Assembly: GCA_016187935.1 (NCBI GenBank)
Contig: JACPIU010000010.1
Location: 62,001-126,000 of the forward strand
Reading direction: 5' to 3'
DNA from: Bdellovibrio sp.
Lineage (GTDB): Bacteria > Bdellovibrionota > Bacteriovoracia > Bacteriovoracales > Bacteriovoracaceae
Length of the DNA stretch: 64,000 bases
Shown: positions 1-64,000 of the stretch, in pieces
How positions within the stretch are numbered: position 1 is the stretch's first letter
Layout of the letters: the number at the start of each line of letters is the position of its first letter
The notes under the pieces: generated by a model
The model's input: only the letters and a program-made list of their open reading frames with translations
Told to the model about the DNA's origin: nothing
Databases searched by the model: none
Translations under genes and position numbers: made by a program

Positions 1-257
1 ATGAGGTAGGTCAAGAATAATTTCATCTTAGGTCCAATTGCATTGGGAGAATAGAGATTTAGCGTACCCAATTTGGGAATGAATTGAAATAGTGAGGAAG
101 AGTTGTGACGCTAGGCTTCAGGAAGTGACTTTTTGGAACCCTCCCTCTGAAGTTGGGAGTTCTATTCTGCCTGCCGATTCATAACGGGGATTCTCTGGAA
201 ATTGACCAGGCATTTTCTATTTCTTCTAAGTTAATTTTGTTGCATAATCTTTAGCAT
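1..257. other. Intergenic leader region, no gene seen
   Basis: All frames are broken by stops. I see several short inverted repeats: CTCCC/GGGAG around 141-161 and TGCCTG/CAGGCA around 169-216, the latter followed by a pyrimidine-rich stretch. The region may hold the end of an upstream unit's transcript or an untranslated RNA, but no known RNA family could be recognised. Confidence 0.3.
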
Positions 258-923
258 ATGCAGCAACAGTTCGAATTTGTTAAGACATTATGCCTTTGCC
301 TTGGCCTTGTAAGCCTTGTTTTAGCGCAAGTCTTTGTGCCTTTACTGAAAACTCAAGACTCTGCACATAAATTAAAAAATATTGTGAGTGTGAACTTGAT
401 TAGAAATCTTCTCATCGTCCTAACTTCTTTTGTCTTTATTTTTCTGTTTGCCAAAAAAAATGCCTTGCCTGCTCCTGGCTGGGCAGTACCTTTTACTATT
501 ATCTTTCTTGATTTCATTTCTTTTTTTTGGCATTTCTTGAGTCATCGTTGGCGAACGGGAAATTATTTTCATTCAAACGATGCTGTTGCCCATTTGACAG
601 ATGTTTGGCAATCATTGACTCCGCGTTTGTTGATTGTTTGGGGAATGCGTCTTCCAATTGAAGGACTGCTTCTTTTTGAATTCATTATCGTATTTGGACA
701 TCTGTTGGAAATCGGTCTGACCAAATGCCCATCTTGGGTAGAACGTTTTTTGGCAGGAATCATCATGACTCCTGCGCTGATGTCCCATCACTACACCATG
801 ATCAAGGGAAAACCATCGCGTAAGAATTTTGGCATTGTTTTTTCTTTCTGGGATCGAATTTTTGGAACATATGTAACGCCTTATTCGCACAGGCCTGAAG
901 TTGTAATGACTGATTTGAGATAG
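258..923 (+). CDS. Sterol desaturase / fatty acid hydroxylase-like membrane protein with reduced His motifs
   Basis: This is a 221-residue integral membrane protein with hydrophobic segments near residues 8-30, 45-65, 75-92 and 125-152. The layout resembles the fatty acid hydroxylase superfamily, whose members use eight conserved histidines to hold a di-iron centre. The HxxxH box is visible as H92/H96, H105 sits where the second box should be, and HH177-178 matches the end of the third box (TP...HHY). The conserved KPS..NFG and FWD.IFGTY tail follows. The first histidines of boxes two and three are replaced, so hydroxylase activity is doubtful. There is no convincing ribosome-binding site. 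The next gene starts 7 bases later, so the two are probably cotranscribed. Family assignment is fairly sure; function is not. Confidence 0.75.
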   Translation: MQQQFEFVKTLCLCLGLVSLVLAQVFVPLLKTQDSAHKLKNIVSVNLIRNLLIVLTSFVFIFLFAKKNALPAPGWAVPFTIIFLDFISFFWHFLSHRWRTGNYFHSNDAVAHLTDVWQSLTPRLLIVWGMRLPIEGLLLFEFIIVFGHLLEIGLTKCPSWVERFLAGIIMTPALMSHHYTMIKGKPSRKNFGIVFSFWDRIFGTYVTPYSHRPEVVMTDLR

Positions 924-930
924 TGAGTCC

Positions 931-2904
931 ATGCACATTTTATTTGGACCTCTTTGTTTTTTGGCATCCTTTTTATTTTTTTCTGGTGAGTTTTTATTTT
1001 CTGAAATGCTCATGCCATTTTTTGGGGGAGCGTCCCACGTTTGGATAACGTGCATTCTTTTTTACACGATTATCCTTTTGCTTGCGTATTTTGTCGTCTA
1101 TCTCACTCGAATTACTGATCAGATTATTGCCTTATGTATTCTTATTACTTTATTACTGTTACAAGTTAGTTTTTATGCATTCAAAATAATGATCGCCCAA
1201 AGTGGGCCGCCAATATGGTCGGTCCTCTGGGCCCTTTCAAACACGGCTTTAATTCCTTTGCTTACTTTGGCAATGGCGACCCCACTTTTGCAAGATATCA
1301 TCGATAGTGATTTAAACAAAAATTCAAAGATACTTTTGATTTTTTCAAATTTTGGATCACTCTTAGGCCTCATATTCTATCCCCTTGTGGGAGATACCTT
1401 TTTCGGTTTGGAAACTCGCAGGCTTATTTGGCAATATGCCTCATTTGCCTGTTCTGTCGTGGTACTCCTGATCGGAATGAATGCTTACAGCAGCGATCGT
1501 ATTAAAAAGATGGAAAGTACTCCTTATTCGTTTCCATTCATGCTGAGTGTTCGTTGGTTTTTCTACTCCTTCTTGACTTGTTTGCTTATGCTGGCCGTGA
1601 CTAATTTTATCACGCACGGTCTCGGATCAGTGCCGCTCCTCTGGATGATTCCCATGGGCATTTACTTGGGAACATTTTGGATGGCCTTTACAGAAAGATT
1701 TGCAAATATAAATCGCTATGTGCGAATATACGGCCCGATTCTGTGGGGAATCCTGCAAGTTTTATCTTATATCCAGATTGCTCAAAATACATTTTTGCTC
1801 CATTTAAGAAACTATCTTTTTTTATTTCTAGCAACTCTGATCGTAAATAGTGAACTCTACCAAAAGCGACCATCACAGAATTTATCATCTTTCTATTTGG
1901 TGCTCAATTTGGGTGGAGCCTGTGCCACCCTTTTGGTGTCAGTACTTATTCCTAATATTGATTTGAGTCTCTCTAATGTCTACTTAGAATTTGTACTTGC
2001 AATTTTTTTCTTTGCTGTTTTTTTAATTGTGCGAGATTACGAAAAGCTTAAAAAAAGTGTGTCGGCAAAAATCATATTAGGAACTGTTCTTATTTTAATT
2101 GTTTATCAACTTTCTCCTACTGTAAAAAATGAATTGGACAGTAAACGAAATTTTTATGGACTTGTCCGTATCCTAGAGGAAAATGGCGAAATCCTCATGG
2201 CCCATGGAAATACTGTGCATGGAGGGCGCAAGATTGATCCAAAGTACTCAGGCATGCCACTGGTCTATTATCACCCCAAATCGGGTGTGGGCGAGGCCTT
2301 CTCGTTCTTGAGTTTTCCCAAGAAAGTCGCCAGCATTGGCTTGGGCGCAGGTTCAATTTTGTATTATGCTTATCCGGGGGATGATTGGGATTTACTTGAG
2401 ATAAACCAAAACGTTTATGATCTTGCCTTAAAGCACTTTAATTTTCTTGGTCGAACCAAGGCCCGCTATCATCTTCAAGTCGGAGATGGAAGATTGCTCA
2501 TGCAGCAATCAAAAATCCTTTATGATTTAATTGTGCTTGATGCATTCAGTAGCGATTCAATTCCCCTCCATCTCATGACCCGTGAGGCCTTTGAGCTATA
2601 TCTGGGAAGGCTCAATCCAGGTGGTCTGATGCTTCTGCATCTTTCAAATAACTATTGCGATTTTTTGAAAGTCATTGCGCCCATCGCTCATGCTCTTAAG
2701 CTTGAAATGGCCTATGCTAAAAGGCAGATTCATGATCAGTTGGGGAAGTCTGATTCACTCTGGGCGGTACTCTCCAAGGATGTTCGGCTCGTCCAGAATT
2801 TTAAAACCCAAAAAGGATGGGAATCTCCAGGCCAAGACCTTCTTGCGCATCCGCTTTGGACAGATGATTGGCAAGGGCTGCTTTCTATTTTAAATTTCCT
2901 TTAA
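931..2904 (+). CDS. Membrane-fused spermidine-synthase-like (aminopropyltransferase fold) protein
   Basis: The 657-residue product has about twelve hydrophobic segments over roughly residues 5-395 and then a cytosolic Rossmann-type domain. The C-terminal part shows the features of spermidine synthase-like methyltransferase folds: RNFYGL near 409, HGNTVHGG, PLVYYH, the nucleotide-binding glycine motif GLGAG near 470, an acidic end of strand two (LLEIN), GDGR, and LDAFSSDSIP near 537. Family members with this transporter-like membrane half are widespread, but the substrate is not established. The gene follows the desaturase-like gene by 7 bases, which suggests joint expression and perhaps a shared membrane-lipid or polyamine role (inference). 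No polyamine biosynthesis gene is nearby. Confidence 0.8.
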   Translation: MHILFGPLCFLASFLFFSGEFLFSEMLMPFFGGASHVWITCILFYTIILLLAYFVVYLTRITDQIIALCILITLLLLQVSFYAFKIMIAQSGPPIWSVLWALSNTALIPLLTLAMATPLLQDIIDSDLNKNSKILLIFSNFGSLLGLIFYPLVGDTFFGLETRRLIWQYASFACSVVVLLIGMNAYSSDRIKKMESTPYSFPFMLSVRWFFYSFLTCLLMLAVTNFITHGLGSVPLLWMIPMGIYLGTFWMAFTERFANINRYVRIYGPILWGILQVLSYIQIAQNTFLLHLRNYLFLFLATLIVNSELYQKRPSQNLSSFYLVLNLGGACATLLVSVLIPNIDLSLSNVYLEFVLAIFFFAVFLIVRDYEKLKKSVSAKIILGTVLILIVYQLSPTVKNELDSKRNFYGLVRILEENGEILMAHGNTVHGGRKIDPKYSGMPLVYYHPKSGVGEAFSFLSFPKKVASIGLGAGSILYYAYPGDDWDLLEINQNVYDLALKHFNFLGRTKARYHLQVGDGRLLMQQSKILYDLIVLDAFSSDSIPLHLMTREAFELYLGRLNPGGLMLLHLSNNYCDFLKVIAPIAHALKLEMAYAKRQIHDQLGKSDSLWAVLSKDVRLVQNFKTQKGWESPGQDLLAHPLWTDDWQGLLSILNFL

Positions 2905-3007
2905 TTCCCATTAGTTAAAGTTGGTTGTATTTATTACCAAATGGCCTTTTTCATAACTCATTTTGAGCTATGTTGCGATGATCTATATCTGACATAAAGG
3001 GGAAAAA

Positions 3008-3622
3008 ATGAAGGCAATCTACTTTTTTTTAGCGGTAAGTGTTGTGGCATCAGTTTATACAAGTAATGTTCATGCCAAGGACAGACAGATTGTGAATCCG
3101 GAAATATTAAAGCTCGTGAAAGAGCATAATGCTCTCGAAAATTTCCGTGTCTATACTTCCCATAAAATAAAAGTGCGACGAGAAACTCTCAGCAGTACAC
3201 AAGATAATGTAAGTGGCGGTGTGGATCGAATCACAAAGCGCAAGATTTTGCTCGAGACAGTTTCAAGTCGAGTGAAGGGTAAAATCATTGAAATTTCCGA
3301 AGACGCCTATAATAACACCATCGCTTTTGTGAGCTTTGATCGCAATTGTATTGAGAGAAAATGTGCTTACGGTTTTGGCGTGCGTGATCAAGGTTCTTAT
3401 CTCTGGTATGTGCCTCGTCGTGACATGCAGAACGTGCAAATAAAGACACGTGGTTTTATTTTCATGCGTAAATGGCAACCTCGAAACGAAGGTGGATTTG
3501 AGGGGCATATCTATATGGGTGGGCAGAAAAATAACAGCGATCCGAAATTTCCTAATCTTGAATTCAAGCTTTCTGAAACCGAATCCGTTATTCGAGACCG
3601 TATCCAAAATCGTGGCTGGTAG
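3008..3622 (+). CDS. Exported protein of unknown function
   Basis: This is a 204-residue protein with a clear signal peptide (hydrophobic core about residues 4-18, probable cleavage after VHA near residue 23). A strong ribosome-binding site (AAAGGGG) lies about 6 bases before the ATG. The mature part is basic and has two closely spaced cysteines (NCIERKC) that could form a disulphide. I do not recognise a family. It ends directly before the phospholipase D-like gene, so the two are likely cotranscribed and both act outside the cytoplasm. Confidence 0.75.
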   Translation: MKAIYFFLAVSVVASVYTSNVHAKDRQIVNPEILKLVKEHNALENFRVYTSHKIKVRRETLSSTQDNVSGGVDRITKRKILLETVSSRVKGKIIEISEDAYNNTIAFVSFDRNCIERKCAYGFGVRDQGSYLWYVPRRDMQNVQIKTRGFIFMRKWQPRNEGGFEGHIYMGGQKNNSDPKFPNLEFKLSETESVIRDRIQNRGW

Positions 3623-3637
3623 GTGGTAAGAGGAACG

Positions 3638-5056
3638 ATGAAGATTGCACCAATTTGTATCGTTTGTTTTCTCATGCTGTCGTTGGCCGTACGGGCGGAA
3701 CTTTATCAGCAGAGAATTCAGGGCCTGCATAAAGTGCGTATCTTAGAAGAGGGGCCTGCTTCCTATATTGAACGTTTGGAATTGATTCGTTCGGCAGAAA
3801 AATCTTTGGATATCGAGTATTTTATTTTTAAACCAGATCTCGCTGGCCAAGTGTTGGTGCAGGCCTTGAAAGAGCGGGCGCTCAAAGGTGTCAAAGTTCG
3901 CGTTCTCATCGACAAAAGTCCCTTGGCCCCTCCGCTTGGACCTGACGTGGCCTTCTTGCTTTCTCTCTATGGAATAGAAATTAAATATTTTAATCCAATC
4001 ACGTTCCTATCTTTATCACGTGCCTTCCACCGAACTCATAGGAAATTTATTATTGCTGATGGTGTCCGCATGGTAACCGGAGGACGTAATATTGGTGAGG
4101 AATATTATCTTTTAAAGAAAGATTTTGCGTTCATTGATCGTGACATTTATGTAGAAGGCCCGATCGTTGAAAATATTGTTAAAACCTTTGAAGCCTTTTG
4201 TGATCATGCTTTATCAAAAAAACCTAAAGTAAAAAGCTATCATCGACGTGCCGTGAAAGGTGACGGAAAACTTAAACTGCGCCACCGCCGAATTAAAAAG
4301 GCCTGGAAATTTCTTCTTCCAGATATAAAGGCGCAACAATTTCACACAAACATAGAGCAAGCCGATAATGGTAACCGCATGCTCTCACCCACACTGACCT
4401 GTCAAGATATGGAATTTGTCAGTGATCGACCCGATCCAGGTAAAAACTCACGATTGTTCGCCGATGTTTTCTACTCAGAGCTTGAACAATCAAAACAAAA
4501 AGTCGTGATGGAGACACCTTATTTTATCACCATGGAGCGAGATCAAAAAATTTTGGACAACCTTCTGAATAAAGGTATTTCACTGGAGCTTGTAACCAAC
4601 AGTACCAATAGTAATAATCACCCCATGGTTTCCAATGTTCTGAATCGCGTGATCAGAAGCTGGGTGCTTAAAGGGCTGAAGGCCTTTTTTATGACCGCTA
4701 GGCGGCCACCATGCCTTTATTGTACGGAGGCCCCCGTAGCGAATGAAAAAGTAACTTATGGTCTCCACTCTAAGAGTACGGTCATAGATGATCAAAAGGC
4801 CATGTTCATTACTTTCAATATGGATCCCCAGAGCCAATTGCGAAGCATCGAAATGGGACTCTTTTGTCACGATGGACCGGCCCTGGCCCAGGAGTTAACG
4901 AAACTGATCGAGGGACATAAGCAGGTATCTTTTTCATTTGATGAAGACGGCAGGCCTGATAACGATTTGGGTTTGCTTCAAGGAACCAATCTCTGGGAAA
5001 AGTTTATGTACTATCTGCGGTACTTTCCCGCACTCGTGATGGGACCGCTTCTCTAG
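3638..5056 (+). CDS. Exported phospholipase D-like protein (cardiolipin synthase-type HKD repeats)
   Basis: The product has a signal peptide (residues 1-19, ending VRA) and two HxKxxxxD motifs: H134/K136/D141, followed by GGRNIGEEY, and H377/K379/D384. These are the paired catalytic motifs of the phospholipase D superfamily, which forms a phosphohistidine intermediate and moves phosphatidyl groups or cleaves phosphodiesters. Export points to a periplasmic or secreted enzyme acting on lipid rather than a cytosolic nuclease (inference). A GTG at 3623 would add five residues. I prefer the ATG at 3638 because AGAGGA lies just upstream and the protein then begins with the signal peptide. The gene ends 4 bases before the convergent next gene. 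Confidence 0.85.
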   Translation: MKIAPICIVCFLMLSLAVRAELYQQRIQGLHKVRILEEGPASYIERLELIRSAEKSLDIEYFIFKPDLAGQVLVQALKERALKGVKVRVLIDKSPLAPPLGPDVAFLLSLYGIEIKYFNPITFLSLSRAFHRTHRKFIIADGVRMVTGGRNIGEEYYLLKKDFAFIDRDIYVEGPIVENIVKTFEAFCDHALSKKPKVKSYHRRAVKGDGKLKLRHRRIKKAWKFLLPDIKAQQFHTNIEQADNGNRMLSPTLTCQDMEFVSDRPDPGKNSRLFADVFYSELEQSKQKVVMETPYFITMERDQKILDNLLNKGISLELVTNSTNSNNHPMVSNVLNRVIRSWVLKGLKAFFMTARRPPCLYCTEAPVANEKVTYGLHSKSTVIDDQKAMFITFNMDPQSQLRSIEMGLFCHDGPALAQELTKLIEGHKQVSFSFDEDGRPDNDLGLLQGTNLWEKFMYYLRYFPALVMGPLL

Positions 5057-5060
5057 TATA

Positions 5061-6365
5061 CTAGGCGCGTCTTCCCTTCATTATTTTTGCAAATGATCGG
5101 GTACGGATTTCACCCAAAGTCAAACCTGTCGCCATGACTTCTTGCTCAGTGATGGCACCACAGGCCAAACCTCGCAAGAAAAAATTAAGCAATCCTTGCC
5201 CGGTCGCTGCATCGTCAAAAACATCGCCGACCATCGTTGCTTCACTGGCCTTTAGAATAAAATTTCTCAACCTGTCAGACACTAGATCGAGACCTTCAAG
5301 GAAAAAAGAAAAAAGTGCAGCATAGCGAGCAGGGAGCTGGCTTGGATGTAAATCCCAACCTTGATAGAAACCACACTCGAGAGAATGTCTGGTGTGAGTG
5401 TAGGATCGATGCCAGGCATGATGGGTGACTTTCCGGTCACCTTTAACTGGTATAATTGTAGAAGCGCTATCGGATAGTCGAATACCTGTTCCGCTGAGAG
5501 AGAGTTGCATGAGATGTCTGGCGATGTCACATGCAATGTGGCCCATATGTTGATAATCAGCAGTGATATTGCATGCGGCGGTATAATCGTAACTGCCAAA
5601 ATGGGCCGCCACGCAACGTCCTTCAGCCGCGGTAACAAGCCCAGGCATTGCCAACTTCCCACTCGAATCAAAAATGGCCTGTAAAGTTTCAATCATGATT
5701 TCGATTTTTGTGGAATTTAGTTTTAAGCCAAATTTTTTTTCTATGGCGATTAAAATCTCGCATAAGGTTTTAACTTGCTCCGGTATAGTAATTTTCGGTA
5801 GCGTAACAACGAAATTGTCTGGGAGTGAATTCTGAGTACTTTCCAGGAGAGTGCTAAGAAAAATATCTAGGGTCCGAATACTTCTTGCGGCAAGTTCCTC
5901 GGTCAAAGGCTTCACACGCACTCCAATAAAGGGGGGAAGGCTTTTCTCTTTCATCCCATGGGCAAGCTCAAGAGCGGCTTTCTCGGCGTGACCATCTTCT
6001 TCTGTATCACTTCGATATCCATATCCATCTTCGAAATCAATACGAAAATCTTCGACGCCTTCAGTTTGCAACTTTTTTAGCACGCGTGAATAAATATTCT
6101 GTGAAAAGTTCGGACCTTTATCGTGCCACTTAAAGACATCGCAGAATATCTCTGGTGTTGGGGCAAATTGCATCATATTTTCTGCTGCCAGGATGCTAAT
6201 TTTTTGAGGAGTGGTGGCCTTAAAAAGATGGGCCCCACCATAGACGACATGAACGGGTTGGCGCAGGTCCGTTTCTCCCGGATATCTGGCAGTCTGAGCT
6301 GCATTATAGGGATAGAGTTTCTCTAATGTCGTTTGGATAAATTGGTGATCAAGTCGATGTATCAT
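5061..6365 (-). CDS. HpcH/HpaI aldolase / citrate lyase-like protein (DUF6986-type)
   Basis: This is a 434-residue protein of the TIM-barrel citrate lyase/aldolase superfamily, which cleaves or forms C-C bonds next to a carboxylate using a divalent metal. The supporting motifs are RIDFEDGYG near residue 115 (acidic metal-binding loop), IGVRVKPL, EIMIET (barrel strand with a metal-binding glutamate) and LVTAAEGRCVAAHFGSYDY. It is longer than classical CitE (about 290 residues) and fits the DUF6986-like group. The ATG at 6365 has GAGGA eight bases upstream; a longer reading from 6434 lacks such a site. The substrate is unknown and no neighbour indicates a pathway. Confidence 0.8.
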   Translation of the reverse strand: MIHRLDHQFIQTTLEKLYPYNAAQTARYPGETDLRQPVHVVYGGAHLFKATTPQKISILAAENMMQFAPTPEIFCDVFKWHDKGPNFSQNIYSRVLKKLQTEGVEDFRIDFEDGYGYRSDTEEDGHAEKAALELAHGMKEKSLPPFIGVRVKPLTEELAARSIRTLDIFLSTLLESTQNSLPDNFVVTLPKITIPEQVKTLCEILIAIEKKFGLKLNSTKIEIMIETLQAIFDSSGKLAMPGLVTAAEGRCVAAHFGSYDYTAACNITADYQHMGHIACDIARHLMQLSLSGTGIRLSDSASTIIPVKGDRKVTHHAWHRSYTHTRHSLECGFYQGWDLHPSQLPARYAALFSFFLEGLDLVSDRLRNFILKASEATMVGDVFDDAATGQGLLNFFLRGLACGAITEQEVMATGLTLGEIRTRSFAKIMKGRRA

Positions 6366-6738
6366 ATAAAATTCCTCATAGGTAATTATATGATGGCAAA
6401 CAAACCGAAGAAATAAACGAATTCGGTCATGCAACTTGTGAGAAGTTCTTTCTCATCAACCAGCGTTTTTTGGTGAGTTTGCGGGGTACAAACACCAATG
6501 ATTTCGTCACCTTTGACGAAATCATTGATAGTATGAATTTTAACTAAATTGGAAAATCTCAAAGAGCACTGCATCTATTCGGAATTTATAGATTCTGCAA
6601 AAACAGACTTCTTTTGTCATGTATCTTTATAATATCTTTCAGTCGGCCCTCAGAGTTGCGGCACTAGAGTGCAGAGTATAGAATTTAGCGCCAGTTATAA
6701 AACTCGACAGAAAGAATCTGTAATACCAGGAGGTCAAT
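6366..6738. other. 373-base intergenic region between divergent genes
   Basis: No credible gene is present; a 62-residue minus-strand frame runs through the hairpin at 6496-6527 and has no ribosome-binding site. Near 6431-6447 there is a smaller inverted repeat (TGAGAA/TTCTCA). A TATAAT at 6628-6633 is a possible -10 element for rplY, but no good -35 lies 16-18 bases upstream. The region probably carries the promoters for both flanking genes. Confidence 0.5.
6496..6527. repeat. Perfect 14-bp inverted repeat, 4-base loop
   Basis: The arms CAATGATTTCGTCA and TGACGAAATCATTG are exact reverse complements separated by CCTT. No T-run follows on either strand, so it is not a typical intrinsic terminator. 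It lies 131 bases upstream of the minus-strand aldolase-like gene and 212 bases upstream of rplY, so an operator or a leader-RNA hairpin is more likely. Confidence 0.75.
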
Positions 6739-7359
6739 ATGGTTCATGAACGTTTAGTCTTTACCACAAGAGAAAAGGCCGTTAACAAAACTGCCATCGC
6801 CAATTGGAAAAAACAAGGCCAGGTAATGGCCGCGGTTTATGGTAAGTCTCTGGCAAAAACTTTGGATGTCTTGGTGAACATTCGTCAGATTGGCGCTCAT
6901 GCTTTGCACAAAGGGAGCGTTTTCCCTGCCACTATCGACAACACTGAATATCGCTTAACCATTGAAGAGATTCAGCGCGATCTTCGTACAAGCGCTGTCA
7001 CGCACATTTCTTTTCATGCCGCTAAAACCGATGAAACTGTCTGTCTCGATGTTATGTTGAAAATTGATGGACATGCCGTTGGCGAGAAGGCCGGCGGAGT
7101 GACCTTGCTTATTTGTGATTCAGTAAGTGTCGAGGGAAAACTTGATGCTGTTCCTGAGTACATTAGCATTAATGTTGAAAATCTAGAACTCAACGGAAAA
7201 ATCACATTGGCCGATGTGAAAATTCCAGCAGGTCTGAAGTTAAAAGAAAAATCTCTTGATAAAGCCGTGGTAGTTTGTCATCCGGCACGGGCCTATACTG
7301 CCCCAGTCGAAGCAGCTCCTATGGTAACTGTGACGCCCGCAGCTCAAACTACAACTTGA
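6739..7359 (+). CDS. rplY: Ribosomal protein L25-like (general stress protein Ctc form)
   Basis: The 206-residue product matches the two-domain L25/TL5/Ctc form. An N-terminal 5S-rRNA-binding-like domain (with AVYG near residue 34) is followed by the beta-rich C-terminal domain with ...VSVEGKLDAVPEYISIN... and LELNGKITLADVKIP. L25 binds 5S rRNA in the large ribosomal subunit; the long form is stress-linked in some bacteria. It is divergent: the usual HPxxxxVxHVDF strand appears as LRTSAVTHISFH. A strong AGGAGG site precedes the ATG, as expected for a ribosomal gene, and a clear terminator follows. The usual neighbour pth is absent. The C-terminal tail is alanine/threonine/proline rich. Confidence 0.75.
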   Translation: MVHERLVFTTREKAVNKTAIANWKKQGQVMAAVYGKSLAKTLDVLVNIRQIGAHALHKGSVFPATIDNTEYRLTIEEIQRDLRTSAVTHISFHAAKTDETVCLDVMLKIDGHAVGEKAGGVTLLICDSVSVEGKLDAVPEYISINVENLELNGKITLADVKIPAGLKLKEKSLDKAVVVCHPARAYTAPVEAAPMVTVTPAAQTTT

Positions 7360-7376
7360 TTTCAAGAAACATACTT

Positions 7377-7411
7377 AGAGGCCCGTGTTATTCATGGGCC
7401 TCTTTATTTTT
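7377..7411 (+). terminator. Rho-independent terminator after rplY
   Basis: AGAGGCCC pairs with GGGCCTCT across an 11-base loop and is followed by TTATTTTT. It sits 18 bases after the rplY stop codon. Confidence 0.9.
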
Positions 7412-7421
7412 GTGATGTCCT

Positions 7422-7769
7422 ATGAAATTTTTCCGAGATACCAAATCTTTTCTAGTTAATGTGGCAAAAGACAAACGCATTCCCGATCGTGATAAGACCG
7501 TTCTAATGGCCCTAATTGTCCTTGTGATTTCTCCCATTGATTTAATTCCTGATTGGATTCCCATTCTGGGGTTACTGGATGATTTTGTTATTACTTGTAT
7601 TATTCTAGATTACTTTTTTAGCGTTCTCGATGTTGAAGTCATCTTGACCCACTACCCTTGGGGAATGAAAAGCTTCACAAGGTTGCGCCGTTTTGCCCAG
7701 ACTTTTTCAATTTTTGTCCCGAGATTTTTCAAACGATTGATTTGGAAATATGCCAAAATCCCTTATTAG
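7422..7769 (+). CDS. YkvA / DUF1232 family membrane protein
   Basis: This is a 115-residue protein with the DUF1232 core: D-R-D-K (residues 22-25), then a hydrophobic stretch with SPIDLIPDWIP.LG.LDD near residues 38-55. The family occurs in many bacteria as a small protein with one or two membrane-embedded helices; its biochemical role is unknown. The ribosome-binding site is weak. The stop overlaps the convergent ferredoxin gene by 4 bases. Confidence 0.8.
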   Translation: MKFFRDTKSFLVNVAKDKRIPDRDKTVLMALIVLVISPIDLIPDWIPILGLLDDFVITCIILDYFFSVLDVEVILTHYPWGMKSFTRLRRFAQTFSIFVPRFFKRLIWKYAKIPY

Positions 7770-9088
7770 CTAGCTTCAGTAGGGTCTTTTACCGTTTTTA
7801 AAACGTAATTAATAAAGCGCGAGCGCAACTGTTCTGAAGCCAACACTTTTTCTACTGGCGATAAGTTAGTTATGCCCTTGAGCACTTTGTTTAAAAAACG
7901 ACTGCCTCGACCTTCCCCTTGATCAATAATGAGATCTGCCAATCGTCCTCGCTCTAAAGACATTCTGACCGTTTTTTCAATGGCATTGACCGGGACATGG
8001 GTTTTGTTGGTGTAAGTCTTCATGCTCAGAGCATGTTTGGAGTTACAGGCCTGAGCACACACACCACATCCGATACATCGATCTAAATTTATAGCAGGAA
8101 AAATCTTGTTTTTGCGATTTGCAGTTTGAATTGTGGCCGTCATGAAAATGGCCGTGACAGGACAGGCGCGAGCACATTTAGAGCAACCGGTACATTTGTC
8201 CGTGTCCAAAACGGGTCGATAATGACTGGGGTTTACAGCATGTAAATCATACTCGTTGATGGCCTGCAGTTGACCGCAACAACATCCACAACAGTTACAA
8301 ATAAAACTTGGACGATTTTGAACATTATCAGCAATTTGCACAAGCCCGCTTTCACGAGAGCGGGTCAAGATATCCAAGGCCTCCATGGCATCAATTTTAC
8401 GACCGAAGCTGCGACGTTCGACGAAGTCAGCACCTGCATTAATGGAAAGGCAATTATCGACGGGAGCGTCGCAGGCCTTGCCAAGATGTTCTTGCTTGTG
8501 GCGACAATAACAAAGCGCTACGGCAATATTCCTCGCTTCTCTAATCAAATGAGTGGCCCGTTCCCAATCCAGAATATCAGGCATGGATTCTTGATCGAGC
8601 TTATCTTCGTTTACCAAGGTCCGTCCGATAACAGTGTCGCCTCCAAAAACCTCATTGGCGAAGGCTGCGTCTCCGTGGCAATAGGCATCCAAGGCCTCTG
8701 CCATACGCTTTTTTGGAATCATGTCTTTGGCACGCATGAGAGAAAATTCAAAAAACCCCACCACTGGTGGGGAAAGCATATATTGAACCTTCTTTGTTTT
8801 GGGATGAATCAAGTCCATCACGAGACCCTTATCGGCCATGGCATCAAGGCGCAATTTTAAGTCAGGAGCGGCGATGCCAGTTTTTTTAGCGATTTTTTCC
8901 AAACTGGCCGGCATGAGTGGAAGTTGCGCGCCTAAAGCAGCTTCTTCAGTGGTGTAGAGAATTTCCAAAATTTCCTGCCAACCACGACGGGCCTGTTCGG
9001 TCGTTGGATAGGGCATACCAACCGAATTGGTATCAAGGCGGGTGACGAGTTCTTGGTATTCAGCTTTGAGATGTCCCAGATGACCCAT
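7766..9088 (-). CDS. 4Fe-4S ferredoxin-type redox protein with extra Cys clusters
   Basis: The 440-residue product begins with a helical, winged-helix-like region (about 20-110) and carries two classical 4Fe-4S motifs, CTGCSKCARACP (about residue 299) and CIGCGVCAQACN (about 339). Two further cysteine groups precede them: CYC...C...C near 190-212 and CNCCGCCCGQ near 265. This arrangement occurs in a known but uncharacterised family of iron-sulfur proteins. The SDR gene lies 17 bases upstream on the same strand, so electron transfer linked to that reductase or to lipid/CoA metabolism is possible (inference). No hydrogenase or dehydrogenase subunit is nearby. Confidence 0.8.
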   Translation of the reverse strand: MGHLGHLKAEYQELVTRLDTNSVGMPYPTTEQARRGWQEILEILYTTEEAALGAQLPLMPASLEKIAKKTGIAAPDLKLRLDAMADKGLVMDLIHPKTKKVQYMLSPPVVGFFEFSLMRAKDMIPKKRMAEALDAYCHGDAAFANEVFGGDTVIGRTLVNEDKLDQESMPDILDWERATHLIREARNIAVALCYCRHKQEHLGKACDAPVDNCLSINAGADFVERRSFGRKIDAMEALDILTRSRESGLVQIADNVQNRPSFICNCCGCCCGQLQAINEYDLHAVNPSHYRPVLDTDKCTGCSKCARACPVTAIFMTATIQTANRKNKIFPAINLDRCIGCGVCAQACNSKHALSMKTYTNKTHVPVNAIEKTVRMSLERGRLADLIIDQGEGRGSRFLNKVLKGITNLSPVEKVLASEQLRSRFINYVLKTVKDPTEAS

Positions 9089-9105
9089 AATAACTCCAAG
9101 GAAGA

Positions 9106-9936
9106 TTAATTTTCATCAAAAGGTAGATTAGGTGGGTATTCTTCCAGCGCAGGCATCAGTCCCGTAAGAGTGGAGCCGCCATCTATTTGCAGGTTGATGC
9201 CTGTAATAAACGAAGCCGCGGGTGAAAGCAAAAAAACTACGGCGGCGCTTACTTCACGATCAATGCCGAAGCGCTTAAGAGGAATTCTGGGTTTGAAAAA
9301 TTTCATCAACTTTTTAAATTTTTCGTCATAGGTTTCAAGTCCTGAACTTTCAATAATACCGGGTGAAATGGCATTGACTCTGACCTTGTATTTGGCCCAT
9401 TCAACGGCCGCTGTTTTGGTTAAATTTTCGACGCCAGCACGGGCCGCACCGGAATGTCCCATCATCGGCATACCATTTCGATTGTCGGCCAAAATGTTGA
9501 CGATCGCGCCACCCTTTTCTCTAAAAGCTTGTTTTACAACTTCTTTAGACATTAAAAAGGCGCCAGTTAAATTATTCTTAATAACCGCATCCCAGCCATT
9601 TTTGGAAATATCTTCGAGCGGACAAGGAAACTGTCCGCCAGCGTTATTAACCAGGCCATGCAAATTTTTGTGTCTTGTTAAAATTGTCTGCACCAAATTT
9701 TTCACGTCTTGTTCTTCACGGATATCGCAAACGCACCAATCGGCCTTTCCACCGCTCGAAATAATTTCCTCCACTGTATGCTTGAGCTTTTCTTCCGTTC
9801 TACCCGCGATAAAAACCGTAGCTCCTAAATGCGCCAGTTCCATGGCCATGCATCGACCGAGTCCGGAGCCTCCGCCAGTAATGAGAATGACTTTGTTGAG
9901 AAAAAGATCTGTTTTGTATATTGATGAAAAGGCCAT
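9106..9936 (-). CDS. SDR oxidoreductase, enoyl-CoA reductase-like (DECR/PECR group)
   Basis: This 276-residue short-chain dehydrogenase has the NAD(P)-binding GGGSGLG loop (residues 21-27), NNAGGQF near 97, and the C-terminal SPGII and DGGS strands. In place of the usual YxxxK catalytic pair it has GHSGAARAGVENLTKT. That pattern is typical of 2,4-dienoyl-CoA reductase and peroxisomal trans-2-enoyl-CoA reductase relatives, where the tyrosine is lost. A fatty-acyl-CoA reductase role follows from the family. It is the first gene of a probable two-gene unit with the ferredoxin-like gene, and it faces the ABC-F gene across an 85-base divergent region. Confidence 0.85.
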   Translation of the reverse strand: MAFSSIYKTDLFLNKVILITGGGSGLGRCMAMELAHLGATVFIAGRTEEKLKHTVEEIISSGGKADWCVCDIREEQDVKNLVQTILTRHKNLHGLVNNAGGQFPCPLEDISKNGWDAVIKNNLTGAFLMSKEVVKQAFREKGGAIVNILADNRNGMPMMGHSGAARAGVENLTKTAAVEWAKYKVRVNAISPGIIESSGLETYDEKFKKLMKFFKPRIPLKRFGIDREVSAAVVFLLSPAASFITGINLQIDGGSTLTGLMPALEEYPPNLPFDEN

Positions 9937-10021
9937 AAATTATCTTAATTAAGTTCTCGTGGCATGAGAACACAATTATGGTATAAATAATGCGTCCAGT
10001 TAAAAAAAGGCAAGATTCAAA

Positions 10022-11851
10022 ATGATTCAAGTTCAAAATCTTTCAAAGCAATATGCTGGGCAAGTTCTTTTTGAGAATGCCTCATTTCTTATAGGTGCCG
10101 GTGAAAAAGTTGGTCTTGTGGGAAGAAACGGTACGGGCAAAACTACCCTGATTAAAATTCTTCGCGGTCTGGAGGGTTATGATGCTGGGGAAATCGCCAT
10201 TCCGCGAAACTATCAAATTGGTTCTCTTGATCAACATATTCATTTTACCAATGCTACTTTGCTCGATGAAGTCACTCAAGTTTTAAGGGCCGACGAAGAG
10301 CATGACACATATAAGGCAGAGAAAATTTTAATGGGATTGGGTTTCACCACCAAGGATTTTGGTCGCGCTCCTGAACATTTCTCCGGCGGTTTTCAGGTTC
10401 GGATCAACTTGGCCAAGGCCCTTTTGCAGCGGCCCTCACTACTGCTCTTGGACGAACCGACTAACTATCTTGATATTGTCAGTATGAGTTGGCTCAAAAA
10501 ATTTCTCCGCCAGTATTTAGGGGAGGTCATCTTAATCACTCATGATCGTCAGTTTATGGATGAGGTCGTGACCCATGTCATGGGTATCCATCGCAAAGGT
10601 ATTAAAAAATTTCAGGGTGATACCGGTCATTTTTATCAGCGCATTTTTGAAGAAGAAGAACTGCATGAAAAAACCCGTCAAAATTTGGAAAAAAAGCGAA
10701 AAGAGCTGATGACTTTTATCTCCCGGTTTAAGGCCAAGGCTTCGAAGGCATCTCAAGCACAGTCCAAGGCGAAGCAATTAGAGCGGATGGGAAAACTCGA
10801 TCAGTTGAAAGATGAAGCTAACTTAAGTTTTTCTTTTAACTATAAAGAATGTCCTGCCAAAATGTTAATGTCATTTAAGGACATTAGTTTTTCTTATGAA
10901 CAACGGCCGGAGTCGGATCTCTTTAAAAATCTTTCCTTCTCTATCGCGGCCCAAGATCGTATTGGAGTTGTGGGAAAAAATGGTAAGGGAAAATCGACTC
11001 TTCTGAATGTGATTGCTGGGGAATTATCTCCTCGTACTGGCACCATTCATTCTCATCCAAGCCTGCGAGTTGGATTTTTTGGACAGACAAATATCCAACG
11101 TCTCAGTCTTGAAAATACCATTATTCAGGAAATATCTGCCGCCAATTCAGAAATAACCATGCAACGAGTGCGCAACATTTGCGGAACGATGATGTTCGAT
11201 GGCGATATGGCTAAAAAGAAAATTGAAGTTATTTCCGGAGGAGAGAGGGCGCGGGTGATGCTGGGTAAAATACTGGCGTGCCCAACAAATCTTTTGCTCT
11301 TGGATGAGCCGACAAACCATCTCGATATGCAATCGATTCAATCATTAGTATCTGAGATTGATGATTATCCCGGTGCGCTCATGGTTGTCACCCACAATGA
11401 AATGTTGCTTCATGCCTTTGCTGAAAAGCTTATCATATTTGGTGAAAACGGCGCCGAAATGTTTTTAGGAACCTATCAAGAATTTCTCGATAAAATTGGC
11501 TGGGATGATGAATCTAAGGAAGAATCAGATAAAAAACAGACTTCGTCTTTCAAACATCAAAAAATGCAGCGATCAGACATTATCCTTGAACGAGCGAAAA
11601 TTTTAGGACCTCTCAAACTCGAAATTGAGGAATTGGAGAAAAAAATTTCTGAGCATGAAGAGATGACCAAAAAAATTGAAGTAAAATTGCTCAATGCCTA
11701 TGCAGAAAATAACGGCCCTTTAATCCAAGAATTTTCACCCTTGGCGGGTAAGCTCAAATTGCGTATTGATGAATTTTATTCCAGACTTGAATTGCTCCAT
11801 GATGAACTCTCTTTGCAGGAAGCGCATTATCGAGATTTATTGGGAGAATAG
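10022..11851 (+). CDS. ABC-F family ATPase (Uup/YheS-like)
   Basis: The 609-residue protein has two ABC ATPase domains and no membrane segment. The first shows Walker A GRNGTGKTT (about 36-44), signature FSGGF and LLLLDEPTNYLD; the second shows GKNGKGKST, signature ISGGER and LLLLDEPTNHLD. A charged linker lies between them (about 215-270), and a C-terminal coiled-coil extension covers about 510-600. ABC-F proteins act on the ribosome, helping translation factors or protecting against stalls and antibiotics; the exact subgroup cannot be set by eye. The final 25 bases overlap the convergent norR gene. Confidence 0.9.
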   Translation: MIQVQNLSKQYAGQVLFENASFLIGAGEKVGLVGRNGTGKTTLIKILRGLEGYDAGEIAIPRNYQIGSLDQHIHFTNATLLDEVTQVLRADEEHDTYKAEKILMGLGFTTKDFGRAPEHFSGGFQVRINLAKALLQRPSLLLLDEPTNYLDIVSMSWLKKFLRQYLGEVILITHDRQFMDEVVTHVMGIHRKGIKKFQGDTGHFYQRIFEEEELHEKTRQNLEKKRKELMTFISRFKAKASKASQAQSKAKQLERMGKLDQLKDEANLSFSFNYKECPAKMLMSFKDISFSYEQRPESDLFKNLSFSIAAQDRIGVVGKNGKGKSTLLNVIAGELSPRTGTIHSHPSLRVGFFGQTNIQRLSLENTIIQEISAANSEITMQRVRNICGTMMFDGDMAKKKIEVISGGERARVMLGKILACPTNLLLLDEPTNHLDMQSIQSLVSEIDDYPGALMVVTHNEMLLHAFAEKLIIFGENGAEMFLGTYQEFLDKIGWDDESKEESDKKQTSSFKHQKMQRSDIILERAKILGPLKLEIEELEKKISEHEEMTKKIEVKLLNAYAENNGPLIQEFSPLAGKLKLRIDEFYSRLELLHDELSLQEAHYRDLLGE

Positions 11852-13407
11852 TTAAGTCCCAAACGATCGCGTAAGTGATACAGATTGCTGCGATGAAGGC
11901 CCAATTCCTTCGCCGCTTGGGCCCAATTACCATTGTTTTTCCTGACAGTTTCCAGAATAAGATTTGTTTTAAATTCTTCTATCCTGGTGGCCAAGGTCTT
12001 GTCTCCAATACTTGGGGTGGGTAGGTTTAGTGTGGGAATTTTTTGTAAAGGCGCGTGGGGAAGACCAGCGAGACCAGGAAGATGTTCCGGTTTGATGAGG
12101 AGTACTTTACCATCATGAGTCTGTCTGGAGGCGAGTAGCACAGCACGGGAAATTACATTTTTAAATTCTCGTACATTTCCTGGCCAAGAGTATTCTTGCA
12201 GCAAGGATAAACCCTGGGGTGAGATACGCACAGGTAACGTACCAAAGCGACGTTGGTAGGTGTCACAGAGAAATGTTGCCAGGAGCGGAATATCACTCGC
12301 ATGCTCGCGGAGAGCTGGGGTTTTTATAGGGAAAACATTCAAGCGATGAAAAAGGTCGGCCCGAAAACGTCCTTGTTTTATTTCTACTTCCAGGTCGCGG
12401 TTGGTGGCGGCAATTACTCGGACGTTAACTTTGCGGGTACGATCATCACCCACGCGTTGAATTTCTCCTTCTTGCAAGGTACGAAGAATTTTCGCCTGAA
12501 TACTAAGAGAGAGTTCACCAATTTCATCTAAAAAAATAGTACCACCATTAGCAATTTCAAATTTTCCTGAACGATCATTAATGGCCCCAGTAAAGGCCCC
12601 TTTCTTATGTCCGAACAATTCTGATTCAGCGATGGATTCTGGTAGTGCGGCACAGTTGAGATAGATAAGCGGAATTTCTGATCGTGAAGATTGACCGTGA
12701 ATAGACTTAGCAACAAGTTCTTTTCCCGTACCAGTTTCCCCTTGAATTAAAACTGACAAATCAGATTTCGCAACCAATTTGATATCTTCTTTGAGTTTCA
12801 AGATAAGGGAATCAACGCCAAGTATTTCGGTCCCACCTCGCAATCCTAATTGTTTCATGAGATCTTTTGTTATTGAGCTTTGATGTTGAGCTGTGGCCTC
12901 CAAGCGGTCTATCAGAGCGGATGTACGCAATGTAGCGCCGGCCAATGCCGTTATTGCGAGAAGGAATTCATCCGATAATTTATCGAAAGCTCCGGGTTGG
13001 AGTGCATCCGCAGTTAAAGCACCGATCAGTTCCCCTTCTACGTAGAGTGGACAACCAAGGCATGCATGCACTTTAGTTGCAATTGATGCAGGCACGTCAA
13101 TCAAACCATCGAAAGGGTCCGGTAACTCAGAGTTGCTGGGAAATCGCACCGGTCTGGATGCACTTGCAATAATATTGAGTCTTGGGTGTTCGTGCAGATG
13201 ATAGACGCGAATGCTTGCCTCACTGCGCAGACCGTAGGATGCGAGTGGCACGAAAGCATCATCCTTTTTTAAGAGTAATGAAGCCGCATCACAGGGGATA
13301 ACTTTGCGAACAGCACGAAGCAAACGACTGTAGCGATCTTTGCTGCTCAGAGACAGATTTAAATCTAGCGCGATGTCGACAAGTGTTTCAATAACGGGTG
13401 TGAACAT
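11827..13407 (-). CDS. norR: NorR-type nitric-oxide-responsive sigma-54 activator
   Basis: The 526-residue protein has three parts: an N-terminal GAF sensor (about 15-170), a central AAA+ domain with Walker A GETGTGKE, the sigma-54-contacting loop GAFTGA and FLDEIGELS, and a C-terminal Fis-type helix-turn-helix (ending [14 protein letters not shown]). The GAF text ([44 protein letters not shown]) closely follows NorR, which senses NO through a mononuclear iron. A GTG at 13422 would add five residues; the ATG at 13407 gives the NorR-like start. The divergent target ytfE/ric fits the NorR regulon. A 17-bp palindrome just upstream may allow autoregulation. Confidence 0.9.
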
Positions 13408-13408
13408 T

Positions 13409-13425
13409 GATGTATAATACACATC
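13409..13425. promoter_or_regulatory. 17-bp palindrome at the norR start
   Basis: GATGTATAATACACATC is an almost perfect palindrome touching the norR start codon region. It contains a GT-N7-AC core (GTATAATACAC), the spacing described for NorR enhancer sites. It could be a NorR binding site used for autorepression; this is inferred from sequence only. Confidence 0.45.
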
Positions 13426-13450
13426 TTGATGTGATTTTAACAGCTAAAAG

Positions 13451-13473
13451 TATGATGTTAATTTTATATCATA
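13451..13473. promoter_or_regulatory. Inverted repeat in the norR-ytfE intergenic region
   Basis: TATGAT and ATCATA are inverted repeats with an 11-base spacer. It lies 35-60 bases upstream of the sigma-54 promoter candidate, where an enhancer or a second regulator such as an FNR-type protein might bind. The binding protein is unknown. Confidence 0.35.
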
Positions 13474-13476
13474 GTG

Positions 13477-13498
13477 ACGTAACATTTTGATATTACGT
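13477..13498. promoter_or_regulatory. ACGTAA-N10-TTACGT inverted repeat upstream of ytfE
   Basis: There are perfect 6-bp arms with a 10-base spacer immediately upstream of the putative -24/-12 promoter. It is a possible operator for control of ytfE. Confidence 0.4.
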
Positions 13499-13506
13499 TT
13501 AAAAAA

Positions 13507-13524
13507 CTTGGCCTGGTTTTTGGA
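13507..13524 (+). promoter_or_regulatory. Putative sigma-54 (-24/-12) promoter of ytfE
   Basis: TTGGCCTG followed by GTTT and TTGGA resembles the sigma-54 consensus YTGGCACG-N4-TTGCW, with GG at 13510-13511 and GG instead of GC at 13522-13523, ten bases apart. Transcription would start near 13535, leaving a leader of about 34 bases. The divergent NorR-type activator makes sigma-54 dependence likely. Confidence 0.6.
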
Positions 13525-13568
13525 ATACCACCTGTCATGAAATATCGACTTTAAACTGGGGGAAATTC

Positions 13569-14249
13569 ATGACTTGGGAAAGTACAACATTGGGTGATCT
13601 GGTTATTGCCATTCCTGGCTCAACTGCGCTTTTGCGTTCTTATCGTCTCGATTTCTGTTGTGGAGGAACGGTCACCTTGGCCGATGCCTGTCGAATCTCG
13701 GGGATATCGTTAGAAAAGATTAATAAAGAATTAGAAAAATTTCAGAACTCCCAAAAAGCTTTGGAAAAAAATCCCGTTCATACTTGGCCTTTGACCAAAA
13801 TAACTGAATATATTGTTGATCACTACCATCAAAATTTGCGAAGTCGTGTTCCTGAACTTCTTTTTTTGGCCGAAAAAGTTGAACGTGTCCATGCTGGAAA
13901 AGATGATTGTCCTCAAGGTCTCGCCAATGCCATTCGCAATATAAAAGTTGAAATGGATTCACATATGCAAAAGGAAGAAGAAATTCTTTTTCCTATGATT
14001 GCCGCCGGAAATGGCTCTTTGGCCTATATGCCTATACGGATTTTACTGGCCGAACATGAAGGGCATGGAGCTAATTTAGGTCTTCTACGCGAATTGGCCT
14101 ATAACTATAAAGCACCAGAGCATGCATGCAATACTTGGCGTGCACTCTATGCGGGGCTCGATCAGATCGAGCAAGAATTGATGGAGCACATTCACCTAGA
14201 AAATCATGTCCTTTTTATCAGGGCCTTAAGTGAAGAAATACGGGAATAA
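13569..14249 (+). CDS. ytfE: Iron-sulfur cluster repair protein RIC (YtfE/ScdA/DnrN)
   Basis: The 226-residue protein carries the N-terminal DUF542/ScdA_N domain with the conserved LDFCCGG..TL.DAC pattern (about 28-42), followed by a hemerythrin-like four-helix bundle. That bundle has di-iron ligand histidines and glutamates (HYHQN, HMQKEEEILFP, EHEGHG, HIHLENHVLF). RIC proteins are cytosolic di-iron proteins that help restore iron-sulfur centres after nitric-oxide or peroxide damage. Divergence from norR and a sigma-54-like promoter indicate induction by NO. Length and motifs are normal for the family. Confidence 0.92.
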   Translation: MTWESTTLGDLVIAIPGSTALLRSYRLDFCCGGTVTLADACRISGISLEKINKELEKFQNSQKALEKNPVHTWPLTKITEYIVDHYHQNLRSRVPELLFLAEKVERVHAGKDDCPQGLANAIRNIKVEMDSHMQKEEEILFPMIAAGNGSLAYMPIRILLAEHEGHGANLGLLRELAYNYKAPEHACNTWRALYAGLDQIEQELMEHIHLENHVLFIRALSEEIRE

Positions 14250-14258
14250 AATAGTGAT

Positions 14259-15266
14259 TTAGATTTTACCCATGAGACCAAAGGGAAGATTGAAATCCAC
14301 TCCAATCGCCATCTCCTTATTTCTGTGGAGAGCAAGAAATAAGTTGGTGTATTTGTTGCAGGTCCCAAGAGCACCAGGATAGAGATTGAAACGGACGCGA
14401 TAATGCTCGGTCCCATTCACATACACCGAGGCCATGAGGTCATCCTGATTTTCAATAAATACTCCACCACCTAACATTCCTTCTTGGGTAAGTGGGTTTC
14501 GAAAAGAAGGCCCAAGGCCAACGGAAAGTCGGAATTGCTCAGGCATTCTGCGTGAAACACCAATTAATGGCATCAGACCCATAAGAATGAACGGAGAAGT
14601 TTTTTCTGAGGAAAGTGCTTTCGGGCGAGAGACGTAATTAGTTCCCGCATTGTGAATTTCCCGATCAGCAGGAAAATACATGGGACGAAAATTCCATACC
14701 GTCAACTGCAGCTCATCCACCATAAATCGAGCAATATGATCATTGGCAAAGAGCAATTTGGCCGCGGTATCATAAAAAAAGAGATCTGCAATGTGATCAT
14801 GAGAATTAATATCGCTTTCATTGGAACTTTCGAGTGCTTCGTTACCGATTTCAGCCGCCACAATAGTCGCTACTCCCCATGCGTATGGATAGGAGACTTC
14901 ATGGGCCTCGTACCACTCGCTCATTCGCCTAAAATCGTAGCCTGCTCCGATGACGTGAAGAGTGTAATTGGGCACGGCCCTTTTGCCCAAAAACTCATCC
15001 TCAAACAATTTATCGTAACCACCATCTTTTTTGATATTATCATGGGGTTTGGAAATTCTTCGCCAAACAAGTGAGTGACGCTTGTAAATTCCCTTTTGGG
15101 AAAAATAATCAGGATTTTGAACTGTATCAAACGTTGCATTCATATAATAGCTGAAAGGATTGTCATTGGATAAACTTCCTCGCGAACGTTTATGATAGGC
15201 AATCATTTCACTGTAAGCTGCAAAAGTGTAACACAGGCAAATCATTGTATAAAAAAATAAGCGCAT
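14259..15266 (-). CDS. Exported protein of unknown function
   Basis: This 335-residue protein has an N-terminal signal peptide (hydrophobic residues 2-17, cleavage near YSE). The mature part is rich in aromatic residues. From about residue 230 it shows alternating hydrophobic stretches with glycines (FILMGLMPLIG, RLSVGLGPSFRNP, GMLGGGVFIE), which may be beta-strands of an outer-membrane or periplasmic barrel. No known family is recognised. It begins 8 bases after the OsmC gene and is probably cotranscribed with it. It ends convergent with ytfE, 9 bases apart. Confidence 0.75.
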   Translation of the reverse strand: MRLFFYTMICLCYTFAAYSEMIAYHKRSRGSLSNDNPFSYYMNATFDTVQNPDYFSQKGIYKRHSLVWRRISKPHDNIKKDGGYDKLFEDEFLGKRAVPNYTLHVIGAGYDFRRMSEWYEAHEVSYPYAWGVATIVAAEIGNEALESSNESDINSHDHIADLFFYDTAAKLLFANDHIARFMVDELQLTVWNFRPMYFPADREIHNAGTNYVSRPKALSSEKTSPFILMGLMPLIGVSRRMPEQFRLSVGLGPSFRNPLTQEGMLGGGVFIENQDDLMASVYVNGTEHYRVRFNLYPGALGTCNKYTNLFLALHRNKEMAIGVDFNLPFGLMGKI

Positions 15267-15274
15267 GTTTCGAA

Positions 15275-15727
15275 TTATCCTGGGAAGGCTTGACCTTCTC
15301 CCACCTTTTGATCGTTTAAATAAACTTCATAAAAGATGGGAACTCTTTTGGCGACCATGAAACTGACGCCACAATATTTTGTCATAGAACTGGTGACTGC
15401 CTTGAGTGCTTTCTCTGCTTCGATTTCACCAGTCAAGTCATAACGAATATTAACGCGTGAGAAATGGGTAGGGGGTTCTTTGGTCTTATCGGCCAAGGCC
15501 TTTATGGAAAAAGAAGTTGGCACTTGCCGCATTTTCGTCAGTATGGAAATCACATCCATACCGCTGCAACCCATAATGGCATTTAAGAGTAATTCTTTGG
15601 GAGTTGGGCCTTGATTGTCTCCGCCAAATTCCGAAAAGGCATCTATAATCGTTTTCATGCCTCGGTTATCGGCCTCAAATTGCATTTTATTTTTCCAAGT
15701 GATTTTTGCTTCCACATGATCTCCCAT
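15275..15727 (-). CDS. OsmC/Ohr family protein
   Basis: The 150-residue protein has the OsmC fold signatures: GPTPKELLLNAIMGCSG with the peroxidatic-type cysteine C54, and KYCGVSF with the second cysteine C119. OsmC/Ohr proteins reduce organic hydroperoxides through these two cysteines, often with lipoylated partners; this sequence is closer to the general OsmC (YhfA-like) branch than to Ohr. It lies near the ytfE stress gene but on the other strand. The following exported gene is 8 bases downstream. Confidence 0.85.
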   Translation of the reverse strand: MGDHVEAKITWKNKMQFEADNRGMKTIIDAFSEFGGDNQGPTPKELLLNAIMGCSGMDVISILTKMRQVPTSFSIKALADKTKEPPTHFSRVNIRYDLTGEIEAEKALKAVTSSMTKYCGVSFMVAKRVPIFYEVYLNDQKVGEGQAFPG

Positions 15728-15765
15728 GAGTTAAGCAAAAAATCTAACCTGAAATGATTTAAATG

Positions 15766-15797
15766 TAAAAACAAAGGGGACCAAAAGGCCCCCTTTG
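15766..15797 (-). terminator. Rho-independent terminator (minus strand)
   Basis: Read on the minus strand, CAAAGGGGGCC pairs with GGTCCCCTTTG around a TTTT loop, and then a T-run follows. It lies 24 bases after the stop of the exported protein gene at 15821-16345. Confidence 0.88.
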
Positions 15798-15820
15798 AAA
15801 TGATTTGTCATGCGTCGTTG

Positions 15821-16345
15821 TTAGCGAGAAAAGGCAGATTCCAACTTCTCAGCGGTCATGCGCGAATAATGTTTTTCAGTTCGATGTTCAATGCGATTGA
15901 CAAAAGTTTCTTCATAACTAATCATCGTTGCAGCGGCATAGAACATTTCACAAATGGAAAATGACGTATCCTTAATTACAAGTTTTTTGTAGGCCCCATC
16001 AACAGGCATCATATTTTTCTCGGCCACGTAAGTGATCACGCCGCATCGATCTTTGCTGATGTTGGTGATAGGGAGTTCAATCTTGAATTCTGGAATATAG
16101 ACCAAGCAGTAAGCATTGACGGGACAATTATCGGCCAGATTGAGAGTAACGCTGGCAACTTTGGAGACGGGGTTGACCGCCACTTTACCGCCAGTCACAT
16201 CAAGGTTGCGGAGATGACTGTCGACATCAAAATCCCAGGTGACTAAATCTGCAACTTGTAAGAAGGTATCAGGGTGAAGACTGGTGGCGCTAGCGCCATT
16301 GAAGCTGCAGAAAAAAAACAATATTGTGATTATAAAATTCTTCAT
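15821..16345 (-). CDS. Small exported protein of unknown function
   Basis: This is a 174-residue protein with a signal peptide (residues 1-20, ending ASA). The mature part has beta-rich text with cysteines at NCPVNAYC, DRCG and SICEMF that could form disulphides in the periplasm. No family is recognised. It forms its own unit: a terminator follows and a 90-base gap precedes it. Confidence 0.7.
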   Translation of the reverse strand: MKNFIITILFFFCSFNGASATSLHPDTFLQVADLVTWDFDVDSHLRNLDVTGGKVAVNPVSKVASVTLNLADNCPVNAYCLVYIPEFKIELPITNISKDRCGVITYVAEKNMMPVDGAYKKLVIKDTSFSICEMFYAAATMISYEETFVNRIEHRTEKHYSRMTAEKLESAFSR

Positions 16346-16435
16346 AAATGATCTCCCTTGTCAGTCATTAAGTTGGCGCAACTTAAACCGAGTTGTATGA
16401 AAGGAAAACTTATTATTTATAATTGTTTGGTATGA

Positions 16436-17461
16436 TTAAAACTTATGAGCAATATGTAAATTGCTGATTTTATTGTATGATTCCAGAATTTCCAGTTCTC
16501 GCGCTCTCGATATTCTCGCCTTTATTTTTTCCCCGGCCTTGGCAATCACCGAAAATCCTTCTTTTGCTAGCCATGCGTGTGTGTCGCAAATAGTTTCCGT
16601 AAGACTTCGAAAAGTGAGTCCGTTTGCCAGGGCCTTGGCGATGCTTATCTGGACAGCGCCACGTTCTTCATCGGAAATGTTATAGGGGATTTCATCGAAG
16701 GCCGTGATTCCTTGATCTCTGAGAAAAGAGTGTGGAATCCAGGTAAGTTGCGCTTTATCACCCAAGGTTTGATTGCAGGTATTTAATAAATTCCCTAGAG
16801 GGAGAACATGACCGGTGACGTTAAAGTCTCCGGCGATTTTTTTCTCAGCACATAAAACCATCCAGGCGGCAGCATCGCGGATATCGATACATTGGAACGG
16901 ATCAGAAGGATTGCCCGGGGCGATGACCTCGCCTCCTGCCGCCAAACGTTCAAGCCAATAAGGGAGACGGTAAATTCGATCATAAGGTCCCACCAAGAAT
17001 CCCAAACGGACATTGGTGTTGCGATTTGGGAAATATGTCCTGACAGCGTTTTCGCATAAGACTTTTAATCCCCCATAATGTTTTTGAACATCCTCAGATT
17101 GCGGATCGCTTGAAGTCATGAGCGGCGAAGTTTCGTCTGCGTTTGCAAGGGGATTTGCGTAAACGGAAATAGTCGAAGCGAAAAGATAATGTGGAGCTAT
17201 GTCCTTGAGAATTTCAAGTCCGGTACGAACTACGCGCGGAACATATCCACAGGTATCGATGACGGCATCGAATTTCATGGTTGATAATTTCTTGAGATCA
17301 GATTGACTTTCACGATTGCCTTGCAGAACATGACAAACAGGCGATGGAATCGGCCCCGATTGGCCCCGGTTAAAAATCCAGACTTCATGATTTTTTCTAA
17401 GTGCTTCTGTAACGAGATGACGTCCAAGAAAAATTGAGCCTCCAATAATCAATAACTTCAT
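16436..17461 (-). CDS. NAD-dependent epimerase/dehydratase-like extended SDR
   Basis: The 341-residue protein starts with a GGSIFLG dinucleotide-binding loop (residues 7-13) and an arginine at the end of strand two (FNRG), so NADP may be preferred. It has VIDTCGYVPR, an ASTISVY strand and a YGGLK catalytic YxxxK-type motif near 130-135. This matches the extended SDR/isoflavone-reductase-like epimerase group; the substrate is unknown. Its ATG overlaps the stop of the upstream SnoaL-like gene (ATGA), so translation of the two is coupled. Confidence 0.8.
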   Translation of the reverse strand: MKLLIIGGSIFLGRHLVTEALRKNHEVWIFNRGQSGPIPSPVCHVLQGNRESQSDLKKLSTMKFDAVIDTCGYVPRVVRTGLEILKDIAPHYLFASTISVYANPLANADETSPLMTSSDPQSEDVQKHYGGLKVLCENAVRTYFPNRNTNVRLGFLVGPYDRIYRLPYWLERLAAGGEVIAPGNPSDPFQCIDIRDAAAWMVLCAEKKIAGDFNVTGHVLPLGNLLNTCNQTLGDKAQLTWIPHSFLRDQGITAFDEIPYNISDEERGAVQISIAKALANGLTFRSLTETICDTHAWLAKEGFSVIAKAGEKIKARISRARELEILESYNKISNLHIAHKF

Positions 17462-17829
17462 CTCGTCACACCCGGTCGCATGAGAGCTGTATCAAAGTAG
17501 ACTTCATTGCGTGTAATTTGGTTATCAGTAATTTCCACAATATCTAATCCGATTATGGGATTTAGGCCAGGGATATGCGCGCACCATTTGAGAGTGAAAC
17601 CTTTTTCAGTAGAAAAAATTTCCTGGCATTCCCAACGCCAGTTAGGATTTTTTGCCAGGAGTTTTTTGAAATACGAAAGTATTTCATGATGGCCGCGAAG
17701 GCCATTGGGATGGGCGGGATCTTGGTAGTAGGCGTTTTCGGAATAAAAAGATAAAAGAAAATCAGGCCGATTACCTGACCAAGCGTCCAGCCATTCCTTA
17801 CAAAAATCAAAATAATTTGCAGTGTTCAT
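17458..17829 (-). CDS. SnoaL/NTF2-like small protein
   Basis: The 123-residue protein has the NTF2-like alpha+beta-barrel pattern: an N-terminal helix with WLDAWSGN, FYSENAYYQDPAHPNGLRG, HEILSYFKKLL, WRWE.QEIFSTEKGFTLKW and a final strand DNQITRNEVYFD. Members act as polyketide cyclases, isomerases or lipid carriers; the substrate here is unknown. It overlaps the epimerase-like gene by 4 bases and is the first gene of that pair. Confidence 0.8.
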   Translation of the reverse strand: MNTANYFDFCKEWLDAWSGNRPDFLLSFYSENAYYQDPAHPNGLRGHHEILSYFKKLLAKNPNWRWECQEIFSTEKGFTLKWCAHIPGLNPIIGLDIVEITDNQITRNEVYFDTALMRPGVTR

Positions 17830-17961
17830 AGTTGAAAGATAGCATGATCAAAAACGTTCTGAATAGTGTAACGCCATGCCCATTGTTCACTCTAAACTTG
17901 GCAGGAATAAGACTCTTACATAAAATTACTGGTCGCTTCAATTTTTCAGAGGGATAAAGCA

Positions 17962-19836
17962 ATGTCTAAGTTAATGCTTCTTGTGTCTTCTTTCCTGACC
18001 CTTTCTTTAACGGCGAATGCAAAATGGTTTTGTGAGGAAGTGGCCAGTGAAAAAATGGATAACATCATTACCTCTTGTGGGATTGGTGAAGCCGCTTCGG
18101 AAGATGAAGCGCGGAAAAAAGCACTGCAGGCGGCTTTTGACGAACTCGATTCGATTTGTGAACGTTCGATAGATTGTAAAACTAATGAAACACTGATTGA
18201 GCCTCAGCGCAACGATTGTAAAAAAGAAGGGCAAAAGTTCAAATGTTATCGTGCCGTTAAGGCCATTATTGCACAAACAAAGAGGCGAACTCATTTTGTA
18301 AGAGGAGCGACTCTTAAGCCAGATCAGGCCAAGATTGATGTGACCATCAAGATTGATCCCCGTGATTTGATTAAAATTGATAACGGGGAAGTTAAAACAA
18401 AACCACAGTGCATGTCGGATTTGAAACCGCTATCAAGTGCCATGTTGGATATCTCAAGCCAAGATAAACTTGAGAATATGGTAAATGAAGCGGTCAAAAT
18501 TCCTTACGATGGATTATGTGCTGGCATCCACTATAAAATTATGTATATTTTCGCACGCAATGGAGTCAAGCATAGCACCTACATTAACTTTCTCATGAAT
18601 AGTATGAGAGGAATTGAGGACCCTTCAGCTGACGAACGGGCCTATGCCATTCTTGATTATTTTCACAGCATGGGACAGATGGAAGACCATGAATGGCAGA
18701 CATGTTTGGAGCTTATCGCTCGTACCAATAAAAATTACCTTTATCGACTTCTGCCAAAGATATTTTTTGTGGAGCCCAGTAATTCCAAACAACAATCCAA
18801 AGAAAAAGATCGCATTGATACGTTGGTAAAATGGATTTTGGATGGAAAAGTTGGAAGGCCGATGACGATTGATTTTGATTTTGGTATGGAGCAGCTTTTG
18901 CGCTCGCTGAAGAGTTATAAATCGAAAGAAAACCCATGGGCAGCCGTTTATGCGTATGAGAAATTTAGACATAATTTGAAACGAACCAATTCGGCAAAAT
19001 TGCATAGTGGACTTGAAACTCTTTATCGGGAAGCTGGTGATATAAAATTAAAGGCCACACTCACTCATCTCATGGCAGAAAATGTACAAAAGTCTGAACC
19101 AAGCTACGAACTTGGAAAAGAGATTATCGATTTTATAGAAAGTTTCAAAAGTGAGATAAGCAAGCTTGACGATGAGGAAGATGAAGATATTAAAAAGATA
19201 AAATCCTATGAAGCAAATCGCCAAACTTTCTTTAAAGAAACAGGAGAGACACTTGGAAAGAATGTTATTATAACCCGCCATGATTATGAAATTAAGTCCC
19301 GGACTAACTTATGCATCGAATATCAAATCGACTGTGGAGATCTCGTTCCAAACAAAGAACGTTTTCAAAAGCTTCTTTCCTCCAAAAAATCAGAGAAGAG
19401 AGAAAATGCGCTGGAGCTTTTAATAAAGATGCCCAAAATGGCGGCGAAACTCGAGAATGAAATTTTTCAGTGCATTCAAGATGCCATGTCTGGCAAAATT
19501 GAAGATACAAATTCGCTGCTCAAAAGCGCTGCAGAAGCACTGGCAGCTATTCCAACAAAAAAGAAAGAGGCCTTGCAAGCTCTTGTCGAGTTGGCCCTTA
19601 GCTCCAGAGTGAGTATGCAGTATGTGCGTGATCAACTTGGTAGTCACTTGGAACCTTTTTGGGTAGCAGAACTTAAGAAAACAAATACGCGTCATCATTT
19701 AGTTGTGATTCATGAATTGTGTGAGTTCAAAAAATTAACTAAAGAAACGTGTACTTTTTTAAGCGGCATGCAAAAGAAAGAATCTCCTTATTACATCAAA
19801 GAAGGAATTGAACGTGCCCTTAGCAAATGCAACTAG
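17962..19836 (+). CDS. Large exported protein, N-terminal LPP20-like part and helical repeat tail
   Basis: This 624-residue protein has a signal peptide (1-20, ending ANA) and an AGAGGGA ribosome-binding site. Residues about 35-120 (CGIGEAASEDEARKKALQAA, then cysteine-spaced text) resemble LPP20-type domains. The rest is almost wholly helical and lysine-rich, possibly HEAT-like repeats. I cannot assign a function. It stands alone between a divergent and a downstream unit. Confidence 0.75.
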   Translation: MSKLMLLVSSFLTLSLTANAKWFCEEVASEKMDNIITSCGIGEAASEDEARKKALQAAFDELDSICERSIDCKTNETLIEPQRNDCKKEGQKFKCYRAVKAIIAQTKRRTHFVRGATLKPDQAKIDVTIKIDPRDLIKIDNGEVKTKPQCMSDLKPLSSAMLDISSQDKLENMVNEAVKIPYDGLCAGIHYKIMYIFARNGVKHSTYINFLMNSMRGIEDPSADERAYAILDYFHSMGQMEDHEWQTCLELIARTNKNYLYRLLPKIFFVEPSNSKQQSKEKDRIDTLVKWILDGKVGRPMTIDFDFGMEQLLRSLKSYKSKENPWAAVYAYEKFRHNLKRTNSAKLHSGLETLYREAGDIKLKATLTHLMAENVQKSEPSYELGKEIIDFIESFKSEISKLDDEEDEDIKKIKSYEANRQTFFKETGETLGKNVIITRHDYEIKSRTNLCIEYQIDCGDLVPNKERFQKLLSSKKSEKRENALELLIKMPKMAAKLENEIFQCIQDAMSGKIEDTNSLLKSAAEALAAIPTKKKEALQALVELALSSRVSMQYVRDQLGSHLEPFWVAELKKTNTRHHLVVIHELCEFKKLTKETCTFLSGMQKKESPYYIKEGIERALSKCN

Positions 19837-19923
19837 GATCGCAAAAAGCACCACGGCCGTCTCACTGTTGTCGACGTGACTTCTTTATATGCTTGCCCTA
19901 AGGTTAGAAAAAGGGTGAAACGC

Positions 19924-20619
19924 ATGATTACGATTCGAAAATCTGAAGAACGTGGGTATGCAGATCACGGTTGGTTGCAGACAAAGCATACCTTTTCATT
20001 TGCAAATTATCATGATTCCAAATATCTCGGTTTTAGAACTCTTCTCGTTATCAATGAAGATCGTGTTTTGGCCGAGTCTGGTTTTCCCATGCATTCCCAT
20101 CGTGATATGGAGATCATTACCTATGTAGTAGAGGGTGCTTTGGAACATCAAGATAGCATGGGTAATTCTTCCGTGATTAAGCCTGGTGAAGTCCAGCGCA
20201 TGAGTGCGGGTACAGGTGTTACCCATTCCGAATATAATCCATTACGAGATCAAACAACCCATCTCCTCCAAATCTGGATTGTTCCCGACAAGAATAATTA
20301 TCGGCCGGGATACAGTCAGAAATCATTTTCTCAGGCCTTCGCAAAAAACAATCTTGTTTTAGTGGCATCTCATCATGGTCGTGATGATTCTCTTACAATT
20401 CATCAAGATACCGATGTCTATGTTGGGAAGTGTAAATTGGCCGGTGAAAGCTTGTTTAAAGGTCAATTCGAATATCAATGGATTCAGGTCATCAAAGGTG
20501 AAGTAAAAATTAAAGAACAGTTACTTAATGCCGGTGATGGTGCTGCTCTCTCTGAGATCAATGAATTTATGTTGCAATGGTCGAACAATTCAGAATTTAT
20601 TATTTTTGATTTGGTTTAA
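19924..20619 (+). CDS. Pirin family protein (YhhW-type quercetinase-like cupin)
   Basis: The 231-residue bicupin has the metal-binding set H57, H59, H101 and E103 (HSHRDME...HSEYN), the same positions reported for E. coli YhhW, plus the pirin signature EVQRMSAGTGV. YhhW can cleave quercetin in vitro; the natural role is unknown. The ATG at 19924 fits the family; an upstream start at 19876 adds 16 unlikely residues. The stop overlaps the convergent methyltransferase-like gene by 4 bases. Confidence 0.9.
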   Translation: MITIRKSEERGYADHGWLQTKHTFSFANYHDSKYLGFRTLLVINEDRVLAESGFPMHSHRDMEIITYVVEGALEHQDSMGNSSVIKPGEVQRMSAGTGVTHSEYNPLRDQTTHLLQIWIVPDKNNYRPGYSQKSFSQAFAKNNLVLVASHHGRDDSLTIHQDTDVYVGKCKLAGESLFKGQFEYQWIQVIKGEVKIKEQLLNAGDGAALSEINEFMLQWSNNSEFIIFDLV

Positions 20620-21284
20620 GTTTCTCGCCATACCCAACTGCTACCATCACTGGCAATGTTTATCCTGTCGGCCCTTGCCGCACGTTTTTGGCTTCGTTCA
20701 ATTCCAATCGCTCGCAGATTCATAAAATTGGCCGCTGCCAACATACTACCCTCTCCGCAAAATGGATGAACAATCGTTTTGGTATTTGTTTGTTCGGCAA
20801 CAAATTGGGCCATGAAGAGGCAGGCCTTGAGGCCCATTCCGCGCTGCCAGGTTTTTTCGCCGATTTCAGGGATAATATCGGCCGTTGATTTGGACAAATC
20901 TAAACTTAGGCCTTTAGAAAAACACAGGAGATGAGTATAGGACGGCTTGCCGAAGGTAATAACTCCCGCTGGAACACGGCACACTAACTTATGCCAGAGG
21001 AGTGAATGCCCAGAGGATTCTGCTGCCTTTTGACACAGGTAAGCTTTATCCAACCAAATGCCATCGACTTTAATATCAGTCTGATAAAATAAAATCACAC
21101 CTTCATCCGGACAACGAGACATAATCAGGCAGGCAGTTTGAATAAACCACACCTTCCACTCATCAAGACTAAACTTGGGGAATTCAGAAACATCGGGCAT
21201 GGAGGCCACAATTGAACAACCAGTGAGTATTGGGCTTGCCTTCATCCATTCAATTGCATCTGTACAGTATATTGTTCTCATCAC
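20616..21284 (-). CDS. DNA-methyltransferase-like protein with altered catalytic motif
   Basis: The 222-residue protein is arranged like an N4/N6-adenine DNA methyltransferase of the beta group. Its C-terminal HPFCGEGSMLAAANFMNLRAIG (about 170-195) looks like the SAM-binding DPFxGxGt motif I, and ASMPDVSEF near residue 30 sits where the catalytic DPPY loop would be. The D/N/S-PP-Y/F/W residues are not conserved, so DNA methylation is uncertain. No target-recognition domain or restriction partner is nearby. An RNA or small-molecule methyltransferase is an alternative. Confidence 0.65.
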   Translation of the reverse strand: MMRTIYCTDAIEWMKASPILTGCSIVASMPDVSEFPKFSLDEWKVWFIQTACLIMSRCPDEGVILFYQTDIKVDGIWLDKAYLCQKAAESSGHSLLWHKLVCRVPAGVITFGKPSYTHLLCFSKGLSLDLSKSTADIIPEIGEKTWQRGMGLKACLFMAQFVAEQTNTKTIVHPFCGEGSMLAAANFMNLRAIGIERSQKRAARADRINIASDGSSWVWRET

Positions 21285-21343
21285 AACTATAATTTAAGCA
21301 TAAAACCTAGACATGTCAGAGTAATAATCAAATAATATTGTCC

Positions 21344-21754
21344 ATGCAATTATCTATCAAAGAGCAAAATTCAATTAATTGGTTGCTTTTTTCTCTCATC
21401 GCCCTGGATGTAGTGCTTGCTATAGCGGCTTTCTTTTTTCCTGATTTTTGGTGCGAAATCTTTCATGGTACCGATTATCTTGAAACTTATGGTTTGCTCC
21501 GAAGAACTGCCGCCATCTGGCTGGCCTTCGCCCTTTTTCAAACTATTGCACTGTTTAAATGGAGGCAAAATTATCTTTGGCTGGTGATCGTTGCGGGATT
21601 GCGTTTATCCGAAGTTTTTAGTGATTGGGCCTATCTTGCTTTTAGTGATACCGCCACTTGGTTTGCATGGGGGACGCTCTTGTTGTCACCCCCCTCCAAT
21701 ATCTTTTTTGGTTGGTACTTATTTAAGAAGGCCAATATCTTAAAATCGACATAA
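21344..21754 (+). CDS. Small membrane protein of unknown function
   Basis: This is a 136-residue, four-helix integral membrane protein (segments about 15-35, 50-66, 76-92 and 100-125). A TTG at 21338 is possible, but the ATG at 21344 is the more natural start. I do not recognise a family with certainty. A strong terminator follows directly. Confidence 0.65.
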   Translation: MQLSIKEQNSINWLLFSLIALDVVLAIAAFFFPDFWCEIFHGTDYLETYGLLRRTAAIWLAFALFQTIALFKWRQNYLWLVIVAGLRLSEVFSDWAYLAFSDTATWFAWGTLLLSPPSNIFFGWYLFKKANILKST

Positions 21755-21784
21755 AAAAAGAGCAAGTCATGACTTGCTCTTTTT
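21755..21784. terminator. Bidirectional rho-independent terminator
   Basis: This is a perfect hairpin: AAAAAGAGCAAGTCA pairs with TGACTTGCTCTTTTT, A-rich on one side and T-rich on the other. It can end transcription both from the membrane-protein gene (+) and from the small lysine-rich gene (-). Confidence 0.93.
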
Positions 21785-21808
21785 ATTCTTGCAAACAGGC
21801 AAAAGAGA

Positions 21809-21925
21809 CTATTTGCCTTTCAGTTTGTTTTTTTCTTTTTTGCGATCTTGTTTTTCTTTGATTGTAAGTTTGGGTTTACCTTTTGCCTTTCCCTTGTCTT
21901 GTCCTCTGTCTGCGCCCTTGGCCAT
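21809..21925 (-). CDS. 38-residue lysine-rich small protein
   Basis: The predicted product starts MAKGADRGQDKGKAKG and ends KKEKNKLKGK. Roughly 40 % of residues are lysine, with no hydrophobic core. AAGGAG lies 6 bases before the ATG, and a bidirectional terminator starts 25 bases beyond the stop, so it has the full frame of a real gene despite its size. Such proteins usually bind nucleic acid or the ribosome (inference). No family can be named. Confidence 0.7.
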   Translation of the reverse strand: MAKGADRGQDKGKAKGKPKLTIKEKQDRKKEKNKLKGK

Positions 21926-22058
21926 GTGAAACTCCTTGTTATGTTGATAAGGCCCAACAAGTATATCATCAAAAAAGCTATTGGAAAGTGAGTTTATGGT
22001 TATTTCGTTGATAGTTTTGTTGCTACGTCCGTTGTAAGTTATATCAAGAGGGGGACAG

Positions 22059-22520
22059 ATGGATAAGCTTGAATTTCGGATAGCGCGGATCGAAGATTTG
22101 CCCGAGATTATCGCTTTATTGGCGGAAGATGTTGTTGCCCGAGTAGGGGAAGTAGTTTCTGATATCCCTACACCGGAATATGTCAGGGCATTTCAGGAAA
22201 TCGAGGCAGATGTAAATAATGAAATTATTGTAGGTACATTTTTGAATAAGAAAGTGGTTGCGGTTCTTCAGCTTACTTATATTCCCGGTCTCATTATGCA
22301 GGGAATGAAGCGGGCACAGGTGGAGGGTGTGCGGGTCTCCTCTACGGTGCGAAGCAGGGGCATTGGAAAGAAACTGCTTACTTTTGCCGTTGAGCGCGCA
22401 CGAGAAAGGGGATGTGGAATCATTCAGCTCACGAGCAATAAGGTGCGCACAAATGCCATTCGCTTTTATAAAACGCTTGGTTTTGAAGCAAGCCACGAAG
22501 GAATGAAAAAGGCATTATAA
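22059..22520 (+). CDS. GNAT family N-acetyltransferase
   Basis: The 153-residue protein shows the GNAT fold: N-terminal FRIARIEDLPEI, central strands ..VVAVLQLTYIPGL, and the acetyl-CoA loop VRVSSTVRSRGIGKKLL (R/Q-x-x-G-x-G/A near 105-110). It ends with NAIRFYKTLGF. The acceptor is unknown; it resembles small-molecule or peptide acetyltransferases. A good ribosome-binding site (AGAGGGGG) is present. The gene ends overlapping the convergent phosphoesterase gene by 6 bases. Confidence 0.88.
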   Translation: MDKLEFRIARIEDLPEIIALLAEDVVARVGEVVSDIPTPEYVRAFQEIEADVNNEIIVGTFLNKKVVAVLQLTYIPGLIMQGMKRAQVEGVRVSSTVRSRGIGKKLLTFAVERARERGCGIIQLTSNKVRTNAIRFYKTLGFEASHEGMKKAL

Positions 22521-23606
22521 TACGGGATCATTAAAAGATACGATCTCATCGTCATAGAAAGCATAAGGATTTAGCTTATAGCTATTATGATCCGGATCAA
22601 TCTCTAAGTGTACAAACATTTGTTTATAAATTTGCTTTCTGTCACTTGGGCGAGTTAGGAATTGTGTGTGCTCGGGTTCCATCTCACAAATTATGAGACC
22701 GTCAGAATTCTTTTTTTTGCAGAAACGCTCATAGTTGCGAAGATGAGGGGCATAATTATATGTTCCTGAACTTGTTCCCACGATAGTTTGGCGGAATTTT
22801 GTCTCACCAATAAATTCATCCCAAAAATAATGTTCGTGACCATTCATATAGTGATGGATATTGCCGGCACGTAAAAGACTGGAAACTTTATTCCCAAAGG
22901 CGGCGAAGGGTTTTTCGATCATTCTGGTGTAAAGCGCTACATGCCCGAAGGCCAATTTGGTATGTTGATTTTGTTTGGAAGCCTGAGTCGCACTTTGCAA
23001 CCAAGCTTCCTGCTCTTTACTGATGCTATAGTCAACGGCGTGGAGAAAAAATAAATCCAAATTTCTATAGGATAATGAGTAATACTCAGGTTTTGGCGCG
23101 GAGAGATTGAATTCACTATCATAATCATATGGATTGGTGCTATATGGACAAAGTTTGGGATCGCTTACAAAGAGGCACCATGCATATCTATAACCATCCC
23201 TGTGGTTTTGGGTGTAATAATCGTGATTCCCTGCTACGGGAAAAATCCTCAAGCCTTTTTGCATTAAGGGTTGGAGGGATTCCTTCAGTCTATCCCACCA
23301 CACTGTCACGCTTCTTAATGAATATTGATCGCCAACATTTCCGCTAGTGCAATCACCAAGAAGAATTAAAAATTTAATATTATTTTCCCCTACAAAGATT
23401 TCTAATTTTTCTAACAGTTTTTGAAATTTGAGTGGTACAATACTAGGCCTTTTATTGTTAGTAGAAGCATAAAGATGAATATCTGACAAAATTAAAACGC
23501 CATATTTTTCTTGTGAAGCCACCTTTCTATTTCCAGTGAATTGGGGAGTGTTTTTGCCAAGAGTGGTGCAAGAAACTAACAAGAGATACAAAAGAAGACG
23601 AATCAT
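22515..23606 (-). CDS. Lipoprotein metallophosphoesterase
   Basis: The 363-residue protein begins with a short lipoprotein signal (LLLVSC near residue 13) and contains calcineurin-type motifs: LSDIHLY, LLGDCTSG, GNHDYY, a lone H and NGHEHYF. These coordinate two metals in phosphomonoesterases and phosphodiesterases. GDC replaces the usual GDx but the aspartate is kept. It is expected at the cell envelope. The ATG at 23606 has a GGGGGG run upstream; the four-residue-longer start lacks one. Confidence 0.85.
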   Translation of the reverse strand: MIRLLLYLLLVSCTTLGKNTPQFTGNRKVASQEKYGVLILSDIHLYASTNNKRPSIVPLKFQKLLEKLEIFVGENNIKFLILLGDCTSGNVGDQYSLRSVTVWWDRLKESLQPLMQKGLRIFPVAGNHDYYTQNHRDGYRYAWCLFVSDPKLCPYSTNPYDYDSEFNLSAPKPEYYSLSYRNLDLFFLHAVDYSISKEQEAWLQSATQASKQNQHTKLAFGHVALYTRMIEKPFAAFGNKVSSLLRAGNIHHYMNGHEHYFWDEFIGETKFRQTIVGTSSGTYNYAPHLRNYERFCKKKNSDGLIICEMEPEHTQFLTRPSDRKQIYKQMFVHLEIDPDHNSYKLNPYAFYDDEIVSFNDPVL

Positions 23607-23678
23607 AATCCCCCCCAAAAACTCTATTTTATCATCTTAGTGTAGAAGAATACTACAATGGGAAATTTGTGATCTCGA

Positions 23679-24896
23679 TCAAGCACTTTGCCCCGCGGCC
23701 CATCCCGAAGACCAGGCCCATTGGAAGTTGTAGCCGCCAAGTTGGCCAGTAACATCAACGACTTCTCCAATGAAATAAAGACCGGGATGTTTTTTAACTT
23801 CCATGGTTTTGGAAGAAAGTTCGTTGGTGTCTACTCCACCTCGAGTCACTTCAGCTTTGGTATAACCTATCGTTCCGCTTGGTGTGAGTTGCCAATTTTG
23901 CAGCATCTGACAAAATCCCGCGAGTTCTTTTTCCGGGACTTGTGGCAAAGGAAGGGGAGTCGGAAAATACTGCTGGCATAGTTGTTCCGCCAATCGATTG
24001 GGAATGAGTTGACCAAGCACTGTTTTGACTAAGGACCGATTGCCTTTCTTCTTTTGATTTAAAATCCATTCAAGCAAGTCTATTTCTGGTACTAGATTAA
24101 TGCGAATAATTTGGTTTTTACGCCAGTAAAGTGAGGCCTGTAGAGCGACCGGACCGCTCAGACCTTTGTGAGTAAAAAGTAGACTTTCTCTAAAAGTAAT
24201 AGGGCGTGAGGAGTTGAGTGCTGTGATTTCGCAATCAAGAGAAATACCTGAAAGATTTCGAAACAAACTAAGCTCCGGTTCTGCAAATACAAAACCATCA
24301 AGTGCCGGAGCGATCTCAATAAGATTTAGTCCAAATTGGCGTGCAACTGCAAAACCAAAGTCACTAGCGCCAATACTGGGATATGATTGGCCTCCAGTCG
24401 CAATGACCAATGAGTTACAAATGAAATGGCTTTGGTCGGTCTGTACTTGGAATCGTTGATCTTCTTCCTTAAGTTCAGAGAGATGCAGAACTTTACATCC
24501 CAATTGAAAGTTTACCTGCGCTTGTTGGCACTCGAGTTTAAGCATTTCGAGAATATCATGGGCCGAGTGATCACAAAAAAGCTGTCCGAGTTTTTTTTCA
24601 TGGAAAGGGATTTGATGTCCCTGCACCATTTCAATAAAACGTTCTGGAGGAAAACGCGATAAGGCCGATTTGCAAAAATGTGGGTTGGCAGAAAGATAGT
24701 GAGCTGAATTTGCGCCGAGATTGGTAAAATTGCAGCGACCTCCCCCGGAAATAAGGATCTTTTTTCCCAAAGAGTGAGCATGATCAATGGCCAAAACGCT
24801 GCGGCCTCTTCGTCCCACTTGAATAGCGCACATCATGCCAGCGGCACCGGCACCGATGATAATCACGTCATATGTTGTCGCGTTTGAAGTTTCCAT
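23679..24896 (-). CDS. HI0933-type NAD(P)/FAD-dependent oxidoreductase
   Basis: The 405-residue flavoprotein opens with a GAGAAG dinucleotide-binding loop (residues 15-20) and the family signature KKILISGGGRCNFTN (about 45-59). It has ATGGQSYPSIG in the middle, and a C-terminal TRGGVD..E......PGLYFIGEVVDVTGQLGGYNFQWAW that closes the FAD site. HI0933/YhiN/BaiN-type flavoproteins occur widely and their physiological substrate is mostly unclear. The next gene is divergent after about 90 bases. Confidence 0.9.
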   Translation of the reverse strand: METSNATTYDVIIIGAGAAGMMCAIQVGRRGRSVLAIDHAHSLGKKILISGGGRCNFTNLGANSAHYLSANPHFCKSALSRFPPERFIEMVQGHQIPFHEKKLGQLFCDHSAHDILEMLKLECQQAQVNFQLGCKVLHLSELKEEDQRFQVQTDQSHFICNSLVIATGGQSYPSIGASDFGFAVARQFGLNLIEIAPALDGFVFAEPELSLFRNLSGISLDCEITALNSSRPITFRESLLFTHKGLSGPVALQASLYWRKNQIIRINLVPEIDLLEWILNQKKKGNRSLVKTVLGQLIPNRLAEQLCQQYFPTPLPLPQVPEKELAGFCQMLQNWQLTPSGTIGYTKAEVTRGGVDTNELSSKTMEVKKHPGLYFIGEVVDVTGQLGGYNFQWAWSSGWAAGQSA

Positions 24897-24989
24897 TACG
24901 TGTGCCCTGTAAAAAATACCGAGGAGTATTACTTATATCATTATTAAGCTAAGGTTCGCGATCTTGTTTTGAAAGGTGATGGAGATTTT

Positions 24990-26123
24990 ATGAAACGACT
25001 TGTTTCGGTTTTATCTATTTGCTCTATGCTTTATTCCGGCACTGTGTTGGCCAGTGATTGCCATGTCGGTTTTAAAATGAAAAATGGTATTTTCACCCAA
25101 GAGTTAAAAAATTCCACTCAAAAAGAGTTAGGCTTAAAAGATTTCGCCCACGATCAGTTTGATATGAACAAGCTCACTTTTAGTACCAATCGTGTTTATG
25201 ATAATCAAGGCCGATACCAAAAATGCGATTTACAAAAAATACGCTATGCCGACGAGCGTTTCTTGAGAATTGGAACTGCGGTAAAAAAAGGACTGGTGGG
25301 TGCAGGTCTTTTCACCGCCGGAGTTGCCACCATATATTTGACGCTGCTCTCGCTTTATTATGATAATCAACCACACTCTACATCAGCTAAATCACTGGAT
25401 AATGAAAAAGCTGTGATTGTTATCAGCACTTATGATCATCTCGATCCCTATTATTATGGGCCGATTGTCACCCGGCGCGGTTATAGAGTGTCTAATCCCT
25501 ATTACCATCATTATTACATGTCTGCGTATGAATATCATCGCATGCGTGCCATTGAGGCCGGTTTGATTACAGGTACCTTGCTTATCGCTGAGGCCTTTGA
25601 AGTACCACGTAATATGCGTTCAACAAATTTCCAGGGACCTGCTGAAAACAATATTTCCGAGGAAGAGTGTACTGTGGAAACGATTAAAGAAAAATTAGTC
25701 TTTGATCAGTATTTATACTGTGGTGATTTTGATCGCAATGCCGCTAATAAGTTTGCTGGAAAAGAGTCTAAAATACGAGAGTTCGTTCGTGATGTGGTGG
25801 TTGATTTGAAAAAAGGCAAGTTTGAAAAAGTTCGCAAAAATCTAACCCTGAATGGTCAAGTAAATTCAGGATCAGATGCTCAGCTTTCTGCTTTTCTAGA
25901 TCGTCTGATTCAAGACCAGTCGGAAGGAATTCGTGATATTAAGGCCCTCGATGGCCGCTCACCCATCGAGAAAAAACAACGTGTAGAAGTCTTTGTCGGT
26001 AACCAACGTTTGGAAGTAGTCTGTGAGCAAGACTGGGCCTACCAGCGAAATGATCTTTACGCGGTAGGCGCCGATTTTATTCCTTTGAATTCATATTCCA
26101 AATGCGCAGTTGATTCTCTGTAA
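24990..26123 (+). CDS. Exported Tyr/His-rich protein of unknown function
   Basis: Starting at 24990 (GGAG site 5-6 bases upstream), the 377-residue product has a signal peptide ending VLA. A possible second hydrophobic segment lies near 95-115 and is followed by a tyrosine/histidine-rich stretch (PYYYGP..., NPYYHHYYM). The C-terminal half has several cysteines and a charged helical region. No family is recognised. It ends 8 bases before a convergent gene. Confidence 0.7.
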   Translation: MKRLVSVLSICSMLYSGTVLASDCHVGFKMKNGIFTQELKNSTQKELGLKDFAHDQFDMNKLTFSTNRVYDNQGRYQKCDLQKIRYADERFLRIGTAVKKGLVGAGLFTAGVATIYLTLLSLYYDNQPHSTSAKSLDNEKAVIVISTYDHLDPYYYGPIVTRRGYRVSNPYYHHYYMSAYEYHRMRAIEAGLITGTLLIAEAFEVPRNMRSTNFQGPAENNISEEECTVETIKEKLVFDQYLYCGDFDRNAANKFAGKESKIREFVRDVVVDLKKGKFEKVRKNLTLNGQVNSGSDAQLSAFLDRLIQDQSEGIRDIKALDGRSPIEKKQRVEVFVGNQRLEVVCEQDWAYQRNDLYAVGADFIPLNSYSKCAVDSL

Positions 26124-26130
26124 TGAGATT

Positions 26131-27429
26131 TTAGTAATCCAGAAGTCCATTAAAGTCACCCATCAGAGAGGGCCTTCGCTGATCGTTAGTTCCATTTCTG
26201 TCGTGCAGAGTGCCTGTGCGAATAATAAATGGATTGATAGATTGGCGAACAACATCACGTATCAAGCTGAATTCTTCGTCATTGCCTTCGAGATAGGCGA
26301 GTAAACTCCCTTCATGTTCGATTTGGTCTTTGTAGCGAATGTTTAGCAAAGGATCAACCACCGTACCGACGAATCCCCAAGGGAGAAAGCGGACCGCCAA
26401 TTTGACGACTTCATAGAGGGAACGCTCTAAGATATTGGCCCATCTTTTATCCAGGTACATGCCAACGCTTGGAAAGCGAGTGAAATAATAAACCGGGTCC
26501 ATGAAATTAAGCACCAGTCGATGTCCTTTCTTGTTAGTGGCGAGATAGTAATAGTCACCCCAGCGCTCGTCCAGAGATCGAAATTTACCACTATATTTTT
26601 TTATGCCCTTCTCAACTTTATTCATCGCCTTCCAGAGCCTGACCTCGCCATAACTCGGCCAATCCCGGATAGCGTCCCACAAATCCCAAACGGCATAGAG
26701 GGGCATTTCATCGTCATAGAGCGAAGACAAAATCTTTTTAACTTCTAATTCGGAAAGTCCTAATTCTTCGGCACTGAAATTGCGCACATAATAGAGCAGG
26801 ATGTTCTTGTGAAATTTTTTATTTTCATGAAGAGTATCAATAAATTTCTTGGAAAGGAAATTAACGATATCCATCCACGCGCCAAAAGGGAGCAAGCTTT
26901 TAATTAATGAGGTGATGCTCTTGGAAATTCCTGAAAATAGATTTCTTTTATAATAATAGAGACGAGAATCAGGGCGGGCCAATATGGCATAGTCGTCCCC
27001 AATCTGTCCGACCTCAAAATCAAGTGCGGCATAGACCTTTTCCCACTCGGGATGTTTGATAAGCTGTCGTAACTTTTCAGTATCTAACGAAGCTAAGAGC
27101 GCACGAGCGGTTTTTTGATTATTTTCAGGAGACATTTGTGTGATGTTCAAGCTCAAGAAATCTTGAATCACCAGTGATAAATTACTGCCGTGCCCTTGTG
27201 CACGGAGGTCTTGAGATAATTGAATCAATTCTTCTAGTGTCCCCTGGATGAAATCACGTGCCTTTAAATTTTGAGTCATGCCAATCAGGCTTCGGTCAAT
27301 TACCGCAACCAAGACGCCATTGGAATTTCGCTTAAAAGAAAATCGCTGATTGAATAGATTGACATCGGCACTTTGGGCAATCTGAATCTGAATGAGCAAA
27401 AGCGCCATCATCAAGATGATAATTTTCAC
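26131..27429 (-). CDS. Exported protein with internal duplication
   Basis: This 432-residue protein has a signal peptide (residues 1-20). Two stretches resemble each other: SLIKSLLPFGAWMDIVNFL (about residue 173) and VVKLAVRFLPWGFVGTVVD (about 341). Each has the shape K-x(3)-LP-[FW]-G and is followed by a lysine/histidine-rich helix, pointing to an internal repeat. I do not recognise the family. It is likely envelope-located. Confidence 0.7.
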   Translation of the reverse strand: MKIIILMMALLLIQIQIAQSADVNLFNQRFSFKRNSNGVLVAVIDRSLIGMTQNLKARDFIQGTLEELIQLSQDLRAQGHGSNLSLVIQDFLSLNITQMSPENNQKTARALLASLDTEKLRQLIKHPEWEKVYAALDFEVGQIGDDYAILARPDSRLYYYKRNLFSGISKSITSLIKSLLPFGAWMDIVNFLSKKFIDTLHENKKFHKNILLYYVRNFSAEELGLSELEVKKILSSLYDDEMPLYAVWDLWDAIRDWPSYGEVRLWKAMNKVEKGIKKYSGKFRSLDERWGDYYYLATNKKGHRLVLNFMDPVYYFTRFPSVGMYLDKRWANILERSLYEVVKLAVRFLPWGFVGTVVDPLLNIRYKDQIEHEGSLLAYLEGNDEEFSLIRDVVRQSINPFIIRTGTLHDRNGTNDQRRPSLMGDFNGLLDY

Positions 27430-27618
27430 AGGTTCTCCTTTATTTGAATTTTATTTAATTATAAGGTTTTAAAAATTTGCGGGTTAGGTGGGGATAAATT
27501 TGCCAATAGGTGAAGCTATCGTGTGAATATCCCGTAAAAATAAAGGCTTATAAGTTTGAAATAATTTCAGTTAAGTAATGAAGTTAAAGCAATTTATGCT
27601 AGATTCGCCCATGAAATT

Positions 27619-28632
27619 ATGACAAGAACATTATTTATGGCCATCGCTTTAAGTATGAGCACGGTGTGTGCCCATAGTGCTTATATTGAGAAAAGCGGAT
27701 TGCTGAAATGTTTTGATGAGGAAAATCTTCCGCGCACAAATAATCCCGATCGCTTCACCTATTGCGAACCATCCTTTGTTAGTTTTGACGGGAAAAAATT
27801 GGTTTTTGGCAATGATAAATCGATTAATGGAGATCATCGTTCTCCGGTATTTTCTCTCCCATTAGAAAATCTCGAAGTTATTCCTACTTATTACACACAG
27901 AGTATTTTTAAAAGGGCCATGAAATACGAAGATTCAACCATTACTCCTGACGGGAAATATTTTATTGCTACCACCGGCTTTGATCGAATCAAGCAGAGGA
28001 GTAGGGATGAATACAACACTATTGTTTTCTGGCCGGTTAATAATCCTGAAAATGTTAAAGTTGCCAATCCAACTTTACGTGGGAATGTTCTCAGCTCGTT
28101 AGTATTGCGAGAGGCGTTTGAAGCAGTTTTGCATGTGCCTTATTATAAGGTTGAGGGAATGACCGTCATTTCTGAAAATAAAATCTTGTTTGGCATACGT
28201 GAGTTAGGGGTATCGGACGAGAATTTCAAATACGCTGCCCTGATCATTGAAGGCGATTATCAAATTTCAAATGAGGCCCTCACAATATCAAACCTCAAGC
28301 TTGCCTATGATTTTAGCGAGCTTGCCCAGACAACCACCGGCAAGACAGTTGGCCTCTCAAGTCTTGAATTTAACCATTTTAATCAGAAGCTGTACCTTTC
28401 TACCAGTCATGAAACAGGCGGCTTAGGTGCCCATTTGTGGGTGACATCGTTAGGAGCAGAATTTGCGCCTAAAATTATTAAGGACGGGGATGGTCACATT
28501 CTGGCCTTTGATCACAAGATCGAGGGTGTTGCGTCACTTTCCGCTAACAAATTATTTCTTATTGCCGATGATGACGATATCAATAATCGTAAGAAGAACG
28601 AAGCTTATTACGCAATAATTAATGTTCGCTGA
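27619..28632 (+). CDS. Exported protein, possibly beta-propeller
   Basis: This 337-residue protein has a signal peptide (to about residue 20, CAHSA). Repeated short strands with SFDGKKLVFG, TPDGKYFIATTGF and EFNHFNQKLYLST recall beta-propeller or lactonase-like blades. No catalytic motif or named family is certain. A 189-base gap precedes it and the next gene is convergent. Confidence 0.65.
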   Translation: MTRTLFMAIALSMSTVCAHSAYIEKSGLLKCFDEENLPRTNNPDRFTYCEPSFVSFDGKKLVFGNDKSINGDHRSPVFSLPLENLEVIPTYYTQSIFKRAMKYEDSTITPDGKYFIATTGFDRIKQRSRDEYNTIVFWPVNNPENVKVANPTLRGNVLSSLVLREAFEAVLHVPYYKVEGMTVISENKILFGIRELGVSDENFKYAALIIEGDYQISNEALTISNLKLAYDFSELAQTTTGKTVGLSSLEFNHFNQKLYLSTSHETGGLGAHLWVTSLGAEFAPKIIKDGDGHILAFDHKIEGVASLSANKLFLIADDDDINNRKKNEAYYAIINVR

Positions 28633-28643
28633 TTTGCCTGCTG

Positions 28644-29591
28644 CTAATTACCAAAGCTCAGAGTGATCGAGTAAGTTGAGATTTTTAAACCATTGAATAA
28701 TTCTTCAGAGTAGATCGAGTAAAAGGGACCTAAAGCATTAAAGCTCAAACCCCATGGAGTGTATCCGAGGCTCAGGCCTATGGTTGCAAATGGTAACGCA
28801 TCCAGCTCAGCCGTTTCTTTCGTCCCATTCACAAAGCCGACATTCCCCTTATCATCCGTAATAGTGGCTTCAAGTTCCGGCCCGTTAAAGGGGATGCCTG
28901 CAAAGAGATAGGGTGTAATGAAAAAATTCTCAGCGATTCTTCGTTTAAACTGTATGCCCATGCTCACGCCATATTGGAAGCCTTCGCCTTTAATCGTTGC
29001 CGAGGGAAAAAAGGAGGAGAGTGAAGTGGAGGTCATATCGGTTTTATAACGTTGAACAAAAATTCCAAAAAATACAGGGATCGTCCATCGCTCGGGTGTT
29101 TCAATAGTGTCAAATCCAAAACCAAAGGACATATTGGCAACCGAGTTTGTACCATCGAGAATGATATTGTCTTCAGTGAGAGTCGCAATATTGCCATTGG
29201 AATCCTGCCCTGGAACTCGACCGTTGATTCGGCCACTATCTTTAAGAGCATTGAGGATAGCAAAAACTTGCCATCGGTCGTTGAGAGATTTGGCATATGC
29301 CATACTCAGAGCATAACCCTCAAGATTGTGCCCTTGGTAATCGGCTCCACCACCTGATCCCTCGTCACTAAAGAAAAGCTTGCTCACCTTAAAATAGGTG
29401 GGCTTGGCGCTCATTTTCCAGTCATCTTCCTTGGCGTCGGTCAGGGGAGCAGGTGTATCACCGGCAATGACGTTGAGGATATCATAGGTTGCAGTCAGGG
29501 GGTGTTCAAGATACCCCATAGTCCTCAAACTATTGCCGTCAGCAAAAGCGACTTCCACAATAAAAAGGATGAGAAGGATGAAGCATTTCAT
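28644..29591 (-). CDS. Probable outer-membrane beta-barrel protein
   Basis: Starting at 29591, the 315-residue product has a signal peptide (1-17, ending AFA). The rest alternates short amphipathic strands and glycine/aspartate turns typical of an outer-membrane barrel (YALSMAYAKSLNDRWQVF, MSFGFGFDTIE, YGVSMGIQFKRR, TIGLSLGYTPWGLSF). The C-terminus ends SITLSFGN, lacking the usual terminal aromatic residue. No specific family can be named. Confidence 0.7.
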   Translation of the reverse strand: MKCFILLILFIVEVAFADGNSLRTMGYLEHPLTATYDILNVIAGDTPAPLTDAKEDDWKMSAKPTYFKVSKLFFSDEGSGGGADYQGHNLEGYALSMAYAKSLNDRWQVFAILNALKDSGRINGRVPGQDSNGNIATLTEDNIILDGTNSVANMSFGFGFDTIETPERWTIPVFFGIFVQRYKTDMTSTSLSSFFPSATIKGEGFQYGVSMGIQFKRRIAENFFITPYLFAGIPFNGPELEATITDDKGNVGFVNGTKETAELDALPFATIGLSLGYTPWGLSFNALGPFYSIYSEELFNGLKISTYSITLSFGN

Positions 29592-29651
29592 TTTTAAATC
29601 TCTGTTGAATGCATTAAGTTTACAACACACTTTTTTTCTTTGTCACAGAAA

Positions 29652-31427
29652 TTAACTCCGGGCCAATGCTTTCAGTTGCTCGATTCCAATAGGAGGAAGG
29701 GATTGAAGAGAGACGACGGCATAGCGGGTAGCATGCTTGGTAATGATCTCATTTATTTGTGGCAATTCATTAAGCGCTCGTTGCTGTAGCAGAGGTGAGG
29801 TGGGACGAGCGAGGACCAAACAATTATTGATAATCCAGGCCCAAGGTTCTATCCCCGCACGGCGCAATTCCGACTGAAGATTGGCGGCTTCAATCACTGG
29901 AGTGTTCTCTGCTAGAGTCACGATTAGAACTTTTGTTTGCTGTGGGTCTTGAAGCTGCATCAGTGGAGTTGCGAGAGGGGAGGCAAATGACTGGCCAGTG
30001 CTACCAGTCTGTCGGGCCATTTCTCTGTGATAAGCACCGGTAGCATCCAGCAATAATAAAGTATGTCCCGTCGGAGCGGTATCCATCACAACAAATTTCT
30101 TCTTGGCCTCTTGTATAATGCGCGAAAAAGCATGAAACACGGCTATTTCTTCAGTGCAGGGAGATCGCAAATCTTCTTGCAAGAGCATGCGGCCATGTTC
30201 GTCCAGATTTTTTCCTTTAGATTCTAAAATAGACTCGCGGTATTTCTCGGTTTCGACTTGAGGATCAATGCGACTGACAATTAAGTTATCGAGCGCTCCA
30301 TCGAGTGTCTGGTGGAGATGGGCCGCAGGGTCAGAAGTTGTGAGATGGACGGAAAAACCACGATTGGCGATTTCCACTGCAATAGCAGCGGCCAAAGTAG
30401 TTTTGCCCACGCCGCCTTTTCCCATTAACATGATGAGACCATGACCTTGATTGATCAGACTATCAACTAAGTCTGCAAGGTCAGGCGCAGATGGTAGCGT
30501 GGGGAATGTTTTGCTCAGGGGAATTCCTGGAGCTGGGTTAGCAAGCAGTTTGCGTAGATAAGATACGCCCACCAAATTAAAAGGGTGGAGGGGAATCTTA
30601 TCCGTAGGAATCCCTTGCAAAACGAGAGGAATCTGTCGCAGTTCGGATTGCTCCCTCTGCCAAAGCGCCTTTGCCAGAGAATCGGTTTTTGTTTCATCTT
30701 CGGGAAGAATTCCATTGATGATAAGATGCTGTCCAGTGAGTCCGATCAATGCTAATTCTTCGTGAGTGCGGGCCGCTTCAAGGAGACTGGAATGTTGCGC
30801 GCGAGCGACTAGAATCATGCGCGTGCGCTTTGGGTCGGTCAAAGTAAGAACAGCGTTCTGATAGGTTGAGCGCTGTTTCTCCAACCCTGATAAAGGGCCC
30901 AGACAGGACGCATCCCCTTTGCCTTCGGATAAAAAATTTGACCAGGCGGCTGGCAGTTGCAACATGCGAATGGTATGACCGGTGGGAGCAGTATCAAAAA
31001 CAATATGGTCAAATTTTTGCTGTAAAGTTGGATTGGTTAAAAGTGCAGTGAACTCATCAAAGGCGGCAATTTCAGTGGTGCATGCGCCGGATAATTGTTC
31101 TTCAATACTCTTAACCACTGTTTCGGGAAGTACACCGCGCACAGGACCTACAATTCGTTCGCGATAAGCTTGTGCCGTCGCTTGAGGGTCGATTTCCAGA
31201 GCAGATAACCCGGGTACTGACGTTATAACTTTGATAGAGTTTCCAATGTCAGTATTTAGCACCTGTCCCACATTTGAGGCAGGGTCAGTGCTAACGATGA
31301 GGACTCGCAGACCTTGGTCGGCCAGGGAGACCGCCGTAGCACATGCAAGAGAAGTTTTGCCGACACCACCCTTGCCTGTAAAAAACAAAAAAAAGGGAAG
31401 ATTCTCAAGGAAGAGAAAAGATTTCAT
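29652..31427 (-). CDS. arsA: ArsA arsenite-translocating ATPase, two-domain form
   Basis: The 591-residue protein holds two homologous halves. Each has a GKGGVGKT Walker A, a DTAPTGHT switch II and an arsenic/antimony-binding cysteine: SGACTTE in the first half and SPCTEE in the second. A third is at GDASCLGPL, equivalent to the E. coli R773 set. ArsA hydrolyses ATP to drive arsenite export with an ArsB/Acr3 channel; metalloid is handed over by ArsD. The start codon overlaps the arsD stop (TAATG). No ArsB/Acr3 or ArsR gene lies in this window. Confidence 0.92.
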   Translation of the reverse strand: MKSFLFLENLPFFLFFTGKGGVGKTSLACATAVSLADQGLRVLIVSTDPASNVGQVLNTDIGNSIKVITSVPGLSALEIDPQATAQAYRERIVGPVRGVLPETVVKSIEEQLSGACTTEIAAFDEFTALLTNPTLQQKFDHIVFDTAPTGHTIRMLQLPAAWSNFLSEGKGDASCLGPLSGLEKQRSTYQNAVLTLTDPKRTRMILVARAQHSSLLEAARTHEELALIGLTGQHLIINGILPEDETKTDSLAKALWQREQSELRQIPLVLQGIPTDKIPLHPFNLVGVSYLRKLLANPAPGIPLSKTFPTLPSAPDLADLVDSLINQGHGLIMLMGKGGVGKTTLAAAIAVEIANRGFSVHLTTSDPAAHLHQTLDGALDNLIVSRIDPQVETEKYRESILESKGKNLDEHGRMLLQEDLRSPCTEEIAVFHAFSRIIQEAKKKFVVMDTAPTGHTLLLLDATGAYHREMARQTGSTGQSFASPLATPLMQLQDPQQTKVLIVTLAENTPVIEAANLQSELRRAGIEPWAWIINNCLVLARPTSPLLQQRALNELPQINEIITKHATRYAVVSLQSLPPIGIEQLKALARS

Positions 31428-31792
31428 TATGAGCAATTGCCTCCGGAGCAGCATCCGCCCCCGACAGGTTTAATATTGGTAAAACCTGTTTTGATGCCGG
31501 CCCAGGAAGCCAGTTCGCCTCGGTCTGGATATTGACCGGATAATACCACCTCGCCTTTCACGATCGTTACAGGCAATCCTTCTTGGCCAAAATCTTCTAA
31601 AAATTTTTTCATTAAGGGATTCTCAGCGAAAGCCAAAGGCTGCTGGGCCAAATTAAATCGCTCAACTTTGGCACCGTTTTTTTTCAACCACTCAATATCG
31701 GCAGCAAAACTGATCAATTGCTGATCTGGATTCACTCCACATACGCCAGAGCTACAGCATAAAGCGCCTTCGTATATTTGAATTGTCACCAT
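31427..31792 (-). CDS. arsD: ArsD arsenic metallochaperone
   Basis: The 121-residue product has the ArsD layout: an N-terminal strand and metalloid site C12-C13-C18 (CCSSGVC) in the numbering of the classical protein, and a C-terminal CCSGGNC with a second vicinal pair. ArsD carries As(III)/Sb(III) to ArsA and can also repress weakly. I start at MVTIQIYEG, 24 bases after the longer alternative. arsA follows with a 1-base overlap. Confidence 0.92.
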   Translation of the reverse strand: MVTIQIYEGALCCSSGVCGVNPDQQLISFAADIEWLKKNGAKVERFNLAQQPLAFAENPLMKKFLEDFGQEGLPVTIVKGEVVLSGQYPDRGELASWAGIKTGFTNIKPVGGGCCSGGNCS

Positions 31793-31854
31793 AAAAATCC
31801 TCCTATAGCTATTCATAGCATGAATTTATAAATATGAGATTATTTTTTTTAGCG

Positions 31855-32022
31855 TCAAAGGATATCCAATATTTTGCCAAGCTTATCAATGATTGTGAGG
31901 TGATTCCATTTCGTAACGATGAAGACGGAATCTCCTATTTTTCTTTTGGTGGATTGGCGATAGAGAGATGATAATGTGAAAGGCATAATTGCAGCCCCTA
32001 TAAAATTACGATAACCTTTCAT
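31855..32022 (-). CDS. Small ORF upstream of arsDA
   Basis: A 55-residue product (MKGYRNFIG...) has CTGGAG five bases before the ATG. TATAAT, a plausible -10, is 19 bases upstream. It has no strong hydrophobic segment and no recognised family. It lies 62 bases upstream of arsD on the same strand, so it could be its first gene or a leader. The short reading frame could also be chance. Confidence 0.4.
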   Translation of the reverse strand: MKGYRNFIGAAIMPFTLSSLYRQSTKRKIGDSVFIVTKWNHLTIIDKLGKILDIL

Positions 32023-32040
32023 AAAAACTCCAGATATAAA

Positions 32041-32046
32041 ATTATA
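32041..32046 (-). promoter_or_regulatory. Possible -10 element (TATAAT) of the arsDA strand
   Basis: TATAAT is read on the minus strand, about 12 bases upstream of a candidate transcription start just before the small ORF. The hexamer 17 bases upstream (AATTAA) is a poor -35. This is a weak prediction. Confidence 0.3.
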
Positions 32047-32081
32047 TTTGTGTCGAGTTCGCATTAATTAGGAGAGGAATC

Positions 32082-32609
32082 ATGGCAAAAACTAAAAAAG
32101 AATATCCCCTCAATCAGGTACATCGTCTTCTGCAAAGCGGGCCAGTGGTTCTTGTTACTACATCAAATAAAGGGAAAGCAAATATCATGGCCATGTCTTG
32201 GTATACCGTTATTGACTCGGACCCGCCCAAGCTTGCCATTGTTATCAGCTCTGATAATTATTCGTTTAAGGCCCTCAGAAGTACCAAGGAATGCGTGATT
32301 AATATTCCTACGGTAAAATTGGCTTCCAAGTCCGTGAGTTGTGGTAGAAGTTCCGGCAAAGAAGTAGACAAATTCAAGACCTATGGTTTGACAGCGCTTC
32401 CAGCTTCGAAAGTCAAAGCCCCGCTCATTGGTGAGTGCTATGCTAATGTCGAGTGCAAAGTTATCGACATGAAGATGGTGGAGAAATACGATCTCTTTAT
32501 CCTGGAAGTCGTCAAGGTCTGGATTGACCCTGTAAAAAGACCACAAAAAACGATCCATCATCTAGGTGGAGATAAGTTTATGGTAGCTGGTAATGTAATT
32601 CGGGTCTAA
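32082..32609 (+). CDS. Flavin reductase-like FMN-binding protein
   Basis: The 175-residue protein fits the flavin reductase (RutF/HpaC-like, split-barrel) family. It has GPVVLVTTSNKGKANIMAMSW near 24, PPKLAIVISSDNYSFKALRSTKECVINIP, SGKEVDKFKTYGL and ECYANVECKVID. Members bind FMN and pass reducing equivalents from NAD(P)H. The ribosome-binding site AGGAGAGG is good. The gene is followed 4 bases later by a phosphoesterase gene, so the two are probably cotranscribed. Confidence 0.85.
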   Translation: MAKTKKEYPLNQVHRLLQSGPVVLVTTSNKGKANIMAMSWYTVIDSDPPKLAIVISSDNYSFKALRSTKECVINIPTVKLASKSVSCGRSSGKEVDKFKTYGLTALPASKVKAPLIGECYANVECKVIDMKMVEKYDLFILEVVKVWIDPVKRPQKTIHHLGGDKFMVAGNVIRV

Positions 32610-32613
32610 AAAT

Positions 32614-33780
32614 ATGAGGCTTATTCTCTATATTAGCGTATTCGTCCTCTTGTGTACCCTGGTGTTCTCGGGCCTTTATCATCGCTTTGTTAAACCTATT
32701 CAAAATAAACGATTGAAAAAGATTCTGCGGATTTGTCTGATTTTGTTTTTTGCTTTTTTAATCCTTCCCCCTTGGATTTACCGAATTTTTCCTGCTATCG
32801 CCAAGATTACCGGACGTCGAGAGATAATGAATTTTTACTTCTTCTTCATGGGATTATTATCCTTCACCACGGTGTATCTTTTTGCCGCGGCCATTGCGGA
32901 AAAAATTCTTTGGCTTGGTAGAAAGAAGACCTACGAAACCTTAGATCCAAAACGCAGATTGTTTCTGACTCAGATGTTTAATATGGGAATTCTTTCTTTG
33001 AGTGGAGTTAGCACTGCTGTAGGTGGAATCGTCAACATGCAACCTCCCACAATTTTTGACATTAAAATTCCGCTTAAAATGATGCCTGACGATCTGAAAA
33101 ATTTTAAAATTGTCCAAATCTCGGATATTCATATCGGCCCGTTGCTTGGTCGAGAGTTTTTAGAAGATCTGGTATCGAGGGTCAATCAATTAAAACCTTC
33201 CTTGATTGCCATTACCGGAGATTTAGTGGATGGGAGAGTTTCACAGATCGGTAGCGCAATTGAGGTTTTATCGCATCTCAAGTCTGAATATGGCACATAT
33301 TTTGTGTCCGGCAATCATGAATATTATTCGGGGCATGATGAATGGATGAAATTTTTAAAACAATTGGGAATCAAGATACTCGAAAATGAAAATGATTTTT
33401 TGCAAGTTGGAAATGCCACAGTCTTAATTGGAGGAGTTCCGGATTATCGCACCTCTCCTGTCAAAGGAGACCCTCATCGTGCAATTTTTCATGTCCGTGG
33501 AAAAGCCGATCTTTCGGTTTTAATGTCACATCAGCCGCTGAAATGCGATGAGGCGCGAAAGGCGGGTTTTAATCTCCAGCTTTCCGGACACACCCATGCC
33601 GGTCAGTTCCATCCTTGGACCTGGGTGGTCAAACTTATTTATCCTTATGTGAAGGGTTTGAATGACCATATGGGAATGTGGATCTATGTGAACCAGGGAA
33701 CAGGATTTTGGGGACCCCCGATACGGCTTGGAACAAAATCAGAAATTACCCAATTTCAATTTGAAAAGAGCCTTACTTAG
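32614..33780 (+). CDS. Membrane-anchored metallophosphoesterase (YkuE/YaeI-like)
   Basis: The 388-residue protein has three to four N-terminal membrane segments (about 5-20, 35-55, 70-90). A phosphoesterase domain follows with ISDIHIGPLLG, TGDLVDG, SGNHEYY, MSHQP and SGHTHAGQFHP. These six motifs form the two-metal site of the YkuE/UDP-2,3-diacylglucosamine-pyrophosphatase-like group, which often acts on lipid intermediates. A periplasm- or membrane-facing role is inferred from the anchor. Confidence 0.87.
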   Translation: MRLILYISVFVLLCTLVFSGLYHRFVKPIQNKRLKKILRICLILFFAFLILPPWIYRIFPAIAKITGRREIMNFYFFFMGLLSFTTVYLFAAAIAEKILWLGRKKTYETLDPKRRLFLTQMFNMGILSLSGVSTAVGGIVNMQPPTIFDIKIPLKMMPDDLKNFKIVQISDIHIGPLLGREFLEDLVSRVNQLKPSLIAITGDLVDGRVSQIGSAIEVLSHLKSEYGTYFVSGNHEYYSGHDEWMKFLKQLGIKILENENDFLQVGNATVLIGGVPDYRTSPVKGDPHRAIFHVRGKADLSVLMSHQPLKCDEARKAGFNLQLSGHTHAGQFHPWTWVVKLIYPYVKGLNDHMGMWIYVNQGTGFWGPPIRLGTKSEITQFQFEKSLT

Positions 33781-33806
33781 ATTTTTTTGTATGGTAATCT
33801 AATACA

Positions 33807-34739
33807 ATGAGATTGTTATTTAAAACAATCGGTGCAGAGCAGATAGATCTAACCGCCACTTTTTCTTTTGGTCGAACCGAAGCTGATGTTTCATTTCCTG
33901 ATGACCAAAGCCTCGCCGCCATTCACGGGCAATTTATTGTAGAAGGGGATAAGGGTTTTATCATGGACAATGGCTCGGCAACTGGAACTTTTGTTAATGG
34001 TATCCAAGTTCCGGCGAATCAAAAAATCGAGCTGCAAGAAGGGGATTGTATTCGCTTTGGTGCTCAAATCGTGTACTTCACCAAAGAGCGTAAATTTAAA
34101 GCTATCCCAGGAGAAGAGACGCTTGTATCGCAAACTGGTAAGGAGCTTTTGGCCAAGGCCAAGAAGATAAAGGAAGCGAAGCTTAAGGGAATCGAACAGA
34201 ATATAGATCAGACGAAGATCATCTTGAAAAAACTTAACGATGATCTTGATGGAATTAACAATAAAATCACGCTTGCACAAAAGGCCATTGAAGAAGCTGA
34301 GAAACGCCAACAAGAGTACGAAATTGAAATCCAGCATTTGTCAGCCAATAAGGATGCCATTCGCAAATCTCTTGATGACAAAAAAATTCCACTTGTTAAA
34401 TTGAAGTTGAATCTGGATGATAAATTACAACTTCTTGATCTGACACAAGCCCCTGATTCAGAAAAGCAAACAGTACAAGTGAAGTTGCAGAAAATCGTTA
34501 TACAAATAACAGCATTGGATGATGAAAAGAAAGAGCTTCCGATCAAAATTGTTGATCTAAAACAAAAGGCGCAAGAGATCGAAAAGAAAATTAAAGAATA
34601 TATGGCCCAGTTTGAAAAATTAAATCAGGCCATGGAAGAACGACAAGCAAAATACGCACCCGAGATAAAGCGTCTTCAGGAAGAACTGAAATCTCTGGAA
34701 ATTTCTCTTGTAAAGGCGCGTGAGAGCATGAAGAGATAG
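33807..34739 (+). CDS. FHA-domain protein with long coiled coil
   Basis: Residues about 20-90 form a forkhead-associated fold (FGRTEADVSFPDD..AAIHGQF..., NGSATGTFVNG), which binds phosphothreonine peptides. From about 110 to the end the text is a near-continuous charged coiled coil. No kinase is seen beside it. The next gene (M48 protease) starts 2 bases after the stop, so translation is probably coupled and the pair may share an envelope or stress role (inference). Confidence 0.82.
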   Translation: MRLLFKTIGAEQIDLTATFSFGRTEADVSFPDDQSLAAIHGQFIVEGDKGFIMDNGSATGTFVNGIQVPANQKIELQEGDCIRFGAQIVYFTKERKFKAIPGEETLVSQTGKELLAKAKKIKEAKLKGIEQNIDQTKIILKKLNDDLDGINNKITLAQKAIEEAEKRQQEYEIEIQHLSANKDAIRKSLDDKKIPLVKLKLNLDDKLQLLDLTQAPDSEKQTVQVKLQKIVIQITALDDEKKELPIKIVDLKQKAQEIEKKIKEYMAQFEKLNQAMEERQAKYAPEIKRLQEELKSLEISLVKARESMKR

Positions 34740-34741
34740 CG

Positions 34742-35509
34742 ATGACACACAAGGTTTTTTTAATTTTCACATTTTTTCTAATTTCTTGTGCCACCACTCC
34801 CATAACCGGAACAAAAAAATTCATTATTACATCGCCTGCGGAAGAAAATGACTTGGGAGAAAAGGCCTACAAAGACATCCTTAAACATGAAAAGGTCAAT
34901 AACAGGAGCGAGTTAGCGGAACAAGTCAAAATCATTGGCCAACGATTGGCAAGAGTGGCGGGACGGTCAGATTTCGAGTGGGAATTTAATGTTTTTGAAA
35001 GTTCACAAATCAATGCTTTTTGCCTCCCCGGAGGGAAAGTCGGTTTTTATTCGGGAATGGCCAAGGTCGCCAATACTCCGGCCAGAGTCGCCGCTGTCTT
35101 GGCGCATGAAATTGCCCATGCGATGGCCCGGCATGGAGGACAAAGAATGAGCGCGCAAATCGGACAAGAATTGTTGATGGGAATTCTGACCGTGACGGCC
35201 TTCGGTGAATTACCAAAAGGAAAACGCCAGTTAGTGCTTGCCGCCTTGGGTGTGGGAACAACCGTTGCTTTCATTTTGCCATATAGCCGTAGCAATGAAT
35301 CAGAAGCCGATGAAATTGGGCTCGTGCTTATGGCGAATGCGGGATTTGATCCAAGGGAGGCAGTTGTCCTATGGCAGCGGATGGAAGAAATAACGGGATC
35401 AAGCGGACCTGGTTTTCTCTCCACTCACCCCACTAATCGTCAACGTCAGGAACGACTGAATGAACTCATGCCGAGTGCCTTGCAGATTTATCAAAAGCAC
35501 AAACTCTAG
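34742..35509 (+). CDS. M48 family metalloprotease, lipoprotein
   Basis: This 255-residue lipoprotein has lipobox LISC near residue 17. It is a zinc metalloprotease of the BepA/YcaL/Oma1 type. HEIAH at 122-126 holds two zinc ligands and the catalytic glutamate, and SNESEADEIGL near 185 supplies the third ligand. A membrane-associated helix follows HExxH. BepA-type M48 enzymes control outer-membrane protein assembly, which fits the lipoprotein anchor. There is no TPR tail. Confidence 0.87.
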   Translation: MTHKVFLIFTFFLISCATTPITGTKKFIITSPAEENDLGEKAYKDILKHEKVNNRSELAEQVKIIGQRLARVAGRSDFEWEFNVFESSQINAFCLPGGKVGFYSGMAKVANTPARVAAVLAHEIAHAMARHGGQRMSAQIGQELLMGILTVTAFGELPKGKRQLVLAALGVGTTVAFILPYSRSNESEADEIGLVLMANAGFDPREAVVLWQRMEEITGSSGPGFLSTHPTNRQRQERLNELMPSALQIYQKHKL

Positions 35510-35525
35510 AGGGTGTCAGAGGCGA

Positions 35526-35873
35526 CTAGATGGCCTGGCATTCAACTTCAGCATTGATAGTCATGGCCGGTTCAGAATGTTCAAGACGACCGAAAATTGA
35601 CTTTTCTTTTCTCTCAAGAAATTTTTTGTATTCTTTGAGATCAAAGAAAAGAGATGTCGAGTCTTCGCATTCAGTTTGCGACCAAGCTATCTCCCATTCA
35701 ACACCATTCTGTGTTGGTCCGTTGCCAAGGAAATCAGGATTTTTTAGATCAATAACAATATCTTTAGTGAAATTCAAATAATAAGACTCCATGGTACATT
35801 TCATAGAGTGTACTTCGGCAGACAAAGTTGCCAAGGAAGAAACAAGTAATAGCGCTGCGATGATGATTTTCAT
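35526..35873 (-). CDS. Small exported protein
   Basis: Starting at 35873 (GAGG site six bases upstream), the 115-residue product has a signal peptide ending LSA. The mature part contains a few cysteines (SMKCTME, TECED, EVECQ) that may form disulphides. No family is recognised. Confidence 0.6.
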   Translation of the reverse strand: MKIIIAALLLVSSLATLSAEVHSMKCTMESYYLNFTKDIVIDLKNPDFLGNGPTQNGVEWEIAWSQTECEDSTSLFFDLKEYKKFLERKEKSIFGRLEHSEPAMTINAEVECQAI

Positions 35874-35989
35874 ATTGGGCCTCACTAGAATATAATACCC
35901 GTCTCTTTTACTCCGCGAGCACTCTATTTCAAATGTTTTGAAAATATTACTCACAGTCAGATTGGTTTTAAGCTGTTATAATTACGACA

Positions 35990-36517
35990 ATGAGACTCTT
36001 TGTTGCCATAGATATTCCCGAGCAACTCAAACTGGAATTATCCCTGCTAAGAATTCACTTGAAGCATGCTCGTTGGACCCCGCCTGAAAATATGCATATA
36101 ACCCTGAAGTTCCTTGGCGAGGTTCGTAACTATGAATATCAGGAGATTGTGAAACGACTTGAAGAAATCGAGCACGAACCTTTTAGCTTGGTTCCCAAAA
36201 GCGTTGGATACTTCGCCCATCGAAAGACCGCCAAGGTCCTGTGGGCCGGACTTGGACCTAGTGCAGATCTGGAATCGTTAGCGTTAAAAATTCGCAAAGC
36301 TCTGACCGATTTCGGTGAAGATCCAGGCCAATCTTTTCATCCCCATATTACTTTGGCACGGCTGGACAATGTTCCAGTTGAACAGATTGTACCATTCTTG
36401 CAAAGTTATTCTTTATTTTCCGCCGCCAGTTTTCCCGTGGAGAGTTTTTCCCTCTATAGTTCAATCACTACTCCCCGCGGGTCCTGCTATACAAAAGAAT
36501 TGCAAGTCGATTTATAG
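35990..36517 (+). CDS. thpR: RNA 2',3'-cyclic phosphodiesterase (ThpR/LigT)
   Basis: The 175-residue 2H-phosphoesterase starts MRLFVAIDIP and shows two HxT motifs, HITLKFLGE near 35 and HPHITLARL near 118. Together these form the catalytic pair that opens 2',3'-cyclic phosphates on RNA ends. Length and spacing are normal. The tolC-like unit starts after 113 bases on the same strand. Confidence 0.9.
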   Translation: MRLFVAIDIPEQLKLELSLLRIHLKHARWTPPENMHITLKFLGEVRNYEYQEIVKRLEEIEHEPFSLVPKSVGYFAHRKTAKVLWAGLGPSADLESLALKIRKALTDFGEDPGQSFHPHITLARLDNVPVEQIVPFLQSYSLFSAASFPVESFSLYSSITTPRGSCYTKELQVDL

Positions 36518-36630
36518 ACATTATTTCATCGCCAAAGATGAGCGAAAATGCCTATGGAAGACTTCATTTATCACTGCCTTTTGTTGAAAGATCAGCAACC
36601 ATTGTTCTCACTATCTTGGAGGAAAATGCT

Positions 36631-37902
36631 GTGCTTTTTCGAGGCCCTCTCATATCGTTCATCTTGATACTTGGAATATTCCGGACCGTGCATGCAGCAG
36701 AAAAGCTTTCTTGGCAGATGTGTGTAGAAGAAACCGTGTCAAACAACTCGGAATTGAAATCTGCCTATCAGTCTCTTGAGTCGAATCAATATTCCGCCAA
36801 AGGCGCTTATAGTGGTTTTTTCCCATTGGTGACTGGTTCCTTTGATTATAACGAGAGTGAGGGCGGCACTCTTTTTTCCCGCCAGACCACTGACAATCAG
36901 CACAGGTATAGTGCGACATTATCGGCCAACTACTCCTTGTTTAACGGCCTCCAAGATAACGCAAAAGTTGCTCAGGCAGCGGCACAGCTCAGGAGTCAAG
37001 AAGCCAATTTGGTCGCTATTAAAGCAAAGCTAAGCTTTGACCTAAAATCCGCCTATGCAGAATTGCTCTTTGCTCAGCGCTCTCTCGGCCTTCAGCAAGA
37101 CATTATTCGACGCCGCGAAGACAATTTAAAACTGGTGCAACTTCGATTCCTGGGGGGAAGAGAAAATAAAGGCTCGGTGCTCCTGTCTAAGGCCTACCTG
37201 AACCAGGGCCACTATGAAATACTTCAGGCGCGAAATAATATCCAAGTGGCACAAGCGCAACTTTCTCGGGTGCTTGGAAGAGATGAAGAACTGGAGCTAA
37301 CTTTGGACGAGGATGTAACACTGGAAACATTATCGGAAGCTCCCGATTTCCGCCGAATTATGCTATCAACTCCAGATCATCATCAATTTATGGCGCAGGA
37401 AGACTCTGCAGATGCAGGAATAAAGGCGGCCCGTTCAGGTTTTTTTCCAACTTTAAGTTTGAGCGCCAGCACGGGAAGAGTTGGTTCGGAATGGTTTCCT
37501 GAAAATGAAAATAGAACTATTGGAGCGACTCTCTCATTTCCATTATTCGGAGGTGGTAAAGATTATTATGGCACCAAGAGTGCCGTGGCAACGTTTGCGG
37601 TGGCGAGAGCAAGTCGAGAAAATGGTGACCGGCAAACGCTCACGAGACTTAAGCAAGCTTACACAGCCTATGTTGAAGCAATAGAAAAACTGAAAGTTGA
37701 TGAAAGTTTCAAGCAGGCAGCACTCAAACGCGCTGAGATCGCGCGTAGTAAATATAATAACGGACTTATGAGCTTCGAGGATTGGGATTTAATCGAAAAT
37801 GATCTGATCGTTCGTGAGAAAACTGTCTTGCAAGCACAGCGTGATCGCACAAAGACAGAGGCAGCTTGGCAACAGTCCCAAGGCAAAGGAGTTATCCGGT
37901 GA
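36631..37902 (+). CDS. TolC family outer-membrane efflux protein
   Basis: Starting at GTG 36631 (GGAGG eight bases upstream), the 423-residue protein has a signal peptide ending VHA and two tandem TolC-type repeats. The repeats show LSWQMCVEETVSNNSELKSAYQ...., a periodic alpha-helical barrel pattern, and ATLSANYSLFNG / IGATLSFPLFGGG beta-strands. TolC proteins form the outer-membrane duct of tripartite pumps. It is followed by the macA-like gene with a GTGA overlap. Confidence 0.9.
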   Translation: MLFRGPLISFILILGIFRTVHAAEKLSWQMCVEETVSNNSELKSAYQSLESNQYSAKGAYSGFFPLVTGSFDYNESEGGTLFSRQTTDNQHRYSATLSANYSLFNGLQDNAKVAQAAAQLRSQEANLVAIKAKLSFDLKSAYAELLFAQRSLGLQQDIIRRREDNLKLVQLRFLGGRENKGSVLLSKAYLNQGHYEILQARNNIQVAQAQLSRVLGRDEELELTLDEDVTLETLSEAPDFRRIMLSTPDHHQFMAQEDSADAGIKAARSGFFPTLSLSASTGRVGSEWFPENENRTIGATLSFPLFGGGKDYYGTKSAVATFAVARASRENGDRQTLTRLKQAYTAYVEAIEKLKVDESFKQAALKRAEIARSKYNNGLMSFEDWDLIENDLIVREKTVLQAQRDRTKTEAAWQQSQGKGVIR

Positions 37903-38888
37903 TTGATCAAATAAAAAAACCACCATCAAGAAAAAAGCTTTGGATCATTCTTATCCTCTTACTAATCGTAGTTGTTGCTGTTTCGGTGTTTACTTATCAA
38001 AAAAAGAACAGTCTTGAAATCAGCTATCGGGAAGTTCGAGTTACACGGGAAAATGTAGCTGTGACAATTCTCGCAACGGGAACGGTGCAACCCGAGAACC
38101 GTCTTGAAATTAAACCCCCAATCGCAGGACGGATTGAAAAAGTCCTGGTGGAAGAAGGAAAAAAAGTCAGAAAGGGACAAATCCTGGCCTGGATGAGTTC
38201 AACCGAGCGCGCTGCCCTCTTGGATGCCGCGCGTGCGCTGGGTGCTGAGGAGTTAAAAAAATGGGAAGACAATTACAAACCTACACCGATTTTTGCGCCG
38301 ATAAATGGAACAATCATTCTTCGGAATGTCGAATCTGGACAGACTTTTACCAACGTCGATTCAGTTTTTGTCATGTCGGATCGCTTAACCGTAAAAGCAC
38401 AAGTTGATGAGACGGATATTGCTCAAGTAAGACTAAAACAGCAGGCCACAATTGCACTCGATGCCTACCCCGAGAATAACATTAAGGCCTATGTTGATCA
38501 GATTGCCTTTGATGCCAAAACGGTGAATAACGTCACTACGTATATTGTTGATGTTCTGCCGCAAGATACACCGGATTTCATGCGAAGTGGGATGACGGCA
38601 AATGTCACGTTTCTCGTTACTGCCAAGGAAAATATTCTCACGGTTCCTAGTGAAGCTTTGCGCGTGCGGGATAGCAAATATGTCGTTATGGTGAAAGACA
38701 TTAAGGGAAAAAAACCCCGTGAAATACCAGTTCAAGTCGGGATCACTGACGGTAAACGCACCGAAATTATCGAGGGCCTGGTCGAAGGTGAAACAATTTT
38801 GGTGGCCGAAATTAAGGCCCCGACAGATGGTCCTCCACAAAACAGAAATCCTTTTAGTCCGGCCAGATATCGTCGCAATACACGTTAG
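37899..38888 (+). CDS. MacA-like periplasmic adaptor with shortened hairpin
   Basis: Starting at GTG 37899 (AAGGAG seven bases upstream), the 329-residue protein has one N-terminal membrane anchor (about 12-31) and the lipoyl half-motifs. The first is ENRLEIKPPIAGRIEKVLV; the second is IFAPINGTIILRN. Beta-barrel and membrane-proximal domains follow. Between the two lipoyl halves there are only about 25-30 residues, where MacA normally has a much longer helical hairpin. It is the adaptor of the tolC-macA-macB unit. Confidence 0.85.
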   Translation: MIDQIKKPPSRKKLWIILILLLIVVVAVSVFTYQKKNSLEISYREVRVTRENVAVTILATGTVQPENRLEIKPPIAGRIEKVLVEEGKKVRKGQILAWMSSTERAALLDAARALGAEELKKWEDNYKPTPIFAPINGTIILRNVESGQTFTNVDSVFVMSDRLTVKAQVDETDIAQVRLKQQATIALDAYPENNIKAYVDQIAFDAKTVNNVTTYIVDVLPQDTPDFMRSGMTANVTFLVTAKENILTVPSEALRVRDSKYVVMVKDIKGKKPREIPVQVGITDGKRTEIIEGLVEGETILVAEIKAPTDGPPQNRNPFSPARYRRNTR

Positions 38889-38897
38889 GTGGAAGAT

Positions 38898-40850
38898 ATG
38901 CTTGAGCTTAAAAACATCCATAAAAAGTATCAGATGGGGGAGAATATCATCTATGCCCTACGTGACATTTCGCTCACAATTGAAGATGGCGATTTTATCG
39001 CCATCATGGGGGCATCAGGCTCAGGCAAATCAACGCTTATGCATGTTCTGGGTTTGCTTGATACGCCCGACGAAGGGTCGTATACCATTAATGGACAAGA
39101 AGTTTCAAAGTTGACAGAAGATGAGTTGGCGGTTTTTCGACGTGAAATGATTGGATTCATTTTTCAGCAATCTAATCTTCTTCCCCGCTTAACCGCTGTG
39201 GAAAACGTTGCTTTGCCGCTGCTTTATTCGAAGGGGAAAATCGATATTGAGTACGCTGGCAAACTTTTAGAACGTGTAGGGTTAGCAGAACGATTAGTTC
39301 ATCATCCCAATGAAATGTCGGGAGGACAGCAGCAACGAGTTGCTATAGCTCGTTCACTGGTAAATCAACCACTCATGATTTTTGCCGATGAACCAACGGG
39401 GAACCTCGATTCGGTGAACGGAAAGGAAATCATCGACATTTTGAAAAAATTAAATCACACAGGAATTACGGTAATCATTGTGACTCATGAGAATGAAATC
39501 GGCAGGCAGGCCAAACGTTTGATCAAAATGCACGATGGCGCTGTTGTCTCTGATGAGCGTCTCATATCTATACCAGTAACAGAAAAGGAGCATACAAATA
39601 AACGCTCTTTGTCCGTGAATTTTCAAATTGCCTACTTCATTCAGCATTTTTATCAAGGGGTAAAAACGCTGACCGTTAACAAGGTTCGCACCGGCCTTTC
39701 CATGCTGGGAATATTAATTGGAGTTGGTGCGGTGGTCACCATGATTGCACTTGGCAGAGGTGCCAGAAAAGCAATTGAGGAACAACTCTCTTCTCTTGGA
39801 ACTAATCTTCTCATTCTGCGTGCCGGAGCCGTTCGCGGCATGGGTGGTGTGATCGTTCAGGCCGGAACAACGACAAGACTGACGGCGGAAGATGCCAGTG
39901 CGATTATGAAAGAAATCCCAGAAGTGAAAGAAGCGGTTCCGAATGTTACAGGGCGAGCTCAAATTACATACTTAAATAAAAATTGGAATACTTCAGTTGT
40001 GGGCGTCTCTCCATCTTATGCCAGGATGCACGCAGATACGCCTACGGTTGGCCGTTTTTTTACTGACGAGGAGAATAGGAAGAGACAACGTGTTGCCATT
40101 GTAGGGGCGAGCATAGTTCGTGAAGTCTTCAGCGCTCAAAATCCGATCGGCAGTATGATCAAAATAAACAAAGTAAGCTTCCACGTTATTGGTGTTCTTC
40201 CGGAAAAAGGGGCAAGTACCTGGCATGATCAGGATGATCGCATTCTCATTCCTGTGAATACGGCCATGCGTCGTCTGTATGGGAAAGATTATGTGGATAA
40301 CATTGACATTGAAGTTACTTCGGCAGAACTGACATCACAAGTTCAAGATCAAACATTTGAACTCATGTTATCACGTCACCGCATTCCCGTTTCTCAAAAA
40401 CAAGATGCCTTTCAGATCAGAAACTTGGCGGATATTCAAGCGGCCTTGTCAGCGAGTACTCAAGTTATGACCCTGCTCCTCTCCATCATCGCGGCTATCT
40501 CACTTATAGTGGGTGGTATTGGTATCATGAATATTATGTTAGTCTCCGTTACTGAGCGCACGCGGGAGATTGGATTGCGGAAGGCGGTTGGTGCTAGAAG
40601 ATTGGATATTCTCTCACAGTTTATTGTCGAATCCGTGGTCATCAGCGCGGTTGGCGGTATTTTTGGAATTGTTTTGTCCTGGCTTGCCACAATCCTTATA
40701 TCGCAAATCGCCGGTTGGGCCACTTCCATCACACTCGGCTCCGTGCTTTTGTCTTTTTTGTTTTCGGCATCCATCGGAATCATTTTCGGATTATATCCGG
40801 CACGTAAAGCTTCGCGCCTGGCACCCATCGATGCCTTAAGACATGAATAA
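38898..40850 (+). CDS. MacB-type ABC transporter (ATPase-permease fusion)
   Basis: The 650-residue protein combines an N-terminal ABC ATPase with a MacB-type permease with four membrane segments and a large periplasmic domain (C-terminal GIGIMNIMLVSVTERTREIG). The ATPase shows Walker A ASGSGKST near 41, MSGGQQQR and FADEPTGNLD. MacB drives export of peptides, macrolides or other large ligands together with MacA and TolC. The ATG at 38898 has GGTGGAAG nearby; a GTG at 38889 would add three residues. A 123-bp MITE lies just beyond the stop. Confidence 0.92.
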   Translation: MLELKNIHKKYQMGENIIYALRDISLTIEDGDFIAIMGASGSGKSTLMHVLGLLDTPDEGSYTINGQEVSKLTEDELAVFRREMIGFIFQQSNLLPRLTAVENVALPLLYSKGKIDIEYAGKLLERVGLAERLVHHPNEMSGGQQQRVAIARSLVNQPLMIFADEPTGNLDSVNGKEIIDILKKLNHTGITVIIVTHENEIGRQAKRLIKMHDGAVVSDERLISIPVTEKEHTNKRSLSVNFQIAYFIQHFYQGVKTLTVNKVRTGLSMLGILIGVGAVVTMIALGRGARKAIEEQLSSLGTNLLILRAGAVRGMGGVIVQAGTTTRLTAEDASAIMKEIPEVKEAVPNVTGRAQITYLNKNWNTSVVGVSPSYARMHADTPTVGRFFTDEENRKRQRVAIVGASIVREVFSAQNPIGSMIKINKVSFHVIGVLPEKGASTWHDQDDRILIPVNTAMRRLYGKDYVDNIDIEVTSAELTSQVQDQTFELMLSRHRIPVSQKQDAFQIRNLADIQAALSASTQVMTLLLSIIAAISLIVGGIGIMNIMLVSVTERTREIGLRKAVGARRLDILSQFIVESVVISAVGGIFGIVLSWLATILISQIAGWATSITLGSVLLSFLFSASIGIIFGLYPARKASRLAPIDALRHE

Positions 40851-40863
40851 AGAGATTGATTTA

Positions 40864-40986
40864 GAGCCTATCCCAAAACCCTCATCTGCGTCGTTGCTCA
40901 ATCATTCGCTTGTGCGGCGTACACTCTGTGTACGCCTCCGCGCTCCCTCAATCGCGCCTAGCATCTGAAGGTTTTGGGATAGGCTC
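40864..40986. mobile_element. MITE-like element, 17-bp perfect terminal IRs, TTA target duplication
   Basis: The ends GAGCCTATCCCAAAACC and GGTTTTGGGATAGGCTC are perfect inverted repeats, and the inside is also partly palindromic (GGCGTACACTCTGTGTACGCC). The element is flanked by TTA on both sides (40861-40863 and 40987-40989). A 3-bp TNA duplication fits insertion by IS5-family (IS1031-like) transposases. It is too small to encode a transposase, so it would move only in trans. The long hairpin could also end macB transcription. Confidence 0.8.
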
Positions 40987-41403
40987 TTAGGTTGGGCCCT
41001 CAAGAATTTCTTTGAGTTTTTCCAAATCCTTCTTGATCCATTCGGCATCCTCTTTAAATTTGTCATCATCCATATCAGGTTGACGATAGAGTGTGAAAAC
41101 GACTTCACAACCATCGTTGTTACGAAGAACTCGCATTGGATTATAAAATGAAATTCCGGATTCCAAAGTTACATTATGATCGACGACACCATATCGATTT
41201 TTTTCAGCAAACTTAATTTTTATCTTTCCCATTGGAGAATTGGCGACCCATTCTCCATTAACGTTATCAATTGAGCTGCCTAATCCAGATGCCCATCGGG
41301 GAAGATTGCTTGGATTTGAAACATAGTCGTAAACTTTATTTTGAGGACAATTTATTGAGATACCGATATTTTTGCTTTCTGAAGGTTTCAAGGTTTTCTC
41401 CAA
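40987..41403 (-). CDS. SRPBCC-fold protein
   Basis: The 138-residue product has the START/Bet v1-like layout: N-terminal strand ISINCPQNKVYDYVSNPSNLPRWA, strands around WVANSPMGKIKIKFAEKN and YRQPDMDDDKFKEDAEWIKKDLEKLKEIL as the long C-terminal helix. These proteins bind small lipophilic molecules. The stop codon TAA is part of the TTA target duplication of the adjoining MITE. It lies 14 bases downstream of the SnoaL-like gene. Confidence 0.75.
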   Translation of the reverse strand: MEKTLKPSESKNIGISINCPQNKVYDYVSNPSNLPRWASGLGSSIDNVNGEWVANSPMGKIKIKFAEKNRYGVVDHNVTLESGISFYNPMRVLRNNDGCEVVFTLYRQPDMDDDKFKEDAEWIKKDLEKLKEILEGPT

Positions 41404-41417
41404 GTTTCTGCTGCAAA

Positions 41418-41780
41418 CTAAAACATTCCATTTTCATTGGGAGAGTCTTTTGAGATAGTCTGTTCCACATCCCACATCTCAATGATTCGATCGTCTTGAA
41501 AACGCATAATATGCACCACCGCAATTTCCAATTCACTAGGCTTTTGTATTACATGTGAGTATGTGACCACAATAGCGCCATCTTCAAGCACCATTTTCGT
41601 CGCAAATGATTTGTTAGGCATTGTAATGGCGTTCTCTTTCATGGCCAAGCGAAGCGATTCACGATCTCCTCGAAAATATTGATTGTGATGTTGGAAATTA
41701 GGATCGATGTATTTCTCAAAAGCTTCATCCACATTTCCTGAAGATACCAGATGGAGAAAATCGATAGCTTCGTTTTTCAT
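41418..41780 (-). CDS. SnoaL-like / ester cyclase-like small protein
   Basis: This 120-residue NTF2-like fold protein shows LHLVSSGNVDEAFEKYIDPNFQHHNQYFRGDRESL, MKENA, and the final strands VVHIMRFQDDRIIEMWDVEQTI. Such enzymes act as hydrolases, isomerases or ligand carriers. It is probably cotranscribed with the SRPBCC gene (14 bases apart). Confidence 0.8.
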   Translation of the reverse strand: MKNEAIDFLHLVSSGNVDEAFEKYIDPNFQHHNQYFRGDRESLRLAMKENAITMPNKSFATKMVLEDGAIVVTYSHVIQKPSELEIAVVHIMRFQDDRIIEMWDVEQTISKDSPNENGMF

Positions 41781-41856
41781 GGCACTTTCCGTCGGCTGGA
41801 TTTGCGGGAATTATTGATATTTGGGAATATGATTTCTGAAAAGTCCTTAACAAAAA

Positions 41857-42768
41857 TCATAGAACGTGCCTCTTCATGTATTCGACTAGCTGTTCAAGAG
41901 CAACAGACCAGCCATGATGAAAACCCATCTCTTCATGCTGCTTGCGAATCACTTCATCTTTGTGAATTGCAACAGCACGGTATTTTGTTCCTTTATCATG
42001 GGGTTCAAAAGTCACGATAGCTGTGAAGAAGGGATTCTGCGCTGGACGGTAATTCGCCAGCAGAGTATCGGTCCAAACGAGTCTATTATTTTCCACAACC
42101 TCAAGAAAGCAGCCATAGAGCGGAGAATCTTTACCCTCGGGTGAGCGCATGATCGTATTGAAAATTCCCCCCGGACGCAAATCAATTTCGCAACTGATGG
42201 CCTTCCAGGGGCGCGGGCAGAACCAATGTTTTAATATTTCAGGTTGAGTCCATGCTTGCCACATTAAATTTGGTGGCAGTTCGACAAAGCGTTCGAGAAC
42301 TAAATCGAGTTTTGGATTTGGAGTATATTCGTTCGAACCACGATCCAAGAGCGATGTTAGCCGGTCAAGATTTTGTTCGTTGGCCTCAATGGCATATTTT
42401 TTGGCTTCTTCACAATCTCCAATGGAATCAAAAGTTGCTTGATAAGATATCTTGGTTCGCTTTCCCAAATCATCGAAAGTGGCTCGGACATGAAAGTGGG
42501 GTATTGAGAGATGTTCGAGGATCACTATTCGGGGACTATGTATTTCAACGAATCGAATGTGATTTTGATAATTGGTGCCATCAGGCCCATGCATGACAAA
42601 ATTCCAAACACCCCCGGGTTTAAAATAGAAATCCTCAAAAGTGTTGGTGAAACCATGGGGTCCCCACCACTGTGCTAGTAATTTTGGATCCGCCCATGCA
42701 TTAAATACAGCATCACGAGAATGGCCAATGATTCTAGTGGTAATGATTTGCCGATCGCTTTGGTCCAT
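41857..42768 (-). CDS. Tandem AHSA1/SRPBCC-domain protein
   Basis: The 303-residue protein carries two AHSA1-type START-like domains one after the other. The first runs about 10-150 ([35 protein letters not shown]). The second runs about 160-300 ([42 protein letters not shown]). Single-domain members are common in bacteria and bind unknown hydrophobic ligands; a two-in-one version is less usual. The ATG at 42768 has GGGAGG upstream; a start at 42798 would add ten residues. Confidence 0.87.
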
Positions 42769-42872
42769 AATTTCCTCCCGGAAAATAATTATAGCCAATT
42801 TGATCTTGAAGCAGGCCTCGACAAAAGTGCTGTTGCTGTAATCATTTATTTCGATGACAAAAGCTAGCGTAA

Positions 42873-43499
42873 TTAGTAGAGCGTATCCTTCAAGGATTCT
42901 TCATATTGTTTTGCTTTTTCAGCAATTTCATCTTCTGAAAGTTCTATTCCCAGTTGTTGACGTGATGCCTTGATGTAAGTTTTAAGATCTTTTATATCAA
43001 CGCCTCTTTTCCACAGATCTGATCTAATTAAGGCCTTGGGACAATGGAGATAAACCTCATCAATTTCAACCACGACAACAACGGTTGGCGTCTTGGACTT
43101 AAAGGACATCTCCGACAATACTTCAGGATCGTGGCATATTTTAGCTCGTCCATTGACTCTCAGTGTTTCGTTACGGCCTGGAATAAAAAAGAGAAGTCCA
43201 ATTTTGGGATTATGAATAATATTAACCAAGCTATCCAATCGATTATTACCCTTGCGATCAGGAATCACGATGGTTTTATCGTCGACAATTTTTACAAATC
43301 CAGGTTGATCTCCCTTGGGAGAGCAATCGGTTGATCCATTAGGATTTGTTGTGGCCAAGCATAGAAATGGGGATTGCTGGATAAATTCTTTTGAGGGGAG
43401 ATCGAGAGCGTCTTTTTGCTTCAGTAATGATCTTTCGTTAGGAGCACCATAAAATTCTCTTAGCTGTTTTTCGGAAGAGATAATTTTTTTAAATTTCAT
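42873..43499 (-). CDS. Pyridoxamine 5'-phosphate oxidase-like FMN-binding protein
   Basis: The 208-residue protein resembles the MSMEG_1061-type PPOX family: [40 protein letters not shown] near 45-85, [33 protein letters not shown], and [12 protein letters not shown]. Members bind FMN or the F420 cofactor; the substrate is unknown. It stands 104 bases before the AHSA1 gene on the same strand. Confidence 0.83.
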
Positions 43500-43634
43500 A
43501 ATTGTCAGTGGTTAAATCATATTCTATGCAATTATAAGTCAAGCTCTCAGTCCTGAACACTTTTCGGGTTGCTTTTGACGTGGTAAATCTTTGCACTGTA
43601 AGTAGATTCGTAAGAAATTCGATGTGAGATTAAC

Positions 43635-44276
43635 ATGCATAATTATGGTGTCATCTTTGATTGTGACGGAACGCTTCTAAACTCTCTTGGCCACGCCACG
43701 ACTTCATTTAACTGGGCACTAGAAAAAATTGGAGAGGCACGGAGAACTCCCGACGAAATTAAAAAGTTCTTTGGTCGGGGTGCAAATCGTATTTTCCTGC
43801 AACTATTAGGTGATGAAACGAAAGCACAACGGGCCTTTGACAGCTATTGCCATCACCAGTCTGAGCTGGCCTTGGATATTCAGCTCTTTCCCGGAATTCA
43901 AGAATTGCTGCAAGGGCTGAACGAATTAGATGTGCCAATGGCCATTGTTACCGGAAGGCATGAGAGAGACCTCGAGGCCATCCTTTCCCGTCACAACTTA
44001 GGCAAATATTTTGTAACAATGATTGCCGATAATCATCTCCCGAAATCAAAACCGGCACCTGATGGAATCCTCTTGGCTGCATCACGATTGAAGCTGGATG
44101 CTTCCAACACATATTACGTTGGCGATTCGACAATGGATTTGCAGGCAGCTAAAGCTGCTGGGGCAAAGTCCGTGGCCGCGCTGTGGGATCCCCTTGTGGA
44201 TATCGAGGACATGAATAGGGAGAACCCCACACATCAATTCAGTAGGCCGATTGAACTACTTTCTATTTTTGAATAG
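43635..44276 (+). CDS. HAD-family hydrolase (phosphoglycolate phosphatase-like)
   Basis: The 213-residue protein has the HAD motifs FDCDGTLLNS (residues 8-17), VTGRHE (motif II), K at SKPAPDG (motif III), and GDSTMDLQAAKAAGA (motif IV). A helical cap lies between motifs I and II. These remove phosphate from small metabolites such as phosphoglycolate; the substrate cannot be set from sequence. It is 87 bases before the glycosylase gene. Confidence 0.85.
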   Translation: MHNYGVIFDCDGTLLNSLGHATTSFNWALEKIGEARRTPDEIKKFFGRGANRIFLQLLGDETKAQRAFDSYCHHQSELALDIQLFPGIQELLQGLNELDVPMAIVTGRHERDLEAILSRHNLGKYFVTMIADNHLPKSKPAPDGILLAASRLKLDASNTYYVGDSTMDLQAAKAAGAKSVAALWDPLVDIEDMNRENPTHQFSRPIELLSIFE

Positions 44277-44362
44277 AGTCTAGTTGGGAAATGATTACGA
44301 CCCATGCTATCCTACATCCATCCGCAAGGTGTCACCGAAAAAGCATTTAGAGCGGAGGGAGT

Positions 44363-45037
44363 ATGCTTCCAAATCGATTCTTCGATCGAGACGCACAAGA
44401 GTTGGCGTGCGCGTTGCTAGGAAAAATCTTACGACACCGGGTCGGTGGACGATGGCTCTCTGCCATGATCATTGAGACTGAGGCCTATTATCTTGATGAC
44501 AAGGGTTCGCATGCATCTTTGGGGTTCACACCAAAACGGCGAGCACTGTTTATGCCTGCAGGAACCATTTACATGTATTACGCCAGAGGTGGCGATTCTT
44601 TGAATGTTTCCGCCCATGGCGAAGGAAATGCTGTTCTCATTAAATCGGCCCGAGTGTGGTTCGACCATGTTTCCCCTACCAAAAACCTGAAGGTCATGCA
44701 ACAAATGAATCCGTTGGGTAAAGACCAGCGTGTGCGGAATCCCGATCGACTTTGCTCAGGGCAAACACTCTTGTGTCGTGCCTTGGGATTGAAGGTTACT
44801 GATTGGGATCAGAAGCACTTTGAAAAAGAACGTTTTTTTATCGAAGACGTAGGAATAGCTCCCCAGATCATCGTGCAGACCGCCCGCCTTGGCATTCCAA
44901 AAGGTCGGGATGAAAATTTGCCCTATCGCTTCATATTTTCTGAACATGCCCGCTTGTGTACGAATAATCCTCTTCAACGTCGCATGGCCAAGGAGGGAAT
45001 TGATTATTTCTTGCTCCGTACAAAGAGGCCATTTTAG
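44363..45037 (+). CDS. DNA-3-methyladenine glycosylase (AAG/MPG family)
   Basis: The 224-residue protein begins LPNRFFDRDAQELACALLGK and keeps the AAG signature IETEAYY..DDKGSHAS..., RRALFMPAGTIYMYYARGGDSLNVSA and GNAVLIKSARVW. This base-excision repair enzyme removes alkylated purines; the catalytic glutamate lies in IETEAYY. It is adjacent to a HAD hydrolase, with no other repair gene until radD about 2 kb away. It is of normal length. Confidence 0.9.
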   Translation: MLPNRFFDRDAQELACALLGKILRHRVGGRWLSAMIIETEAYYLDDKGSHASLGFTPKRRALFMPAGTIYMYYARGGDSLNVSAHGEGNAVLIKSARVWFDHVSPTKNLKVMQQMNPLGKDQRVRNPDRLCSGQTLLCRALGLKVTDWDQKHFEKERFFIEDVGIAPQIIVQTARLGIPKGRDENLPYRFIFSEHARLCTNNPLQRRMAKEGIDYFLLRTKRPF

Positions 45038-45144
45038 AAGCATTGATCTTGTGATTGGTAGAACTTGGTACCTCTGTTGTTAACGAAAAAAACGTGGCAA
45101 AATTAACTCCTACTCGATTTTGAGGCAAAATAGAAAAGGATCTT

Positions 45145-46518
45145 ATGACAACCACAGCAAATCTTCTTTCTCTGATTGGCAATACTCCCTTGCTCGAAGT
45201 AACTCATCTGGATACGGGGTTATGTAAACTTTTTTTGAAGCTGGAGTGCAATAACCCAGGAGGCTCGATTAAGGACAGAGTTGGATTGTCCATGATTACT
45301 CAAGCGGAAAAAGAAGGACAACTAAAACCTGGGTTTACCATTATTGAGGCCACCGCTGGGAATACTGGGTTAGGTCTTGCTCTCGTTGCCTCTCAACGTG
45401 GTTATCCTCTTGTCCTTGTTATTCCAGATAAGATGAGCCAAGAAAAAATCAATCACCTCCGTGCGCTTGGGGCCAAAATTGTGATGACGCGATCGGATGT
45501 CGAAAAGGGGCATCCTGAATACTATCAAGACTTGGCACAAAAAATCGCTCGTGAAACGCCCAATAGCTTTTATGCCAACCAGTTTAATAATCCATCAAAC
45601 CCTCTTGCTCATGAAACCACAACGGCTCCTGAGATTTGGGAACAAATGGATCATAAAGTCGATGCTGTTGTTTGTGGGGTTGGATCAGGAGGAACGCTTA
45701 CAGGCCTGAGTCGTTATTTCTCAAGAGTTTCTCCAACTACCGAGTTCGTGTTGGCCGATCCTCAAGGGTCCATCTTGGCCGATTATGTGATGAAGGGAAC
45801 GATCGGGACTGCTGGTTCATGGTTTGTCGAAGGAATTGGGGAGGATTTTATTCCTTCGATTGCTGACCTTTCAAGGACCAAAAAAGCTTATAAAATTACC
45901 GATGAAGAAAGTTTTTCCACTTGTCGCCAACTTCTCGCCAAAGAAGGAGTCCTGGCGGGGTCTTCGACAGGAACACTCCTTGCGGCCTCCCTTCGTTATT
46001 GTCGCGAAAGCAAAACCACCAAAAGAGTTGTTACTTTTGTTTGCGATACTGGAAATAAATATCTTTCCAAAATGTATAATGACTATTGGTTGATTGATCA
46101 TGGATTATTGCCCGGGAAGAAACATCATGATCTGCGCGATTTGGTGACAAGAACACAGGAAACCAATGCCATAACATCAGTTCATCCGGATGATACACTT
46201 TTGGTGGCGCATTCTCGAATGCGTATCTATGAGTATTCTCAATTACCTGTCATAGAAGATAGAAATGTTATTGGTGTGATTGATGAGTTTGATCTTCTCT
46301 CCGCCATTCAAAGTGGAAAAGGGTTTGAAGAAAAGATTCGCAGTGTGATGGCATATAATCTTGTGAAAGTTCAATCCGATAAAAAAATGAATGATATTTT
46401 CAATATTCTTGAGAAAGGAATGGTTGTTCTCCTTTATCATGAAGATACATTTTTTGGAATGATCACGCGGACCGATCTTTTAAATTACTTAAGAAAAAAT
46501 CCACATGAAAAAATCTGA
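45145..46518 (+). CDS. Cystathionine beta-synthase with C-terminal CBS pair
   Basis: The 457-residue protein is a fold-type II PLP enzyme with GGSIKDR (PLP-binding lysine near 42), EATAGNTGLGLA (phosphate loop), GVGSGGTLTG and a C-terminal regulatory pair of CBS domains (about 335-450). It condenses homocysteine with serine or is a close cysteine synthase relative; the CBS pair favours cystathionine beta-synthase. A decayed Nudix gene follows. Confidence 0.88.
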   Translation: MTTTANLLSLIGNTPLLEVTHLDTGLCKLFLKLECNNPGGSIKDRVGLSMITQAEKEGQLKPGFTIIEATAGNTGLGLALVASQRGYPLVLVIPDKMSQEKINHLRALGAKIVMTRSDVEKGHPEYYQDLAQKIARETPNSFYANQFNNPSNPLAHETTTAPEIWEQMDHKVDAVVCGVGSGGTLTGLSRYFSRVSPTTEFVLADPQGSILADYVMKGTIGTAGSWFVEGIGEDFIPSIADLSRTKKAYKITDEESFSTCRQLLAKEGVLAGSSTGTLLAASLRYCRESKTTKRVVTFVCDTGNKYLSKMYNDYWLIDHGLLPGKKHHDLRDLVTRTQETNAITSVHPDDTLLVAHSRMRIYEYSQLPVIEDRNVIGVIDEFDLLSAIQSGKGFEEKIRSVMAYNLVKVQSDKKMNDIFNILEKGMVVLLYHEDTFFGMITRTDLLNYLRKNPHEKI

Positions 46519-46521
46519 TAG

Positions 46522-46740
46522 AAATCGGAAAAGGCGCAGCGGAAAGAGTCGGGAATAGTTTCTCTCCGGCCGATTACTGAGCAAATTTTCGATATCGACA
46601 TCCATCGAGTTCCGGGCAAAGATAGTGTTCAGTCCCACTTACATTATGATGTTCGCTTTCTTTTAGAAAGTCCGATCACGGAAAATTTTATCGTGAGTGA
46701 AGAATCACTGGATTTGAAATGGATTTCCGTGGCAGCATGT
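46522..46740 (+). pseudogene. Nudix-hydrolase remnant, copy 1
   Basis: The open frame reads ...ESGIVSLRPITEQIF..., then SHLHYDVRFLLESP and SEESLDLKWISV, which is the C-terminal part of a Nudix hydrolase. The Nudix box N-terminal half and the start are missing, and a stop lies at the left end. About 3.3 kb downstream a second, more damaged copy occurs. By eye the two are about 85 % identical over the first 80 bases. Confidence 0.8.
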
Positions 46741-46799
46741 GTGAGAAATGGAAGCATTTTCATCTTCCAGAAACGCGAAAATTTTCATAGCATTAGGGT

Positions 46800-48548
46800 A
46801 TGTACCAACTCAGACACTATCAAAAAAGCGCCGTTGAAAAAACTATCGCTTACTTTCAACGAAAGCGTGATCCTGCGGTTATTGTGCTGCCCACCGGTGC
46901 GGGGAAAAGCTTGGTCATTGCCGAATTGGCGAAAATTGCCAAAGGGCGTGTGTTGGTGTTGGCCCATGTAAAAGAATTAGTGGAGCAAAATCACGCAAAA
47001 TTTTCCAGCTATGGTCTGGAGGCAGGAATTTATTCGGCAGGCCTCAATAGAAAACAGACTACGCAAAAAGTTATTTTTGGTAGCATCCAATCGATCGCCC
47101 GTGCTGATACCGAAATCTTACAAGGATTCACCCTCCTTATCATTGATGAATGCCACCGCGTGAATATGGAAGAAGAAACCCAGTATTCCGCTGTGATAAA
47201 AGCGCTGAGCATGAGCAACCCGAATATTTGCATCTTAGGCTTGACTGCGACCCCTTATCGTCTTGGATTTGGTTGGATTTATGAGTTCAATCAAAATGGG
47301 GAAATAAAGATTGAAATAGAAACTCAAGGAAAGAGATTTTTTAAACAATGTGTTTATGAGTTGCCCTTAAGTTACATGATCCAAAATAAATATCTCACGC
47401 AACCGGTGAAAATTCACATTCCCGTAACGTGCTATGATTTTTCCGAGCTTACAGACAAAGGCCGGATGTACACTCTGCAAGAAGTAGAAGACCTAATCAA
47501 GCAACAAAAGAGGCTCACTCCTCTCATTATTAAAAACATTATTGATATCACCGAAAGTTATAATCGAAATGGTGTCATGATTTTTAGCAGTACCGTGAAC
47601 CATGCCGAGGAAATTTTGAATTATCTCCCTAAGGGGCAGGCGCGACTGGTCATTGGAGATACCGAAGTCAGTGAACGGGATAAAATAATAGAAGATTTCA
47701 AACAGAAAAAAATTAAATACTTGGTTAATGTTTCAGTGCTGACCACCGGCTTTGATGCTCCCCATGTCGATGTCATCGCCATTCTCCGCCCGACTGAATC
47801 GGCAGGACTTTATCAACAGATCATCGGACGTGGGTTACGCCAATCCCCAGGCAAACAGGATTGCTTGGTTCTTGATTACACAGGAATGGGCCATGACATT
47901 TACAGTCCGGAAATCGGAGAGAAAAGGCCCAGTGAAGAATCGGTGGCCGTTATAGTGACTTGTCCGAAATGCGGTTTCGATAACAATTTTTGGGGTGTCT
48001 TGGATCAAGATAATGAAGTTATCGAGCATTTTGGAAGAAAGTGCCGTGGGGCCGAACAAAATCCCAAAACTCTGGAAATTATTCCCTGCGGTTATCGCTT
48101 TCGTTTTAAACTATGCAACTCTTGTGGCGCAGAAAATGATGTTACTGCCAGAAAATGCACAGCATGCCAAATCGAATTGATTGATGCCGAAGCCAAGCTC
48201 AAGCAGGCGAAGTTATCGAAGAATGCCCACGTCCTACAACCTGATTCGATAGAATATCTTGTGCGAAATGATAAATTCGGAAATCCTTTCCTTGAAATAA
48301 AGTATTATGATTATGATTCGAAATATCTCTCTGAAGTCCATTTCATGGGCAATTCAACTAACCTTAAGAAATTTCATATTAATTTCTTAAGGTCGCACAT
48401 GAAAATGCCAGAGCGCATCCTTTCTATAAAAAATCCCGATGATGTCATTCGGGCACAAAAGCATTTTCGCACGCCCTCTTTTGTCATTGCCAGAAAGCAA
48501 GAAAAGTTCTGGAAAATAACGGAGAAAATTTTTTCGGAAGAATTATAA
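46800..48548 (+). CDS. radD: RadD/YejH-type superfamily 2 DNA helicase
   Basis: The 582-residue protein starts [16 protein letters not shown] and has the SF2 motifs: PTGAGKS (motif I), IIDECHR (DECH box), LGLTATPYR (motif III), and [24 protein letters not shown] (motif VI). After the helicase core there is a zinc-ribbon-like part ([21 protein letters not shown]). Length and layout match E. coli RadD (about 586 residues), which helps RecA-mediated recombination and repair. The ribosome-binding site is weak. It lies between two Nudix fragments. Confidence 0.88.
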
Positions 48549-48576
48549 AATCAGGCGCCAGGAGATGAAGATTAGG

Positions 48577-48924
48577 ATGAAAATTTTAATTGTACTTACA
48601 CTCTCACTAGCCGTGTCGGCCCAAGAGGAACCGCAGACTCGCGCGATCTCAGATCAGCCAAGCGAAGAAATGCAAGGTAGCAAGCTCATAGTCACTTGCC
48701 CTGAGGTTATTCGTCCCAAAATTGAGCTGAAGCTCAACTGGTCGTCCCAGCCATGTGCGGCGAAATTTAAGGGCCTATCTCCGAATGAAAAAGGTGGTCA
48801 GAAAGATTTCGTCCAATGCTATTACAACTATATTTGCGGTGGGGGAGAATTCACTATCGAAAAGAAATTTCCCAAATACTCCTGCCGGCCTTATAAAGAG
48901 CACAGTGTTGAGTGTTATCGGTAG
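48577..48924 (+). CDS. Small exported Cys-rich protein
   Basis: About 115 residues with a signal peptide (ending SAQ) and cysteines in TCPEV, QPCAAKF, QCYYNYICGGG, SCRPY and ECYR. An ATG at 48565 is possible but stands directly on AGGAG, so the ATG at 48577 is preferred. It follows radD by 28 bases. No family is recognised. Confidence 0.6.
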   Translation: MKILIVLTLSLAVSAQEEPQTRAISDQPSEEMQGSKLIVTCPEVIRPKIELKLNWSSQPCAAKFKGLSPNEKGGQKDFVQCYYNYICGGGEFTIEKKFPKYSCRPYKEHSVECYR

Positions 48925-49010
48925 CAATGTTTTTGGATGGATACTTTTCGGGATGTGTCGTAAGCGAAGTCCAGCTCATAGATAAAAATTGAAGATTTTA
49001 CATAGTTCAC

Positions 49011-49034
49011 TCTCAAGGGGTTGCCCTTTTGAAG
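49011..49034 (+). other. Hairpin without T-run
   Basis: TCAAGGGG and CCCTTTTGA pair around TTG between the two small exported genes. No T-run follows, so it is at best a weak terminator or processing site. Confidence 0.3.
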
Positions 49035-49110
49035 TGAGATTAAAAGAACTAATTTACATTCAACCTCAATTCAGAGTACAAGCGCGCCAACTTTAACACC
49101 GGAGTGTTTT

Positions 49111-49434
49111 ATGCTGAAAAAAGGGTTATTGATAATAGGTTTGATTATTTCTCTTCCGACCTTTGCAGGTCAGAGTTCTCTCGATGTATTGAAATCCGTC
49201 GTGAACAGCAAAACGGTAAAGGAACTGTCTAAGGATGCGGCAGCTGAAGGTTATACCGACTTTGTTAAAGTTGAGAAGACAGCGACCTACCGTTGTCCAG
49301 GTTGCTTTGACTATGCCTTGACCTTCCGTCAGATGACTATGGGTGGACATGTTGATTTAGTAAAAAAAGTCAGCACTCGGATGGTGAACTTTGCCAGTGG
49401 CGAGCTTGAAGTTTCGACCAAAGACCGCGAGTAA
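49111..49434 (+). CDS. Small exported protein
   Basis: This 107-residue protein has a signal peptide (MLKKGLLIIGLIISLPTFAG) and a GGAG site 7 bases upstream. It has one CxxC (YRCPGCFDY) near residue 67 that may bind metal or form a disulphide. No family is recognised. Confidence 0.6.
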   Translation: MLKKGLLIIGLIISLPTFAGQSSLDVLKSVVNSKTVKELSKDAAAEGYTDFVKVEKTATYRCPGCFDYALTFRQMTMGGHVDLVKKVSTRMVNFASGELEVSTKDRE

Positions 49435-49479
49435 TAGAATACACGAGTGATACTTTTGGTTTTAACATTGGTTTAGAAC

Positions 49480-49761
49480 TTAGCCATTTGGTCCCTTGTC
49501 GGAATTATCAAGTTCAATGACACATTCTTTTACCATTTGATCACTATTTTCATCGGCGTACTCGTTTGAACATCGAATTGTACCCTCAATGAATTCTCCC
49601 ATAGTATGGGTCTGTCTTGCCTGAGCATTTGCAGCTATGCTTTTATCAAGTTTATTAAAAACATAAGCGGATGTATTTTTGGCGAGTTTTACTGTAATGG
49701 TTTTGCTCCAGGCAGTACCCATCAATAAAGACACAATCAGCATGGCGCTTAACATCCTCAT
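49480..49761 (-). CDS. Small exported protein
   Basis: The 93-residue product has a signal peptide ending AWS and a GGAGG site four bases before the ATG. Two cysteines (IRCSNE, VKECVIE) could pair. No family is recognised. It points toward the preceding plus-strand gene. Confidence 0.55.
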   Translation of the reverse strand: MRMLSAMLIVSLLMGTAWSKTITVKLAKNTSAYVFNKLDKSIAANAQARQTHTMGEFIEGTIRCSNEYADENSDQMVKECVIELDNSDKGPNG

Positions 49762-49834
49762 AATACCTCCAGTTTAAGAATATAATTTAACTCACGATGC
49801 ATGGCGTAAATAGGGAGGAAAAATAGCTGAAACT

Positions 49835-49864
49835 GGTTTCAGGATACTTAGAAACCTGGAACCC
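49835..49864. repeat. Dispersed palindromic repeat, copy A
   Basis: GGTTTCAGGATACTTA followed by GAAACCTGGAACCC. The arms GGTTTC/GAAACC form a hairpin. Similar halves occur at 52161-52178 and 53220-53270. Confidence 0.5.
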
Positions 49865-49887
49865 GCAACTATGGCCTTTCAAACACA

Positions 49888-50066
49888 TTGGAAACGGCCT
49901 TGCGGGAGGCGCATGAAGAGTCGGGCATAGTTTCTCTCAGACCGATTACTGAACAAACTTTTGATATGGATATCCATCAAGCTCCTGGCAAAGATAGAGT
50001 GCCGTCTATTTGCACTATGATGTTCGTTTTCTTTTAGAAAGCTCGATCACGGAAAATTATAAATAA
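49888..50066 (+). pseudogene. Nudix-hydrolase remnant, copy 2
   Basis: The frame LETALREAHEESGI, which is the end of a Nudix box, continues into VSLRPITEQTFDMDIH. It is then broken by a one-base deletion relative to copy 1, after which LHYDVRFLLESSITENYK continues in the next frame. It lacks a start. Confidence 0.8.
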
Positions 50067-50112
50067 ACGATAAGTACTAATAAATAAGCATAAATATTAA
50101 AAAAATGATAAT

Positions 50113-50154
50113 AGTATTGAAAAATACTTAATAATATGCAATAATATTAAGTAT
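50113..50154. promoter_or_regulatory. Nested AT-rich palindromes over the HTH/DUF2087 start
   Basis: AGTATT-N4-AATACT (50113-50128) overlaps ATACTTAATA-N11-TATTAAGTAT (50124-50154), which runs into the start codon. A third AGTACT element stands nearby upstream. This is a likely autoregulatory operator for the downstream regulator. Confidence 0.55.
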
Positions 50155-50626
50155 GGAAAATAACAAAACAACCGAACAGAACCCCAATCTTCGCTTCTTT
50201 ACCGCCTCTGAAGTCGCAGAGATTTTGAAGATGAATACCCAGGTCATTGCTCGCAAGCTACAAGCGGGGGAAATTGGAGGTTACAAGATCGGCAAGGATT
50301 GGCGTGTTTCGGAGACCCAGTTATTTGCATTTCTAGAGCGGCACTCTAATCAACAGAATGATTCCGGTCATGATTCAAAAACGATCCAGGCCTTTTTCGA
50401 AAATGGTCGCCTTAAGACTATTCCTACGATCAGGAACAAGCGCTTGATTGTGCTCAAGTATCTGGTGTCTAAGCTCGATTCGAGCAAAGTGTATACGGAA
50501 AAAGAAATTAATAAGTTTCTTGCTGCCTTCCACTCGGATGTTTGCACTCTACGCCGCGAATTTATCATCAATAAATTGATGGTGCGAAAGAGTGGGAATT
50601 ACAAGGTGGTTACTTCAAACTATTGA
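50153..50626 (+). CDS. Excisionase-type HTH regulator with DUF2087 domain
   Basis: The 157-residue protein starts with an excisionase/MerR-like helix-turn-helix (FFTASEVAEILKMNTQVIARKLQAGEIGGYKIG, about 14-50). It ends in a DUF2087 domain (TIRNKRLIVLKYLVSKLDSSKVYTEKEINKFLAAFHSDVCTLRREFI). Similar HTH-DUF2087 proteins are transcription regulators. No ribosome-binding site is seen, so the message may be leaderless. It is set in a very AT-rich stretch unlike its neighbours. There is no integrase nearby. Confidence 0.82.
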   Translation: MENNKTTEQNPNLRFFTASEVAEILKMNTQVIARKLQAGEIGGYKIGKDWRVSETQLFAFLERHSNQQNDSGHDSKTIQAFFENGRLKTIPTIRNKRLIVLKYLVSKLDSSKVYTEKEINKFLAAFHSDVCTLRREFIINKLMVRKSGNYKVVTSNY

Positions 50627-50780
50627 AGCACTGGTTCTTGGATATGAACCTGGAATTATTTTCCCGGATATTCCTTAAGCATTTTCTTTGATCATCTTTA
50701 TCGCTAGATTCCATCATTTCGCATTTATTTATAATCTGTAAGAATTCAGCCTTATCGATTAATTTTTTTAAAAGGGTTTT

Positions 50781-52163
50781 ATGAAAAAAAATACATCTTT
50801 ATTTACTTTTTCTACCGGGATAATTTTGATCTTCATGTGTTGCGCTGGTTTTGGCCGGATGGGCATGACGCAAAACGGGCGAAGTGTGCAAGCGTTGATT
50901 TTAGAAGGCCTAAATCAAAATCGTCCTTTGGTCGCCAATGAGATTTTAGTGCAGTTTCGTGCCGCTACCAACGACGAGGAAAAGAAGAGAGTTCGAAGGC
51001 TTATTGCTGGCAATAAGAAAGATGACATCGTCAAAGGAAAAAATGGCGCAGATCTCGAACTCATGATTTTAACAAAATCGCAAAGCCTGCGTGCTGTCAT
51101 CAATAATCTTTTTCAAGAAAAATCCGTTGAGTTTGCAGAACCAAACTGGATCGTGCATCACACAGACATATCAAATGATCCTTACTTCACCAATGGAAGT
51201 TTGTGGGGAATGTACGGTGACAATACCATTCCTGCCAATCAGTTTGGCAGTCGAGCTGGTGAGGCATGGGCCACCAGTGCCGATTGCAGTGATGTTGTTG
51301 TTGGCATTATTGATGAAGGTTATATGTACACCCATCCCGACCTTGCCGCGAACGCTTACAAAAATCCGGGGGAAATAGTTGGCAATGGAATTGATGATGA
51401 TTCTAACGGTTATGTCGACGACGTCTATGGTTGGGACTTTGACAAGAAGAACAATAGTGTTTTTGATGGAGTTAAAGACGATCATGGAACACATGTTGCC
51501 GGTACTATTGGTGCCGTCGGTGGTAATTCACGGGGAGTTGCAGGCGTATGTTGGTCAGTAAAAATTCTAAACGCAAAATTCTTGGGTACTCGCGGAGGCA
51601 CAACCGCTAATGCCATTAAGGCGATTGATTATTTTACCGCTTTTAAATTAAAAGGTTTAAATATTGTGGCCACCAATAATTCTTGGGGAGGAGGAGGATA
51701 CTCGCAAGGCCTGTATGATGCTATTGAACGGGCAGCGGCGGCCGGTGTTTTATTTATCGCGGCAGCTGGAAATAGCGGACGCAATAACGACACTACGGCA
51801 AGTTATCCTTCGGGTTATGATCTTGATAATATTGTAGCTGTGGCCGCGCTTACTTCAACCGGTGCTCTGGCGAGCTATTCTAATTACGGTTCCCGCTCTG
51901 TCGATATCGCTGCGCCCGGTTCTGGTATTTGGTCAACAATTCCGAAAAGTTCCTTTGGCAGAATTGTGGGAGCTTATGCAAGTTACAATGGCACATCGAT
52001 GGCGACCCCTCATGTAACCGGCGCCGCAGCTCTATATAAGGCACGCAACCCCTCGGCTTCAGCTCTAGAGATAAAGGATGCGATACTTCACAGCGCGACG
52101 CCAACTTCTTCATTAAGAGGCAAGGTGTTAACTGAAGGTCGACTTAATGTTGAAAGTTTTTAG
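50781..52163 (+). CDS. Subtilisin-like serine protease (S8)
   Basis: The 460-residue exported protein has an N-terminal signal and an inhibitor/pro-domain-like part (ILVQFRA..., AVINNLFQEKSVEFAEPNWI). The S8 catalytic domain has D178 (IIDEG..THPDL), H238 (HGTHVAG) and S406 (GTSMATPHVTGAA). It is a typical secreted protease of predatory or saprophytic bacteria. It is flanked by the HTH regulator (+) and a lipoprotein (-). Confidence 0.9.
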   Translation: MKKNTSLFTFSTGIILIFMCCAGFGRMGMTQNGRSVQALILEGLNQNRPLVANEILVQFRAATNDEEKKRVRRLIAGNKKDDIVKGKNGADLELMILTKSQSLRAVINNLFQEKSVEFAEPNWIVHHTDISNDPYFTNGSLWGMYGDNTIPANQFGSRAGEAWATSADCSDVVVGIIDEGYMYTHPDLAANAYKNPGEIVGNGIDDDSNGYVDDVYGWDFDKKNNSVFDGVKDDHGTHVAGTIGAVGGNSRGVAGVCWSVKILNAKFLGTRGGTTANAIKAIDYFTAFKLKGLNIVATNNSWGGGGYSQGLYDAIERAAAAGVLFIAAAGNSGRNNDTTASYPSGYDLDNIVAVAALTSTGALASYSNYGSRSVDIAAPGSGIWSTIPKSSFGRIVGAYASYNGTSMATPHVTGAAALYKARNPSASALEIKDAILHSATPTSSLRGKVLTEGRLNVESF

Positions 52164-52178
52164 GAACCTGGGAACCCT
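52161..52178. repeat. Dispersed palindromic repeat, copy B (half)
   Basis: TAGGAACCTGGGAACCC matches the right half of copy A (AGAAACCTGGAACCC). It overlaps the subtilisin stop codon. Confidence 0.4.
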
Positions 52179-52203
52179 GTATTCGTGCCTGCAACCCATG
52201 TTG

Positions 52204-53073
52204 CTAGAATTCCACAGGAGGTAACGCATAACCTTCAGGTAAAGAGGGCATGGCCTCAATCACAGTAGCATAAGTGCCATCAAGGTCAGTCACGTTATAG
52301 GGTGAAGCCACGAATATGCCATAGGCAGCACTTATATCATTCCAGTTAGAGTCAAAGACATTGTCGAAGGCGATGTCACCACTTAAGGAAGACATCAGGT
52401 CAAGGCTGTCCAAAGCTATGTCAGTTGCCCTCTGTGAAATTCCGGCGAGAAAGGCCGCATATTTTTTTGCCTCGTCAGATGCCGAAGCCTCGCTTACTTG
52501 CGAGTTGGCCGGAATCGTTCCAAGAATGTCGCTTACTCCAGAAGCTTGCGCCATAAAAGCATTGGCAGCTTCAATAACCGTTTTAACTTGCGCTGACGTT
52601 AAAGAAGCGTACTGATCTTCCTGGGATTCGTAGTAACTTACTGCTAGTTCAGTGAGTACAGTTACGGCCACAGTCAGATTTTTTTGACTGCTATCAGGCT
52701 CGGGGACTAAGGCCCTTATTTCTGTTGCTCCTAAGGCGACCTCTATTCCGGTTGCTTCTTCAATGTATTTTGCCATGTTATCACCAGCATCAGAGACCAC
52801 GATCTCCAATGAACAGCCGGGGTTGCTTGGTAGGATTAAATTATAGATACCGTTGCTATCCGTTATGGCAGTCTCACCGATTTGGTCCCCGCGCGTTTCA
52901 AAGGTCTTGCAATAAGCTTTGACCGCAGCATTTTTAATGTTTCCTGCACTTGCTCGTCCGGAGATTGTGATCAAAGCACTTTCAGTCGAAGTAGCGACAC
53001 TGGATGTTTTTTTACTACAGCCAGCTAATAAAACTACAGCACTCACTAAGCAGAGTCCGAAGCATGCTTTCAT
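52204..53073 (-). CDS. Lipoprotein of unknown function
   Basis: Starting at 53073 (short lipoprotein signal, lipobox LLAGC near residue 18), the 289-residue product begins with a carboxypeptidase-regulatory/SdrD-B-like beta domain (SALITISGRASAGNIKNAAVKAYC...., GNYNLILPSN). A helical alanine-rich tail follows. It is an envelope protein; no family function is known. Confidence 0.65.
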   Translation of the reverse strand: MKACFGLCLVSAVVLLAGCSKKTSSVATSTESALITISGRASAGNIKNAAVKAYCKTFETRGDQIGETAITDSNGIYNLILPSNPGCSLEIVVSDAGDNMAKYIEEATGIEVALGATEIRALVPEPDSSQKNLTVAVTVLTELAVSYYESQEDQYASLTSAQVKTVIEAANAFMAQASGVSDILGTIPANSQVSEASASDEAKKYAAFLAGISQRATDIALDSLDLMSSLSGDIAFDNVFDSNWNDISAAYGIFVASPYNVTDLDGTYATVIEAMPSLPEGYALPPVEF

Positions 53074-53219
53074 AAAAAACCCCATTATTGACTAATCTTA
53101 TCGGAATTTACTTTATTAACCAAAATTTTTCTTGTAATTGTTTGATTACGGTTACTTAGACAGATGAGGCCGTGAAGGCTTCAGGCACAAAATGACAAAA
53201 GGGCCTGGCACCTTCCATC

Positions 53220-53270
53220 GGTTCCAGGATACTTTTTCGATGTACTGAATCCTGTTTAGGAATCTGAACT
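53220..53270. repeat. Dispersed palindromic repeat, copy C
   Basis: GGTTCCAGGATACTTTTT, then TTAGGAATCTGAACT, is the same two-half pattern as copy A. The adjoining CCTGGCACC/GGTTCCAGG at 53204-53228 forms an imperfect stem. Confidence 0.45.
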
Positions 53271-53289
53271 ATAACGCAAGGAAATCATC

Positions 53290-53562
53290 ATGAAAAAAAT
53301 GTTCTTTCTAATCTTCCTACTTTTAAGTCTTCCCTTATACGCCAATGAAATGATTTGTGAAAAAACAGAATGCGAGACTCATAATTTATTAAATCACACT
53401 TTTTCTTTTTCCATGAATCTTGATTTTTTTCCGAAAGGGGGAGCACGTAGTGCAGAAGTCCGTCCGAGTTATTTTGAAAATGGACAAAAATATTGGATAG
53501 GCCACTCCTTAGGTGCCCTCATAAAACTAACCTATGGCTTTGCCCCAGATAGCAGCGACTAA
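53290..53562 (+). CDS. Small exported protein, possibly frame-disrupted
   Basis: A 90-residue frame starts with a signal peptide (MKKMFFLIFLLLSLPLYAN) and contains two cysteines (MICEKTECE). Near 53540 a different plus frame carries well-formed protein text (KTCSGNYYISHFDCFDRDSANFV) until 53743. This suggests a frameshift that split a longer gene. Confidence 0.5.
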   Translation: MKKMFFLIFLLLSLPLYANEMICEKTECETHNLLNHTFSFSMNLDFFPKGGARSAEVRPSYFENGQKYWIGHSLGALIKLTYGFAPDSSD

Positions 53563-53743
53563 AACTTGCTCTGGGAATTATTATATTTCTCATTTTGATT
53601 GTTTCGACAGAGATTCTGCTAATTTTGTAATTCCTGCAATGTTTTTGGATGAAGTTTTCTTCCCGTTAAGGATAAATCCATTATCGCTCGGCCAACCTGG
53701 CGATCATCTTGATCAAGGTATCTATATCTACCGGCTTACTTAG
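53541..53743 (+). pseudogene. Out-of-frame continuation of the preceding gene
   Basis: The frame is shifted relative to the previous entry and overlaps its end. Its last 63 bases overlap the end of the convergent CheB-CheR kinase gene. It could represent the lost C-terminus, or it could be chance. Confidence 0.35.
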
Positions 53744-56700
53744 ATACGCTGTAAATCCAGCTGCCAAAGCTTTTTTGACATCTTCCTCAGTGGCGTAAGC
53801 GGTCAGTGCCAGAGAAGGCGTCTGTCCTCCCTTGAGGGCACTCAAATCTCGGATTTTACGCATAAGCGAGTGACCATCTTCGATTGGTATGGCGACGTCG
53901 CTTACTAAGACTTGTGGCCTAAATTTTGGGAAAAGCTCAAGGGCCTCTTTAACCGAAGAGGCAGTTTGTACTTTTGCCCCAAAAGATTGGATGGCGATGG
54001 TGAGTGCCTCACGTGTCGTGACCTCATCTTCTACCAGGAGTACCCGAAGGCCATCAAGCACGAGACTTTGTAGCTCTTTAATAGGATCATTTTGCGCTTT
54101 GGTTTTTTTGGCCAAAGGTAAGATCGGCAAATTTAAAGTGAAGGTTGAGCCTTTTCCAAGTCCTGGACTTTCGGCCTGGATAGTTCCTCCATGCAACTCA
54201 ACAAGATTGCGTACGATTGCAAGTCCCAATCCTAATCCATCATGAATTCGTGTCTTTGAGTTGTCAGCTTGAGTAAAGCGCTCAAAAAGATGGGGAAGAA
54301 AGTTGGAGGCAATCCCAATACCATTATCAATCACCTGGATTTGGGCCATGGCCCCAGAGGGCCTTAGAACTTTTTTAAGTTTGACCTGGATCTCACTTTT
54401 TTCAGGAGAGAACTTGATAGCGTTATTGAGCAAATTCCACATAATTTGGTGTATACGTATCGAATCGGCGGAAACTAATCCGATTGATGGTTCAACCGTT
54501 AGATTAATTCGAATAGCTTTATTTTTGGTCATTATGTCCAGTGATTCAATGGTGTCTTGAATGATAGGGGCGAGATCGAGAGCGAGAAACTTGAGAGAAA
54601 GTTTGCCAGAAAGGATACGTGAGATATCGAGGAGATCATCAATGAGTTTGCCCAAAATTTTGGAACTCTGGACAATCATCTCTATGGCCATGGTTGATTT
54701 TTGCTCATCTAGCTTTTTCATGCTGAGCATTTGAGACCATAATAAGATAGCGGTCAACGGAGTACGCAGCTCATGGGAAAGTGTTGCTAGAAATATGTCC
54801 TTGGCCTGGTTGGCCCGCTCGGCCTCACCGCGTGCAGTCTGCGCCACATTCAGAAGTTCGGCGCGCTCCTTTTCCATTTTTTTTCTGTCACTAATGTCGC
54901 GAATAATGCCTGTGATCAGCAGACCATCTGGTGTCTGGGTATGACTCAGAGAGATCTCAACCGGAAAGAGGCTTTCATCTTTTCGCCGTGCCATGAGTTC
55001 TCGCCCCGTCCCGGCCATGTTTTCTGAAGCGATCTTTACATGGGATTGTTGCCAGTCACTTTGAGGGATCAATAGGTCAATCGGCCTTCCGATAACTTCT
55101 TGTGGTTCATGGCCGAACCATTGCTTTACCTGTTTGTTGGCAAATACGATTTTCCCATCCTTATCAGTACAGAGAATGGCATCAACAGCGGCATCCAAGA
55201 GATCATGAAATTTTTGCTCTGATATTTTGAGCTCGCGTTCGGCCTTCCGGCGTTCAGTGATGTTGTCCAAGGATACCAGCATGGCCTTTTTCTCAATTCC
55301 AATCCAATCGATCTGGCGAGCACTGAGAAGCAAGATCTGATATCCGGCGCGTGGAAAATCATATTCAATTTCATAATTGGTGATGATGGTATTGTCGGCC
55401 AGAACCTCTGTCATGGCCTTGCGGAGGGAAGAAATCGGCCAATTGGGGCCCATCAAGATAGAAAAGAAATCCTTTCCGTATTCTTGTGAGGTGAGATGAA
55501 AGCTGGTTAAAAAACTTTCATTGGCAGACATGACCCTTAAATTTTGATCCAGTACCACCAAGGGCAGTTGCACTGTATCGGCGATGGACCTGGCGTAGTC
55601 AAGTTGGGATTTACTATATGCCAGATTTTTCTTGAGCAGATCAATGTCGATCAAGGAGATAACGGCACCGTCAATTCTGTTTTCGGTAGTTTTATAGGGC
55701 CTAATTTGAAGACGGAGCCATTTGCCTTGATAATCCTGAAGCTCTTTTTGCTGCTGATGTAAGGACTCGATCACTTCTGAAACCAAGCTATCCAAATCAT
55801 GATTAAAGATAGGGGTAATCTCTTTTATCGGGCGGCCAATATCACTCGGAACTAGGTTGAAGATCTTCTCGGCCGCTGGGGTGAATTTGCGAATGCGATG
55901 GTCATTGCCCACGATTAGAATGGGAATTTCCACAGTGCTCAGTAAATTGTTCAGATCACTACTCAATTGAAGCAGCTCCGAATTACTCTTTTGCATCTCA
56001 TCGTTCACGGTAATGAGTTCCTCGTTAGAGGATTGCAGCTCTTCCTTGGCGGTCTCTAGCTCTTCATTGGTGCTTTGTAGTTCTTCATTGGTGCTTTGTA
56101 GTTCTTCATTGGCAGAAGTCAGTTCCTCCTGAGTTGCGGCAAATTCATCGGCCATGATCTGCTGATACTGTTTGCTTTCAGCAAAATCATGCTCCAGCTG
56201 ATTGATTCTCTCTTCCTGATCGTTCGAAATAATCTTGCGTGCACCTTTCTTAGGTATGGACGCTTCTTCAAAGAAGATTACAAAATTTTGCTGATCCGGA
56301 GGGAAAACAGGGTTAACGGGAATAACTTCGATATTGACCGATCTTTGCGTCCCATCCACCTCGTAGGGTAGGCCTTCGCGGCGTATTGGTTTATTTCCTT
56401 TTTTAGTCGCATGGAACATCATGCGAAGAGCATGGACGAGGTCTTGTCTGGCCATCTTAAATAGGTTGGCGCTTGGCAAACCAGATGCCGGTTCCAGGTA
56501 AGGTGCGGTTCTTCCTCTAAACTGCAAAATTTCCATCTCCGAATTCACAACCACAAAAGGCGGAGCGTACTTGGAAAGAGCAAGTCGATCTGCATCTTGT
56601 AGGAAATCGGCCATGCTCTTCACTCTTGCCGGTATCTTTCCATCCGCTCCTTGGGTGTCAAACCAAGTCCGGTTTATAGGGAAACGAGAAATGGCAGGGG

Positions 56701-58198
56701 ATGGAACATTGATCTTGCGATAAAACTTATGGAATTTATCTACGGGGGTAAATAGTTTCGAAAGCTGGCCTGTGCCTTCTGATTTTCCCAGCCAGATAAA
56801 ACCGCCTGGATTCAAAGCGTAGTGGAAGATCGACAAAACTCGTTTTTGTAAAACAGGCGCAAAGTAGATTAGAACATTTCGACAGGAGACCAAATCAATC
56901 TTGGAAAAAGGCGGGTCACGGGTCATATCGTGCTTTGAAAACAGGCAAAGCTCACGAATCTCCTTTCTGATCTTGTAGCCTTTCTCAATCTTACTAAAAA
57001 ACTTCTCAAGTCTTTGCTTACTAACCGTGCTTTCGATATCTACAGAGTACACACCTTCTCTTGCCACTTGAAGTACCTGCTCACTGATATCCGTGGCAAA
57101 AATCTGAATTGGTTTTCGGGTGGAGGCATCACCCAGAAATTCCAAAAGTAAAATGGCCAGCGAATAAACTTCCTCGCCCGTAGAACAACCCGGCACCCAG
57201 ATTCGGATGGGAGTCCGTGCCTCTCTTCTCTTCATGAGAGAGGGAAAAATTCTGTCAGTCAAGGCCTTGAAGGATTTTGGGTCACGGAAAAATTCTGTGA
57301 CATTAATAAGAATGTCGCCAAAGAGGGCTTCGATCTCTTCGGGATGCTCCTGGAGATAGCTGGCATAAGCATCCAGATCCTTTGTTTGTCGCACCATCAT
57401 TCGTCTTTCAATACGTCTTTTTAGCGTTGCGTGCTTATAATTGCTAAAGTCAACTTTGGTACTTTTAAGCAGGAGAGCAAAAATCTTGTGAAGTACCTCG
57501 TCTGGTTCGGGAACCTCAGCTCGCTTTTTCAAGCTCGCGATATAGGGATGTTTTGCGATTCGCACCAGCTCCTGTGCAATTCCGGCTGGTGGGAGAATTA
57601 TATCTACCACTCCTGAGGCAATTGCGCTGGTGGGCATCCCATCATATTTTGCCGATTTGAGTTCCTGGGCCATCGCCACTCCACCTTCGGCCTTAATGGC
57701 CTTAAGTCCTTCGCTGCCATCAGATGCTGTACCCGAAAGGACGATTCCAATGGCACGATCCTTTTGATCCTGTGCCAGCGATTGAAAAAATGAATCGATG
57801 ACGGTTTGCTGGCCGCTTAAGATTTTGGAACGCGGAAGAAGACAAAGAACACCATTCACGAGCGTCAGCTTGCTATTGGGTGGCAAGAGGTAAACCTGAT
57901 TGGGAAGGGGACGTATGCCATTTAAAACTTCCTGCACAGGCATGTCCGTATAATGGGAAAGAATCTCGGGGCCCAGGCTTTCATGGGAGGGCGCGAGATG
58001 CTGGATAAAGACAAACGCCATGCCCGTGTCGGCAGGCAGATTTTCTAGGAGCTGTTGAAACGCTTCCAGTCCTCCGGCGGATGCCCCGATTCCGACAATT
58101 GGAAAATTTTTCGCAAAAGAAATTTTTTTCTTTTTGCTCTTTGGGCCTTTTAGAGCGCCTCTTTTATGTGTTTTGGAAAGTGATTTTTTCTTTATCAT
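53681..58198 (-). CDS. CheB-CheR-PAS-histidine kinase-receiver fusion
   Basis: The 1505-residue protein joins a CheB methylesterase domain (about 25-215, GIGASAGGLEAF and SGTASDGSEGL) and a CheR methyltransferase domain (about 225-490, GCSTGEEVYSLAI, IFATDIS, DLVSCRNVLIYF). A long coiled coil of NEELQST repeats, PAS domains, HisKA with H near 1141 (SHELRTP), HATPase and a C-terminal receiver with D near 1430 (VLVSDVAIP) follow. Such fusions sense unknown signals and phosphorylate a partner. The adjoining divergent NarL-type regulator is the obvious partner. Confidence 0.92.
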   Translation of the reverse strand: MIKKKSLSKTHKRGALKGPKSKKKKISFAKNFPIVGIGASAGGLEAFQQLLENLPADTGMAFVFIQHLAPSHESLGPEILSHYTDMPVQEVLNGIRPLPNQVYLLPPNSKLTLVNGVLCLLPRSKILSGQQTVIDSFFQSLAQDQKDRAIGIVLSGTASDGSEGLKAIKAEGGVAMAQELKSAKYDGMPTSAIASGVVDIILPPAGIAQELVRIAKHPYIASLKKRAEVPEPDEVLHKIFALLLKSTKVDFSNYKHATLKRRIERRMMVRQTKDLDAYASYLQEHPEEIEALFGDILINVTEFFRDPKSFKALTDRIFPSLMKRREARTPIRIWVPGCSTGEEVYSLAILLLEFLGDASTRKPIQIFATDISEQVLQVAREGVYSVDIESTVSKQRLEKFFSKIEKGYKIRKEIRELCLFSKHDMTRDPPFSKIDLVSCRNVLIYFAPVLQKRVLSIFHYALNPGGFIWLGKSEGTGQLSKLFTPVDKFHKFYRKINVPSPAISRFPINRTWFDTQGADGKIPARVKSMADFLQDADRLALSKYAPPFVVVNSEMEILQFRGRTAPYLEPASGLPSANLFKMARQDLVHALRMMFHATKKGNKPIRREGLPYEVDGTQRSVNIEVIPVNPVFPPDQQNFVIFFEEASIPKKGARKIISNDQEERINQLEHDFAESKQYQQIMADEFAATQEELTSANEELQSTNEELQSTNEELETAKEELQSSNEELITVNDEMQKSNSELLQLSSDLNNLLSTVEIPILIVGNDHRIRKFTPAAEKIFNLVPSDIGRPIKEITPIFNHDLDSLVSEVIESLHQQQKELQDYQGKWLRLQIRPYKTTENRIDGAVISLIDIDLLKKNLAYSKSQLDYARSIADTVQLPLVVLDQNLRVMSANESFLTSFHLTSQEYGKDFFSILMGPNWPISSLRKAMTEVLADNTIITNYEIEYDFPRAGYQILLLSARQIDWIGIEKKAMLVSLDNITERRKAERELKISEQKFHDLLDAAVDAILCTDKDGKIVFANKQVKQWFGHEPQEVIGRPIDLLIPQSDWQQSHVKIASENMAGTGRELMARRKDESLFPVEISLSHTQTPDGLLITGIIRDISDRKKMEKERAELLNVAQTARGEAERANQAKDIFLATLSHELRTPLTAILLWSQMLSMKKLDEQKSTMAIEMIVQSSKILGKLIDDLLDISRILSGKLSLKFLALDLAPIIQDTIESLDIMTKNKAIRINLTVEPSIGLVSADSIRIHQIMWNLLNNAIKFSPEKSEIQVKLKKVLRPSGAMAQIQVIDNGIGIASNFLPHLFERFTQADNSKTRIHDGLGLGLAIVRNLVELHGGTIQAESPGLGKGSTFTLNLPILPLAKKTKAQNDPIKELQSLVLDGLRVLLVEDEVTTREALTIAIQSFGAKVQTASSVKEALELFPKFRPQVLVSDVAIPIEDGHSLMRKIRDLSALKGGQTPSLALTAYATEEDVKKALAAGFTAYLSKPVDIDTLIKMIARLAER
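56061..56102. repeat. Tandem 21-bp repeat in the kinase coiled coil
   Basis: Two exact 21-base units (tcttcattggtgctttgtag and one further base) encode a repeating seven-residue NEELQST coil. It reflects slippage in the coiled-coil region and is not a CRISPR. Confidence 0.8.
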
Positions 58199-58265
58199 TT
58201 TTCTCTTTTAGAAATTCACGGCGATATTAAAACATATAAACTTAAAATCCATGCTATAGTTACTC

Positions 58266-58925
58266 ATGATCAATGGAAAGAGAATAACCATCCTACTTGT
58301 TGAGGATCATCATATTGTTCGCCAAGGGCTAAAAACCTTATTGGAAACCGAAGCAGACATGACGGTTGTCGGTGAAGCGGAAAACGGTTTTGAAGCGATA
58401 ACCATGTGTGAAGAGCTTGGGCCAATGATTGTTGTCATGGATATCGCCCTACCAAAGTTAAACGGGATCGAAGCTTCCCGCAAGATTTTGAAGGATCATC
58501 CTGCTATGAAAATGCTGGTTCTTTCTGCCTATGCGGACGATCGTGATATTGAAAAAATGACGAGCTTGGGAGTGAATGGGTTTCTTATCAAGCAATGTGC
58601 ACCGGATATGCTTATTGAGGCGATCAGAGAGATCATGAAAGGCAACACTTTTTTTAGTTCAAGCGTTTCTGAACGCCTGGTACAATTGAATAAAAGGCCT
58701 CTACGCTCAGAGGGAGCACTGCTTAGCGCAAGAGAATTACAAGTACTCCAGCTTATCACGGAAGGCAGGGCCAATAAAGAAGTCGCCTTCGAGCTTGAGA
58801 TCAGTATCAAAACCGTGGAAAAACATCGTCAGAGTATTATGAAAAAACTATCCATCCATGATGTTGCAGGATTGACTCGTTATGCTATCGCCGAAGGAAT
58901 TATAGAAACAGGCCGTAAGAAATAG
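58266..58925 (+). CDS. NarL/FixJ-type response regulator
   Basis: The 219-residue protein has an N-terminal receiver (LLVEDHHIVRQG, VVMDIALPKLNG with the phospho-aspartate near 59, LSAYADDRDI). It has a C-terminal LuxR helix-turn-helix (LSARELQVLQLITEGRANKEVAFELEISIKTVEKHRQSIMKKL). It is divergently placed 67 bases from the CheB-CheR kinase, its probable phosphodonor. Confidence 0.92.
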   Translation: MINGKRITILLVEDHHIVRQGLKTLLETEADMTVVGEAENGFEAITMCEELGPMIVVMDIALPKLNGIEASRKILKDHPAMKMLVLSAYADDRDIEKMTSLGVNGFLIKQCAPDMLIEAIREIMKGNTFFSSSVSERLVQLNKRPLRSEGALLSARELQVLQLITEGRANKEVAFELEISIKTVEKHRQSIMKKLSIHDVAGLTRYAIAEGIIETGRKK

Positions 58926-59063
58926 TCTCTGAAACTGCTCTTTATCAACTTACCGGATTTTAGTTAGGAGATTTGTAGCACTAAAATAGCTTCAGTTTTG
59001 TTATTTTGATTTTCGATTACACAGCTCTTTATTTTCTAGATCGCGACAGGTTTTAACCGACAA

Positions 59064-60128
59064 TTAAATATAATAGACAGTTCCCTTCCCTATCCCTTCT
59101 TTTTGAATTTTCTTTCCCAATACAAGTTTAGATAAATGTGCTTTGACTGTATTGCGATTGGCCAGGGTGAGTTTAACCACTTCAGAAAGAGAAAGTTTGC
59201 CATGCTCTTTGAGCGCAATAATTATTTGCTCAGATAACTTGGGGAGCGTGAGAAGCGTTTTTTCATTTTCTAATTTTCTTGAAAGCACATTTTTTTGCGT
59301 TACTAAGCAATCCAGAAAAAATTCAATCCATTTGACAAGCTGATCACTTGAGTCGTGCGGTTCTGTTTGAGCCCCTCTTAAACAAAGATAATACTTATCT
59401 TTGTTCTCTTCAATCACTCGCTCCATTGATGAGTAAGGAACATAATCATAATTAGCTTTGAGAAGAAGAAGTGTTGTAAGTGCTCTTGAAAGTCTTCCGT
59501 TTCCATCTTGGAACGGATGGATTGCAAGGAAATCAAGAATGAATTTGGCGATAACTAAAAGTGGATGTTCGTCTTTTTCAAGAAGCGTTTTATTTAACCA
59601 GTGACATAGTTTCTCCATTTTTAGTGGAGTTTCAAATGGAGTTGCTGTCTGAAAAACAACACCAAGACTTTTACCATCAGGCTCAAAGGCTTCCACGTGA
59701 TTATTTAATTTTTTATAATCGCCTCTATGACGAACATCTTTACTTGAAAATTTCAGAAGCACTTGATGGAGTTGCTTGATTGTATTTTCACTTAGGGACA
59801 TTACACGATGACTTTCAAAAATGAGATTCATGACTTCAGCATAACCAGCGACTTCTTCTTCATCTCTACTTTTAAAAGAATTGATATCAAGTCCCGAAAG
59901 AAGTGCTTTCACTTCTGAATCACTTAATTTCACACCTTCAATTCGAGTCGATGAAGCAATCGATTCAATCGTTGCGATTTTTTTTAGAGATGTAAGTCTG
60001 TCTGGAGCATGCTGGCTAAGTGAAGACCAGCTCCCTTTGAACTCATCAATTTCTGCTATGAGTTTAAGGATCTTCGGACTAATCAATATTTGTTTTTTAT
60101 ACAGTTCCATATCCATAAATGTATCCAT
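59064..60128 (-). CDS. Fic family AMP-transferase, class II-like inhibitory motif
   Basis: The protein has the Fic core HPFQDGNGRLSR near residue 205-215 and an N-terminal SSTRIEG that fits the inhibitory helix [S/T]xxxE[G/N] of class II Fic proteins. A C-terminal winged-helix-like domain (KLSEQIIIALKEHGKLSLSEVVKLT..NRNTVKAHLSKL) follows. Fic proteins AMPylate target proteins or act in toxin-antitoxin systems. I choose the ATG at 60128; TTG 60146 and later ATGs are alternatives. Palindromes lie upstream. Confidence 0.88.
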   Translation of the reverse strand: MDTFMDMELYKKQILISPKILKLIAEIDEFKGSWSSLSQHAPDRLTSLKKIATIESIASSTRIEGVKLSDSEVKALLSGLDINSFKSRDEEEVAGYAEVMNLIFESHRVMSLSENTIKQLHQVLLKFSSKDVRHRGDYKKLNNHVEAFEPDGKSLGVVFQTATPFETPLKMEKLCHWLNKTLLEKDEHPLLVIAKFILDFLAIHPFQDGNGRLSRALTTLLLLKANYDYVPYSSMERVIEENKDKYYLCLRGAQTEPHDSSDQLVKWIEFFLDCLVTQKNVLSRKLENEKTLLTLPKLSEQIIIALKEHGKLSLSEVVKLTLANRNTVKAHLSKLVLGKKIQKEGIGKGTVYYI

Positions 60129-60142
60129 AAATAGCCATATAA

Positions 60143-60424
60143 TCAATAAATATGGATATATATGGCCATTTTTAAGGCCATATAGGATATTTTCAAAGTC
60201 TTACAAACGACATTGAGGAATCCGATCCAATCAATGCTTGGATTTGCAAAGAGTTGGAGTGCATTTTGATAGTCATCTTGAATTTTTTTACTATGAGCTT
60301 CTTCCATCCAAATAAACTTCGGCGGTAGAAAAATCATACAATTCTTATGTCCCTGGATGGCCTTATCGGCAAAGTACTTTTCATCTATGAGACTCCTCAA
60401 TGCTCTTGAAGAAAAGAAGCCCAC
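60143..60424 (-). CDS. Small ORF between DUF4153 gene and fic
   Basis: This is a 93-codon frame (GTG start) with no recognised family. It overlaps the DUF4153 gene by 44 bases and ends just before fic. No ribosome-binding site is seen. It may be a broken gene or noise. Confidence 0.3.
   Translation of the reverse strand: MGFFSSRALRSLIDEKYFADKAIQGHKNCMIFLPPKFIWMEEAHSKKIQDDYQNALQLFANPSIDWIGFLNVVCKTLKISYMALKMAIYIHIY
60160..60182. promoter_or_regulatory. ATATGGCC-N7-GGCCATAT palindrome upstream of fic
   Basis: Perfect 8-bp inverted arms (60160-60167 and 60175-60182) lie 32 bases upstream of the fic start. A further imperfect CCATATA/TATGG pair is beside it. It could be an operator for Fic's own winged helix. 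Confidence 0.5.
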
Positions 60425-62177
60425 TTAAATTTTCAATTTTGATTTTATGATCTCTTGAAGTTCCAAGGAAATTTCGAAGAATCAATTTTGCTTGGAATTT
60501 ACTTGATTCACTCTTTAGGGTCATAAATTCCAAAGGTAAATTACCTGTTTTATGCTCTAAACGTGATGATTCGATTTTTTCTCGGGCCGCTGCTAAATTA
60601 AAAGTAGCAAATACATCACGGTCTCTTCTGATTTCCACTACCGATCTATCGTTATCAATATACAACTGGTAATTTTTTTTATGAAAACTAAATTGTTTGT
60701 ATGAATCCGTTCCAAATTCCAAAACATGGGAATACGTCTCAATTTCTATGGGTTCAAGATTTAATAATGTTGAATAACTAAAGGATGTATTCTGAGAATT
60801 TATGTTAGGTGGTGTGTACTTGATTCCTAGTGCTCTAACCAAATCACTGACATGTAATCCATTAGTCTTGGCCAAAGGAGCGATACTGGAAAGCCATTGC
60901 TTAAATGAAGAATCCCCATGGTTCTTAACAATGTACTCAACAATGCTCGATATGTCTTTCTCCTCTGCCAGTGGTAATTCACCATGATTCACATTTATTT
61001 TGCCATGTTCTAATATATTATTTTTCATAAGGATCTTTTCCAGCCGCCTCTCCTGGCTACGCAATGAAAATTTATATGCACCCCACGGGCCGAATGAAGA
61101 TAGAAAAGCAAAGATGAATAATGAAATAGGAATGAAGCGAATATCTTTCTTTGTGCTTGCAATAAAATATAATGAATTGCAAAACAAACAGCAAGCAATT
61201 GCCACTAAAAAGTATCTGCTCTCAGTTACTCCGTAATCGGATATTCGTTTTCCGACCGCAACGAGCAAGAGTGTAATCAAGGGGAGAAGTGCTATGTAGA
61301 AATACTTACTATAACTCGCAATCCAGTGGTCCTCTTTATCCCGACTTTTCGGGTAGAGAAGCAATAGGTTGAATATCCCAAGTACAGACATTGTTGAGAT
61401 CATCCACGACACAAGACCTTTCGGTAAATTCCATTGCAAGATAATTTTGAAAAGATATGCATACAGAACCAGCATGTACAAAGTCAAAAGCGGAATCAAA
61501 AGATACTGTGTGAAGATTTTAAGTCCTATTGGATAGTCTGTTGATTCGTTTACCTTCGTTAAGTCTCCGGGAATTCCGGCCAAAAAGTGCCATGTTTGAA
61601 AAACAAAGGCACAAAAAATGAATAAATCAATATAGAGAGTTTTAGGGATGTTAAAATCAAATAGATACTCAATGGATATAAGTATCAGGGCCATCCCAAT
61701 GTACAAGAATGCTGAGTAAATTGTTGTCAATACACATCTAATAAAAAGAGTTTTGTTAAACTGCCAAAATCCAGAAATTTCGCCATTTCTTAAAAAAAGA
61801 ACAAAGGAAAGTAACAGATGCGCCATAAAGCTAACTTGAAAGTATAATAGGAAATAATTTGGAGCGACATTTTCCCTTGTGGCGAAATAAAAAAGTGCAA
61901 GTAGTAAAATTCCAACAAGTGTTGAAAGATGCAAGTTAATTTCTTTCCCCAGAATTGGCTTCAGCGAAAGTAACTTTGCTCCAATGAGAATAGGAATACC
62001 AAGGATCAACACACTCAAAAGTCTAAGCTGGTTTTTATCTGTCCAATTTGACTCGATTAAGTAGATCGACAAAATAGTTGCACATATGGAGGTCAGAATA
62101 ACAAATGGAAATTTGATGAGGGTTGACTTCGCTTCTAAAGCAAAAATACCTAATGATTTTGAATTGAGAACTTTCAT
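60381..62177 (-). CDS. DUF4153 membrane protein
   Basis: Starting at 62177, the 598-residue protein has about 10-12 membrane segments from residue about 15 to 400 (LEAKSTLIKFPFVILTS at the start is typical) and then a charged cytosolic tail. DUF4153 proteins are widespread multi-spanning proteins of unknown role. A longer start at 62279 is less likely. It overlaps the small ORF downstream. Confidence 0.82.
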   Translation of the reverse strand: MKVLNSKSLGIFALEAKSTLIKFPFVILTSICATILSIYLIESNWTDKNQLRLLSVLILGIPILIGAKLLSLKPILGKEINLHLSTLVGILLLALFYFATRENVAPNYFLLYFQVSFMAHLLLSFVLFLRNGEISGFWQFNKTLFIRCVLTTIYSAFLYIGMALILISIEYLFDFNIPKTLYIDLFIFCAFVFQTWHFLAGIPGDLTKVNESTDYPIGLKIFTQYLLIPLLTLYMLVLYAYLFKIILQWNLPKGLVSWMISTMSVLGIFNLLLLYPKSRDKEDHWIASYSKYFYIALLPLITLLLVAVGKRISDYGVTESRYFLVAIACCLFCNSLYFIASTKKDIRFIPISLFIFAFLSSFGPWGAYKFSLRSQERRLEKILMKNNILEHGKINVNHGELPLAEEKDISSIVEYIVKNHGDSSFKQWLSSIAPLAKTNGLHVSDLVRALGIKYTPPNINSQNTSFSYSTLLNLEPIEIETYSHVLEFGTDSYKQFSFHKKNYQLYIDNDRSVVEIRRDRDVFATFNLAAAREKIESSRLEHKTGNLPLEFMTLKSESSKFQAKLILRNFLGTSRDHKIKIENLSGLLFFKSIEESHR

Positions 62178-62275
62178 ACTTTTTATTTTAATTTGATTAT
62201 AGGTTGATCTCACCGATCGGTCTATTAGATAGCACCGAGCAAAAAAGAGGGCATAAATTAGTGTCTTCACTTTCC

Positions 62276-62579
62276 TCAAAACGTCTGCGAGATCGTTTTC
62301 ATGGTTTTCAGCTTATCCTCACTCATTCGCCTCAGCAGGGCCGAACATTCCTCAAACTCGTCTTGGGGCATTTCAATTTGCCCTAGGACAAAGCTTTTGA
62401 AAGTGGTCATAGTCGTAACCATAGGCATGGAGAAATTTGGCGATAATGCCAGGGTGAAGATCAATCCTTCCATGCTCACAATGACTAACAAACGAATCAG
62501 AGAGGCCAATAAGTTTACCGGCATTCCACATCGAAAGCCGGAATGAATACTTGACCTCAAAGCCTGGGTAAGCCAGTTT
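62276..62579 (-). pseudogene. XRE-type HTH regulator broken by a single-base frameshift
   Basis: The first frame reads AGKLIGLSDSFVSHCEHGRIDLHP...AYGYDYDHFQKL, a clear XRE/Cro helix-turn-helix, then meets a stop. The second frame continues VLGQIEMPQDEFEECSALLRRMSEDKLK, a matching C-terminus. Removing one T in the run at 62390-62392 joins both frames perfectly. The start codon is not clear. Confidence 0.8.
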
Positions 62580-62615
62580 TCAATTAGGATAACAATTTGA
62601 GGCTGAAGAGAATAG

Positions 62616-63920
62616 TTAAACTTGGTTGAAGATTTCCGCAGATCTTATTTTCATTCCCTCGCGTATTATTTCGAGGGTCGTAATTTTTAAATTAGAATCA
62701 AGTTCTTTTTTATCAATAGTCAGTCCCTCATAGGCCTTTTGAAGTTCTGAGGAGATTTGTTCGAAATCTTGTTTGCTTAAATTACATTTCACGGCCGATT
62801 CTTCATAATGCTTCCTTCTGATTCTGTGGAATGCATAATGACCTGAATTACCAATTTTCATCGCTAACTTTAATTTTTGCATAGGTCTTTTTTCTCTTGC
62901 ATGCAAAAAATATCCACTCATCACATCATAAAAAGGAGTTAGTTTGAATCCAGATGGTTCCAAGAAAATACTAAAATTTTTGGCGTGCCCGTCGGTAGCG
63001 AAAAACAAATCAAAGATCATGATTGCTTTAAAAAAATTTCGTCTATCTTCAATCTCTTTGGAGGCCATCAGAAAATTACTAATTTCTTCTAAACCTGGGC
63101 CTCCATCACATTGATATTTCTTATAAGGAGAAACTTGTAATGCCTGGCACATATCTTCTTGTGGGATACGAAGTAAAACGTCCTTCGCTTTAACTTGCTT
63201 CCACGCTCGATCGAATCTTTTTACTATCAAAACGCGTTGATCTTCAAACTGGCATATTTTTGCTTCGCAGACGTTTAGGCCCATCTTTTTCATCAAAAAT
63301 AATGAGGCCCACTCATTATCTATGCTGTCTTCAAAATTTACTTTCGCATTTAATGCACCGATGGATGTTTTAAAAATATGAGTCGTTGGAGTCATGCCAT
63401 GTGGCTCATTCCATACCCCATTGATTTCAAGCAACGCAGTTTTTTCCTGTGCACCTGCAATAGAAAGCCTAAAGTCGCCATCATCCATTCCAAGTGGAGA
63501 GGTGCTACTTAGATTTCGAATTTTATTTGCAATTTCAGCATCACTTAATTTTGAATACTTTAAGTAGTAAGTTTCTGGAAAATTACTTTCTGCCGGTAAG
63601 AACGATAATGCCCCAACACAATCTCTCCCTATGACCTCTAGTAGATCAAAAGGCCGGATGCTTTCTGCTCCAAATTTTGTCGCAATCTTTTTCCTTATTT
63701 CATCGTTATCAGGCAGTAGATTGTCAAAATACCTTGTAACAGCTTCCCCTCGATATTCGTCCTCTTGAATAGGAAGGGAATTGGAAATACCAAATCCATC
63801 CCTGATCCATTCTTCAGTATATTTAAAAGATATCGAACCATTGGTGTACTTTGTTAGGTTGCCTACATGCAAACCATTTAATAAGACATTCAATTGTTTT
63901 GTGAGTTTTTTTCTTCCCAT
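62616..63920 (-). CDS. hipA: HipA-type serine/threonine kinase toxin
   Basis: The 434-residue protein shows the HipA pattern: N-terminal LNVLLNGLHVGNL..., SIAGAQEKTALLE (nucleotide-binding loop), RFDRAWKQ, FDLFFATDGHAKNFSIF (catalytic loop, D-x-H-x-x-N type) and TPFYDVMSG. HipA phosphorylates GltX in E. coli and causes growth arrest; it is held by HipB. The end of a possible hipB lies directly upstream. The start codon is ATG 63920. Confidence 0.9.
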   Translation of the reverse strand: MGRKKLTKQLNVLLNGLHVGNLTKYTNGSISFKYTEEWIRDGFGISNSLPIQEDEYRGEAVTRYFDNLLPDNDEIRKKIATKFGAESIRPFDLLEVIGRDCVGALSFLPAESNFPETYYLKYSKLSDAEIANKIRNLSSTSPLGMDDGDFRLSIAGAQEKTALLEINGVWNEPHGMTPTTHIFKTSIGALNAKVNFEDSIDNEWASLFLMKKMGLNVCEAKICQFEDQRVLIVKRFDRAWKQVKAKDVLLRIPQEDMCQALQVSPYKKYQCDGGPGLEEISNFLMASKEIEDRRNFFKAIMIFDLFFATDGHAKNFSIFLEPSGFKLTPFYDVMSGYFLHAREKRPMQKLKLAMKIGNSGHYAFHRIRRKHYEESAVKCNLSKQDFEQISSELQKAYEGLTIDKKELDSNLKITTLEIIREGMKIRSAEIFNQV

Positions 63921-63947
63921 AATCAAATCAGCTAAACATCTCTAAGA

Positions 63948-64000
63948 TCAAGGTGTATACATAAGCTCAAGCAGCTTCTCTGCCTTACTTTTACCTGCTT
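63948..64000 (-). CDS. Partial gene, probably hipB (C-terminal end)
   Basis: Sixteen codons AGKSKAEKLLELMYTP and a TGA are visible. The gene runs off the window edge. Its place just before hipA suggests the hipB antitoxin, but the sequence is too short to prove it. Confidence 0.45.
   Translation of the reverse strand, partial: AGKSKAEKLLELMYTP

Follow-up and report, generated by a model that had tools for sequence, protein, structure and literature searches.

Introduction

The described repeats that come closest to the element reported here are the ERIC/IRU/RU-1 sequences of enterobacteria. ERIC is described in PMC2229807 and PMC10969869 as a 127-bp intergenic sequence located at the 3' ends of genes, whose transcripts form stem-loops; it affects mRNA through RNase E, and its orientation has a role. 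The description in PMC2229807 adds TA at the ends, 7-bp inverted ends, and a target duplication. REPs, according to the account in PMC3733652, are high-copy extragenic palindromes of many phyla, and another polar repeat, which has an intrastrand triplex motif, is reported in PMC4666352 to occur without strand bias.

Here we describe a 123-bp element of a Bdellovibrio sp. genome, found in a stretch of 64,000 nucleotides from one contig (the window), and interpret it as one branch of a structured, strand-polar repeat family that crosses phyla. The family resembles ERIC/IRU/RU-1 (∼127 bp) in being an intergenic imperfect palindrome with a central hairpin that lies at gene 3' ends; ERIC is transcribed, and the likeness of the family to it appears to consist in size, position, and predicted fold. 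REP and REPIN sequences (GTAG and CGTC superfamilies) are likewise high-copy extragenic palindromes of many phyla by the account in PMC3733652, but they are described there as 20 to 40 bp long with a terminal unpaired tag, whereas members of our family are ∼123 bp long with a 20-bp variable basal stem. The size and anatomy of the element do not fit the tagged palindrome of the REP/RAYT kind.

Anatomy of the element

The element lies between two convergent genes. The features of the region are as follows.

38889..40850, plus strand: MacB-type ABC transporter gene, the left convergent gene (ORF; Pfam MacB_PCD, ABC_tran, and FtsX)
40861..40863, no strand: left target-site duplication, TTA (read from the sequence, copies compared)
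40864..40880, plus strand: left terminal inverted repeat, perfect, 17 bp (motif match)
40864..40885, plus strand: left arm, 22 nt, with a boundary common to the wider family (arm-pairing analysis)
40886..40966, plus strand: conserved core, 81 bp, CTGCGTCGTTGCTC ... GCGCCTAGCATCT (family alignment)
40916..40936, minus strand: central hairpin, folding more stably on the minus strand (palindrome and folding)
40967..40986, plus strand: right arm, 20 nt, complementary to the left arm (pairing)
40970..40986, minus strand: right terminal inverted repeat, 17 bp (motif match)
40987..40989, minus strand: right target-site duplication, TTA, which is the TAA stop of the minus-strand gene (ORF read)
40987..41403, minus strand: SRPBCC-like gene, the right convergent gene (ORF; Polyketide_cyc2 match below the Pfam cut-off)

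The 123 bp from 40864 to 40986 are flanked on both sides by TTA in the window sequence. An earlier note had described perfect 17-bp ends and an internal palindrome, and both are as described: the 17-mer GAGCCTATCCCAAAACC is exact at the two ends, and the halves of the palindrome (40916-40924 and 40928-40936) are complementary at 9 of 9 positions. The sole further match to the 17-mer in the window has three mismatches; in shuffled windows, the number of matches averaged 0.13 and did not reach three in any of 100 shuffles. For the plus strand of the stretch 40865-40987, the folding energy is -57.4 kcal/mol as RNA (z -9.4 versus shuffles) and -32.9 as DNA (z -8.6); RNA folding of the exact element gives -60.2 for the plus strand and -67.5 for the minus strand. 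The Rfam 15 covariance models identified no family at the element; they returned two sub-threshold miRNA matches, as well as one T-box outside the element.

The right-hand gene scores 25.4 bits against Pfam Polyketide_cyc2, just under the cut-off of 27.4; we take this to be an SRPBCC-type family. Its minus-strand ORF (41403-40987) is terminated by the right-hand TTA, read as TAA, confirming the earlier claim that one duplicate of the triplet is the stop codon of this gene. Since the folded strand is the sense strand for the SRPBCC message in the window, an effect at the RNA level, if any, should first fall there.

Copies in the host genome and their insertion sites

A search of the host genome (4.40 Mb, 48 contigs) returned 15 matches to the element at E ≤ 0.01: 11 near-full copies (95 to 100%), two matches to the core only (L012 and L013, 88%), and two fragments. 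A direct 3-bp duplication flanks every one of the 11 full copies; read in the direction of the element, it is TTA in four and TAA in seven. Thus, the genome search proposed earlier did find copies, and they support the proposal of MITE-like mobility with a TNA-type duplication: the element is MITE-like in being short, with inverted ends, a target duplication, and several copies. The expectation of an empty site in relatives was also borne out, because the element is missing between macB and the SRPBCC gene in G002, a genome of the same genus, whose sequence aligns to the joined flanks with 75% identity over 500 positions.

The two core-only matches (1479-1603 in both L012 and L013, on contigs C37 and C24 of the host genome) have the same core between different ends (CAGGCC...), with 4-bp direct repeats ATAG and CTAG. 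A single genome therefore holds one core with two end types. At another locus (L014, 1499-1530), a lone family-A end is followed by unrelated sequence; this is probably a decayed copy.

By a simple ORF caller, 10 of the 11 host copies lie between convergent genes. When flanks were joined and ORFs of at least 100 codons were considered, the duplicated triplet proved to be an in-frame stop in nine copies; as for the remaining two, the triplet of L005 shares two bases with a stop, and that of L004 is one base beyond a TGA. Noncoding TTA/TAA sites of the window served as a control: of 315 such sites, 38 fall within convergent gaps, and 37 lie no more than 1 base from a stop. Against this background, and given heuristic gene calls, the chance of 10 in 11 is about 6e-9 for convergent placement and 5e-9 for placement at a stop. 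Of the 38 sites in convergent gaps of the window, 17 are themselves located at a stop; most of the stop-codon placement is therefore explained by survival in short gaps.

Placement of this kind also bears on a proposal that the hairpin, placed between convergent genes, has been selected there as an intrinsic terminator of transcription in both directions; the earlier note had suggested that it may end macB transcription. The hairpin is very stable, and convergent placement is found both in the host (10 of 11 copies) and in Bdellovibrio-type genomes (one genus of the phylum, so called by inference), where 13 of 20 loci are convergent and the stop of the plus-strand gene mostly abuts the left arm. 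However, the sequence pattern of an intrinsic terminator, a GC-rich stem followed by a U run, is not found at the element: the U tract is missing, and a terminator scan called nothing there. Many copies elsewhere, moreover, lie between co-directional genes (64 of the 83 without an overlapping ORF). The suggested end of macB transcription was thus not borne out, we rejected the intrinsic terminator reading at the element, and selection as a terminator strikes us as very unlikely.

Candidate transposase

Among genomes of the phylum, 44 of 368 hold the 17-bp end together with TNA (≤1 mismatch). In a genome of the same family (G109), two such ends frame an 866-bp element with a TAA duplication, whose two frames match DUF4096 and DDE_Tnp_1; of its matches to NCBIfam IS5_3, the first piece is below the cut-off and the second is above it. 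An IS5-family element with the same ends had been predicted, and this prediction holds for the relative but not for the host genome, where a search by end found no IS with matching ends; three DDE_Tnp_1 matches are present there. The earlier note had named the lack of both further copies and a matching IS as the outcome that would count against it; in the host, copies are present, and no matching IS was found.

Like IS5-family MITEs (IS5_3/DUF4096 plus DDE), the element has identical 17-bp ends and a TNA duplication, and it was presumably moved by an IS5-type enzyme. It could then be an ordinary MITE, that is, an internal-deletion derivative of an IS5-type element in which the core is a meaningless leftover: the perfect ends, the 3-bp duplications, the near-identical copies, and the existence of an IS with the same ends all agree with this. 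The core, though, does not come from that IS, since the 866-bp element has only the 17-bp end in common with ours; the same core occurs under other arms in the host (L012 and L013) and in several phyla, and the family shows strong covariation (see below). We consider an origin by internal deletion alone to be unlikely.

Hairpins of 175 to 182 bp with the same end occur in genomes G285, G093, G250, G028, and G240. Their end is of the GAGCCTATCC type and their central hairpin is similar, but neither core box is present; a 3-bp duplication was found in five of the seven that were read fully. Hairpins of up to 267 bp (range, 175 to 267 bp) with the GAGCCTATCC end were seen at loci L246 to L252 and L152 in other genomes of the phylum, and G093 has 71 ends of this type in a single genome. 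In 23 loci of other genomes with 36 ends, an in-frame stop coincides with the duplicated triplet at 8 ends; stop-codon placement is therefore stronger in the host genome.

A wider family with variable, complementary arms

The pattern used to search for the wider family was built from the two core boxes; because box letters are thereby fixed, information comes from the arms and the middle alone. It found 76 stretches in named genomes. Carriers of the core include Deltaproteobacteria MAGs, Sporomusa, Pelosinus, and other Negativicutes/Bacillota, as well as Pseudomonas, Nitrospira, Pseudodesulfovibrio, a Patescibacteria MAG, and others. Arm sequences vary between copies but are complementary within each copy: own arms pair at 12.8, versus 3.8 for crossed arms (81 unique pairs from 90 copies). 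Pairing drops to background past 22 positions on the left and 20 on the right, limits that coincide with the ends of the window element. At this arm boundary, the 74 copies outside the host genome (87 copies with full flanks were compared) showed no 3-bp duplication clearly above the control.

Model R1 matches 94 of 368 genomes of the phylum (E ≤ 1e-5, strict filters), and there are at least 105 copies where they are most numerous, among genomes chosen because they hold the family. Two patterns found no core in viral contigs, and plasmid records contained no 123-bp element. A full-text search of the open-access literature, six core and end strings included, found no paper describing this repeat family. 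Eight Pseudomonas genomes (L050, L052, L063, L066, L087, L091, L096, and L114) have a single core-bearing copy each, apparently at one orthologous site, with arm changes of the wobble type only. Near another copy (L175, 1171-1369) is a T-box leader match (E 2e-14, below the gathering score).

The direction of copies with respect to flanking genes varies: G368 has 10 in the arrangement '<E<' and 1 in '>E>', while G383 has 0 and 8, respectively. These opposite outcomes led us to reject a fixed direction relative to transcription, and variation by genome is not what a simple cis-RNA role predicts.

Among E. coli sequences, R1 also finds four ERIC loci, which it matches from end to end, in register, and on the corresponding strand, with nonsignificant scores (7.8 to 8.4 bits; E 0.2 to 1.8); the four copies are closely alike. 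ERIC differs from the family in being without the CTGCGTYGTTGC and GCGCCTAGCATCT boxes as such. A search of 369 genomes for ERIC-like sequences found a single genome with two partial matches; the R1 score of one of them, L239, is 7.5 bits. At E. coli loci L240, L242, and L245 (427-429), the ERIC match falls one base short of the ybhI stop codon, a placement like that of the host copies. In our reading, the family comprises ERIC/IRU-like structured repeats that are absent from Rfam 15, and the host genome has an IS5-mobilized branch of it.

Covariation and the folded strand

Covariation was assessed in alignment A2, which uses 73 of the 90 copies. It omits eight of the eleven family-A rows of our own element, six of the eight near-identical Pseudomonas rows, L115 (which has N letters), the second L074 copy, and L108, whose right arm is unpaired; the omission of L108 slightly favors pairing. 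In these 73 copies, 334 cells are changed on both sides, versus 112 after shuffling, and the covariation score is 0.421, versus 0.145 for shuffled and ≤0.127 for slid alignments. Mismatches on the plus strand are A.C in 130 cases and G.T in 25, an excess that places the wobbles on the minus strand. Shuffling gave 103 A.C and 36 G.T, so the imbalance partly reflects base composition and fixed inner-arm mismatches; the outer arm alone has 33 A.C versus 17 G.T, and its shuffles have 85 versus 83. The minus strand is more stable as RNA in 91% of 87 copies and as DNA in 85 of 87. From our own reading of the sequence, the two CAGATG boxes of the minus strand may pair via a tandem G.A step.

At orthologous sites, we also compared 52 pairs drawn from 148 flanked copies, with the proviso that pairs share loci and three are distorted by indels, so that totals are not independent. 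Changes in both arms occurred together: three double changes distinguish L162 from L222, four distinguish L220 from L224, and one distinguishes L221 from L230. Such joint changes can arise without selection, by template switching, as argued for RNA stems in PMC8794818: replication would copy one arm onto the other, leaving a structure that is unselected. The double changes at L220/L224 and L162/L222 do lie close together, as this process would have it, but mismatches of the wobble type are retained on one strand, and where only one side changed at orthologous sites, there are 59 A.C versus 4 G.T (pair counts, again non-independent). We therefore think template switching a rather unlikely source of the pairing. 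Orthologous sites retain the pairing in place, and a constraint on the fold itself, as RNA or as single-stranded DNA, is therefore probable.

Direction and replication

In ten complete Bdellovibrio-type genomes, 140 of the 150 copies listed (from 191 matches) point with the replication fork, with the origin placed at dnaA and the terminus assumed to be opposite; since loci within one genus are partly orthologous, these copies are not all independent. G165 is the exception, with two copies with and five against replication. For comparison, 150 of 259 genes (58%) are leading in a sample from G147, where the GC skew of the leading strand is positive in 20 of 20 stretches. In the host genome, the surrounding 15 to 20 kb has positive GC skew in the direction of the element for 13 of 13 copies, and genes there are mixed. 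The 17-bp ends are identical on both sides and so cannot by themselves set direction. Contig C1 of G147 has tandem copies ∼130 bp apart in one direction (for example, at 768902-769574, 813335-813601, and 961272-961538).

Replication polarity is not universal: Sporomusa KB1 shows none (8 copies with and 9 against, by our own tally, which includes partial copies and one site near a skew switch), nor do loci of 8 kb taken from other genomes (31 of 67). These results bear on whether the element is a single-strand mobile hairpin (HUH, REP/IS200-like) that inserts at replication forks. The strand-specific fold, the one replication direction of nearly all listed Bdellovibrio-type copies, and the target duplication not being seen outside the host genome would all suit such a hairpin. 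In the host, however, the 11 full copies are all duplicated although polarity is 13 of 13, and Sporomusa is without polarity; we judge this mode of movement to be improbable.

Proposed mechanism and significance

The explanation that we favor, with moderate confidence, is that the element is a nonautonomous mobile copy of a structured intergenic repeat, mobilized by an IS5-type enzyme, whose fold is functional. At the DNA level, the arms would supply the inverted ends on which an IS5-type transposase (DUF4096 plus DDE, its product spread over two frames) acts, inserting at TTA/TAA and duplicating the triplet; the ends and duplications are there to be seen, and an enzyme of this kind would have acted here. 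Copies would survive where insertion is harmless, and the places where we find them, stop codons of closely spaced convergent genes, would be such sites because the duplicated triplet preserves the stop codon; selection is the presumed agent.

The 81-bp core would belong to an old family spread over several phyla, whose arms vary yet keep pairing, and the minus strand, 5'-CAGATGCTAGGCGC...GCAACRACGCAGATG-3', is predicted to fold into a rod of ∼120 nt. This fold would act in RNA or in single-stranded DNA, and it may mainly serve messages as a structure at their 3' ends or between cistrons, a role reported for ERIC. Copies in the reverse direction would, in Bdellovibrio-type genomes, be purged or not inserted at all, because the stable strand would then sit on the lagging-strand template.

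A broader proposal is one that we advance only tentatively, as it is more doubtful than probable: that a strand-polar repeat family extending across phyla has gone undescribed; that its basal stem drifts by compensatory change under structural constraint; that a stem that comes to match the ends of a resident IS is mobilized, different transposases thus moving one core (3-bp TTA and 4-bp NTAG repeats in the host genome); and that its direction is tied to the replication fork in Bdellovibrionota.

As described in the earlier note, the element is a sound but ordinary MITE; the noteworthy part is the family, with its drifting complementary arms, its one folded strand, and, in one group, its replication-tied direction. 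MITE logic expects conserved ends and a drifting middle, and the family presents the opposite: core boxes are held in common, while the ends drift yet remain complementary, which points to a fold kept for a reason. A direction tied to replication, set against the 58% of genes that are leading in the G147 sample, makes it testable whether polarity is set at insertion or results from purging. If the family is as described here, a kind of repeat known from enterobacteria would have counterparts in Bdellovibrionota, Negativicutes, Nitrospira, Pseudomonas, and Patescibacteria.
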